IMG/VR virus record: IMGVR_UViG_3300048589_000270
Span: 1-38,123 of that record
Origin: a virus
DNA: 38,123 nt
Reading direction: 5' to 3' (one strand)
The notes beneath the pieces are model-generated. The model ran no database searches and was not told the DNA's origin. It was given only the letters and a program-made list of their open reading frames with translations. Below, piece by piece: positions 1 to 38,123 of the stretch (within the stretch, counting starts at the first letter, position 1; each line of letters starts with the position of its first letter). The position numbers and the translations under genes were made by a program.

Positions 1-56
1 CGTGGCGGGCCACTGGTTTCTCCATGCAGCCGGGGTGGCTGATGGAGGTTGATTAG
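1..56. other. Left-edge stretch, possible truncated gene of unclear strand
   Basis: Two readings are possible and neither is secure. On the plus strand a frame open from base 3 ends at a TAG at 54-56, giving a 17-residue C-terminus that ends in PGWLMEVD; its stop overlaps the first operator. On the minus strand an ATG at 25-23 begins MEKPVARH and runs off the edge. It has no clear ribosome binding site, but a TTGACT box (minus strand, 78-73) lies upstream among the operators. A leftward gene such as an integrase or excisionase would be usual next to a lysogeny operon, but nothing here identifies one. Confidence 0.3.
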
Positions 57-110
57 GCAAAGATGCCTAGGCAGTCAAGCCTAATTATGCGCGTATGCCT
101 ATTTTAGGCG
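54..110. promoter_or_regulatory. Left operator cluster for the phage repressor (candidate)
   Basis: Dyad TAGGCA-AAGA-TGCCTA lies at 54-69. It shares its right arm with a second, imperfect dyad TAGGCA-GTCA-AGCCTA at 68-83. At 95-110 is the 16-mer ATGCCTATTTTAGGCG, which recurs identically at 2577-2592 beside the repressor gene. A minus-strand TTGACT (78-73) with the first dyad in the following spacer could be a leftward -35 box, although the matching -10 (TAATCA, 55-50) is poor. The stop codon of the minus-strand gene ending at 104 lies inside the 16-mer. The shared half-site strongly suggests that the repressor binds here as well as at its own promoter region. Confidence 0.65.
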
Positions 111-778
111 ATGGGCCTGTTTATTCTCTCTTTCTCCGCCTTGGCCTTCTTCTTCGTCAGGCGGGCGATGTCCTTATCCCAATCGTCGGCCCATCCCCCG
201 GCCTTAGCCTGCTCGCAAAGCGCGATAGCGCGATCGAGGTTGCCGCGTTTCTCTTCGATTATTCTCAGTTGTCGAAAGCATGCATGGGAGGGCACCATGC
301 CGAAAAATTCCTTGGCCTCGACCGCGGCCTGTTCATGGATGTCGATGCACATTTCGCACGCTTTTATTGCGTTCTCAAAAGCCCCTGGAACGCTGTCCCG
401 CCACCGATAAAAAACCTTGCAGTGGTCTGCCAATGCAAAGTGCCGGTCGAGGATAGGGGTATCCGAGTCGATGAATTCCATCGACTTCTCGAGGAAGGCC
501 AAGGCCAAATGAGCATAGCCCGGCCTGCTGAACCAAGTAGCCAAAAGTGACAGGTGCTTAAAGGCTCCGCGCTGGGCGCCGCATCCCGACCCATCAACCA
601 GCGGACGCTCAATCGATATAACGTGGGCGGTAGCCGTAGAGGGGTCTGCCGCAATCCGGAGAGGCATAAAAGTGTCTGCCATCCACTCGCGATCGGGTTC
701 CGAGAATGTGCTGAACCACCAATCTTGAAGGCCCATCGCCGCGATATCACCCGCTACGGCTTCGCGGCTAGATGGCAT
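104..778 (-). CDS. TPR-like protein of the lysogeny operon
   Basis: This is the last of four minus-strand genes beginning with the repressor; the product has 224 residues from this start. The C-terminal third reads as a helical repeat of tetratricopeptide type, with a core resembling RQLRIIEEKRGNLDRAIALC and then a Gly-Trp turn and a Lys-rich tail ending in KERINRPIA. The middle is also alpha-helical and rich in Trp, Phe and Cys. There is no signal peptide or membrane segment, so it is probably cytoplasmic and protein-binding. An upstream ATG at 811 would give 235 residues and a longer overlap with the preceding gene; 778 was chosen because it lies just before that gene's stop, which suits translational coupling. 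Specific function is unknown. Confidence 0.7.
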   Translation of the reverse strand: MPSSREAVAGDIAAMGLQDWWFSTFSEPDREWMADTFMPLRIAADPSTATAHVISIERPLVDGSGCGAQRGAFKHLSLLATWFSRPGYAHLALAFLEKSMEFIDSDTPILDRHFALADHCKVFYRWRDSVPGAFENAIKACEMCIDIHEQAAVEAKEFFGMVPSHACFRQLRIIEEKRGNLDRAIALCEQAKAGGWADDWDKDIARLTKKKAKAEKERINRPIA

Positions 779-1496
779 TCGGTTTCGCGGCCTTTTCCGC
801 TGCCTCGGCATCTGAAACGATCTTCGAAAGCCTTGCGTCGCTCATGATGATGATCATGTCGTCAATCTTGCTGAAGCGCGATTCGACTAGGATTGACGCG
901 AGCGGGTTGGTCCAGATTGCCGTCTCTTTGTCGAAGCTGTTCCCGATCCTGTTTTGCACAGTGTCTTTGACGAGCTTGGGGGCGCCCCATTTTCCGCTGA
1001 GGGCTTCGACGGTCTCCGGATATGCCGCCACATTCGAGGTTCCCTTGAATTTGTACATTCGCATCACGCCGTCGACGGGATCTTGGATAAATGAAAAGTC
1101 GTAGTTGCCGGAGCCATACCCTGAACTGGCGAGCGACAGCATGGCGGCGCTGCCATTGCCGTATTGCGACCCGATCGTGACCCAGATGCACTTTTTGACG
1201 CCAAGCGCCTTCTCGGTTTCATCGAAAATCATAACGTCGATCGGCTCGCGGCTGTAATTCCGCATAACCTCTACCTTCTCCCCGGTGCAAACGACCTTGG
1301 AGGGCTTACCGTCGGGATGAGGTAGCGTCCGAAATTCTTCGAGGGTCATGCCGAGGGGCACGCCCTTGAAGTCATAGAGCTTGGGAGCCGCGGCCGGCGT
1401 CGGCTTCGTCAGCGTGGCCTTGCCTTGCGCGTACCCCGCCGCAGGCGCCACAGACAATAAAAACATGGCGCCGAAGGCAAGTGTCATCCGTTTCAT
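768..1496 (-). CDS. Exported protein of unknown function, lysogeny operon
   Basis: The 242-residue product begins with a clear signal peptide: basic MKRM, a hydrophobic stretch to about residue 20, and a cleavage site near AGYAQG. The mature part opens with a motif like YDFKGVPLGMTLEEF, a style seen in periplasmic proteins of sphingomonads. It has two spaced cysteines (in VVCTGE and KKCIW) that could form a disulfide. There are no further membrane segments, so it should be periplasmic. Its ATG overlaps the stop of the HIRAN gene by one base (TAATG), so the two are probably co-translated from the repressor transcript and made in the lysogen. A periplasmic product expressed beside a repressor suggests lysogenic conversion or superinfection exclusion, but this is inference. 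Confidence 0.8.
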   Translation of the reverse strand: MKRMTLAFGAMFLLSVAPAAGYAQGKATLTKPTPAAAPKLYDFKGVPLGMTLEEFRTLPHPDGKPSKVVCTGEKVEVMRNYSREPIDVMIFDETEKALGVKKCIWVTIGSQYGNGSAAMLSLASSGYGSGNYDFSFIQDPVDGVMRMYKFKGTSNVAAYPETVEALSGKWGAPKLVKDTVQNRIGNSFDKETAIWTNPLASILVESRFSKIDDMIIIMSDARLSKIVSDAEAAEKAAKPNAI

Positions 1497-1900
1497 TATT
1501 CATCCTCCCAAATTTCGTCAGGCCACCAGTCCTGATCTTCTCCGCTGCGGGTGGGCGACGGACTCTCCCGCTTCTCCGGCACGGCGGGAAGGGTGGGCTC
1601 GTCGCCTTCCAAATTGGCGCGGATTGTCGCGCCCCACACTTCCGGCTGCTGGAATACGGCGGTCACGATCCCCCGCCTCATCGCCGCGCCGATCATCGGC
1701 GCCCGCTCCGCGCGCAGGTAGCCGATCTGGATATCCCGAGCCGAAAAGACTGCGACAGCGTTGGGATCGGCCGGATTGCGAGGCTCATGGATCAGCTTTA
1801 CCGGTTCGCCTGGCTTGCACATCGCGATCTCGAATTGCCGCGGCGGGCCCTTCTTATTGTCGTGCGCGACGCCGACGACCGCGAGCGACATTTCGCGCAC
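1496..1900 (-). CDS. HIRAN-domain protein
   Basis: The 134-residue product is essentially one HIRAN domain with an acidic, Trp-containing tail ending in WPDEIWEDE. The diagnostic core is visible: LIHEPRNPADPNAVAVFS, then IGYLRAERA about ten residues later. HIRAN domains are small beta-barrels, known from Rad5/HLTF helicases, that bind DNA 3' ends; stand-alone copies occur in bacteria and phages. Here no helicase is fused. The gene starts 7 bp after the repressor stop, so it is very likely made in the lysogen. An alternative in-frame ATG at 1891 (MSLAVV) is possible. A role in sensing damaged or invading DNA is plausible but inferred. Confidence 0.85.
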   Translation of the reverse strand: MREMSLAVVGVAHDNKKGPPRQFEIAMCKPGEPVKLIHEPRNPADPNAVAVFSARDIQIGYLRAERAPMIGAAMRRGIVTAVFQQPEVWGATIRANLEGDEPTLPAVPEKRESPSPTRSGEDQDWWPDEIWEDE

Positions 1901-1906
1901 CGCTCG

Positions 1907-2554
1907 TCAGGTCTTCCGCACGATCGCGACGACGCGACCGACGACATGCAATTCGCCGTCGTAAGCCACCTCCTGCGGGACCGATGGATTGTCGGAGAGG
2001 ATTTTGACGCTGCCGTCCGGGGACGGCCGAAGTCGCTTGATGATGCCGACATGCCCAAACGCCGCCGCCCAGATGCGATCTGCCATACGGACCTCGCGCT
2101 GGGTCGTGTCGATCATCACCTTGTCGGCGTCGAGGATCGTTGGAAACATTGAATCGCCCGTCCCATCGGCAAGAAAGATTTTTTCGGGCGGCGCGGAAGT
2201 GAATTGCCGCAGCCACGAACGCGAAAACTTGTGCTTTTCGCCAGTCGTGGGAAGGTCGATATAGCCCCCTGCGCCCATGCCATAAGCGATATCCCACTGC
2301 TGGATTTCGACGTCATCTTCCGAACCCGTCGAAACCGCCGGGAGACCTAGCGTGGCGAAGCCGGGGAAGTCAGGAAATTCCTCTCGCAGTTTTGCGAGCG
2401 TGTCGCGATGCAGCCGACCCGTAGCCGACCCATTGGCGAAGCGATTGATCGTCGTATTCGCGACGCCGATGCGCTTTGAAATCTGGTTGACGTTGGTCTC
2501 CGACCACTCGACCAGTTCCTGCACTAGGCGAATATCATCTTGAACGCTGCTCAT
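1907..2554 (-). CDS. cI: CI-type repressor with S24 (LexA-like) peptidase domain
   Basis: From the ATG at 2554 the product has 215 residues. The N-terminal part (about residues 10-45) is a helix-turn-helix with ISKRIGVANTTINRFANGS. The C-terminal half is a LexA/CI S24 domain: nucleophile Ser135 in GTGDSMFPTI, likely general base Lys173 in IIKRL, and a candidate Ala95-Gly96 self-cleavage site in GMGAGG. It should maintain lysogeny by binding the TAGGCA-type operators and be inactivated through RecA-stimulated self-cleavage. An in-frame ATG at 2614 would add 20 residues but sits inside the operator region, so 2554 is preferred; neither start has a strong ribosome binding site. It is divergent from the cro-like gene at 2646, as in lambdoid immunity regions. 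Confidence 0.93.
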   Translation of the reverse strand: MSSVQDDIRLVQELVEWSETNVNQISKRIGVANTTINRFANGSATGRLHRDTLAKLREEFPDFPGFATLGLPAVSTGSEDDVEIQQWDIAYGMGAGGYIDLPTTGEKHKFSRSWLRQFTSAPPEKIFLADGTGDSMFPTILDADKVMIDTTQREVRMADRIWAAAFGHVGIIKRLRPSPDGSVKILSDNPSVPQEVAYDGELHVVGRVVAIVRKT

Positions 2555-2576
2555 ATCGGCGCGAGCGATAGCAGGG

Positions 2577-2646
2577 ATGCCTATTTTAGGCGTTAGGCAA
2601 GTTTGCATTTGCATTTAGGCAGAAATGCCTATATCTCGCCTAGGCA
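2577..2646. promoter_or_regulatory. Immunity operator/promoter region between cI and cro
   Basis: The gap holds at least seven TAGGCA-type half-sites. They form ATGCCTATTTTAGGCG (2577-2592), a lone TTAGGCA (2593-2599), the perfect dyad TAGGCA-GAAA-TGCCTA (2616-2631) and CGCCTAGGCA (2637-2646). A rightward -10 candidate TATATC lies at 2630-2635, just after the perfect dyad, with TTGCAT boxes upstream at 2603 and 2609 at non-ideal spacing. On the minus strand TAAAAT (2588-2583) could be the -10 for cI. The half-site matches the left cluster at 54-110. Confidence 0.8.
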
Positions 2647-2858
2647 TGGAACAGCAGCATCCCTTGGACAGCCTGTTTGCGTCAGCAAAGGCTAATCGCA
2701 TTCCCATGTCGCGCGTTTGCGAGCGTGCAGGAGTTGATCCCACCACGCCATCGCGATGGAAGCGCGGATTGACGCGCCCCTCGGCGGACAAACTCTTCGA
2801 ATTGCAGAAGGCGCTCGCAGTGCTTGTCGAGGAACGGGCAGCGGATGCCGCGGCATGA
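2646..2858 (+). CDS. Cro-like helix-turn-helix protein
   Basis: The 70-residue product starts MEQQHPLDSL. It is a small DNA-binding protein whose helix-turn-helix lies in the segment SRVCERAGVDPTTPSRWKRG, followed by a helix and an Ala-rich end. It is divergent from cI across the operator region and heads the rightward early operon, the position of cro. The ATG at 2646 overlaps the last operator half-site; the upstream in-frame ATG at 2625 lies inside the perfect dyad and is less likely. If the TATATC at 2630 is the -10, the message would be nearly leaderless. The stop overlaps the next start (ATGA). Confidence 0.85.
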   Translation: MEQQHPLDSLFASAKANRIPMSRVCERAGVDPTTPSRWKRGLTRPSADKLFELQKALAVLVEERAADAAA

Positions 2859-3145
2859 GAAGCAATCTCACCGACGCGCTCTGCCATTTCGCCGAGTACT
2901 TTCTGAACGACTTCCTTCCGTTCACGCTCGGCATGCTGGCCTTTTCTGCGATCGTCTTCGGGGGATGGGCGGCGGCTTATGTCGTGCTCGCTCCCCGTTC
3001 CTGCGCCGCCGAATGGGCCGATTACGAACATCGCTGGTCCTTCCACGGTGGTTGCCAAATCAAGATCGATGACCGCTGGGTTCCCACGAACGCCGTGAAG
3101 ATCGACCTTCGCCGCGTCTCCGCCCACCCCGCGCAGGCGAACTGA
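2855..3145 (+). CDS. Small single-pass membrane protein, unknown function
   Basis: The 96-residue product starts at the ATGA overlap with the cro-like gene. It has a short N-terminal helix and one strong hydrophobic segment of about 25 residues (from LPFTLGMLAF to AYVVLA), then a polar C-terminal domain with two cysteines (SCAAEW and GGCQIK). The topology suggests an inner-membrane anchor with a small soluble domain. It is early-expressed by position. No family was recognised; similarity to known early membrane effectors such as exclusion proteins is positional only. Confidence 0.7.
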   Translation: MRSNLTDALCHFAEYFLNDFLPFTLGMLAFSAIVFGGWAAAYVVLAPRSCAAEWADYEHRWSFHGGCQIKIDDRWVPTNAVKIDLRRVSAHPAQAN

Positions 3146-3147
3146 CC

Positions 3148-3432
3148 ATGACCTCGCGCCACACCCTCATAGTCGGCGAGCAGGGGCCTGCCCTTTTCTC
3201 CACCGATCCCTTCACCCCCGAACAGGAAGCCCGCCTTCGCGCGATCGTGCGTGAGGAGATTGATGCGGATCGGCTGATTGTCGGCGGATGCAACGATATA
3301 GACGCCTATGCGCGCAGCATCGCCTTTGATCGCGCGCATATCCTGTCGTCCCAAAATATCGACGCGGCACTCGCTAAGTTGCGGCGGCCGACTAAAACCG
3401 AAAATCCAGATCAGGCTCAGCCTTATGAATAG
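3148..3432 (+). CDS. Hypothetical early protein
   Basis: The 94-residue soluble product starts MTSRHTLIVGEQGP, two bases after the preceding stop. The middle is predicted helical and charged (PEQEARLRAIVREEIDADRL), the C-terminus polar. No domain was recognised and there is no signal or membrane segment. Codon use and spacing fit the surrounding early operon. Its last 41 bp overlap the 3' end of the oppositely oriented gene at 3392-3637. Confidence 0.65.
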   Translation: MTSRHTLIVGEQGPALFSTDPFTPEQEARLRAIVREEIDADRLIVGGCNDIDAYARSIAFDRAHILSSQNIDAALAKLRRPTKTENPDQAQPYE

Positions 3433-3637
3433 GGCAGTCGACCTGACCGTCGCGGGCGATGTCCATGCAGAGCTGCCGCAAATCATAGCGGTCACTGGTC
3501 CTGTTGTCGGACTTGGCCTTTTCGTCGGCGTCAACCAGCGCCTCGACGATCTTGCTGACATGCCGCTGATCGATGGTCCCGGCGTGATGCAGGCCGGACA
3601 CGATGGCGCGCAAAGCGAGCCTTGTTGCGTAGTCCAT
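3392..3637 (-). CDS. Small counter-oriented helical protein, unknown function
   Basis: This minus-strand ORF interrupts the rightward early operon. From ATG 3637 it encodes 81 residues, beginning MDYATRLALR and continuing with protein-like helical sequence (IDQRHVSKIVEALVDADEKA, LRQLCMDIARDG). The start is supported by AAAGGA six bases upstream. A nearby ATG at 3643 and a longer frame to 3730 exist but lack this support. The plus strand opposite carries no convincing gene between 3433 and 3699. Promoter and terminator are not obvious. No family was recognised. Confidence 0.6.
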   Translation of the reverse strand: MDYATRLALRAIVSGLHHAGTIDQRHVSKIVEALVDADEKAKSDNRTSDRYDLRQLCMDIARDGQVDCPIHKAEPDLDFRF

Positions 3638-3699
3638 CCCCATTCCTTTCGTGCTGGCTTCAACAACCGCACGATAGGCGCGCTGCCGGGTGCTTCGCA

Positions 3700-3951
3700 A
3701 TGACGCCCGGCAGCAACCCCCTTCCCCCACTCGCCTCCCCCACGGCGAGCGTCCCGGCTGACCTCCCCCTTTCGGTCAGCCGGGGCAAACTCATCCCTGA
3801 ACTGAACGCTGTCCTCTCCGGATGCGCGCTCATCACGGCTGCGGACGGCGTGCTTGCGGTCGAACCCCTGCAATTCATCGGCCTGTCCGACGCAAGCGGA
3901 CGCCTGAAGGCTGATCTTCCCCGGTTTCATCATTCTCATGGGAGGCTGTAA
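3700..3951 (+). CDS. Hypothetical early protein
   Basis: The 83-residue ORF begins MTPGSNPLPPLASPT. It has a Pro/Ser/Ala-rich start, then a more ordered segment (SRGKLIPELNAVLSGCALIT, VEPLQFIGLSDASG) and a basic end. Its TAA overlaps the next ATG by one base, which supports it as a real operon member. No recognisable domain is present. The proline-rich start could be non-coding if a later start is used, but no better one is obvious. Confidence 0.5.
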   Translation: MTPGSNPLPPLASPTASVPADLPLSVSRGKLIPELNAVLSGCALITAADGVLAVEPLQFIGLSDASGRLKADLPRFHHSHGRL

Positions 3952-4421
3952 TGGCTGAACTGTTCAACCCTGTCGTTCCGAACATTCGGAACGTGACGGA
4001 ACTTCAATACCATCAGGCCCTTATCGCCGGGCTGGCTCGGGTGGCCGGCCATCTCGGGCGCGGCAACCTCGCCGACAAGTCAAACCGCACCACGCGCGCG
4101 CTCGACAAGCTGTTCTCGGGTTCATCGGGCGACACCAGCGGCAAGGGTCTGCTCGACTTCCTGAAAGCCGATGCGTCCGCACTGGATGAGGTTCTGGCGC
4201 TGTATGGCTACCAGCTCGCCCCGCTGGGCCGGGAAGCCGTGCTTGACTTCGAGATCATCGCGGACGCCGCGGCGCTTACCGCCGAGCACACTGAAGCCAT
4301 GCGCGACGGGAAGCGCGATCATCGCGAGACGATCCGCATCGCCGACAAAGCCCGTCCGGTCGTCGCTCGGTATCAGGGCATCATCGCCGAAGCCGACCAG
4401 ATCAAGGGGGTCGGCCAATGA
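3951..4421 (+). CDS. Hypothetical early regulator-like protein
   Basis: The 156-residue product starts MAELFNPVVPNIRNVTELQY. It is almost entirely helical, with a segment resembling a lambda-CII/CP76-style or helix-turn-helix arrangement (NLADKSNRTTRALDKLFSG, then ALDEVLALYGYQLAPL). A second charged helical half runs from AAALTAEHTEAM to IIAEADQIKG. By position and style it may be a DNA-binding regulator of early or lysogenic choice, but the match is weak and could be wrong. The stop overlaps the next start (ATGA). Confidence 0.65.
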   Translation: MAELFNPVVPNIRNVTELQYHQALIAGLARVAGHLGRGNLADKSNRTTRALDKLFSGSSGDTSGKGLLDFLKADASALDEVLALYGYQLAPLGREAVLDFEIIADAAALTAEHTEAMRDGKRDHRETIRIADKARPVVARYQGIIAEADQIKGVGQ

Positions 4422-4567
4422 CCGTCCTTCTCGGCTTCGTCATCTTCTGGGCGGGCGGCTTTCTCGGCCTGTTCGTCGGCTGTGCGCTGGGCATGAACTC
4501 GCGTTCGGAGCTTCTTGACGAACTCGACGATGCCGATGCCGAGATTGATCGGCTGCGGGGCGCGTGA
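4418..4567 (+). CDS. Tiny membrane protein
   Basis: The 49-residue ORF lies between overlapping ATGA and TGATG junctions. It starts MTVLLGFVIFWAGGFLGLFV, a hydrophobic glycine-rich membrane segment of about 25 residues, followed by a short acidic helix ending EIDRLRGA. The exact coupling on both sides and the conserved membrane-helix pattern make it likely to be real. The likely arrangement is one pass in the inner membrane with a cytoplasmic acidic tail. Function is unknown. Confidence 0.65.
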   Translation: MTVLLGFVIFWAGGFLGLFVGCALGMNSRSELLDELDDADAEIDRLRGA

Positions 4568-5958
4568 TGAACGCTTACGCTCAATTCCTCGCCCGCAAAG
4601 CGATCGACGACCCCGCGACGGGTTTGACCGAATGGGCCGAATTGCCGTCGTGCCTGTTCCCGCATCAGGCCGATATCGTTGCATGGGCGCTTCGTCGGGG
4701 ACGTGCGGCATTGTTCGCTGGCACCGGCCTAGGCAAGTCCCTGATGGAACTGGCATGGGCGCAAGCGGTCACGGCGGCAACTGGCAAGGATATCTTGCAC
4801 CTCGCCCCGCTTGCCGTATCCAATCAGATGGCGCGCGAAGCCGACAAGTTCGGCATTTCCGCCCGCATCGTCGCCCGGCAGGGTGAGTGCGGCCCCGGCA
4901 CGAACATCACCAACTATCAGAAGCTGGACCACTTCGACCTGTCTCAATTCGGCGGGGTCATCCTCGACGAAAGCAGCATCCTCAAATCGACCGATGGCAA
5001 ATATCGCACGGCGCTGATCGAGGCTTGCCAGTCGATCCCGTTCCGCCTTGCCGCGACCGCGACCCCGGCGCCGAACGACTTCATGGAATTGGGCAACCAC
5101 GCCGAGTTCCTGGGCGTGATGAAATACACCGACATGCTCGCGACGTTCTTTGCGCATGACGGCGGATCGACGCAGAATTGGCGGCTTAAGGGTCACGCTG
5201 AGAATGAGTTCTGGCGCTGGATGGCGTCGTGGGCGGTTATGCTCCGGAAGCCATCGGATCTAGGCTATCCGAATGACGGCTATGACCTCCCGCCGCTGAA
5301 ATATCATCAGCATACGGTGGCCGTCGAATATGCGCCGTCGATGGAGACGGGGCTTTTGTTCCCGGTCGAGGCGTCCACGCTCTCCGAGCGCATCGCCGCC
5401 CGCCGCGATACTGTGGCCGATCGCGTTGCCAAGGCCGCCGAGGTCACCCCCGCTGATCGCCCCTTCGTATGGTGGTGCAATCTCAATTCGGAGAGCGAGG
5501 CGCTGGCGAAGGCGATCCCCGATGCAGTCGAGGTTCGCGGGTCGGACGACGATAAAGCCAAAGAGCGCAAGCTGATCGATTTCAGCGAGGGGCGCATCCG
5601 CGTTCTCGTGACCAAGCCGTCAATCTGCGGCTTCGGGATGAACTGGCAGCATTGCGCCGATACCGGCTTCGTCGGGCTCAATGACAGCTTTGAGCAATTC
5701 TATCAGGCCATCCGCCGTTTCTGGCGATTCGGACAGACCAGCCCCGTCAACTGCCACATCATCGCGGCGGAAACCGAGGGCGCCACCGTCGCCAACATCA
5801 AGCGGAAAGAGGCTGACGCCGACCGCATGGCCGCCGCGATGGTGATGCACATGGCCGATCTGTCCAGCGCCGCCGTGCGCGGATCGGTTCGCGATACCCC
5901 AAATTATGACCCGCAACAGCCGGTCATCCTTCCTTCATTTTTGGAGATAGCCGCATGA
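4567..5958 (+). CDS. SNF2/DEAD-like DNA helicase
   Basis: The 463-residue superfamily 2 helicase has a Walker A at residues 52-58 (GTGLGKS), a Walker B variant DESS in VILDESSILKS, motif III as TATPAPND, and C-terminal motif VI as AIRRFWRFGQ. This SNF2-type layout is common in phages. It overlaps the preceding stop by one base, and its own stop overlaps the methyltransferase start by 4 bp, so the two are probably a functional pair. A GTG at 4564 directly before the ATG is an alternative start. Likely roles are DNA remodelling during replication or recombination, or, with the methyltransferase, protection against restriction. The Walker B motif has Ser-Ser in place of the usual Ala-Asp/His. 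Confidence 0.9.
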   Translation: MNAYAQFLARKAIDDPATGLTEWAELPSCLFPHQADIVAWALRRGRAALFAGTGLGKSLMELAWAQAVTAATGKDILHLAPLAVSNQMAREADKFGISARIVARQGECGPGTNITNYQKLDHFDLSQFGGVILDESSILKSTDGKYRTALIEACQSIPFRLAATATPAPNDFMELGNHAEFLGVMKYTDMLATFFAHDGGSTQNWRLKGHAENEFWRWMASWAVMLRKPSDLGYPNDGYDLPPLKYHQHTVAVEYAPSMETGLLFPVEASTLSERIAARRDTVADRVAKAAEVTPADRPFVWWCNLNSESEALAKAIPDAVEVRGSDDDKAKERKLIDFSEGRIRVLVTKPSICGFGMNWQHCADTGFVGLNDSFEQFYQAIRRFWRFGQTSPVNCHIIAAETEGATVANIKRKEADADRMAAAMVMHMADLSSAAVRGSVRDTPNYDPQQPVILPSFLEIAA

Positions 5959-6950
5959 CGATCAAGGCCGTCGATCAAGTCGTGACCGACCAATACGCCA
6001 TCTATCAGGGCGATAGCTGCGAGATTATCCGCGCGATCCCCGGCGACAGCATCCATTTCGGCATCCATTCGCCGCCGTTCGAGGGTCTCTACAAGTTTTC
6101 GAATTACGACCGCGATATCAGCAACAATGAAGGCGGCGCCTTTTGGGAGCATTACGCCTTCCTGATTGCCGAATTGCTGCGCGTCACCATGCCGGGCCGT
6201 CTCCACAGCGTCCACGTGATGCAGCTTCCGACCAGCAAGATACGGCACGGTCATATCGGGATGCGCGACTTCCGCGGCGAAGTGATCCGGGCCTATGAGG
6301 ACGCGGGCTGGATTTTCCATAGCGAGGTCTGCATCTGGAAAGACCCCGTCGTCGCGCAGCAGCGCACGAAGTCGATCCGCCTCCTTCACAAGCAAATCGT
6401 CAAGGACAGCACGATCAGCGGTCAGGGTCTGGCCGATTACATCGTCAGTTTCCGCAAGCCGGGCGACAATCCCGACCCGGTCGCCGGCATGTTCGAGGAA
6501 TTCGTCGGCGAGGGGATGGACGTAAGTGACGAAGCCTATCGTCGCTACTGCGCCAACCCGCCCGCTGATGCCGGGCCGAACTGGAAGCCGTGGCCGCTCG
6601 ACATGTGGCGGTCGGTCCTCGTCTGGCAGCGCTACGCCTCGCCCGTCTGGATGGATATAAATCAGACCCGCACGCTGCAATATCGTGGCGGACGCGACGA
6701 GAAAGACGAGCAGCACATCAGCCCGCTGCAACTCGACGTGATCGAGAGGTGCATCGACCTATGGAGCAATCCCGGTGAAACGGTTCTGACGCCGTTCCTT
6801 GGCATCGGCAGCGAAGTCTATTCCGCCGTAGAGATGGGTCGTCGGGGCGTCGGCATTGAATTGAAGCCGTCTTATTTTGCGCAGGCCAAGCGCAACATCG
6901 AAAGCCTGAAAAGCAAGTCGGGCACGCTCTTTGATGCGGTCGCGGCGTGA
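5955..6950 (+). CDS. Beta-class DNA methyltransferase (N4-cytosine or N6-adenine)
   Basis: The 331-residue product has catalytic motif IV SPPF at residues 39-42 near the N-terminus. The SAM-binding motif comes late (TPFLGIGS, about 279-286), followed by GVGIELKPSYFAQAKRN. This order defines the beta class. Ser-Pro-Pro-Phe favours N4-cytosine but does not exclude N6-adenine. A region typical of these enzymes, beginning DEQHISPLQL, precedes motif I. No restriction endonuclease lies beside it, so it is probably an orphan phage enzyme that marks phage DNA against host restriction. It overlaps the helicase gene by 4 bp and is followed by a TGATG junction. Confidence 0.9.
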   Translation: MTIKAVDQVVTDQYAIYQGDSCEIIRAIPGDSIHFGIHSPPFEGLYKFSNYDRDISNNEGGAFWEHYAFLIAELLRVTMPGRLHSVHVMQLPTSKIRHGHIGMRDFRGEVIRAYEDAGWIFHSEVCIWKDPVVAQQRTKSIRLLHKQIVKDSTISGQGLADYIVSFRKPGDNPDPVAGMFEEFVGEGMDVSDEAYRRYCANPPADAGPNWKPWPLDMWRSVLVWQRYASPVWMDINQTRTLQYRGGRDEKDEQHISPLQLDVIERCIDLWSNPGETVLTPFLGIGSEVYSAVEMGRRGVGIELKPSYFAQAKRNIESLKSKSGTLFDAVAA

Positions 6951-7432
6951 TGACGTGGACCTCACCCCTCGCGCTGTGGCCCTTCCGCCGCTCGCCTGCG
7001 CCCACAACCTGCGCCGAAGCCGGACGCACTGGTGCGCTCGTTAAAGCCGAGCGTGAGCGTGATCGCATCCGGGCGAAGGCTATCGCGATGGCAGATAGCA
7101 TGGGCAGGCCCGAGATGGCCGACCCGCTGCGGAAGTGTTCGCGGATCATCGATCCACTGGAGCGCGGGGCCTTGCAGTCTCCCCGCGTCCATCCTGCGCG
7201 GGCGGGCTTCGGTTCGTCCGCGCCTTTGTCTCTCGATCCTGCGGCGGCTCAGCGGGCGCCGATAGAGGGCGGAACGGGCGGGACACTCAGCCCGGAGCGC
7301 CGGACAGGACATGGGCGTGGCCCTCTCCACGCGACGCGGCGGGCAAGTGACCGGAATGCGCCGGTCGATCCCTGCCGCCGAAACCATGCCGCTTATTCCG
7401 CCCCCGCTGATTTCACGATGAAAGGAGCCTGA
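6950..7432 (+). CDS. Hypothetical protein, possibly frame-disrupted
   Basis: The 160-residue ORF starts at the TGATG overlap with the methyltransferase stop (MTWTSPLALWPF). The first half (to about MADPLRKCSRIIDPL) looks protein-like and helical. The second half is Pro/Arg/Ala/Gly-rich and less convincing. In another frame, downstream of a TAG at 7263, the sequence reads like protein (RAGHSARSAGQDMGVALS up to a TGA at 7419-7421), so a shifted product or a separate 36-residue ORF at 7311-7421 is possible. AAAGGAGC just before 7434 is the ribosome binding site of the next gene. No family was recognised. Confidence 0.45.
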   Translation: MTWTSPLALWPFRRSPAPTTCAEAGRTGALVKAERERDRIRAKAIAMADSMGRPEMADPLRKCSRIIDPLERGALQSPRVHPARAGFGSSAPLSLDPAAAQRAPIEGGTGGTLSPERRTGHGRGPLHATRRASDRNAPVDPCRRNHAAYSAPADFTMKGA

Positions 7433-7433
7433 A

Positions 7434-7811
7434 ATGGCGAAGAAGGAAAAGCAGAACGGCGGCCCGATCAGCCCGCCCGATTTCGAGAAAGCGCAGCGCA
7501 TCTACCGACAGGATGTGATGCCCGCGCACAAGGCACAGAAGCAGGCCATGAAAGAGGCCGGTGATGCGTGGAAGGTGATCAAGAAGGACTGCCGCGTCCA
7601 CAAGGGCGGATACCACAAGGCGATGCAGGTCGCAGAGATGGAAGAGGCTGAGCAGCAGGCCTGGCTTCGTTCGTTCAAGGCCGGCCTTCAGCAGACAGAG
7701 ACGCGCCTTCACGCCGATGCGGTCGATATCATGGAAGGTATCAACGCGTCCGACCTTGAGATCGTGCCGACGGGCGAGGCGCCGAAGATCGACATGCCGA
7801 GCGTCAACTGA
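7434..7811 (+). CDS. Hypothetical charged helical protein
   Basis: The 125-residue product starts MAKKEKQNGGPISPPDFEKA, preceded by AAAGGAG. The body is highly charged and helical, probably a coiled coil (KAQKQAMKEAGDAWKVIKKD, EMEEAEQQAWLRSFKAGLQQ), with a polar tail ending in DMPSVN. It sits directly before the RuvC-like gene with a TGATG overlap, so a role in DNA metabolism is likely by context. No known family was recognised. Confidence 0.75.
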   Translation: MAKKEKQNGGPISPPDFEKAQRIYRQDVMPAHKAQKQAMKEAGDAWKVIKKDCRVHKGGYHKAMQVAEMEEAEQQAWLRSFKAGLQQTETRLHADAVDIMEGINASDLEIVPTGEAPKIDMPSVN

Positions 7812-8344
7812 TGGATGTGCTTGCGCTTGACCTCAGCAAGAGCGCGACAGGCTGGGCGCGGTATCGCACAGGCGATCCGCGTCCGACCTTCGACACATGG
7901 AAGCTGGGCAACGAATACACCGACCGGGCCGGTGCGATGGTGAGCCTATACCAGCGCCTCAACGAAGCCTGCGCGTTCGGCGATCCCGATGTCGTCTATT
8001 ACGAATCCCCTCTCCGGGGCGACCAGCAGAGCAACGAGACCAACAACCGGATGGCCAACTCGCTCGCGGCGCTGGTCGAGTTCTATTTCAAGTGCAAGCG
8101 AGTTCGCTGCCACGAGGCCAACAATCGGTCATGGAAGGCGACGCAACTCAATGCGCCATCCCGCCGCATGTCGAGCGCGGAATGGAAAGCCCTGTCGATC
8201 CGCACGGCCCGCGAACTTGGATTGAAGCCCGGCAACGATAACGAGGCCGACGCCCTTCACATTCTGGATCATGGGCTGGCGCTCGAAAACATCGTGCCGC
8301 CTTGGCGAAAAGACCCGCCGCTTCCGCTGGGGAGCGTGGGGTGA
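7811..8344 (+). CDS. RuvC-like Holliday junction resolvase
   Basis: The 177-residue RNase H-fold nuclease carries the expected acidic residues: Asp7 in LALDLSKSATGW, Glu65 in VVYYESPL, and a C-terminal pair near Glu145/Asp147 in NEADALHILDH. This matches phage RuvC-family proteins, which cut branched DNA during replication or before packaging. The start overlaps the preceding stop (TGATG) and its stop overlaps the next start in the same way. Length is normal for the family. A different RNase H-like nuclease role cannot be excluded without structure or assay. Confidence 0.85.
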   Translation: MDVLALDLSKSATGWARYRTGDPRPTFDTWKLGNEYTDRAGAMVSLYQRLNEACAFGDPDVVYYESPLRGDQQSNETNNRMANSLAALVEFYFKCKRVRCHEANNRSWKATQLNAPSRRMSSAEWKALSIRTARELGLKPGNDNEADALHILDHGLALENIVPPWRKDPPLPLGSVG

Positions 8345-9006
8345 TGGCCGGCAGCGTTCTCATAGGCTGCGAACGATCGGGCATGATGCGGCGGGCCTTT
8401 CTCGCGCGCGGCTATGACGCATGGTCCTGCGACCTGGAGCCCTCCTACGACCGGACCAACCGGCATATCGTCGGTGATGTTCTGGAAGTCCTGCGATCGG
8501 GCCGGTTCAGCTTGTTCATCCTCCTGCATCCGCCCTGCCCGCTGCTCTGCAACAGTGGCGGTCGCTGGCTCTACATCGGCGGGAAGAAGGTCAACGGGCG
8601 CGATGAGGCGCGCTGGTCGGAACTGGATCGCGCGGCCGCATTCTATCGGGCCTGCCGCGAGACCGGAGATTGCCCGCGACGCGCGCTGGAAAACCCGGTC
8701 ATGCACCGCCACGCGATGGAGCTTACGCAGCGCGGCCCGACGCAATTCGTGCAGCCGTGGTGGTTCGGCGATCCGTATTTCAAGTCGACCGGCTTTGAAC
8801 TCATCAACCTGCCGAAGCTGGCGCCGACCAATCGGCTGACCCCGCCCAAGGCCGGAACGGACGAACACAAGGCATGGAGCCGCATTCACCGGATGCCACC
8901 CGGCCCCGATCGCTCGCGCCTGCGCGCTGACACCTTCCCCGGAATGGCCGACGCCTGCGCGGACCAGTGGGGCTCTCTTCTCGACATGATGGCGGAGGCA
9001 GCATGA
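8344..9006 (+). CDS. Cytosine-methyltransferase-like phage protein
   Basis: The 220-residue product has a SAM-binding-like N-terminus (IGCERSGMMRRAFLARGYDA then CDLEP), a Pro-Pro-Cys motif in HPPCPLLCNSGG, and ALENPVMHRHA resembling motif VI (ENV/ENP) of C5 enzymes. The C-terminal segment SRIHRMPPGPDRSRLRA is typical of a widespread phage family annotated as DNA cytosine methyltransferase. It is shorter than cellular C5 enzymes and lacks an evident target-recognition domain, so the reaction and target site are uncertain. It lies in the replication operon right after the RuvC-like gene. Confidence 0.8.
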   Translation: MAGSVLIGCERSGMMRRAFLARGYDAWSCDLEPSYDRTNRHIVGDVLEVLRSGRFSLFILLHPPCPLLCNSGGRWLYIGGKKVNGRDEARWSELDRAAAFYRACRETGDCPRRALENPVMHRHAMELTQRGPTQFVQPWWFGDPYFKSTGFELINLPKLAPTNRLTPPKAGTDEHKAWSRIHRMPPGPDRSRLRADTFPGMADACADQWGSLLDMMAEAA

Positions 9007-9179
9007 AACCCGAAGCTCTCAAACTCCAGCGCACGATCGCGCTCAAAGAGGTGGCCCGATTCCGCGCCGCCCATGATCGTCACCCGATCTCGGACCAGCG
9101 GATAGCCCATGCCGCGGCGAAAGCATCGGGGGCGTCGGTCGAACAATGTCTCAAATGGATGAGGGAGGCGGGCCGATGA
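9003..9179 (+). CDS. Hypothetical small basic protein
   Basis: The 58-residue product starts MKPEALKLQRTIALKEVARF at an ATGA overlap. It is basic and helical, ending in VEQCLKWMREAGR. A helix-turn-helix-like segment may be present (ISDQRIAHAAAKASGASVEQ), but this is only a pattern. The stop overlaps the next start by 4 bp. No family was recognised. Confidence 0.65.
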   Translation: MKPEALKLQRTIALKEVARFRAAHDRHPISDQRIAHAAAKASGASVEQCLKWMREAGR

Positions 9180-9526
9180 TATGGCCGTTTCGTCGAAAGA
9201 AGCCGGTCATCGATCGCCGCGAAGGTGGATGGCAATGGAAGGCCGGGATGCTCGCGCGATGTGTGAGTGATAACTGGCGCGATCCCGGTCCGGCACCACA
9301 GATTGGCGACGTCGTTCGCGTGACCAAGGTTGAAGACCTTATCAATCACGAGAACGTCCGTGCCTTTTTCCTGTGGTTTGAAGGTTATCCTGACATTGGA
9401 TATGGGAGCACGGCCTTCCGCCCTCTCAACATCGTCAACAGCGGCGAGGAAATTGAAACCGGCCTGATCGCCAAGATCAAGCGGTCGGCCAAGCGCGGCG
9501 CTCCTGTCGGGGATCCTGTGGCATGA
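9176..9526 (+). CDS. Phage protein with predicted beta-barrel (SH3-like) fold
   Basis: The 116-residue product starts MIWPFRRKKPVIDRR. The middle is a beta-rich stretch (PQIGDVVRVTKVEDL, then FLWFEGYPDIGYGSTAFRPL) of a kind common in small phage proteins that form SH3-like barrels. The basic C-terminus (KIKRSAKRG) could contact nucleic acid. It is a coupled member of the replication operon, overlapping its neighbours by 4 bp on both sides. The exact role is unknown. Confidence 0.7.
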   Translation: MIWPFRRKKPVIDRREGGWQWKAGMLARCVSDNWRDPGPAPQIGDVVRVTKVEDLINHENVRAFFLWFEGYPDIGYGSTAFRPLNIVNSGEEIETGLIAKIKRSAKRGAPVGDPVA

Positions 9527-10035
9527 CCCCCGCTGGATACGACCCCGCCGTCCCGCTCAAGAAAACCGCCGCCCGCTTTGGCGTATCGGTCGCCACGGCG
9601 CACGCATGGCGCAAGAAGGCTGGATACCGCACGCCGCTGCCCGAAGGCCATTGGACCGACGCCGACATCCACCGGCTGCGGACCATGTATTCAGGGAGCA
9701 GTCTCAACGACATTGCTGCCGTGCTGGGCCGGTCGGTATCATCGGTCAAGTCGAAGGCCGTCTCTCTGGGCCTGCGCCGGTCGACGGGGCAATTCGCACC
9801 GGACAGGGCGCCTCAGATACGCGGACGGGTACAGGGGCAGGCCGATATGGCCGCCGACTACATCCGTTCGCATGATCGGACGCCGGTCTATCGCTGCGAC
9901 CGGGAGGGTAATCCGAACCCCAAAGCCAGCTTCTGGAAATACGGATACGGCTCGCTCGTCCTGACCGAGGATGCGCTGATCGCGAAGGCGGAGCGCAAGG
10001 GCTGGAAGTCCGATGCTTGGCAGGAGATCGCGTGA
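9523..10035 (+). CDS. DNA-binding protein with two helix-turn-helix segments
   Basis: The 170-residue product has one helix-turn-helix near the N-terminus (LKKTAARFGVSVATAHAWRK). A second, Myb/GcrA-like one lies at about residues 44-85 (HWTDADIHRLRTMYSG, LNDIAAVLGRSVSSVKSKA). The C-terminal third has aromatic and basic residues (SFWKYGYGSLVLTEDALIAK). It is probably a sequence-specific binder acting on early or replication genes; the target is unknown. Both ends overlap neighbouring genes. Confidence 0.75.
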   Translation: MTPAGYDPAVPLKKTAARFGVSVATAHAWRKKAGYRTPLPEGHWTDADIHRLRTMYSGSSLNDIAAVLGRSVSSVKSKAVSLGLRRSTGQFAPDRAPQIRGRVQGQADMAADYIRSHDRTPVYRCDREGNPNPKASFWKYGYGSLVLTEDALIAKAERKGWKSDAWQEIA

Positions 10036-10214
10036 TGCTGCCCCGCTGGTATCGCCCGCCTGCTCCCATCGATCCTGAGAATGCTTGGGACGACTATGCC
10101 CGCCTTTGCCGCGAGCAGGCCAAGGCCCCCGAGACATATGACCACCTGACCAAGAAGGGCGAGCGTATCCGTGCGTGGCGGCGCTTCAAGGAAGCATTTG
10201 AGGCTGCCGCGTGA
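10035..10214 (+). CDS. Hypothetical small protein
   Basis: The 59-residue product starts MLPRWYRPPAPIDPENAWDD. It is helical and basic with an Ala-rich end (RRFKEAFEAAA). The start overlaps the preceding stop (TGATG), and the stop overlaps the GTG of the helicase gene by 4 bp. It is probably a small accessory to replication, by position only. No family was recognised. Confidence 0.65.
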   Translation: MLPRWYRPPAPIDPENAWDDYARLCREQAKAPETYDHLTKKGERIRAWRRFKEAFEAAA

Positions 10215-11575
10215 ACGCTGAAATAAAACTTCCCCGGAATGTGGAGGCCGAAGCCGCCCTTCTGGGCGCGATGATGGTCGAGAACAAGGTGATCGACAGC
10301 GTTGCCGATGCCGTCTTGCCGACCGACTTCTTTGAGCCGCTGCACGGTCGCATGTTCGACGCCATCGTCTCGCTGTTCGGGCAGGGCAAAACGGTCAACC
10401 CAGTCACCATGAAGCCTCTGTTCGACAATGACGAGGCGATGAAGGCGCTTGGCGGCGTTGGCTATATGGCCAAGCTGACCGAAAGCAGCGCCGGCCTGAT
10501 CGGCGCCCGAGACTTTGCGGCCCAGATCAAGGAAATGGCCGATCGGCGCCGGATACTGACCGCGTTGGAAGAGGCGCGCGAAGCGGCGATCGACACGGCA
10601 ACGCCGATGGCCTCCCTGTCATCCATCGTCGAACAGGTCGTCGAGGTCAGCGGAACCGATAAGGGCGCGACAGAGGTCGGGCTTGGTCAAGGTGCCGCTA
10701 TGCTCTTCGCCGCGCATAAGCGTGGAGGCGGGATCGGATGCCGGGATATTCGGTGCCTCGATAAACTGGTGTCCGGCCTCAAGCCCGAACAAATGATGGT
10801 AGTCGCCGGAAGGCCAGGTATGGGCAAGACCGCCGTCGCCGTGTCCTACGGCATGGGGGTCGCCTCCCAGAATATCGGCGTCCTTTTCATCAGCAAGGAA
10901 ATGTCGTCGGCCGAACTGACCGGACGGTGCCTGTCCGATCGCATGTTCAGCCGAAACCCGATCCTCTACGAGCGCATCGCAAATGGCTGGATGAACGACG
11001 ACGAGCAACGGCGCATCGAGGCCCTGTCCGAAGAACTGAGCCGCCTGCCCTTCCAGATCGTCGACAGCGCGCGTGTGACGCCCGCGCGGGTCAACACATG
11101 GGTCAGGCGATGGAAGCGCCGCTTCAAGGCTCAGGGCATCGAACTAGGGCTGGTCGTGATCGACTATCTCCAGCTCATGGACCCCGACAAGGATCAGGGC
11201 AGCCGATACGCGAACATCACCGACATATCGGGCAAGCTGAAGCAGATCGCCAAAGAGCATGGCGTGCCGATCATGGCGCTGGCCCAGCTTAGCCGGGAGA
11301 CTGAACGTCGGGACGACAAGAAGCCCAGGATCGCGGACCTGAAGGACACCGGCGCGATCGAGCAGGACGCCGACATGATCCTGCTTCTGCTCCGCGAGGA
11401 ATATTACCTCGAAGAGTCCCAGCCCGAAGAGACGCACCCCGATTTCATGAAGTGGGAAGAGGCCATGCGCCAGTGCGCGGGCCAGATCAAATTCATCATG
11501 GCGAAGAAGCGCGATGGGCGCACCGGGACTGCCGTCGGGCAATTCCACGGCAAGTTTCAGGCGGTGCGGGGATGA
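10211..11575 (+). CDS. dnaB: DnaB-like replicative helicase
   Basis: The 454-residue product has the two-part DnaB layout. The N-terminal helical domain (about residues 5-100) opens with LPRNVEAEAALLGAMM. The RecA-like motor has Walker A at 200-207 (GRPGMGKT), Walker B around Asp318 (VVIDYLQLMD), and a C-terminal AQLSRETERRDDKKPRIADL segment. It should unwind DNA ahead of the phage fork. Translation starts at GTG, overlapping the preceding gene. The next gene, a lambda-O-like initiator with a candidate origin, overlaps its stop by 4 bp, matching the initiator-loader-helicase clustering of lambdoid phages. No separate helicase loader gene was recognised. Confidence 0.93.
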   Translation: MNAEIKLPRNVEAEAALLGAMMVENKVIDSVADAVLPTDFFEPLHGRMFDAIVSLFGQGKTVNPVTMKPLFDNDEAMKALGGVGYMAKLTESSAGLIGARDFAAQIKEMADRRRILTALEEAREAAIDTATPMASLSSIVEQVVEVSGTDKGATEVGLGQGAAMLFAAHKRGGGIGCRDIRCLDKLVSGLKPEQMMVVAGRPGMGKTAVAVSYGMGVASQNIGVLFISKEMSSAELTGRCLSDRMFSRNPILYERIANGWMNDDEQRRIEALSEELSRLPFQIVDSARVTPARVNTWVRRWKRRFKAQGIELGLVVIDYLQLMDPDKDQGSRYANITDISGKLKQIAKEHGVPIMALAQLSRETERRDDKKPRIADLKDTGAIEQDADMILLLLREEYYLEESQPEETHPDFMKWEEAMRQCAGQIKFIMAKKRDGRTGTAVGQFHGKFQAVRG

Positions 11576-12366
11576 GTGATGATGGCTGGTTCAAGGTCGC
11601 GCGCGGATGGCGCAATCATCCTCTCTTCGGGGAGGATCCTTTGTCGAAGGGCGAAGCGTGGCTGTGGCTCATCGAAAATGCCTGTCACACGCCCCGGAAG
11701 TTCGACGCGCTCGGCACCATCATCACCGTCGAGAGGGGCCAGCTTGCCACGTCAGTTCGCAGGCTCGCCGAAGCATGGAAGTGGTCGAAGTCGAGCGTCG
11801 ACCGATTTCTTGCCCGTTTGAAAACCGGGACAGGAGACGGGCCAATGATCGGGACAGAGGTCGGGACAGGCCAAATGGTTATAACAATCTGTAATTACGA
11901 GAAATATCAGGGAGGGCGAAAAAGCGCTGGGACACCCGCCGGGACAGAGGCTGGGACACCATCTGGGACACTTCTGGGACAGGAGCGGGACACAAATAAA
12001 GAAGGAAATAATTCCGTTCCTAACGGAACGGGCGCCGAAGCGCCGAGCGCGATTGACCTGAAAGCCATGGTCTTCGCCAGCGGACGCCAGATCCTCAAAG
12101 CCAGCGGCCATAGCGACCGCGAGGCTGGTTCGATCTTGGGCCGAATGCGCAAAACCCATACGGATGCGGTCATTCTCGACGTGCTGGCCCGATGCGAGGC
12201 TGAGCGCCCCGAGGTGCCGCTGGAATGGATACAGGCCGCCTTGAGCCGAACCCGCGCCGATGGCGCCGCTTCTCGCCAGGGTAGCTTTTTCAACAATAAT
12301 CGCGGTTCGGACCGTCCGTTTTACGAGGTCGTGGCCGAGCGCAGCAAATCCGGAGCAAGCGCATGA
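11572..12366 (+). CDS. Replication initiator-like protein (lambda O-type, winged helix)
   Basis: The 264-residue product has an N-terminal winged helix typical of phage initiators (KVARGWRNHPLFGED, SKGEAWLWLIENACH, then VRRLAEAWKWSKSSVDRFLA). A low-complexity middle of Gly-Thr repeats (GTPAGTEAGTPSGT) is encoded by the iteron array. A helical C-terminal part follows (AMVFASGRQILKASGHSDRE). By analogy with lambda O, the N-terminus should bind the iterons inside its own gene while the C-terminus recruits the helicase. Start and stop overlap neighbouring genes. Identification rests on domain style and on the embedded array. Confidence 0.82.
   Translation: MSDDGWFKVARGWRNHPLFGEDPLSKGEAWLWLIENACHTPRKFDALGTIITVERGQLATSVRRLAEAWKWSKSSVDRFLARLKTGTGDGPMIGTEVGTGQMVITICNYEKYQGGRKSAGTPAGTEAGTPSGTLLGQERDTNKEGNNSVPNGTGAEAPSAIDLKAMVFASGRQILKASGHSDREAGSILGRMRKTHTDAVILDVLARCEAERPEVPLEWIQAALSRTRADGAASRQGSFFNNNRGSDRPFYEVVAERSKSGASA
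11827..12028 (+). other. Candidate replication origin: GGGACA iterons, AT-rich DNA, dyad
   Basis: Nine GGGACA copies begin at 11827, 11851, 11863, 11929, 11941, 11953, 11965, 11976 and 11987, giving spacings of 24, 12, 66, 12, 12, 12, 11 and 11. An AT-rich stretch lies between the two groups (about 11871-11910) and another follows the array (about 11993-12012). A perfect dyad TTCCGTT-CCT-AACGGAA ends it (12012-12028). The last two copies keep the hexamer although the 11-bp spacing puts them in other reading frames, so the DNA motif itself appears conserved. Confidence 0.7.
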
Positions 12367-12584
12367 CCCGCCCCGCTGGCTACCGCTCCCCTCTCGCCCC
12401 TTATGCGGCGTCGATGCGTGATCCTGACCCAGAGAAGGGCCGCGCGGCTGCGGTCGAGATTTGGGAGCGATCAGATGGCGAAATCGCCGTGTTCAGCCTC
12501 AAGGGCCTGTCGTGGCCGATGGCGACGCGGGTCAAGCAACTGTTCGAGGAAATCTACGGGAAACGGAAGGAAGCGGGCCAATGA
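12363..12584 (+). CDS. Hypothetical small early protein
   Basis: The 73-residue product starts MTRPAGYRSPLAPYAASMRD at an ATGA overlap with the initiator stop. It ends with a basic helix (RVKQLFEEIYGKRKEAGQ). The middle has a beta-like segment (GEIAVFSLKGLSWPM). No family was recognised and there is no signal or membrane segment. Its stop overlaps the next ATG by 4 bp. Confidence 0.65.
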   Translation: MTRPAGYRSPLAPYAASMRDPDPEKGRAAAVEIWERSDGEIAVFSLKGLSWPMATRVKQLFEEIYGKRKEAGQ

Positions 12585-12820
12585 CCGACCCCATAGAAAT
12601 CATGGCTGAGGCAATCCGCGCAATGTCGCTGCACGAGCGCGAGGCGATTGCGGTGTCTCGAACCGCCCTCTCGGCGCTGACCGAAGCCGGGTTCGCCATC
12701 GTGCCGGTGACGCCGACCGAAGACATGGTTCGCGCCGGTAATAGCCAACGCGGGCACGTGATTGGAACGCCTTATCGCGTCTGGTCCGCCATGATCGAAG
12801 CAGGGAGGGTGAAGGTGTGA
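12581..12820 (+). CDS. Hypothetical small early protein
   Basis: The 79-residue product starts MTDPIEIMAEAIRAMSLHER. An N-terminal helix is followed by a beta/loop region (AGFAIVPVTPTEDMVRAGNS, TPYRVWSAMIEAGRVKV), a pattern often seen in small phage proteins that resemble a portion of larger replication-region proteins. The specific function is unknown. The stop overlaps the next GTG start by 4 bp. Confidence 0.65.
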   Translation: MTDPIEIMAEAIRAMSLHEREAIAVSRTALSALTEAGFAIVPVTPTEDMVRAGNSQRGHVIGTPYRVWSAMIEAGRVKV

Positions 12821-13557
12821 GCGACGAGCCGATCCACGATAATTCTGGGCTGGACCGGGACACCGAAAAGGCGGCCGACCGCATCGCGCGCGCATTGATG
12901 GGCGAGGATCCGGTCGCCACCGTGGAAGCGCGGAAGGCGAAGGAGGAAGCGCGCCTGTCAGCCATGATCGCCCGCGACCGCGAGGATGCCGAGCGCGAGA
13001 CGGCGCGACAGGCGGCGATGATCCAGGTCGCCGACGGTCTGACGGTCAACATCGGCAACACCGTCGTCGAGCCGACGCCGGAATGGCTTGCCAAGGGGGA
13101 GAGCCGGGTCGTTGCGGTCGGCGGCGAGCGTTGGACTGATGTGCCGATGAGCACGCGCCGCCGGGTCGTGACCAGCCATTTTGAGCGGGCCTACAACGCG
13201 GGGCGGATCACGGCGCGCCAAAGCAAGGCTTGCGCATGGTATTGCGAGCAGCACGAGCGCAGCGGCCTATCTGGCAACGTCAAGTCGACGAACTTCGAGC
13301 CCCGCATCGCGGGAACGGCAACCGTCGGCCTGCCCTTCACACCGTCGCAGTTCGACGCGCAGGACGAATTGCGCAATGCCCGCTTGATGATCCCGTCGCG
13401 CCTGCGCATCTTCTTCGACAAGGTTGTCCTCGACGACATCGCGATAACGCGGGCCTCGAAACTGGTTCACGCGGGGCGCCATCCCCTCGACAGCCTGCGA
13501 TGCTGTGCTGATCAGGTGGCGGATTACGTGGAGTTTTCGACGGGGAAGTCGATGTGA
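12817..13557 (+). CDS. Candidate late regulator (DUF6456-like C-terminus)
   Basis: The 246-residue product starts at GTG 12817. The N-terminal half is a charged coiled-coil-like region (DPVATVEARKAKEEARLSAM and beyond). The C-terminal half is helical with Trp/Cys residues (GRITARQSKACAWYCEQHER, then LRIFFDKVVLDDIAITRASK) and loosely resembles DUF6456-type proteins. It is the last gene of the early operon, directly before the gap that precedes the terminase. That is the lambda Q position, so a role in turning on late transcription is plausible but inferred. No catalytic motif is visible. Confidence 0.6.
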   Translation: MSDEPIHDNSGLDRDTEKAADRIARALMGEDPVATVEARKAKEEARLSAMIARDREDAERETARQAAMIQVADGLTVNIGNTVVEPTPEWLAKGESRVVAVGGERWTDVPMSTRRRVVTSHFERAYNAGRITARQSKACAWYCEQHERSGLSGNVKSTNFEPRIAGTATVGLPFTPSQFDAQDELRNARLMIPSRLRIFFDKVVLDDIAITRASKLVHAGRHPLDSLRCCADQVADYVEFSTGKSM

Positions 13558-13578
13558 AAGCGAACTCTAAGAAACTGA

Positions 13579-13607
13579 TAGACACTTCCGAACGGAATAT
13601 GTATCAA
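13579..13607 (+). promoter_or_regulatory. Candidate late promoter with dyad in its spacer
   Basis: The 121-bp gap before the terminase holds TAGACA (13579-13584), a 17-bp spacer and TATCAA (13602-13607), a moderate sigma-70-like match. The spacer contains the dyad TTCCG-AA-CGGAA (13586-13597), which shares its arms with the origin dyad at 12012-12028. The dyad could bind an activator or repressor. This is pattern only; no start site is known. Confidence 0.4.
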
Positions 13608-13678
13608 TCCGCCACATCAGAAATTGCGCCCACCGATTTGGGTGCGTTTCAACCCTTCCAAAAATCGCAGGTTTCCTG

Positions 13679-14329
13679 ATGGCGCAGACGGTTTCCATCT
13701 CGTCTCGGATCGAGGCATTGGAAGCCGCTGAGCGGCGCATTTCAGCGATCGAAGAGACGAAACTGTCGTCCAAGCCGATGGCGGAAGCGCTGTCGGTTTC
13801 GTGGCCTACGCTGCGCGCATGGTGCGACCTCCCGGCCTTCGCCGACAGCGGCGCGTTCGTTCGCGGCGGGAACGGCATCGAATGGGAGTTCGATCCCAAG
13901 AAAACGGTCGCCGCGCTGCTTGCCCATTTCCGCGGTGAGATCGCGCGGCGCCAGGATCGCAATCGCCGCGTCGTGGAATCGGTCGGGCTTGACATGGACC
14001 CGGACGAAGCGGGCCGTATCGATATGGCCGAGCTCACCAAGCAGGTGAACCTCACGCTCGCCATTCAAGAGAACAAGATGAAGTCGGGCGGCTATGTCCC
14101 GGCAACCGATCTGCGGGACTTCCTCCGCGGCTATAACCAGTCGGCGGTTTCAGCGGTGCTTGGGGTCGGGTCCAAGATCGACCCCACCGGCGCCCTTCCA
14201 GCCAGCATCCGCACAGCGATGACCGAGGAACTGCGCAAGGTTGCGGTCGGGATGCAGTCGATGTGTAGCAAATTCGTCGGGGAGTTCGGTGCGGGTCTTA
14301 ACGAAGCAGGAGATCGCGGAAGCATGTGA
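13679..14329 (+). CDS. Terminase small subunit
   Basis: The 216-residue product is a likely DNA-recognition subunit of the packaging motor. Its early region has a winged-helix-like DNA-binding segment (SVSWPTLRAWCDLPAFADSG). Later regions are helical, including IDMAELTKQVNLTLAIQENK, probably for assembly. Gene order (small terminase, GpA-type large terminase, gpW-like, portal) and length fit a Nu1-like role. The ribosome binding site is weak. It overlaps the large terminase gene by 41 bp. The cos or pac site it would recognise is not identifiable from sequence alone. Confidence 0.82.
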   Translation: MAQTVSISSRIEALEAAERRISAIEETKLSSKPMAEALSVSWPTLRAWCDLPAFADSGAFVRGGNGIEWEFDPKKTVAALLAHFRGEIARRQDRNRRVVESVGLDMDPDEAGRIDMAELTKQVNLTLAIQENKMKSGGYVPATDLRDFLRGYNQSAVSAVLGVGSKIDPTGALPASIRTAMTEELRKVAVGMQSMCSKFVGEFGAGLNEAGDRGSM

Positions 14330-16424
14330 GCTGATCGCGCAGGATGCGTTCTGCGCCGACATCTTCGACATTGCGACCGAAACGCTCCGCTTTCTCGATC
14401 CCCCGCGGGAAATATCGACCCTCGAATATTCGATCGAGCATCGCAAAATCCGGCAGTCCGATGGCGAGACGGCCGATTGGTCGCTCGACCTCACCCCATA
14501 TCTCGCCCAGCCGATGGCAGCGCTCGATGCTCCGGGCATTCACGAGGTCATCGTCCCCAAGCCCGCGCGGTCGGGCGGGACCGTGGTCGCGGAGAACTAT
14601 GCGCTCAAGACGATGGAGTTCGGCCCCGCCGGCGACATCATGTGGTATCTCGCCGGCCCTGATGAGGTCGGCAGCTATGCGGAGCGCGTTTTCAAGCCGC
14701 TGTTCGAAGACCATGAAGGCGTAGCTGCGAAGATCGGCGGCGGCCCGAGCGACAACACGCTGCGCCGCAAGCGCATCGGCGGCTATACGGTCGAATTGCT
14801 CGCGATGTCGGGCAAGACCACGACCAACCGCCAAGGCCGGTTCATCGTCTTCGACGAGCCGGACAGCTACAGCAAGAAGTTCACGTCGAACTTCCTCGAG
14901 CAAGGCCGCCAGCGCCAGCGCATGGTCGGCAGCTTGCGCAAGATTTACGCCTGCGCGCACCCTGACATCGGATGGTCGGGCGGTATCGCGCAGGCATGGC
15001 TCCAATCGAGCCGCGGCATATTCGTCATGGCCTGCGCAGAGTGCAGCGGCCACGCATCCCCCTATCCGACAAAGCATTGGCCCGACGTTCCCCGGTTCAA
15101 GCTGGATTACAAGCGAGCGCCCGAGCGGACGCCCATAGGCGAGCGGCTGAAAATGGCGCGGGAGACGGCGGCCATGATCTGCCCGCATTGCGGCGTTGAG
15201 CTTGATGACGCGCAGCGCAAGGAAATGGTCGCGACCGGCGATTACATGCACGCGGGGCAGACGCTCGACGTTGACCTCGGGATCGTGGGCGACATGGACC
15301 CGACGATCACGATGGGCTTCTGGATCCATGCGTTGATGGTTTCGCAGGTCACGCTTGCTGAGCTGGCCGTCGAAATGGAAGGCGCGATCGAGCATCGCGA
15401 GCGCACCGGCAAGGCCGACAAGCTGCGGCAGGTCATGGTCCGCACCTTCGGCGAGGTTTTCGAGGGCGCGGCAGGATCGGGAAGCGTCGACGCGGCGGCG
15501 CTGCGCGAGCGCACCAAGTCTATGGCTTCCGCCGACGAGGCGATCAGCTATCGCATGGGCGAGGTTCCCGATGGCGTCCTTTTCGCCACCGCGGCGATCG
15601 ACACCGGCGGCAACCGCTTCGATGTCGTGATACGCGGATGGGATTTGGAGCGCCGGTCATGGCTGATCGACCGCTTTACGATCCGGCAGCGGATGCACCC
15701 CGATGGGGTCATGCGCGACATTCGACCGACCCGCGTTGCAGACGATTGGCTGGTTCTCGAAAGCCAGGTGATCGACCGGCTCATCCCGATGCAATCGGAC
15801 CCATCGAAGGCCATGCCGGTCGCGGTCACGATGATCGACACGGGCGACGGCAACGCGACATGGCTCGCCTATGAGTTCGCGCGCCGGATGGACAAGAAGC
15901 GCTGGGGCGACTGGCGCAAGGTGCGGTGCATCAAGGGCGTCGGCGGAAAGCGCGAGAGGCTTTCGGCACCGACGAAGATCAGCAAGGACAGCGAAGGCAA
16001 GGTCGTCAAGCCGGTCATCACGCTGCACACGCTCGGGGTCGATGACCTGAAGCGCGACACGGTGACGGACCTCGCGATTGCCGACGGCTCGCCCGGTCAA
16101 TGCTACTTCGCGCTCAATACGCCGAAGGACGCCTTCGACGAGTTTTTCAACGAGACCGAGCAGGAAGGGAAGTGGGTTCGCAGCGGGCCGAACGAGAGCC
16201 TGGACTGCTACGCCTACGCCGAAGCAGGGCGCATCCTGCTTGAGCCCGACCGCAAGGACAGGCTGTGGCGCGACCCGGCAAAGCGCCCGATCTGGGCGCG
16301 GCCGATCGACCTGTCGCCAGATGAACCGGACGAAGCGCCTGAAGCGCCGCGTCCCGCCACACCGAAACCCGCCAAGCGCTCGATCCTCGACCGCTTCGAC
16401 CAACTGAACGCAGGAAGGAGATAG
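14289..16424 (+). CDS. Terminase large subunit, GpA family
   Basis: The 711-residue ATP-driven packaging motor and nuclease has an ATPase P-loop-like region at KPARSGGTVVAENY. The Walker B is at Asp189/Glu190 in RFIVFDEPDSY. Zinc-finger-like cysteines lie in MACAECSGH and ICPHCGVEL. Nuclease acidic residues are in ATAAIDTGG, VTMIDTGDG and ESLDCYAYAEA. The start is GTG 14289 with GGGGAG just upstream; an in-frame ATG at 14241 lies deeper in the small subunit gene and has less support. The P-loop is not a textbook GxxxxGKT, as is usual in the GpA family. The acidic, Pro-rich tail may contact the portal. Confidence 0.95.
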   Translation: MRVLTKQEIAEACELIAQDAFCADIFDIATETLRFLDPPREISTLEYSIEHRKIRQSDGETADWSLDLTPYLAQPMAALDAPGIHEVIVPKPARSGGTVVAENYALKTMEFGPAGDIMWYLAGPDEVGSYAERVFKPLFEDHEGVAAKIGGGPSDNTLRRKRIGGYTVELLAMSGKTTTNRQGRFIVFDEPDSYSKKFTSNFLEQGRQRQRMVGSLRKIYACAHPDIGWSGGIAQAWLQSSRGIFVMACAECSGHASPYPTKHWPDVPRFKLDYKRAPERTPIGERLKMARETAAMICPHCGVELDDAQRKEMVATGDYMHAGQTLDVDLGIVGDMDPTITMGFWIHALMVSQVTLAELAVEMEGAIEHRERTGKADKLRQVMVRTFGEVFEGAAGSGSVDAAALRERTKSMASADEAISYRMGEVPDGVLFATAAIDTGGNRFDVVIRGWDLERRSWLIDRFTIRQRMHPDGVMRDIRPTRVADDWLVLESQVIDRLIPMQSDPSKAMPVAVTMIDTGDGNATWLAYEFARRMDKKRWGDWRKVRCIKGVGGKRERLSAPTKISKDSEGKVVKPVITLHTLGVDDLKRDTVTDLAIADGSPGQCYFALNTPKDAFDEFFNETEQEGKWVRSGPNESLDCYAYAEAGRILLEPDRKDRLWRDPAKRPIWARPIDLSPDEPDEAPEAPRPATPKPAKRSILDRFDQLNAGRR

Positions 16425-16429
16425 ACACG

Positions 16430-16675
16430 ATGAGCGAAACCGCCGCAGACATTGCTGCCGATCTCGCCTTGCTCCGCGCTGCGCGGACCAAGCTTGCCGT
16501 CGGCGAGCGGATTGAGGATGTTTGGCGATCGGGCCGTCGACTGGTCTACGCCGCCATTACCCTCAAGCAACTCGACGAACTCATCGCGAAGCGTGAGCGC
16601 GATCTTGAGGTGGCGAGAGCTGATGAAGCGGGCGGGCAGCGCCGCCGCGCCATTGGACTGGCCTGGAAGAACTGA
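16430..16675 (+). CDS. gpW-like head-tail joining protein
   Basis: The 81-residue product lies between the terminase and portal genes, the position of lambda W. It has two helices around a short beta region (RIEDVWRSGRRLVYAAITLK, then DELIAKRERDLEVARA), consistent with the gpW fold that plugs the portal and joins head to tail. It starts MSETAADIAADLALLR, preceded by GAAGGAGA. The length is close to the family norm (about 70 residues). Confidence 0.8.
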   Translation: MSETAADIAADLALLRAARTKLAVGERIEDVWRSGRRLVYAAITLKQLDELIAKRERDLEVARADEAGGQRRRAIGLAWKN

Positions 16676-16676
16676 C

Positions 16677-18332
16677 GTGCAGGCACCGGCGAAGCCCCGC
16701 GTCCGCGTTCGCACGGACGGCACGATCGTGAACGGAATGCAAGCCTTTGGCGTCGGCGGGCAGAACACACGAGACGCCGCGCGCAGCGATCTGAATGAGT
16801 TTTCGGGATGGCGCCCCCCGATCAGCTTCGCCGGCACGACCTATGGCGACCAGTGGAATGATATCACCGGGCGCGCGCGCAGCCTCGACGAGAACAACGG
16901 CTGGATCAACGGCGGCCTCGATCGCCGCGTCGAATCGGTTATCGGCGAAAACATCAGGCTGAGCGCCCAACCGAAGCACACGCTGCTCAACCGGGATTAT
17001 GACTGGCGCATGGCGTGGACGGCGGATGTCCAGGACCGCTTCCACGTCTGGGGCAGCGACATTGAGCATCGGAATGACGCGCGGCAACGGCTGTCCTTCG
17101 GTGCCCAGGCCCGTCTCGCCTATCTGGTCTACGCCCGCGACGGCGTGGTTGCCGCCGAGATCCGCGACAACGAGCGCGGCATCGCGAATACGACCAATGT
17201 CATGCTCATCGAGCCTGAGCGTATCTCGACCCCTCCGGTACTGAAGCACACGGAGGGGCCGCGGCTTCGCAATGGCATCGCCTTTGACGAGAACGGCGCG
17301 CCTATCGGCTATCATGTCCGCTCGGCACATCCGAACGACCCGAGCGGCGGCCTAGCCAGCTCGCGCTGGGATTATGTTTCCGCGCGCGGCCCGACCGGTC
17401 GAGCGAAGTTCCTGCACGTTTTCTCGCCGCGGCGCGCCGAGCAGAACACCGGAGTATCCCGCCTTGCGGAAGTGATGGTTCCGGCGAAGATGCTCGACCG
17501 CGTCGACCGGGCCGAAGTCAATGCGGCGCTGAAATCCGCAATCTTCTCGCTGTTCATCAAGTCGCCGGGAACCACCGGCGATCTCGAAGGTGCTCTCGCT
17601 CCGGGATCAGACGAGAACGACATCGATCCCTGGATTGCGTCCTATCTCGAATATCGATCGAAGAAGCCGGTAACGGTCGACGGCGCTTCGATCACGCATC
17701 TGCTGCCGGACGAAGATGTCGTCACGCCGGAAGCGACGCGGCCGAACAGCAACTATCCGGACTTCGCGCGTTTCATTCTGCAGAAGGTCGCGGCATCGCT
17801 GGGTATCAGCTATCCGCAGCTTTCGCAGGACTACGCGGGAATCAATTACTCGTCGGCGCGCGTGCTGCTCAACGAGATATGGCGCTCGTTCCTTCAGGAT
17901 CGGCGCTTCTTCTGCACGCACTTCCTGACGCCGATCTACGCGGCCTGGCTTGAGGTCGAAGTCGCTCTCGGCCTTGTGAAAGTGCCCGGCGGCCCGGCGA
18001 ACTTCTATCGCAACAAGACGGCGCTCTGCCTCGCTGAATGGATCGGCCCCGGGCGAGGCTCGGTTGACCCCCTCAAGGAGTCGAACGCCGACAATCTCGA
18101 TATCGCGGCAGGTCGCAAGTCGACGGTCGAGGCAACGCTTGAACGGGGCCGCGATCCAACTGACGTGATGTCGGAAGAGGTGTGGCTGATGGAGGAGCGC
18201 AAGAAGCGCGGCCTGCCGCCGCTCAACCACAATCTGAAAGCCCCGTCAGGGGCCGATGACGGCGACACCGAGAACGATCGCGACGACATCACGAATGATG
18301 TCGGCCGCAAGCAGAAGGGGAACGAAGAGTGA
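16677..18332 (+). CDS. Portal protein, lambda gpB family
   Basis: From GTG 16677 the product has 551 residues. It should form the dodecameric portal that admits DNA. The N-terminal layout matches lambda B: a short basic start, ENNGWINGGLDRRVESVIGE, then WTADVQDRFHVWG. Later come MLIEPERIST, GIAFDENGAPIGYHVR and the conserved ASLGISYPQLSQDYAGINYS. An ATG at 16623 would add 18 residues that mostly copy the out-of-frame end of the gpW-like gene, so GTG is preferred; it lies one base after that stop with GGAAGA upstream. The Lys-rich end overlaps the next GTG. Confidence 0.92.
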   Translation: MQAPAKPRVRVRTDGTIVNGMQAFGVGGQNTRDAARSDLNEFSGWRPPISFAGTTYGDQWNDITGRARSLDENNGWINGGLDRRVESVIGENIRLSAQPKHTLLNRDYDWRMAWTADVQDRFHVWGSDIEHRNDARQRLSFGAQARLAYLVYARDGVVAAEIRDNERGIANTTNVMLIEPERISTPPVLKHTEGPRLRNGIAFDENGAPIGYHVRSAHPNDPSGGLASSRWDYVSARGPTGRAKFLHVFSPRRAEQNTGVSRLAEVMVPAKMLDRVDRAEVNAALKSAIFSLFIKSPGTTGDLEGALAPGSDENDIDPWIASYLEYRSKKPVTVDGASITHLLPDEDVVTPEATRPNSNYPDFARFILQKVAASLGISYPQLSQDYAGINYSSARVLLNEIWRSFLQDRRFFCTHFLTPIYAAWLEVEVALGLVKVPGGPANFYRNKTALCLAEWIGPGRGSVDPLKESNADNLDIAAGRKSTVEATLERGRDPTDVMSEEVWLMEERKKRGLPPLNHNLKAPSGADDGDTENDRDDITNDVGRKQKGNEE

Positions 18333-19288
18333 GGACGCCGCGCCCTCAGGGCTTCCCGAAGATCGCGGCGCAGCTCTTCGGGCGTCCGCTCGCGATCACC
18401 GAGCATCATGCCGAGATCATGGCGCGAGTGTTCGACGAAAAGTTGGGCATCGTCGGCGCGACCGAGATCAACAGCGTTGCGCTCGACGCACGAGCGATCG
18501 TCCAAAAGGTGGCCGAGGTCGAAAAGCAGGCGCTGGCCCGCGACGCAACCTATGACCGTGACCGGCGCAAGTCCTATCGGATGGACGGCAACATCGCGGT
18601 GATCGAAGTCGATGGCGTTCTTGTTCACAAGGGCGGCTGGCTCGATGCGGCATGCGGCTTCATCGGTTACAATTTCCTGCTCTCGCAGATCGAGGAAGCC
18701 TTTCACGACCCCGACGTCTACGGGATCTGGCTGGAGATGAATTCGCCGGGCGGAGCAGTCGCGGGCCTATTCCAGTTCATCGGCGAGTTGGCGCAGATGA
18801 CCGCCGAAGCTGAGAATGGCAAGCCGATTCATGCGTGGGTCAACGAACAGGCTTGCAGCGCCTGCTACGTGGTCCTGAGCGCCTGCGACAGGGCTCATGG
18901 CCCGATCAGCGCAATGGTCGGATCGATCGGATGTGTGGCCACCCTGCGCAACGTCAATCGCGCACTCGACGAAGCTGGTATCGATATTGAAATTTTCCGG
19001 TCACGGCCCCGCAAGATGCGCGGCGGCCCGCTGGAGCCGATGGATGACGAAACGCGTGCGCGCATTCAGCGCAGCGTCGACGAGGCCGACGACATCATGG
19101 CCGGGATCGTCGCCGCGGGGCGCGGACTATCCCTTGACGTGATCGACGAAATGCAGGGCGATTGGTTCGAGGGTGAAGATGCCCTGAAGCTCGGCTTGCT
19201 CGACGGCATCATGACCGAACGCGAGGCTTGGGCGATCCTCGAAGACGAGGTCGACACCATCAAGCGAAACAGGAGGAGCAGCCGATGA
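18329..19288 (+). CDS. S49-family head maturation protease (gpC-like)
   Basis: The 319-residue ClpP/SppA-fold serine protease carries substrate-side MNSPGGAVAGLFQF (about 137-150) and nucleophile Ser177 in VNEQACSACYVV. A candidate dyad lysine is Lys229 in RSRPRKMRGG. It should cut the portal and scaffold during procapsid maturation. Relatives usually have Ser-Ala-Ala/Gly at the nucleophile; here the next residues are Ala-Cys. It starts at GTG 18329 and overlaps both neighbours by 4 bp. The C-terminus is acidic and then basic. Confidence 0.92.
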   Translation: MRTPRPQGFPKIAAQLFGRPLAITEHHAEIMARVFDEKLGIVGATEINSVALDARAIVQKVAEVEKQALARDATYDRDRRKSYRMDGNIAVIEVDGVLVHKGGWLDAACGFIGYNFLLSQIEEAFHDPDVYGIWLEMNSPGGAVAGLFQFIGELAQMTAEAENGKPIHAWVNEQACSACYVVLSACDRAHGPISAMVGSIGCVATLRNVNRALDEAGIDIEIFRSRPRKMRGGPLEPMDDETRARIQRSVDEADDIMAGIVAAGRGLSLDVIDEMQGDWFEGEDALKLGLLDGIMTEREAWAILEDEVDTIKRNRRSSR

Positions 19289-19833
19289 GCCGCATCGCAC
19301 AAATTCGCGCGGCGGCGGCGGGCACGCATACGCCCGGCGCCGCCGACGAAGAGATCATCGAAACTGAAACCACGGACGACGGCACGCCGCCGCCGGCCAA
19401 ATCGAAGCGAAAGGACGACGAGATGGCGGAAGCCGAACAGAATACCGCGGTCGAGACCGCGAAGAAGGAAGGTCACAGCGCGGGCTTCAAGGCTGCGAAT
19501 GACCGCATGGCGGCTGTGATGGCCAGCGAGCACTACGCCGGTCGCGAAGCTGCGGCGGGCAAGATGCTCGCCAAGGAGGCGATGAGCGCCGACGATATCA
19601 TCGAAGTGCTCGCCGCCTCGCCGAAGGTGGAGACGACTGCGCTCACCGACGACCAGCAGCGCGACGCGGCCGAGGAGGGCGGCCGCAAGGAAATGCAGGC
19701 CGCGCTCAAACAGGGCCAGAACAGCAACATCGACGCTGATGGCGGCAAGGGCAGCGGGCAGGACAAGGCGGCTGAATCCACCGCTATCTGGGACCGCGCG
19801 ATCGCCAAGGTCTTCCCGGACGCCCGCAAGTAA
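19285..19833 (+). CDS. Scaffold-like protein
   Basis: The 182-residue product starts MSRIAQIRAAAAG. It has a Thr/Pro/Lys-rich disordered start, then a helical region (MAEAEQNTAVETAKKEGHSA and onward), a charged Ala-rich middle, and an end WDRAIAKVFPDARK. Composition, position between protease and decoration genes, and the lack of a globular domain match a Nu3-like internal scaffold that is degraded after assembly. An internal ATG (MAEAEQ, near residue 47) could yield a shorter product, but its use is not shown. In lambda the scaffold is nested in the protease gene; here it is separate. Confidence 0.7.
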   Translation: MSRIAQIRAAAAGTHTPGAADEEIIETETTDDGTPPPAKSKRKDDEMAEAEQNTAVETAKKEGHSAGFKAANDRMAAVMASEHYAGREAAAGKMLAKEAMSADDIIEVLAASPKVETTALTDDQQRDAAEEGGRKEMQAALKQGQNSNIDADGGKGSGQDKAAESTAIWDRAIAKVFPDARK

Positions 19834-19851
19834 TCGAAAGGAATCAGAGCA

Positions 19852-20229
19852 ATGACTACTCTCACCGAAGGCAAGCACGAGGGCGAATTCATCGGCGAAA
19901 TGGCGATGGGTCCCGGCTATCACATCGATCCGATCACCGTCCTGAGCGGGCAGAATCTCGTGGCTGGCGCGGCGCTCGGCAAAGTTACCGCGAGCAGCAA
20001 ATATGTCGCATTCGACAACGCCGGCACTGACGACGGGCGCCGTACGCTCGTCGGCTTCCTTGTCGCTGGTGTCGACGCGAGCGGCGGCGACAAGCCCGGC
20101 AAGGGTTTTCTGCGGGGCCCCGCGCTCGTGAACAAGAATGACATCACCTGGGCTGCCGGCATCGACGCCACCGAGCAGGCTGCGGCCCTCGCCTCGCTGC
20201 TGGAAACCGCAGGCATCAAGGCGGCCTGA
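19852..20229 (+). CDS. Head decoration protein (gpD-like)
   Basis: The 125-residue product starts MTTLTEGKHEGEFIGEMAMG. Its features match the HDPD/gpD family: a hydrophobic beta-rich body (LVAGAALGKV, TLVGFLVAGVDASGGD) and ADNT-like turns. It would bind the expanded head at trimer axes and stabilise it against DNA pressure. Length is close to lambda D (110). AAAGGA lies upstream. The gene is followed by a hairpin and the major capsid gene. Confidence 0.85.
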   Translation: MTTLTEGKHEGEFIGEMAMGPGYHIDPITVLSGQNLVAGAALGKVTASSKYVAFDNAGTDDGRRTLVGFLVAGVDASGGDKPGKGFLRGPALVNKNDITWAAGIDATEQAAALASLLETAGIKAA

Positions 20230-20255
20230 TCAATCCAAATTATTGAGCCAGTCAA

Positions 20256-20276
20256 CCGGCAGCGCATGCTGACCGG
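20256..20276 (+). promoter_or_regulatory. Hairpin upstream of the major capsid gene
   Basis: CCGGCAGC-gcat-GCTG-a-CCGG can form a compact stem with one bulged A in the leader between the decoration and capsid genes, 32 bp before the capsid ATG. There is no T-run, so it is not a standard terminator. It could be a processing or stability element for the abundant capsid message. Confidence 0.4.
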
Positions 20277-20308
20277 CAACGGCTCCGCATATCTGAAAGG
20301 ACATCACC

Positions 20309-21337
20309 ATGGTTGCCATGGATATTTTCAACAACGATGCGTTCAGCCTGTTTTCGATGACTGCCGCTGTGCAGAAGATGCCGACCGTGCCGACCTTCCT
20401 CGGCCGCCTCGGTATCTTCGGCGAAGGCGAAGGCGTCGATACGAACATTGTCGGTATCGAGCAGCAGGGCATGACCCTGAAGCTTATCCCCTCGACCCCT
20501 CGCGGCACACAGATTCCGATGGCCGAAACGGACAAGCGCTCGCTTCGGAACTTCAACATCCCTCGCATTGCGAAGGGCGATCAACTCTTCGCTGCCGAAA
20601 TTCAGGGCATTCGCGCCTTCGGAACCGAAAGCGAACTGGAGACGGTCGTCCAGAAGGTCGCGCAGAAGCAGGCTAAACTGCTGGCGGAAACCGCGCTCAC
20701 AATGGAATATCACCGGCTCGGCGCGATCCAGGGCATTCTGCTCGATGCCGATGGCTCGGTGCTCTACAATTTCTTCAACGAGTTCGGCATCGCGGCGCCC
20801 ACGGAGATCGATTTCGATCTCGATGCGGCATCTCCCGCGGAAGGCGCGCTGCTCCTAAAGATCGCTGCCGCGAAGCGTGCCGCGATCCGGGCGCTCGGCG
20901 CGGCGTATGTGCCGGGTGTGACCCGCTTCCTCTGGCTTTGCGGCGACACCTTCTACGATCAGTTCGTCAATCACAATGACGTTCGGGTCACCTATAAGAA
21001 CTGGGAAGCGGCCGCGTCGCTGCGCGACGCCAGCGTGTTCAATTCGTTCCGCTTCGGCGAAATGGAATGGCACAACTATCAGGGCACCGACGATAACTCG
21101 ACCGTCGCCATCCCGGCGACCAAAGCGAAGCTCATCGTGCTCGGCGTTCCCGGTCTCTATCGCCGCTACAACGGCCCGGGCGAAACGATGGAAACGGTCA
21201 ACACGATCGGGCAGTCCATCTATTCGATGCTGGTTCGCGACCTACAGCGCAACATGTGGGTCCAGCCCGAGGTCTACATGTACCCGTTCCACATCTGCAC
21301 GCGCCCCGAGGTTCTGCTGAGCGGTCGCAACACCTGA
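20309..21337 (+). CDS. Major capsid protein (gpE-like, HK97 fold)
   Basis: The 342-residue product starts MVAMDIFNNDAFSLFSMTAA with AAAGGA seven bases upstream. It matches the lambda E family in length (341 in lambda) and style. An N-arm is followed by VPTFLGRLGIFGEGEGV and the family-like IPMAETDKRSLRNFNIPRI. The mid-region has RALGAAYVPGVTRFLWLCGD, and the C-terminal part MYPFHICTRPEVLLSG. It forms the icosahedral shell together with the decoration protein. Codon use is strongly GC-biased and hairpins flank the gene, consistent with high expression. Confidence 0.95.
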   Translation: MVAMDIFNNDAFSLFSMTAAVQKMPTVPTFLGRLGIFGEGEGVDTNIVGIEQQGMTLKLIPSTPRGTQIPMAETDKRSLRNFNIPRIAKGDQLFAAEIQGIRAFGTESELETVVQKVAQKQAKLLAETALTMEYHRLGAIQGILLDADGSVLYNFFNEFGIAAPTEIDFDLDAASPAEGALLLKIAAAKRAAIRALGAAYVPGVTRFLWLCGDTFYDQFVNHNDVRVTYKNWEAAASLRDASVFNSFRFGEMEWHNYQGTDDNSTVAIPATKAKLIVLGVPGLYRRYNGPGETMETVNTIGQSIYSMLVRDLQRNMWVQPEVYMYPFHICTRPEVLLSGRNT

Positions 21338-21344
21338 TGGTGAT

Positions 21345-21366
21345 GGGCGGCGCCCCGGTGCCGCCC
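21345..21366 (+). terminator. Hairpin after the capsid gene, weak terminator or mRNA stabiliser
   Basis: GGGCGGC (21345-21351) pairs with GCCGCCC (21360-21366), and the stem can extend inward with one G-U pair. It lies 8 bp after the capsid stop. It is followed by TTCCCC rather than a clean T-run, so full termination is unlikely. Partial termination or 3'-end protection of the capsid message is more plausible. Confidence 0.4.
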
Positions 21367-21392
21367 TTCCCCGCACTTTGAAAGGACACCCC

Positions 21393-21653
21393 ATGGGAAC
21401 CACCAAACGCAAGGTGGCGAGCTTCTTCGTCCGCCATGTGCCCGATTTCGGCATTGTCGTCGGCAACGTCGATGAAGACGTCGACGTCCCCGATCACCTC
21501 ATCGCCGAATGGGAAGACGAAGGGCTCATCGCCAAAAAGGCGGGCGCCAAAAAGGCGGATGAACGCGACCCCCTCGATCACGACGGCAATGGACGGAAGG
21601 GCGGGGCTGCGCCGCCGGTCGATACCGCACCGGCGCAGGACGCCGCCCCCTGA
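21393..21653 (+). CDS. Hypothetical small capsid-adjacent protein
   Basis: The 86-residue product starts MGTTKRKVASFFVRHVPDFG with AAAGGA upstream; a TTG at 21378 is in frame but less likely. It has a beta-rich start, the motif VDVPDHLIAEWEDEGLIA, then a Lys/Ala/Pro/Asp-rich flexible tail. It holds the place of lambda FI (DNA packaging and head completion) but the sequence does not prove homology. Stop and next start overlap by one base. Confidence 0.65.
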   Translation: MGTTKRKVASFFVRHVPDFGIVVGNVDEDVDVPDHLIAEWEDEGLIAKKAGAKKADERDPLDHDGNGRKGGAAPPVDTAPAQDAAP

Positions 21654-21985
21654 TGCCGACCCTGCCCTCGCTTGAGGATGTCTTCGACGACAGCCTGATT
21701 GCCCAGGTCGATGACATCCTCGGCGATACCATCCGCTACAGGGTCGCCGGCGGCACCTATGCCTCGGTCAAGGCCTATGTCGAATATGGCGAGGCGCTGC
21801 GCGATATCTCGACGGGCAGACTGATCGACCAGGACAACAGGGTGACGATCGCCAAGACGTTGCTCCCGGCGCGTCCGACGGCGAAGGACCGGATCATCCT
21901 GCGCCGCTCGCCGGACACGGAGTTCAAGCCGATCAACGTCGAGGATGCCGGTGACGACTGGCAGCTTGCGGTGCAGCGTGCCTGA
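21653..21985 (+). CDS. Head-tail adaptor (gpFII/Gifsy-2-like)
   Basis: The 110-residue beta-rich product starts MPTLPSLEDVFDDSLIAQVD. It carries DTIRYRVAGGTYASVKAYVE and LLPARPTAKDRIILR, a pattern like Gifsy-2/lambda FII connectors. It would close the portal and offer a binding surface for the tail. It lies between the capsid and tail-terminator genes, as expected. The next gene (GTG 21978) overlaps its end by 8 bp. Confidence 0.7.
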   Translation: MPTLPSLEDVFDDSLIAQVDDILGDTIRYRVAGGTYASVKAYVEYGEALRDISTGRLIDQDNRVTIAKTLLPARPTAKDRIILRRSPDTEFKPINVEDAGDDWQLAVQRA

Positions 21986-22430
21986 TCCCGCCGCCGCCGT
22001 CTGTCAGGTCGGCGACCTTCTGCAATTGCGGCTGGAGCAGGAACTGACCGGCTTCACCATCGTGAGCGAGCGGTCGGCCGAGGTCGCGGCGGACGAAAGC
22101 GACGGCGATGTGATCCGGCTGTTCCTCGTTGCGCATGATTTCGACAATGCGCTGATGCAGGGCAGCACCTTCCACACCGCCACCTTCGAAATCGAGGTTG
22201 TCACCCGCTGCGACGATCCCGGCTCGCTCTCGCGGGCAGGGATGAACGCCATCGCCCGCATCATCGCCGCGATCGCCAATGATCGTTCGCTGGGCGGCGT
22301 ACTGCACGACCTACAGGAGATCGACACCGCCTCGACCGCCGCCAACGGCAAGGACGCGAACGGGGTCTCGCTACAGCTCGTGGCGCAGTTCTTCACCAGC
22401 CGCGACGACTGGTTCACCATCGTAACATAA
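21978..22430 (+). CDS. Tail terminator (minor tail protein, gpU-like)
   Basis: The 150-residue product starts at GTG 21978. The body resembles gpU-type proteins that cap the growing tail: helix-strand elements in VGDLLQLRLEQELTGFTIVS, FEIEVVTRCDDPGSLSRAGM and SLQLVAQFFTSRDDWFTIVT. It should halt tube growth and bind the head adaptor. Position between adaptor and tube protein fits. An upstream start at 21945 lies inside the previous gene and is unlikely. Confidence 0.7.
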   Translation: MPDPAAAVCQVGDLLQLRLEQELTGFTIVSERSAEVAADESDGDVIRLFLVAHDFDNALMQGSTFHTATFEIEVVTRCDDPGSLSRAGMNAIARIIAAIANDRSLGGVLHDLQEIDTASTAANGKDANGVSLQLVAQFFTSRDDWFTIVT

Positions 22431-22442
22431 GGATTTTCCGAC

Positions 22443-22667
22443 ATGACCGAAACGCGCAGCATGCCCCCGCTCGGCGGGGGCAGCATCGATTTCAATGCCG
22501 TCCACGACGCCGACGCCAAGGGCGCCGAACTCACCGGGGCGATCGAAAAGGCCGCCATCCCCGTCGAGGGGCCCGCCGAGGCCCCGAAGGCCCATGAGGC
22601 CCCTGATGCCGGCACGACCCCGAAACCGACCGCCCCGAAGCCCGCCAAACCGGCGGCGTCCGACTGA
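22443..22667 (+). CDS. Small disordered Pro/Ala-rich protein
   Basis: The 74-residue product starts MTETRSMPPLGGGSIDFNAV. It is mostly low complexity, rich in Pro, Ala, Lys and Glu in the second half (KPTAPKPAKPAASD). There is no globular domain or signal. It lies between tail terminator and tube genes; a role as an accessory or assembly linker is conceivable but unproven. Confidence 0.6.
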   Translation: MTETRSMPPLGGGSIDFNAVHDADAKGAELTGAIEKAAIPVEGPAEAPKAHEAPDAGTTPKPTAPKPAKPAASD

Positions 22668-22694
22668 TTTTTCCGCTAGCGAAAGGAGGCCGAC

Positions 22695-23897
22695 ATGGCC
22701 CTGAAAAGCAACAACACCGCGCTGTCCTTCAAGCTCCAGGCCGCGCGCGACGTCTATAACGAGCCCAACGGAAACACCGACCTCGCGGTCGGGCTCGCCA
22801 ATTGCCGCCCCACGATCAACGGCGTCACCGTGCCCGACGACAGCTACACCGGATCGGTGTTCCGCAACGCCGACGCGATCGCGGGCAAGCAGGTCGGCCT
22901 GACCTTCGACGTCAAGCTGAAGCCGCCGTCGTCGATGCCCGCCGCCAACGACTTCGTGCTCGGGCGACTGCTCCAGGCGGCGAAGTTCAGCGAGGTCCGC
23001 ACCACCACCGCCATTCCCGCCTCGCCCGAGGCGATCGGGGGCTCGGGGAACACCACGACGATCGCCGCGCTCGGCGCATCGGGGTCGACGACGGACGGGA
23101 TCTACAACGGGTTCCCGCTGCTCCTCTCGGACAATGGCGCGAACTACAAGCAGCGGCTGACGGCGATCCGGCAATATACGGGATCGGGCAAGCTCGCCGA
23201 GCTGATGGAGACGCTGGGGGCTCCTCCCGCCGCCAACTGGCAGATTCCGACCTTCCTTGCCTATTTCACCGACTATACATCGGCCGAGCCGCCGGTGCTG
23301 TCGGCCAAGATGTGGGTCGACGGCTATCTGACCGAGTTCGTCAATTGCGGCGTCACCGGCCTCAGGCTGCTGCTGCCGACCTCGACCAAGCAGCAGGCGC
23401 AGTTCCCGCGCCTCGAATTCACGCTCGACGTGACGATCCACGACACCAGCGACGAAGCCTCGCCGACGATCCCGGCGGCGGGCGCGGTGCCGCTGTTCAA
23501 GGACGCCGACTGCTGGTTCAACCGCCAGCGCGTGGGCACGCAGGACATCACCGTCGATTTCGGGTTGCAGGGCGAGAACCCGCCGAACCCCAACCAGGTC
23601 GACGGCACCGACGCGCCCGAGATCGCGGGCGGCTCGGCAACGGCCAACATCGTCATGCAGAAGTATCTGAAAGCCACGCTGGACACGCTCGGCATCGCCG
23701 ACGCGCAGGGCTATCATCCGCTGTTCACGCAATGGGGCAACGGGCCGTGGAACACGATCCAGATGATGGTCCGCCACGGCCGCCTGAACTTCCCCAGCCT
23801 CGACCTGTCGGGCGGGATCGCGATGGAGCAGACGGGGCTGTTCATCGACGTCTTTGACCGGAATCTTGCTCTGGTCTTCGCTGGAAACGGCAGCTGA
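22695..23897 (+). CDS. Major tail tube protein
   Basis: The 400-residue, beta-rich product starts MALKSNNTALSFKLQAARDV, with GAAAGGAGG upstream. It is Gly/Thr/Asn-rich, with MWVDGYLTEFVNCGVTGLRL near the middle. It occupies the lambda V position and would polymerise into the tail tube around the tape measure. It is longer than lambda V (246), so it may carry an extra surface domain. Assignment is by gene order and composition; sequence identity to known tubes was not tested. Confidence 0.85.
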   Translation: MALKSNNTALSFKLQAARDVYNEPNGNTDLAVGLANCRPTINGVTVPDDSYTGSVFRNADAIAGKQVGLTFDVKLKPPSSMPAANDFVLGRLLQAAKFSEVRTTTAIPASPEAIGGSGNTTTIAALGASGSTTDGIYNGFPLLLSDNGANYKQRLTAIRQYTGSGKLAELMETLGAPPAANWQIPTFLAYFTDYTSAEPPVLSAKMWVDGYLTEFVNCGVTGLRLLLPTSTKQQAQFPRLEFTLDVTIHDTSDEASPTIPAAGAVPLFKDADCWFNRQRVGTQDITVDFGLQGENPPNPNQVDGTDAPEIAGGSATANIVMQKYLKATLDTLGIADAQGYHPLFTQWGNGPWNTIQMMVRHGRLNFPSLDLSGGIAMEQTGLFIDVFDRNLALVFAGNGS

Positions 23898-23936
23898 TAC
23901 CTTCACCTTCCCCCACTCCCGAAAAAGGAAACCGAC

Positions 23937-24701
23937 ATGCAGGACGTCCCCGTGGAGGCCAGCGAGACGCTGGCCTTCACTCCCGAATCGCTCACCGGCC
24001 TTGATACCCCGCCGGTCTTCACGCTGCGCGCCGTCACGACGCGCGAGAAAAGGTTCCGCGCCCGCCTGATGCGCGAGAACGGCATCGTCTCCCACAGCGA
24101 TGAGGCGGTCCGCGAGGAATCGCTCGCGGGCCTGCGCGCGCTGTGGACGGCGGAGCAGTTCGAGGAGCACAGCGCGCGGCTGACCGATTACTGGAAGCAG
24201 CGCGACGACTTCGATCTGGCGAGCGACGAGGACGAGACGCTGGTCTGGGACTTCGACCCCGCCGCCGAGCAGGCGATCGACGACCTGTTGGCGCGGCTCG
24301 AACGGTCATGGCCGCCGCTCGCCCGCATGGCCGCCGACCTCGCCGAATATCGGTCGATCGACCCGCTCGCCTATATCGCGGTCGCGGCGAAGGACTGGAC
24401 CGGGCTGGACGTGCCGCGCGAACTCGACCGGGGCTATCTCACGCTCGATTGCGCGGAGGCGCTGGCCGGGGCGCTGTTCGAGAAGGAGCAAGACGCCGGG
24501 GCGGAACCGGGGGCGGCGTTCCGCGAACTCTACATCGCCGCGCTGGGCCGCTTCTATCTGGACGAGGAAACAAGAAAAAACTCGCCTGCGCGGTCGCCGT
24601 CAAGCGGGAGCCCGGAGCCTTCGAGCACGAGTCCCCTCCCGGAGGCTGCTGGGTCATCCCCCACGTCGGCGAAATCCACGAAAACCCCCTTGGTGCATTG
24701 A
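23937..24701 (+). CDS. Tail assembly chaperone, G-type (zero-frame product)
   Basis: The 254-residue product starts MQDVPVEASETLAFTPESLT. The body is acidic and helical, as in lambda G (WTAEQFEEHSARLTDYWKQR and following). After the A AAA AAC slippery site at 24575-24581 the zero frame continues for about 40 residues of Ser/Pro-rich low complexity (NSPARSPSSGSPEPSS and on). That tail looks non-functional, consistent with the biological output being a G form plus a -1 frameshifted GT form. It lies directly after the tube protein, as expected of the chaperone. Confidence 0.85.
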   Translation: MQDVPVEASETLAFTPESLTGLDTPPVFTLRAVTTREKRFRARLMRENGIVSHSDEAVREESLAGLRALWTAEQFEEHSARLTDYWKQRDDFDLASDEDETLVWDFDPAAEQAIDDLLARLERSWPPLARMAADLAEYRSIDPLAYIAVAAKDWTGLDVPRELDRGYLTLDCAEALAGALFEKEQDAGAEPGAAFRELYIAALGRFYLDEETRKNSPARSPSSGSPEPSSTSPLPEAAGSSPTSAKSTKTPLVH

Positions 24702-24865
24702 GCGCGGAAGTGTGGGCGCTGATCTCCCTCTATCAGCAATGCGACCGGGGCATGGCAGGTTATGTCTATCCAGACGGCGGTTCGGTGCTTGATCAGCCGC
24801 TGCTGTTGATCGAGGCGTTTGCTGTGATAGGTTCCGCCTTCTGCGCAAAACCTGGGGAGGGATGA
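23937..24865 (+). CDS. Predicted -1 frameshift product, GT-type tail chaperone
   Basis: The zero frame reads AGA AAA AAC at 24573-24581. A -1 slip on A AAA AAC continues as KKLACAVAVKREPGAFEHES and stays open to TGA at 24863-24865, adding 94 residues for a fusion of about 309. The -1 tail reads like real protein, with a Trp/His/Cys-containing core (GGCWVIPHVGEIHENPLG). In lambda the GT form recruits tube protein to the tape measure. A 6-bp stem (24605-24610 with 24636-24641) lies downstream but is weak. A sequencing error is a less likely explanation given the perfect heptamer and gene order. Confidence 0.78.
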
Positions 24866-25080
24866 TGCGGACGGGGATATTGATCGTTGCGGCGTTGGGG
24901 TTGGCGGGGTGTGAGCGCGCGGCGGAGAGGGCTGAGAAGGAGTTCAGTTTCCTCTCAGACAATGGCGGCTCAAAATCGGAAAAATGCAGAGCTGCAATCA
25001 AGGCGCGTGATGCTTGGGCAGAACGACAGGTGCCCGAAAAATACGATGATTGGCAGTTTTACGCTAAAGTTTACTGCTGA
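24865..25080 (+). CDS. Small lipoprotein (moron candidate)
   Basis: The 71-residue product starts MRTGILIVAALGLAGC. The hydrophobic signal ends in the lipobox LAGC, so Cys16 should be lipidated, leaving about 56 residues. The mature part is charged, with two Cys (EKCRAAI and the final YC) and a Trp-rich segment. The start is taken as ATG 24865 with GGAGG four bases upstream; the adjacent ATG at 24862 is too close to that site. It probably sits in the cell envelope. Small lipoproteins in phage structural operons sometimes block superinfection by the same phage, but that is inference. Confidence 0.75.
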   Translation: MRTGILIVAALGLAGCERAAERAEKEFSFLSDNGGSKSEKCRAAIKARDAWAERQVPEKYDDWQFYAKVYC

Positions 25081-25214
25081 TCGTCCAAGCCCTTTTCCAC
25101 CAGACGGCGGATGGCTTCAAAGGTTGTGATGCCAGAGAGGCTTTCGCCCCCATCGAGCGGCTGACGGGAGTGCGGGCGTGACAGACTTCGGTTTGGAAGT
25201 GTGACGCCTGATAT
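25071..25214 (-). pseudogene. Truncated ribbon-helix-helix-like gene, 3' remnant
   Basis: A minus-strand frame with no usable start ends in TAA at 25073-25071. It reads SLSGITTFEAIRRLVEKGLD near its end; the EAIRRLVE-GL pattern is typical of the last helix of CopG/Arc-type antitoxins and regulators. The frame is interrupted by TGA at 25217-25215, so the N-terminal strand is missing. Together with the neighbouring FeoB-like fragment this marks a recombination scar. Confidence 0.4.
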
Positions 25215-25370
25215 TCAGAAAAAATCGACGAATTGCGCGGGCGCGAGACCAGCGGGTGGAAATGGCCGCTGTTCATGGTTGGCTATTTGTTCGCGCTCGC
25301 GCAAAGTAGGTGGACGGTTTCACCTCGCGAACATCGTGAGAACGGAATCCCGAAAGGGATGGCTCGATGA
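25212..25370 (+). pseudogene. FeoB C-terminus-like remnant
   Basis: The plus-strand frame after a TGA at 25209 reads KIDELRGRETSGWKWPLFMV then GYLFALA, closely resembling the C-terminal membrane end of alphaproteobacterial ferrous-iron transporter FeoB. The reading then drifts into unrelated sequence and stops at 25368-25370. No GTPase or other FeoB part is present. It looks like a short piece of bacterial chromosome brought in with the moron. Confidence is limited because the match covers only about 25 residues. Confidence 0.4.
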
Positions 25371-25388
25371 CTCTAACATTGGGCCTTG

Positions 25389-25438
25389 GGGAACCGCCGG
25401 ACCAAGTGCATGCTAAACCATTCGGTCCGGCGGTTCCC
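25389..25438 (+). terminator. Large perfect hairpin upstream of the antirepressor gene
   Basis: GGGAACCGCCGGACC (25389-25403) and GGTCCGGCGGTTCCC (25424-25438) form a 15-bp perfect stem with a 20-nt loop, followed by GTTTAGC. The U-run is short, so it may terminate, attenuate or protect RNA. It lies 43 bp before the antirepressor GTG. The 25081-25481 stretch otherwise holds only the two remnants. Confidence 0.55.
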
Positions 25439-25481
25439 GTTTAGCAACGGCGATTAGAGCGCCAAAGCAGGAGCCCTTCTA

Positions 25482-26057
25482 GTGGGCGAAATCGTAACCG
25501 TAAACTTCCGTGGAGACGAACTCTACGGCTTCAAGCAGGATGATGGGACGTTTCTGGCCCTCAAGCCGATGGTGGAAGCCATGGGCTTGGACTGGTCAGC
25601 GCAGTTCCGGCGCGTTCAACGCGACCCGGTTTTGTCCGAAGGTATTGCCATCATGGCAACACCTTTCGGCCGTGGTGCGGGTCAAGAATGTGTCTGCATC
25701 AAGCTCGAGCTGGTCAACGGCTGGCTTTTCGGCATCGACAGTAGCCGTATCAAGGATGAAACCGTCCGCGAGCGGGTCATTCTCTACCAGCGCGAGTGCT
25801 ATCAGGTGCTTTACGAGCACTTCTCCGGCAAGAAGAAGGCCGTTCCCGACTATGACGGGAATCCTGATGAGCTGCCGACGACAGCCGAGCGACTGCGTCT
25901 CGTCACCGAAGCGCGACAGACGTTCAGTCAGGTTGCTGCGCGCGAAATGTGGTTCCGTCAGGGACTTCCGATCGTGCCGAGCATGGTGAACCCGGCGCAG
26001 AACGATCTGTTCCACTACGGCGCGATCAACCACGGCCAGCAAGAGGAAGCGGCCTAG
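25482..26057 (+). CDS. Phage antirepressor (P22_AR_N family)
   Basis: The 191-residue product starts at GTG 25482 (AGGAG eight bases upstream). It shows the P22 antirepressor N-terminal domain: VNFRGDELYGFKQDDGTFLA, LKPMVEAMGLDWSAQFRRVQ, then NGWLFGIDSSRIKDETVRER. A variable C-terminus ends QQEEAA. These proteins bind and inactivate CI-type repressors, causing induction. The location is unusual: inside the late tail operon, far from the immunity region, with a hairpin before and a perfect terminator after. It probably forms its own unit. Whether its target is the repressor at 1907-2554 or one of another prophage is unknown. Confidence 0.88.
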   Translation: MGEIVTVNFRGDELYGFKQDDGTFLALKPMVEAMGLDWSAQFRRVQRDPVLSEGIAIMATPFGRGAGQECVCIKLELVNGWLFGIDSSRIKDETVRERVILYQRECYQVLYEHFSGKKKAVPDYDGNPDELPTTAERLRLVTEARQTFSQVAAREMWFRQGLPIVPSMVNPAQNDLFHYGAINHGQQEEAA

Positions 26058-26084
26058 TCGCCACTGTCACCACAAACCCAACGG

Positions 26085-26110
26085 AAGGGCGGTTCTTCGG
26101 AGCCGCCCTT
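26085..26110 (+). terminator. Rho-independent terminator after the antirepressor gene
   Basis: AAGGGCGGTTC (26085-26095), loop TTCG, GAGCCGCCCTT (26100-26110), forming an 11-bp stem with one G-U pair. CTTCGTTC follows. It lies 27 bp after the antirepressor stop and would separate that gene from the minor tail gene downstream. Confidence 0.82.
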
Positions 26111-26140
26111 CTTCGTTCAGGAGGACGATAATGGAACAGG

Positions 26141-26395
26141 TCAGGCGCGACCCTGCGGTTCGGACCGAATCCCCGACGCCGCCAGAAGCTGCCGGCCAAT
26201 CTCGTGCGCCGCTTCCCGGCGCAGGACGAGTTGCACGAAGCCTGTCGTTTGCTCTTGAGCCTCCACGGGTCCTACCCAATCCAGACGCATCAGGACGACC
26301 TCTCCAACGTCGCGGCTTTGAACCTCTGTCAGCCCCTGAACTAGAGGCTTTCCATCGGGCGACATCACGCGACCGGAGCGGAGGGCATCCGGCAT
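26141..26395 (-). CDS. Small minus-strand protein inside the tail region, unknown
   Basis: The minus-strand frame encodes 84 residues from ATG 26395, or 74 from ATG 26365 (MSPDGKPLVQGLTEV). The later part looks strongly coding: VGEVVLMRLDWVGPVEAQEQ, then a basic-acidic helix (VLRREAAHEIGRQLLAASGI). Codon third positions are GC-rich, as in real genes of this phage. The overlapping plus ORF at 26131 has a good ribosome binding site but poor codon use. The minus ATG shares the CATG at 26393-26396 with the plus start of the minor tail gene. No family was recognised; it is probably a small regulator or cargo gene. Confidence 0.55.
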   Translation of the reverse strand: MPDALRSGRVMSPDGKPLVQGLTEVQSRDVGEVVLMRLDWVGPVEAQEQTTGFVQLVLRREAAHEIGRQLLAASGIRSEPQGRA

Positions 26396-27092
26396 GAAAG
26401 CCAGCGTCCGCCCCGACTACAACGCGCTCATCAGGGCCGAGGCGAAGTTCAGGCGCCTGGCCGAGCAGCGCCTGCTCGACGAAAGCCACCGGGCGGCGGA
26501 AGAGACGCTGAACCAGATACGCGAGGAAATGGCGGCGGCGGGGCTGGGGCGGCTGGGGAATGCGCTGGGCTTCACGTCCGACCGGAAGCGCGGGCGCGGC
26601 GTCCATCGCAGCGGCAGCCGCGTCTCGGCATCGGGCGTCGTCCATATCCGGTCCGGGTCGCCGCGCAGCCGGGGCGCGATCGAAGCCTATACCGGGGGTG
26701 CGGAGATCGCGCCGAAGCGCGGGCGCTGGCTGTGGATCGCGAGCGACGACATTCCGGCGCTGGCGGGACGTGGAAAGGAACGGGGCCGCATGACGCCCGA
26801 ACTCTACAACGAGAAAGGCTTCGCGACGAAGATCGGCCCGCTGGTGTTCGTGATGAGCAAGGGCGGAACCCCGCTGCTGATCGTGAAAAATGTCGGCGTC
26901 AACGCGGCGGGCATGGCGCGCTCGGCGAAGTCGCTGACGAAGAAGGGGCTGCCCCGCAAGGGACAGGTCGCGATGGATTTCGTGGTCGCCTTTTACGGCA
27001 TCCCCAAGACGACGCGGCAGGCGCGGGTCAATCCGAAGGTAATTGCGGCAGAACAGGCGCAGCGCATGGGGCGGCGGCTGCGGAGTTTCTGA
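26394..27092 (+). CDS. Minor tail protein, DUF6441-like
   Basis: The 232-residue product starts MKASVRPDYNALIRAEAKFR, with GGAGGG eight bases upstream. It shows family-like elements: LGRLGNALGFTSDRKRGRG, then AIEAYTGGAEIAPKRGRWLW and IASDDIPALAGRGKERGRMT, and later GTPLLIVKNVG. Proteins of this type lie between the chaperone and tape measure genes in alphaproteobacterial siphophages. The exact place in the virion is unknown. The product is basic. A perfect terminator follows it. Confidence 0.8.
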   Translation: MKASVRPDYNALIRAEAKFRRLAEQRLLDESHRAAEETLNQIREEMAAAGLGRLGNALGFTSDRKRGRGVHRSGSRVSASGVVHIRSGSPRSRGAIEAYTGGAEIAPKRGRWLWIASDDIPALAGRGKERGRMTPELYNEKGFATKIGPLVFVMSKGGTPLLIVKNVGVNAAGMARSAKSLTKKGLPRKGQVAMDFVVAFYGIPKTTRQARVNPKVIAAEQAQRMGRRLRSF

Positions 27093-27121
27093 AGCCACAC
27101 TCATAATCCGGTTCCCACGAA

Positions 27122-27149
27122 GCCGCCCCTGATCCGGGCGGCCTTTTTT
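27122..27149 (+). terminator. Rho-independent terminator before the tape measure gene
   Basis: GCCGCCC (27122-27128), loop of seven, GGGCGGC (27136-27142), then C and six Ts (27144-27149). This is textbook form. It lies between the minor tail gene and the tape measure gene, 24 bp before the latter's ATG, which is unexpected for genes that must be made together. Confidence 0.88.
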
Positions 27150-27172
27150 GCGTCCCAAGAAGGTCATCGAAC

Positions 27173-30100
27173 ATGACAGACGGTTCCGCATTCCCGATCT
27201 TCCTCAAGGCCGAACTCGACGACAGCGCGGGCGCGTTTGCCGAGTTCAAGCAGCGCGTGAGCAATGCGTCGGGCGAGGCCGTCGCGAGCTTCACGCGGGA
27301 CTTCAAGCAGATCGGCGAGGTCATCGGCAACGCGCTCGGCAAGGGCGTGGGCCCCGGCAAGCTCGACCTCGACGTCGGCCAGTTCCGGCAGGCGGCGGCG
27401 CAGGCCAAGCTGTTCGCCGTCGCCATGCAGGAAACCGAGCGCGCCGCGCAGAAGCTCGCGCGCGAGACCGGCGACAACAGCGCGGAGACGCGCCAGTTCA
27501 TCAATGCGATGGGCATGTCGGCGCGGACGATGGGGGCGGCGCACCGCGAGGCCGAAGCGCTGGCCACGACCTATGGCCGCCTGCAACGCGAGATCAGGAA
27601 CTCCGCCGACGCGAGCGGCGACCTAGCGCGGGCGCAGCGCGAGGTCATGCAAGCGCAATATGCCGATGCGGCGAGGGCGGAGAAGTTCCAGAACGCGATC
27701 AACCGGCAGGTCGCTCCGGGGCTGAGCCTCAATCGCGCGCACCATCCCGAGAACGGCGCGACCTACGGCGAACTGGCGAGGCTCGCGCGCGCCGCCGACG
27801 AATATGACCGCCAGCTTGCCGAGCTTCGCCAGCAGCTCGACCCGCTCGCGATCGCGCAGGCGCGGGTCAATCAGGAACTGGAGTTCGCGAACCAGGCCTT
27901 CCGCAAGGGCGACATCACGGCGGCGCAGTTGGAAACGCGCACACAGCAACTCAACGGCGCGATGACGCGGTTGCAGGGCGGGTTCCGGGGGAACCGGCAG
28001 GCAATGATAATGACCGGCCAGCAACTACAAGATATAACGATTTCAATGGTTTCTGGTCAGCGCGCCGGAACGGTTCTGGCGCAGCAGCTTCCGCAATTGG
28101 CGCTCGCGATGTCGACGTTCGGCGGCCGGGTCGGGGCGGTGGCGACGGTGCTTTCGGGGCCGTGGGGCGTGGCACTGGCCGCTGGATCGTTCCTGCTTGG
28201 CAATCTTGTCGATAGCCTGAGAGAAAGCGAAAGCGCGACCGACAATGCGCGCAAGGCGAACTACAACTTCACCAAGGCGCTCAATTTCAACAGGATGTCC
28301 GTCCTCGAATACCGCGACGCGATCGACCAGTTGAACGAGGCGACCAAGCGTTACATCGACCTTCAGGCAATCCAACTCGACGGCGAATTTCTCAACGCCA
28401 AGAAAGCCGTCACCCTGGCTGAGAAGAAGCTAAGCGCGGCGGATCGCGCGATCCAGATCGGCGGTCCGGCGGGCGATATCGCACGGATGTATCGCCCCGG
28501 CATCGTCGAAGAATTGGACAAAGCACGCAAATCTCTCTCGGATACCACCATCGGTCTCCAAAAGCGCGCCATCGAGGAAACGATCGACCGTGCGCAAGGT
28601 GTTCAGGGCGCACTGGAGCGGCAACTGGCGCGGCTGGAAGCCAACAGGAGCGACAGCCAGTCGGCGGAATATTTGCAAGGCCCGGCGCGCGGCTATGCCA
28701 TCCACCAGTTGGGCGACCGCTACGTCTCGAAGTCCGACTTCGATCGCCAGTATACCGACCTGCGGCGCCGGATCGACGCAAATAGGGACGCCAATCGCAA
28801 TCAGGGCTCCACCACCTCACGCGATGCCCGCGTAGGGGATATGACGGCACTGTTGCAGCAGCTTATCCCCGGCGTCAGGATCACATCGACCACCGGCGGA
28901 CGACACGCCAAGGGGTCGGACCATTATGCTGGCCGGGCGATCGACTTCGTCGTTCCGGGCATGATGAACGCGGCCGGGACGGCCGAGATTCGGCGTATGC
29001 TCGAAGAGGCGGGCGTGGAGATACGGCGCAACGCGCGCGGCACCGAGCAATTCTTCGGCCCCGGTCGGGGAGCCAAGACGCCCAACGATCATGCCGACCA
29101 TTTCCATCTCGCATGGAAAGGAAGTCCCAGCCCCGAAAGCGCCCAGCGCGCCGCCGAACGCGCCGCGCGCGCGCAGGAGCAGCTAAACCGCCTGCTAGAC
29201 GAATCCTCCGAAACCGTCCTGCGGATGCGCGAGCAATTCGACCGCGCGCCTCGCGACATAGACCGGGCGGAAGCCGCCGTTCGCAAGCTGAACGACGAGA
29301 TCGCGCAGGCTGACGCACAGCTCAAGGCGGGCGGGCTGACCGACGAACAGCGAGCGGTGGTCGAAGCCACGAAGGCAAGGGCCGAAGATACGCGGGCCAG
29401 CGTCATTCCCGACTATCTCCGCCGCCCGATGACCAACGAACTTGGGTCGCTGGAACGCGAAATCGAGATGCAGGACCTGTTGCTGCAAAGCCGGCAGGCT
29501 CAGCACGATTCGATGCGCGATGCCTATGACCTCGCCCGCCTGCTCGGCGCGGAAAGCCTCGACGAACTCGGCACCCAGCTTCACAAGCGCAAGATCAGCG
29601 AGGCCGAAGTCGACGCCTATTTCGACAAGCTGAACCTCCTCCGTCTCCAGAATATCGAACTCGAACGGCAGCGTGAGCGTCAGCAGGTGTTGCTAGGCGT
29701 CGTCGAGGATGTGGAATCAGCAGCGAGGGGCGCGATCGCCGATGTATTCGACGGCAAGGGCGTCGCCGCTGCCGGGAACCTCATGAAATCGGTGTTCGCC
29801 GCCCATAAGCGCGCGATGGCCGAAGACCTCTTCACCTCGATCTTCGGCGACGCCTTCAAGAACCAGAAGCTGCAAATCCTCGGTCTCGATCAGGTCGACG
29901 AAAGCGGGCGGGAGGCGGCAAAGGCGATGGCCCGCGCGGCGGCGGCCAACGACAATCTCGCCAGCAACGCAGACAATGCGGCCAAGGCGCTGCGCGGGCT
30001 GGCAGACGCGGCCAACGACAATAGCGGAACGCCGGGCGTCCCCGGAACCACGGGGACCGTGACCACGGTCAATCTGTCGGCGGAATCGCAGGAGATTGTC

Positions 30101-31477
30101 GTCACTGGCCAGAAGACGGCGCAGAAGCAGATGAAGGAATCTGTCGAGGTCCTCGGCAAGAAAGTATTCAAGGACTCTTGGGAAGGAATTTCCGAGAAGT
30201 TCGGGAAGGCGATGCGCGGAGCGGCGATCGGCGAGGCAGTTTCCGGCACGCTGAAGTCTCTCGGCATCAAGCAGTCCAAGACCGGCGCCCAGATCGGCGG
30301 CGCAATCGGTTCGTTCCTGAAAAAAATCCCCGGCGGCGAAATCATCGGCTCGGTCATCGGCGGCACGATAGGCGGCCTGTTCAAGAAGACCCCCAAGGGC
30401 AGCGCCACCATCACCGGCGCCGACAGCGACGCCGTCTATGCCGGAAGCGGTAGCCTGCGCGGCGCGGTCACCGGGCTTGCCAGCGGGGTCCAGTCGTCGC
30501 TGAACCGCATCGCCGACGCGCTCAACGCCGATCTGGGGTCGTTCGCGGTGTCGATCGGCCAGCGCAAGAAGAACTTCGTCGTCGATCCGACGGGTAGCGG
30601 CCGGACCAAGGGCAGCGGCGTCCTCAGCTTCAAGTCCGAGGAAGAGGCGATCGCCGCGGCATTGCGCGACGCGATCCGCGACGGCGCGCTGAGGGGCATC
30701 CGCGAGGGCGCGCAGCGGCTGGTCTCGCAGGGCCAGGACATCGAGGCCCAATTGCAGAAGGCGGTCGATTTCCAGTCGGTGTTCGACCGGCTGAAAGCCT
30801 ATGACGACCCGATCGGTGCCGCCCTCGACGGCCTCGATCGCGAGTTCCAGCGCTATCACAAGATCTTCGGCGAGGCGGCGGCGACCAGCACCGACTATCT
30901 CGAACTCGAACGACTCTATCATATCGAGCGCGAGAAGCTGATCAGCGAGGCGACCGATAAGCTGACCGGCAGCCTCAAGTCGCTCCGCGAGCAGCTCTCC
31001 ATCGGCGACATGGGGCTTTCGCTGCGCGACCGCCGCGACGCCGCGCTCGACGTCTACCAGCCGCTCGCCGAACGCGTCGCGGCCGGGGACACCACCGCCT
31101 ATGACGATTATGCGAACGCGTCGATGTCGTTGCTCGAACTCCAGCGCGAGATCCACGGCTCGCAGAAAGGTTATTTCGACCTCTTCAACTCGGTCAAGGA
31201 CCTGACGAACGCCGCGATCAACAGCCAGACCGCGCTGGCCAGTGCATCCGCCAACCGCGACGCCTTCCCGTTCCGCAACGCCTCGGCAATCCCGTCCAAC
31301 GACAATGCGCAGGTCGTCGGCGCGATCGAGAAGCTCGGCACCTTCATCGTCAATGAGCTTGGCATGTCGCTGTTCGCGGTCAACAAGAACCTCGGCACGC
31401 TGATACAGCAGGGCGAGACGAAACCGACGCCCCCCGAATCGGTAAAGCTCTATCTCAAGAACGGGGAGAGCTGGTGA
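27173..31477 (+). CDS. Tape measure protein with embedded M15-type peptidase
   Basis: The 1434-residue product sets tail length. The N-terminal half is coiled-coil with a hydrophobic segment (ATVLSGPWGVALAAGSFLLG). At about residues 570-650 lies an M15/LAS zinc peptidase signature: SxHxxGxAxD as Ser582-His584-Gly587-Asp591, then HxH at His643-His645. This domain could cut cell-wall peptide bridges during DNA entry. The second half has further coiled coils and Gly-rich membrane-like stretches (GGAIGSFLKKIPGGEIIGSV). The start has AAGAAGG upstream. The length would correspond to a tail of roughly 200 nm by the usual rule. Confidence 0.93.
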   Translation: MTDGSAFPIFLKAELDDSAGAFAEFKQRVSNASGEAVASFTRDFKQIGEVIGNALGKGVGPGKLDLDVGQFRQAAAQAKLFAVAMQETERAAQKLARETGDNSAETRQFINAMGMSARTMGAAHREAEALATTYGRLQREIRNSADASGDLARAQREVMQAQYADAARAEKFQNAINRQVAPGLSLNRAHHPENGATYGELARLARAADEYDRQLAELRQQLDPLAIAQARVNQELEFANQAFRKGDITAAQLETRTQQLNGAMTRLQGGFRGNRQAMIMTGQQLQDITISMVSGQRAGTVLAQQLPQLALAMSTFGGRVGAVATVLSGPWGVALAAGSFLLGNLVDSLRESESATDNARKANYNFTKALNFNRMSVLEYRDAIDQLNEATKRYIDLQAIQLDGEFLNAKKAVTLAEKKLSAADRAIQIGGPAGDIARMYRPGIVEELDKARKSLSDTTIGLQKRAIEETIDRAQGVQGALERQLARLEANRSDSQSAEYLQGPARGYAIHQLGDRYVSKSDFDRQYTDLRRRIDANRDANRNQGSTTSRDARVGDMTALLQQLIPGVRITSTTGGRHAKGSDHYAGRAIDFVVPGMMNAAGTAEIRRMLEEAGVEIRRNARGTEQFFGPGRGAKTPNDHADHFHLAWKGSPSPESAQRAAERAARAQEQLNRLLDESSETVLRMREQFDRAPRDIDRAEAAVRKLNDEIAQADAQLKAGGLTDEQRAVVEATKARAEDTRASVIPDYLRRPMTNELGSLEREIEMQDLLLQSRQAQHDSMRDAYDLARLLGAESLDELGTQLHKRKISEAEVDAYFDKLNLLRLQNIELERQRERQQVLLGVVEDVESAARGAIADVFDGKGVAAAGNLMKSVFAAHKRAMAEDLFTSIFGDAFKNQKLQILGLDQVDESGREAAKAMARAAAANDNLASNADNAAKALRGLADAANDNSGTPGVPGTTGTVTTVNLSAESQEIVVTGQKTAQKQMKESVEVLGKKVFKDSWEGISEKFGKAMRGAAIGEAVSGTLKSLGIKQSKTGAQIGGAIGSFLKKIPGGEIIGSVIGGTIGGLFKKTPKGSATITGADSDAVYAGSGSLRGAVTGLASGVQSSLNRIADALNADLGSFAVSIGQRKKNFVVDPTGSGRTKGSGVLSFKSEEEAIAAALRDAIRDGALRGIREGAQRLVSQGQDIEAQLQKAVDFQSVFDRLKAYDDPIGAALDGLDREFQRYHKIFGEAAATSTDYLELERLYHIEREKLISEATDKLTGSLKSLREQLSIGDMGLSLRDRRDAALDVYQPLAERVAAGDTTAYDDYANASMSLLELQREIHGSQKGYFDLFNSVKDLTNAAINSQTALASASANRDAFPFRNASAIPSNDNAQVVGAIEKLGTFIVNELGMSLFAVNKNLGTLIQQGETKPTPPESVKLYLKNGESW

Positions 31478-34400
31478 TGACCGGCTGCCTCGTCAGGATC
31501 TCGCCGCTCGATCCCGAGACCGGCAACCGCGTCGACGTCTATCTCTCCTCCTTCGGTCATCGCGCCGACGCGGCGGCGAACGGCCTCGACGGCAGGGTCT
31601 GGGAGCCCGCGATCACGCAGCGCCCGACGCTGGCGATGACCGCGTGGAACGGCGATTTCACCGCCGCGATCGAGCCGGGCGCGGCGACGCTGCCGGTCAA
31701 TCTCGAAATCGCCGCGCAGACATGGCCGAACATCGGCCGATATGGCTGGACGGGCGCCCCGATCGCGATCTTCGGCGGCAAGCCTGGCGACGCATGGCCG
31801 TGGGAGACATTGTTCGCCGGGCGCGTGCGCAGCTATTCGGGGACATATCCGCGCCTCTCTTTGCAGGCGCAGGTCGACACCGAGCCGTTCGACGCCGACG
31901 TCCTCACCGCGCGCTATGCCGGGACCGGCGGGGCGGAAGGCGGGGACGACATAAAAAACCGGCTGAAACCGCTCGTCGTCGGCTGGGCGAAGAGCGTCGA
32001 GCCGGTGCTGGTCGACGCCGTGAACGACGTCTGGCAGTTCTCGGGGCACGGGCCGATCGAGGCGGTGACGACGCTTTACGAGCGCGCCTCGGCGTTCGGC
32101 GCGTCGGACGGTGACCACGCCGATTATGCCGCGCTGGTTGCCGCATCGATCGCGCCGGGCCATTGGGCGACCTGCCTTGCCGGGGGAATGATCCGGCTCG
32201 GCGCCCCGGCCTACGGCGTCATCACCGGCGACATAAGGGGCCACAAGACCGGGGCATCGACCCCGCGCCTGACCGGGGCGGTGATCGCCCTGCTCGCCGA
32301 TATCGCCGATATCGACCCTGCGCTCATCGTGGATTCGACGCTGACGGCCCTTAACGCCGCCGTGCCTTACCCGATCAACATCGTCCTCTCCGATCAGGTG
32401 AGCTTCATCGATATCGCCCGTCGGCTGGCACTGGCGTGCAACTGGCAGGCCGGTGTCTCACTGACCGGCAAATTCTTCGGCGCCGGGGTGAGTCTTGCGG
32501 GACCCCCTGCTCTCACGCTTGACGCGCAGGGGAAGGCCTCGCCGCAGGTTCTCCAGTCGGAAGAACTGCATGTCAGCCCGCCTTATTCGAGCACCATCCT
32601 CGGGGCCGACAGGTGCTGGCGCACGCATACGGCAAGCGAAATCGCCTATGTCGAGGGACTCACCGGCTATCTCACCCATCCCTCGCATAGTGTGGCCGCC
32701 GATCCCGACGGGAACGTCTCCGATTTCACCGGGGTAGGCGGCAGCTTCATCGTCGAGCGTGACGGATCTCCCCTTACCACGGGCGTCGTCTTCTCGGTCG
32801 CGTCGGAAGCCGGGGTCGACGTCGACATCGATGCCGATACCGGCGAATATTCGGTGCTGGGGATGGCGCCGGGCGGACAGGGCATCGCCGTGTTCAAGGC
32901 GGTGCTGGGCGCGGAGACGCTGTTCGCGGGCTATTCGATCAGCAAGAGCGTGGCCGGGGCGACGGCGAAGGCCTTTGCCATCAAGGGCGGGGGAAACTTC
33001 CGTTACAATTCCGCCGGTGCGATCTATGCGGGCCAGTCGGTAGCGCTGACGCTCGACCGGCAGAACATGACCGATGATTTCGTGGTCAGGCTGCGCCGGA
33101 TCAACGCCAACGGCACGACGACCCAGATCGACGCCGGGACCTATCTGACCGGATCGGGCAGCGTCACCGACAATGTGCCCGATGCGCTGAGCTTCACCCA
33201 GACGGGCACGACGGTGACGCTTACGGGCACCAATTTCAATACGCTGATCAGCACGGGGCTCGGCTGCATCGTCGAGGTGACGTGCGGCGCCATCACCGAT
33301 TCGACGCGGATGCTGAAGGTGCAGGACGGGGCTGTCGGCGACGCGGGCGATCCCGGTCTGTCGGTCGCGGAACTGACCATCTATCGCCGGTCGGCGTCCA
33401 CCCCGGCGACGCCGATCGGCGGGCTGTTCGATTTCGACACGCAGACGCTGACCCCGCCCGCGCTCTGGTCGGTCGCGATCCCGGCGATCAACGGCGATCC
33501 GCTCTACACCTCGAAAGGCGGGGTTGCGATCAGCGGCGCAAGCGGGTCGGCGACGCCGGGCTGGGGCGCGCCGGTCCTCTCGCTGAAGGATGCCGAGGCG
33601 GTGAACGTCGTGTTCCGGCGTCTGGCCACCCAGCCGTCCACTCCCTCACCGTCATCGGGCATACCGGCAAGCTGGTCCGCAACGCCGCCCGGCGGCGCCG
33701 ATCCGCTCTGGGCCACTTATGGTTCGCGCCCCTCACCCGCCGTCAACTGGACGTGGGGGACGCCCGCGCGTGTGGAAGGCCCGGAGGGCGATCCCGGTCT
33801 GTCGGTCGCGGAACTGACCATCTATCGCCGCGCGTCCTCCACCCCGGCGACGCCATCGGGCGGCACCTATAATTTCTCGACCAAGGTGCTGAGCGGGGTG
33901 ATGGGGTGGACGACGGCCATCCCCGCCCCGAACGGCGACCCGCTCTATGCGGCGCGGGGCACGGCAGCGCTTCCCGGCACGACCGGCACCACGACGCCGA
34001 CATGGGCGGCGCCGACCAAGGTGCTGGAGGATGCGGCATCGTCGATGGTGATCTTCATGCGCTTCGCGACGCAGCCATCGGCGCCGGGGCCGTCGCCGGG
34101 GGTGCCGACCCTCTGGTCGGCCACGCCCCCCGCGCCGAACGGCCATCCCCTGTGGGTGTCCTACGGCGGACGCCCCTCACCCGCCGTCAACTGGACGTGG
34201 GGGACGCCCGCGCGTGTGGAAGGCCCGGAGGGGGCGCCCGCCGTCTCGATCACGGTCACGCGCAAGTCGGTGACCCTGCTCGGCTACGCCAACGGCAATG
34301 TGATCAGCTTCGCCGAAGCGAACGGACATCTCACCGTCCATGCGGGGGGCGCCGACGTCACCGCATCGGCGACGCTGTCGGCGACCGCGAACGGCTGCAC

Positions 34401-35550
34401 AGGCACGATCAACACCTCGACGAACAATCCCGTGGGCAGTCAGCCCAAGGGCTATTACCGGATCACCGCCATGTCGCAGAGCGTCGCGACGCTGACGCTT
34501 CAGGCGGTCTACAACGGCACGACCTATACCGAGATCGTCACCTTCACGCGCTCTGACGTCGGATACGAGATCGTCGGCTCGCTGCCGGGAACCAATCTGT
34601 TCGAGGGCCGGGTCGTGTTCCTGACCACCGACGACAAGCTCTATCGCTACACCGGATCGGCATGGGTGGCCTCGGTGGCGGCGGGCGACGTCACCGGGCA
34701 ATTGACGAACGCCCAGATCGCCGACATCGCGGCGGCGAAGCTGACGGGCCAGATCGCCACGACGCAGATCGCGGACAATGCGATCAGCACCCCCAAGCTC
34801 GCGGCGGGGTCGGTGTCGACGAACAAGCTGGCGGCGAACGCGGTGACGGCCAACGAACTCGCCGCGAACGCCGTGACGACGCCGAAACTGGCGGCGGGCG
34901 CGGTGACGGCCAATGAGATCGCCGCCAACGCGGTGACGGCCAACAAGATCGACGCCGGGGCGGTCACGGCGTCGAAGCTCGCCGCGACCAACGTCATCAC
35001 CGCCTCCGCCCAGATCGGCGACGGCATCATCACCAACGCCAAGATCGGCAACCTCGAAGTCGACAGCGCCAAGATCGCCAACCTGACGGTCGGCACCGAG
35101 AAGATCGCCAACAGCGCGGTGTCGAACACGGTCGTGACCCAGCTCACCGGCACCGCCAACTATAACGAGGGCACGGTCTACGACGTCGTGGACCGGACGA
35201 TCACCACGACCGGCGGCAAGGTGCTGCTCAATGCGATGCTGTCGCTCATGTTCAAGGCCGGCGTTCACACGGGCTACGGCGGCGCCCCGGCGGGCTTTGC
35301 GACGCTGGTGATGAACTTCAATTTCTATCGCGGCGCTTCGCTGATGGCGACGCTGGGCGCCCATTATGTGATGGTTCCCCAGAACTGCCTCTACTCCATC
35401 CCGCTGTCCTTCTCATGGGTCGATGATCCGTCGGCGGGGACATACAACTACCGGCTGACGGCCGAGGCGGTGGCAGCGGCCGACTGGAACGGCGCCAACA
35501 CATGGTCGCGGACGCTGGCGCATATGTCCGCGACGGAACTCAAGAAATAG
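31477..35550 (+). CDS. Very large tail-tip / central fibre protein with repeats
   Basis: The 1357-residue product starts at ATG 31477 (TGATG overlap; a GTG at 31474 is adjacent). The N-terminal 400 or so residues are a mixed alpha/beta baseplate-like domain (LVRISPLDPETGNRVDVYLS onward). From about residue 620 come two near-identical beta modules, then a beta region, then seven decapeptide repeats (AANAVTANEL-like) and a C-terminal head (VLLNAMLSLMFKAGVHTGYG). This mix of hub, modular stalk and repeat shaft suggests a central fibre combining tip and adhesion functions. No lambda L, K or I homolog lies between it and the tape measure gene. Confidence 0.88.
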   Translation: MTGCLVRISPLDPETGNRVDVYLSSFGHRADAAANGLDGRVWEPAITQRPTLAMTAWNGDFTAAIEPGAATLPVNLEIAAQTWPNIGRYGWTGAPIAIFGGKPGDAWPWETLFAGRVRSYSGTYPRLSLQAQVDTEPFDADVLTARYAGTGGAEGGDDIKNRLKPLVVGWAKSVEPVLVDAVNDVWQFSGHGPIEAVTTLYERASAFGASDGDHADYAALVAASIAPGHWATCLAGGMIRLGAPAYGVITGDIRGHKTGASTPRLTGAVIALLADIADIDPALIVDSTLTALNAAVPYPINIVLSDQVSFIDIARRLALACNWQAGVSLTGKFFGAGVSLAGPPALTLDAQGKASPQVLQSEELHVSPPYSSTILGADRCWRTHTASEIAYVEGLTGYLTHPSHSVAADPDGNVSDFTGVGGSFIVERDGSPLTTGVVFSVASEAGVDVDIDADTGEYSVLGMAPGGQGIAVFKAVLGAETLFAGYSISKSVAGATAKAFAIKGGGNFRYNSAGAIYAGQSVALTLDRQNMTDDFVVRLRRINANGTTTQIDAGTYLTGSGSVTDNVPDALSFTQTGTTVTLTGTNFNTLISTGLGCIVEVTCGAITDSTRMLKVQDGAVGDAGDPGLSVAELTIYRRSASTPATPIGGLFDFDTQTLTPPALWSVAIPAINGDPLYTSKGGVAISGASGSATPGWGAPVLSLKDAEAVNVVFRRLATQPSTPSPSSGIPASWSATPPGGADPLWATYGSRPSPAVNWTWGTPARVEGPEGDPGLSVAELTIYRRASSTPATPSGGTYNFSTKVLSGVMGWTTAIPAPNGDPLYAARGTAALPGTTGTTTPTWAAPTKVLEDAASSMVIFMRFATQPSAPGPSPGVPTLWSATPPAPNGHPLWVSYGGRPSPAVNWTWGTPARVEGPEGAPAVSITVTRKSVTLLGYANGNVISFAEANGHLTVHAGGADVTASATLSATANGCTGTINTSTNNPVGSQPKGYYRITAMSQSVATLTLQAVYNGTTYTEIVTFTRSDVGYEIVGSLPGTNLFEGRVVFLTTDDKLYRYTGSAWVASVAAGDVTGQLTNAQIADIAAAKLTGQIATTQIADNAISTPKLAAGSVSTNKLAANAVTANELAANAVTTPKLAAGAVTANEIAANAVTANKIDAGAVTASKLAATNVITASAQIGDGIITNAKIGNLEVDSAKIANLTVGTEKIANSAVSNTVVTQLTGTANYNEGTVYDVVDRTITTTGGKVLLNAMLSLMFKAGVHTGYGGAPAGFATLVMNFNFYRGASLMATLGAHYVMVPQNCLYSIPLSFSWVDDPSAGTYNYRLTAEAVAAADWNGANTWSRTLAHMSATELKK
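33345..34232 (+). repeat. Tandem duplication inside the tail fibre gene
   Basis: Two tandem units of about 441-444 bp. Identical blocks are 45 bp at 33345-33389 and 33786-33830, and 62 bp at 33727-33788 and 34171-34232. Each unit encodes a beta module starting GLSVAELTIYRR and ending SPAVNWTWGTPARVEGPEG. The inner parts have diverged. Confidence 0.88.
34771..34980 (+). repeat. Seven 30-bp (decapeptide) repeats in the fibre shaft
   Basis: The reading frame holds ADNAISTPKL, AAGSVSTNKL, AANAVTANEL, AANAVTTPKL, AAGAVTANEI, AANAVTANKI and DAGAVTASKL in a row, an exact 10-residue period. Such repeats usually form a trimeric beta-helix shaft. Copy number may vary between relatives. Confidence 0.88.
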
Positions 35551-35558
35551 AGGCGAAT

Positions 35559-35915
35559 ATGACACCCAAGACCTACCCGATCCGCCGCCGGGGCACCTAT
35601 GCATTCCTGCTCGCCTCGAAGCCCGGCGACAGCTTCGCCGCGACCTGCCGGGGCGACCTGCGCAAGCTCGACCCCGGCAAGAGCGAAGTGAATCCCGACG
35701 CCACGGTCGCCGCCGCGTTCACGGTCAGCGACTTCGCCGGCGACGACAAGCGCGGACCCGGTTTCTACCTGACGCTGGCCGACGATGCGACCGCCGGGCT
35801 GGAAGCGGGCGCGCGCTATCTGGCCGATGCGATCTATACCGTCAGCGGCGAGGATTACGTCGCGGGGTCGTGGATTATCGAGGTGCATGAGCCCGCGACG
35901 GTGGCGCTGCCGTGA
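35559..35915 (+). CDS. Hypothetical virion-associated protein
   Basis: The 118-residue beta-rich product starts MTPKTYPIRRRGTYAFLLAS. It carries elements such as GPGFYLTLADDATAGLEAGA and an end EVHEPATVALP, a pattern seen in small tail-associated proteins near fibre genes. There is no membrane or signal segment. The stop overlaps the next GTG by 4 bp. Function is unknown. Confidence 0.7.
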   Translation: MTPKTYPIRRRGTYAFLLASKPGDSFAATCRGDLRKLDPGKSEVNPDATVAAAFTVSDFAGDDKRGPGFYLTLADDATAGLEAGARYLADAIYTVSGEDYVAGSWIIEVHEPATVALP

Positions 35916-36250
35916 TCGCCTTCACGCTCCGGCTGGAACCGCCGCCCATCGTTTTCGACCTCTACGGCCCCGACGACGAACTGATCCAGAAAGCCTTCTC
36001 GGCGCCGGGCGCGCATATTGCCGCGGTGATCGGGCCACCGGGCGCAAGCGGGGAAGGCCCGCCGCTGCTCCACATGCAGGGCAGCGCATCGGCGGAATGG
36101 ATCGTCAACCACAACAAGGGCTTCCATCCCCTGATCACGGTGCTGGGGCCGGGCGGGGGCGAGGTCTTCGCGCAGGTCCTGCACGTCAGCGTCAATCAGG
36201 CGCGCATCTATTTCAGCGAGCCGCAGACCGGCTCGGCATTAGTGAGGTGA
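35912..36250 (+). CDS. Tail fibre-like protein, small
   Basis: The 112-residue product starts at GTG 35912. The C-terminal segment (ASAEWIVNHNKGFHPLITVL then GGEVFAQVLHVSVNQARIYF) is a widespread fibre-tip beta domain with the WxVNHN-G turn. The N-terminus is Pro-rich. It is likely an accessory fibre part or fibre cap. It is followed 6 bp later by another fibre gene that carries a related C-terminal domain. Confidence 0.7.
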   Translation: MIAFTLRLEPPPIVFDLYGPDDELIQKAFSAPGAHIAAVIGPPGASGEGPPLLHMQGSASAEWIVNHNKGFHPLITVLGPGGGEVFAQVLHVSVNQARIYFSEPQTGSALVR

Positions 36251-36256
36251 AATATC

Positions 36257-37063
36257 ATGGCTATTCAGGTTCTGGTCGATCTCGACTTCGACAACACCGC
36301 CCGCATCCTCAACCTGCTTCCCGCGGCGGACGGCTCCGAGCCCGTCACGCTCGACCAGTTGAACGCCGCCGTCGCCGGGCTCAACTGGAAGGACGAGGTG
36401 CGCGTCGCCTCGACCGGAAACCTGACCCTTTCCGGCCCCGGATCGTCGATCGACGGCGTGACCCTCTCGGGCGGCGACCGCGTGCTGGTGAAGAACCAGA
36501 CCGACGAAACCGAGAACGGGATCTACATCTTCACCGGATCGGGTTCGGCGATGACGCGCTCGGCCGACGCATCGACCTTCGCGCATCTGGAAGCGGCGGT
36601 CGTCATCGCCGTCGAGGGAACGGCCAATGCGGGCACGTCGTGGCGCCAGACGCAGACCGGCGGGACGCTCGGCACCGACGATGTGCTGTTCTCGGCCTTC
36701 CTTTCGGCCGCGCCCGACGCATCGGAATCGACCAAGGGCATCGCCGAACTGGCGACGCAGGGCGAGGTCGACACCGGCAGCGACGACACGCGCATCGTCA
36801 CCCCGCTCAAGCTCAAGAACAGCAAGTTCTTTACGCAGTCGAAGATTTTCACCATCGGGGACAATTCGGCGACCAGCTTCAACTGCGACCATAATCTGAA
36901 CACGCGCAACGTCACGGTCGAGGTGCTTCGCAACAGCGGCAGCTATGACACGGTGCTGACCGACGTCACCCGCCCGAACGCCAACCGCGTGACGGTGGGC
37001 TTCGCGGCGGCCCCGGCGTCGAACGCCTTCATCGTCGTCATCCAGGGCCAGTTGACGGCGTAA
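36257..37063 (+). CDS. Tail fibre protein
   Basis: The 268-residue product starts MAIQVLVDLDFDNTARILNL. A fibre-like domain occurs at about 75-110 (SGGDRVLVKNQTDETENGIY). A fibre repeat follows (STKGIAELATQGEVDTGSDD), of the kind seen in many caudovirus fibres. The C-terminal part (SFNCDHNLNTRNVTVEVLRN) is a fibre-tip domain like that of the preceding gene. It is probably part of the host-recognition apparatus. Confidence 0.82.
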   Translation: MAIQVLVDLDFDNTARILNLLPAADGSEPVTLDQLNAAVAGLNWKDEVRVASTGNLTLSGPGSSIDGVTLSGGDRVLVKNQTDETENGIYIFTGSGSAMTRSADASTFAHLEAAVVIAVEGTANAGTSWRQTQTGGTLGTDDVLFSAFLSAAPDASESTKGIAELATQGEVDTGSDDTRIVTPLKLKNSKFFTQSKIFTIGDNSATSFNCDHNLNTRNVTVEVLRNSGSYDTVLTDVTRPNANRVTVGFAAAPASNAFIVVIQGQLTA

Positions 37064-37068
37064 GCGCG

Positions 37069-38123
37069 ATGGAGTTTCTTGGAACGGACCTCCGCCACGG
37101 CGGCCCGAACGGTCCCAGCGCTTTCCTGCCCCGCGTCAACTCGCAGGCGTCGGCATCGTCGATCACGCCGGATATCGGCGCCTATGATGCTTACGATCTG
37201 ACGGCGCTGGCGGCGAATCTCACGGTCAACAGCCCGACCGGGACGCCTTACGATTTTCAGGAACTGACGATCCGCATCGCGGACAACGGAACGGCCAGGA
37301 CAATTTCATGGGGCAGTAACTATCGCAGGATGGCGTCCTCCCCGTTTCCGACGATTACGGCGCCATCCAAAATACATAGCCTGACTTTTGTCTATCAGGC
37401 CGCGTTGGCGCTATGGGTGTGCGTCGATCATGTCGTGAGCAACAGCCTGTCGACAAATATCTCACTCGTCGGTGGAGCCGCTGGCGGTTGGGGGTCTCCG
37501 AGCACGAGTGTAAACCTTGTAGTCGACCTGGACGCAATGTTCACGGCTTCACCGCTGGAAGAAGGCGACTTGCTCATCGTGGCGGCAGGCCGCCCCCATA
37601 CGTCCGAGAGTCAGGTGGTCATGGCCTCATCCGGCTACACCCAGGTCGCCAGTTTGCGCGCCGACGACAGCGCGGACGCTCATCTGAGGGTTTGGACTAA
37701 ACTCATGGGACCCACCCCGGATGGGACAGTGGAATTTAGCCCGGTCGACTCCAATACCAGGCCAGTAATGCACGCGATCCGGGCATACCGGGGCGTGCAT
37801 CAGTCGACCCCGCTCGATATCACGACGGTCACGGCGACAGGTATAGATGGAAGCAATGCCGCCCCGCCATCGGCAACGCCCGCGACGGCTGATACGGTAT
37901 CGGTGGTGGTCGGATACGGCACCTTGCCGTCGCTCACGACGTCGGCTTATGCTTCTTCTGACCTGGATAACATGATCGGCAACTCAACCACCGGATCGAG
38001 CGTCTCCGGGGTGATCGGTATGGGTGAGAAGTTCCACAGTGACACCGGCGCATTCGCCCCCGCGGCATGGACGGGGGGCTCTTCAAATACGAATCATTCC
38101 TGGTGCGCCGCTCACCTGATCCT
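37069..38123 (+). CDS. Putative receptor-binding or tail protein, 3' end missing
   Basis: The frame from ATG 37069 stays open to the window edge (351 complete codons). It is beta-rich with many Ser, Thr, Gly and Asn and no signal peptide, as in fibre adhesins. Features include FQELTIRIADNGTARTISWG, LFIVAAGRPHTS-like strands (read here as LLIVAAGRPHTS) and repeated Thr/Ser turns. Base composition is less GC-rich at third positions than in upstream genes, which is typical of swapped adhesin genes. It starts 5 bp after the fibre gene. The lysis genes probably follow beyond the edge. No family was recognised. Confidence 0.75.
   Translation, partial: MEFLGTDLRHGGPNGPSAFLPRVNSQASASSITPDIGAYDAYDLTALAANLTVNSPTGTPYDFQELTIRIADNGTARTISWGSNYRRMASSPFPTITAPSKIHSLTFVYQAALALWVCVDHVVSNSLSTNISLVGGAAGGWGSPSTSVNLVVDLDAMFTASPLEEGDLLIVAAGRPHTSESQVVMASSGYTQVASLRADDSADAHLRVWTKLMGPTPDGTVEFSPVDSNTRPVMHAIRAYRGVHQSTPLDITTVTATGIDGSNAAPPSATPATADTVSVVVGYGTLPSLTTSAYASSDLDNMIGNSTTGSSVSGVIGMGEKFHSDTGAFAPAAWTGGSSNTNHSWCAAHLI

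Follow-up and report, generated by a model that had tools for sequence, protein, structure and literature searches.

We analysed a 38,123-base stretch of viral DNA (hereafter, the window) in which the gene for a DnaB-type replicative helicase is followed by that of a replication initiator, the end of the former and the start of the latter overlapping by 4 bp. The initiator gene contains two clusters of short direct repeats (iterons), two AT-rich stretches and a hairpin. The features are arranged as follows.

10211-11575, plus strand: DnaB-type replicative helicase gene (Pfam DnaB_C, 3e-67; DnaB, 8e-21)
11572-12366, plus strand: initiator (replisome organizer) gene, 264 aa, assigned using PHROG, tblastn, AlphaFold and Foldseek
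11788-11826, plus strand: codons of the recognition helix (residues 73-85), from predicted secondary structure and covariation
11827-11868, plus strand: 5' iteron cluster, with GGGACA at 11827, 11851 and 11863 and a degenerate GGGCCA at 11839
11874-11915, no strand assigned: first AT-rich stretch (67% AT), between the clusters, which also encodes a conserved ITICNYEKYQ strand
11929-11992, plus strand: 3' iteron cluster, six GGGACA spaced by 12, 12, 12, 11 and 11 bp, which encodes a disordered linker
11994-12023, no strand assigned: second AT-rich stretch (73% AT), purine-rich on the plus strand, the proposed unwinding element
12014-12031, no strand assigned: hairpin CCGTTCC-TAAC-GGAACGG, a perfect 7-bp dyad with the loop C(GTTA)G on the minus strand

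The first iteron (11827) follows the recognition-helix codons without a gap. In the AlphaFold model, the initiator comprises a winged-helix domain (residues ~1-113), a disordered linker (~114-160) and a helical C-terminal domain (163-239). The protein matched PHROG 35955 (4e-32) and PHROG 2514 (9e-17), and these matches span residues 3-155 only. The PHROG name, DnaD-like helicase loader, was rejected for this protein, which had no match to the DnaD/DnaB_2 C-terminal Pfam domain. Beside the initiator gene, we identified the adjacent DnaB gene and no separate helicase loader gene; among 301 related loci, a DnaB homolog lay upstream of the initiator gene in 29 and downstream in 21. Gene 38 of Bacillus phage SPP1 was detected as a homolog of the DNA-binding domain (tblastn, 5e-11). 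Further, Foldseek matched the model to other phage replisome organizers and to a lambda-O-type domain, which is consistent with a role as an origin initiator. Sequence and fold searches of the PDB with the initiator returned no confident relative, only generic winged helices.

GGGACA occurs nine times within the gene, always on the plus strand, starting at 11827, 11851, 11863, 11929, 11941, 11953, 11965, 11976 and 11987. The successive spacings are 24, 12, 66, 12, 12, 12, 11 and 11 bp, and the copies therefore form two clusters, of three and six copies with a 66-bp step between them. The sequence-only reading had the nine copies right, but the array, given there an 11-12 bp period, is in fact bipartite and not evenly spaced. 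The skipped 24-bp place in the 5' cluster is filled at 11839 by GGGCCA, which has one mismatch. It had also been proposed that all sites lie on one face of the DNA, and this holds approximately: steps of 11 and 12 bp correspond to rotations of about +17 and +51 degrees at 10.5 bp per turn, so that the sites follow a gentle spiral and not exactly one face. We did not count the 11-bp phasing of the 66-bp gap as evidence, since the length of this gap is fixed by the conserved protein strand that it encodes.

Across the whole window, GGGACA was not over-represented (19 copies vs. 16.9 expected); for nine copies in 166 bp on one strand, the expectation was approximately 0.04. Elsewhere in the window, 30/60-bp tandem repeats are present at 34811-35112, at the end of the gene at 31474-35550, which probably encodes a repetitive virion protein.

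Seven of the nine GGGACA copies are read as Gly-Thr, and within each cluster the steps between these copies are multiples of 12 bp. The repeats might accordingly exist for the protein, as a Gly-Thr-rich linker that arose by tandem duplication and whose codons are identical because the copies are young. However, the eighth (11976) and ninth (11987) copies occupy the two other reading frames (the six copies of the 3' cluster lie in frames 0, 0, 0, 0, 2 and 1), as had been noticed from the sequence, and these copies continue at 11-bp steps. Moreover, the spacers between the hexamers differ, and the linker is predicted to be disordered. When the codons of the gene were permuted 5000 times with the protein and codon usage fixed, the mean number of GGGACA per gene was 1.9 and the maximum was 7, compared with the 9 observed, so that permutation failed to yield the array. 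The linker Gly-Thr pairs were written as GGG-ACA in 7/7 cases, compared with 2/43 in other genes and approximately 1% expected from codon usage.

We then considered relatives of the gene, drawn from viral contigs, genome contigs and phage records (523 genes, 301 of them non-redundant at 80% identity). For each linker, the most repeated hexamer was compared with codon permutations at the 5% level. The hexamer was in excess in 186 of 299 linkers (mean 5.5 copies vs. 3.3 in permutations); among the first 160 genes, 120 beat the permutation, whereas only 4 of 160 neighboring control ORFs did so. These results bear out the earlier suggestion that selection acts on the DNA. Approximately 38% of the relatives, including SPP1, had no significant exact-hexamer array; the SPP1 copies are degenerate and hence non-significant, indicating that the exact-hexamer test is not sensitive.

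In the relatives, nearly all iteron spacings were 11 or 12 bp or multiples of these, the frames were mixed and the iterons lay on the coding strand. Sulfitobacter phage pCB2047-A, a culturable relative, has 8 GGGACA copies. The hexamer varied by lineage (CGGGACA, CGACGCA, CGAGACA, CGATACA, CCGGACA, CGCGACA, CGGTACA and rarer forms), and the learned iteron core was C-G-N-N-N-C-A, about 7 bp. The peptides encoded by the linkers included Gly-Gln, Glu-Thr, Asp-Thr and others. Across homologs, then, the encoded peptide varies, but an array of hexamers persists at the corresponding position, again in mixed frames; this is the reverse of a conserved Gly-Thr peptide lying over a changing hexamer. The hexamer itself is not universal among the homologs and differs with the recognition helix. 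On the strength of the codon permutation and the mixed frames we rejected the protein-level reading of the repeats, which we consider hardly credible.

A pattern scan for GGGACA triplets returned at least 120 loci, and among the matches listed an initiator family gene was present in 13 and array-bearing ORFs outside the family in 51 of 120. Arrays of the latter kind, with 10-11 bp spacing and mixed frames, were found for example in L115, L141, L068, L071, L087 and L042. In several of these ORFs the array is preceded by a basic, RKRRQRA-like stretch and the C-terminal part is of a different kind. The ORFs may represent other initiator families with a similar iteron. Five further loci (L039, L058, L086, L091 and L132) contain long GGGACA arrays with a strict 12-bp period in a single frame (e.g., VWDSVRDSVGDS); these are ordinary coding repeats, in contrast to the origin arrays.

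The initiator of SPP1, G38P, has nanomolar affinity for the direct repeats of oriL, which lie inside gene 38 next to an AT-rich unwinding element (PMC6316719); both the binding and the function as an origin have been demonstrated experimentally in SPP1. In SPP1 gene 38, we found AA[AC]GACA at an exact 11-bp period (genome positions 35871-35992). A single copy precedes the conserved V-I-x-I-x-N-Y strand and five follow it, the last of which, AACGGATA, is degenerate. These repeats fall within the cloned oriL fragment (35801-36151; PMC5615212). The phage analysed here and SPP1 oriL have in common a homologous winged helix, iterons in the same linker approximately 11 bp apart, AT-rich DNA after the last copy and a helicase gene close by. 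They differ in the iteron (CGGGACA here, AA[AC]GACA in SPP1) and in the C-terminal part of the protein. Further, SPP1 possesses a separate loader gene, 39, and a second origin, oriR; no second array was seen in the linear 38,123-base record, which is possibly partial.

The homology to G38P and the matching array support the proposal that a putative origin resides inside the initiator gene. The same two observations, namely sequence homology and an 11-bp array in the same place as in oriL, identify it as SPP1-type and not lambda-type as had been proposed. Lambda O shares only the DNA-binding fold (a lambda-O-type protein matched the N-terminal fold of the initiator over 78 residues with 1.8 A rmsd) and the position of the origin within the initiator gene, where direct repeats are followed by an AT-rich stretch. 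Membership in the lambda O family was rejected, as there was no Pfam lambda O match and the iterons are too short; the repeat unit, with its 11-12 bp spacing and ~7-bp core, is indeed shorter than the 18-bp iterons of lambda, as had been pointed out. We therefore keep lambda as a fold-level or functional analogy. In addition, the present phage has its own DnaB helicase gene; lambda relies on the host DnaB together with its P loader.

The annotation of Staphylococcus phage 80alpha places an origin within its replisome organizer gene, ORF20, at 235-460, which is nearly the same offset, and deletion of this gene is not complemented in trans (PMC5499656). The N-terminal domain of ORF20 is of another sequence type and its repeats differ; by eye, its C-terminal part alone resembles SPP1 G38P. 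On the evidence of its sequence, direct homology of ORF20 to the DNA-binding domain was rejected. An origin inside the initiator gene is a known kind (SPP1, 80alpha and lambda), and the present one, probably a further member of the SPP1 oriL kind, is ordinary in itself and is accompanied by an additional, conserved hairpin.

The two AT-rich stretches already recognized in the sequence (67% and 73% AT) stand out from the genome (37% AT), in which just 0.03% of stretches are equally AT-rich. When the relatives were aligned on the last iteron, AT content peaked between the clusters (+18%) and approximately 20 bp after the last copy (+23%), although the former peak may partly reflect the conserved ITICNYEKYQ peptide. 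The AT-rich element adjoins the repeats, as in the SPP1 oriL type, a likeness of composition in which unwinding is putative.

To relate the initiator to its iterons, we calculated mutual information between protein columns and iteron bases in 161 genes with a clear motif. Columns 94-101 headed the raw list, but they are themselves encoded by the 5' iterons and score high trivially; we left them out to avoid circularity. Apart from such iteron-encoded columns, the top columns were 73, 74 and 77, with which the predicted recognition helix (residues 73-85) begins; the codons of these three residues belong to no iteron. Distance between helices at these residues was correlated with distance between iteron cores (partial r = 0.39 with the rest of the domain corrected for, compared with 0.05 in the reverse case, for the rest of the domain), a value reached by none of 500 random triples of variable columns. 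When the exact core was predicted from neighbors with <50% identity, the helix residues succeeded in 49%, the rest of the domain in 19% and random choice in 15%; related sequences are not independent, and this identity cap and the column-triple controls address kinship only partly.

At iteron base 4, K73 was found with G in 64/69 genes, E73 with C in 21/27 and D73 with C in 6/7, where the motif registers were aligned by a likelihood procedure and single assignments may be one base off. The initiator of this phage possesses K73, S74 and D77, a set that goes with GGGACA in 27/28 genes. As the helix changes, the iterons in the same gene change, suggesting that each gene records the DNA that its product binds. 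The search of the open-access literature returned no description of this correspondence or of the hairpin, and both appear to be undescribed in the literature searched.

The terminal dyad reported earlier is present and perfect, and it extends to 12031, beyond the end at 12028 originally given. It is the sole C(TAAC/TAAA)G hairpin within the window. In the relatives, tetraloop hairpins occurred at 4.1 per kb beyond the second AT-rich stretch vs. 0.37 per kb elsewhere, and hairpins with loops of 5 or more were not enriched in this zone. The loops conformed to T-N-N-C/A in 49/58 hairpins in the zone vs. 27/312 elsewhere (p = 3e-32). C(TAAC/TAAA)G hairpins reached 2.26 per kb in the zone vs. 0.0024 per kb outside it in these loci (~900-fold), and the reverse orientation was never seen. 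All four Watson-Crick pair types were used at stem positions 2-6, the stems differed between phages, and the residue encoded by the loop codon was variable. Since pairing was the criterion by which stems were identified, covariation is proved not by the pair counts alone but by the enrichment over control DNA.

In the family, the hairpin is located approximately 25-60 bp past the last iteron, behind the purine-rich AT stretch. Of the 301 relatives, only 69 show it clearly. Loci L194, L025, L088, L158 and L381 are among the clearest, with perfect arms of 9-10 bp that enclose a TAAC or similar loop downstream of the last iteron. Unlike the phage analysed here, SPP1 showed no C(TNNC)G hairpin.

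Loops of the form T-N-N-C/A on the top strand read G/T-N-N-A on the lower strand, closed by C-G, and these lower-strand loops resemble the compact DNA tetraloop motif c(GNNA)g. In imperfect stems, A.C mismatches exceeded G.T mismatches on the top strand (14 vs. 4), which slightly favors the lower strand and argues against mRNA. We tentatively suggest that the hairpin acts on the lower strand.

The hairpin, as distinct from the iterons, might instead act in plus-strand mRNA through a stable UNAC-type loop and affect translation, pausing or transcript stability. UAAC is a known RNA tetraloop type, and the transcribed hairpin would also form in RNA (-12.0 kcal/mol). However, the loop set fits the DNA motif, the excess of A.C over G.T is the reverse of that given by G.U wobble in mRNA, the Rfam search with the hairpin returned only sub-threshold chance hits, and the position just past the AT-rich stretch suits a part of an origin. 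An action in RNA is therefore rather unlikely in our view, while a functional single-strand DNA element is a serious possibility that we place a little below even.

Region 11827-12031 is, very probably, a theta-type replication origin located inside the gene of its own initiator and bound by the product of that gene. This assignment draws on what can be read from the sequences, namely the array, selection at the DNA level, the layout matching that of oriL, the covariation of helix and iterons, the AT peaks and the recurrence of the hairpin. The array could alternatively be an operator through which the winged-helix protein represses its own gene, with replication starting elsewhere. The domain is a generic winged helix whose weak structural neighbors are mostly transcription regulators, and iterons often have a second, autoregulatory role. 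However, the arrays of the relatives lie deep inside the gene, beside AT-rich DNA and often a hairpin, the characterized relative G38P is an origin-binding protein, and a DnaB helicase gene adjoins. We therefore regard a purely regulatory array as improbable.

For the origin, we infer the following course of binding, melting and helicase recruitment, modelled on SPP1. The winged-helix domain would bind the CGGGACA iterons head-to-tail, one protomer per 11-12 bp, through K73, S74 and D77 of the recognition helix. The array of protein and DNA thus formed would open the AT-rich, purine-rich stretch that directly follows the last iteron. The DnaB-type helicase, whose gene lies immediately upstream and overlaps that of the initiator, would then be recruited by the C-terminal domain or by a partner protein. 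The hairpin beyond the melted stretch would fold upon strand separation, most likely on the lower strand, and might help to fix the place or strand of helicase or primase loading. A joint reading, which we hold with slightly less than even confidence, is that the initiator genes are self-written records of specificity and that the strand-specific, single-strand hairpin has a selected fold and a stem sequence free to change, the fold being selected because it marks the place where helicase or primase is loaded.

Since one gene contains both the binding sites and the coding sequence of the protein recognizing them, a matched protein-site pair would be available from each of hundreds of uncultured phages. 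These pairs suggest readable rules for iteron base 4, such as G with K73 and C with E73 or D73, and the rules predict the effect of swapping a single helix residue. If this is true, the recognition code of this winged-helix family could be read from initiator genes. The hairpin is a concrete candidate for an element that acts after the strands open and before the helicase is loaded, a step that is poorly understood. It is the self-recorded specificity code and the hairpin, rather than the origin itself, that are of specialist interest. In phage genomes without annotation, the array also serves to locate the origin.

A minor observation concerns one of the loci, a contig of Pseudomonas phage PSV3 (OP712483; L010). 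Its initiator gene is near-identical to that of Staphylococcus phage PVL and the gene layout is the same, which suggests mislabelling or contamination.
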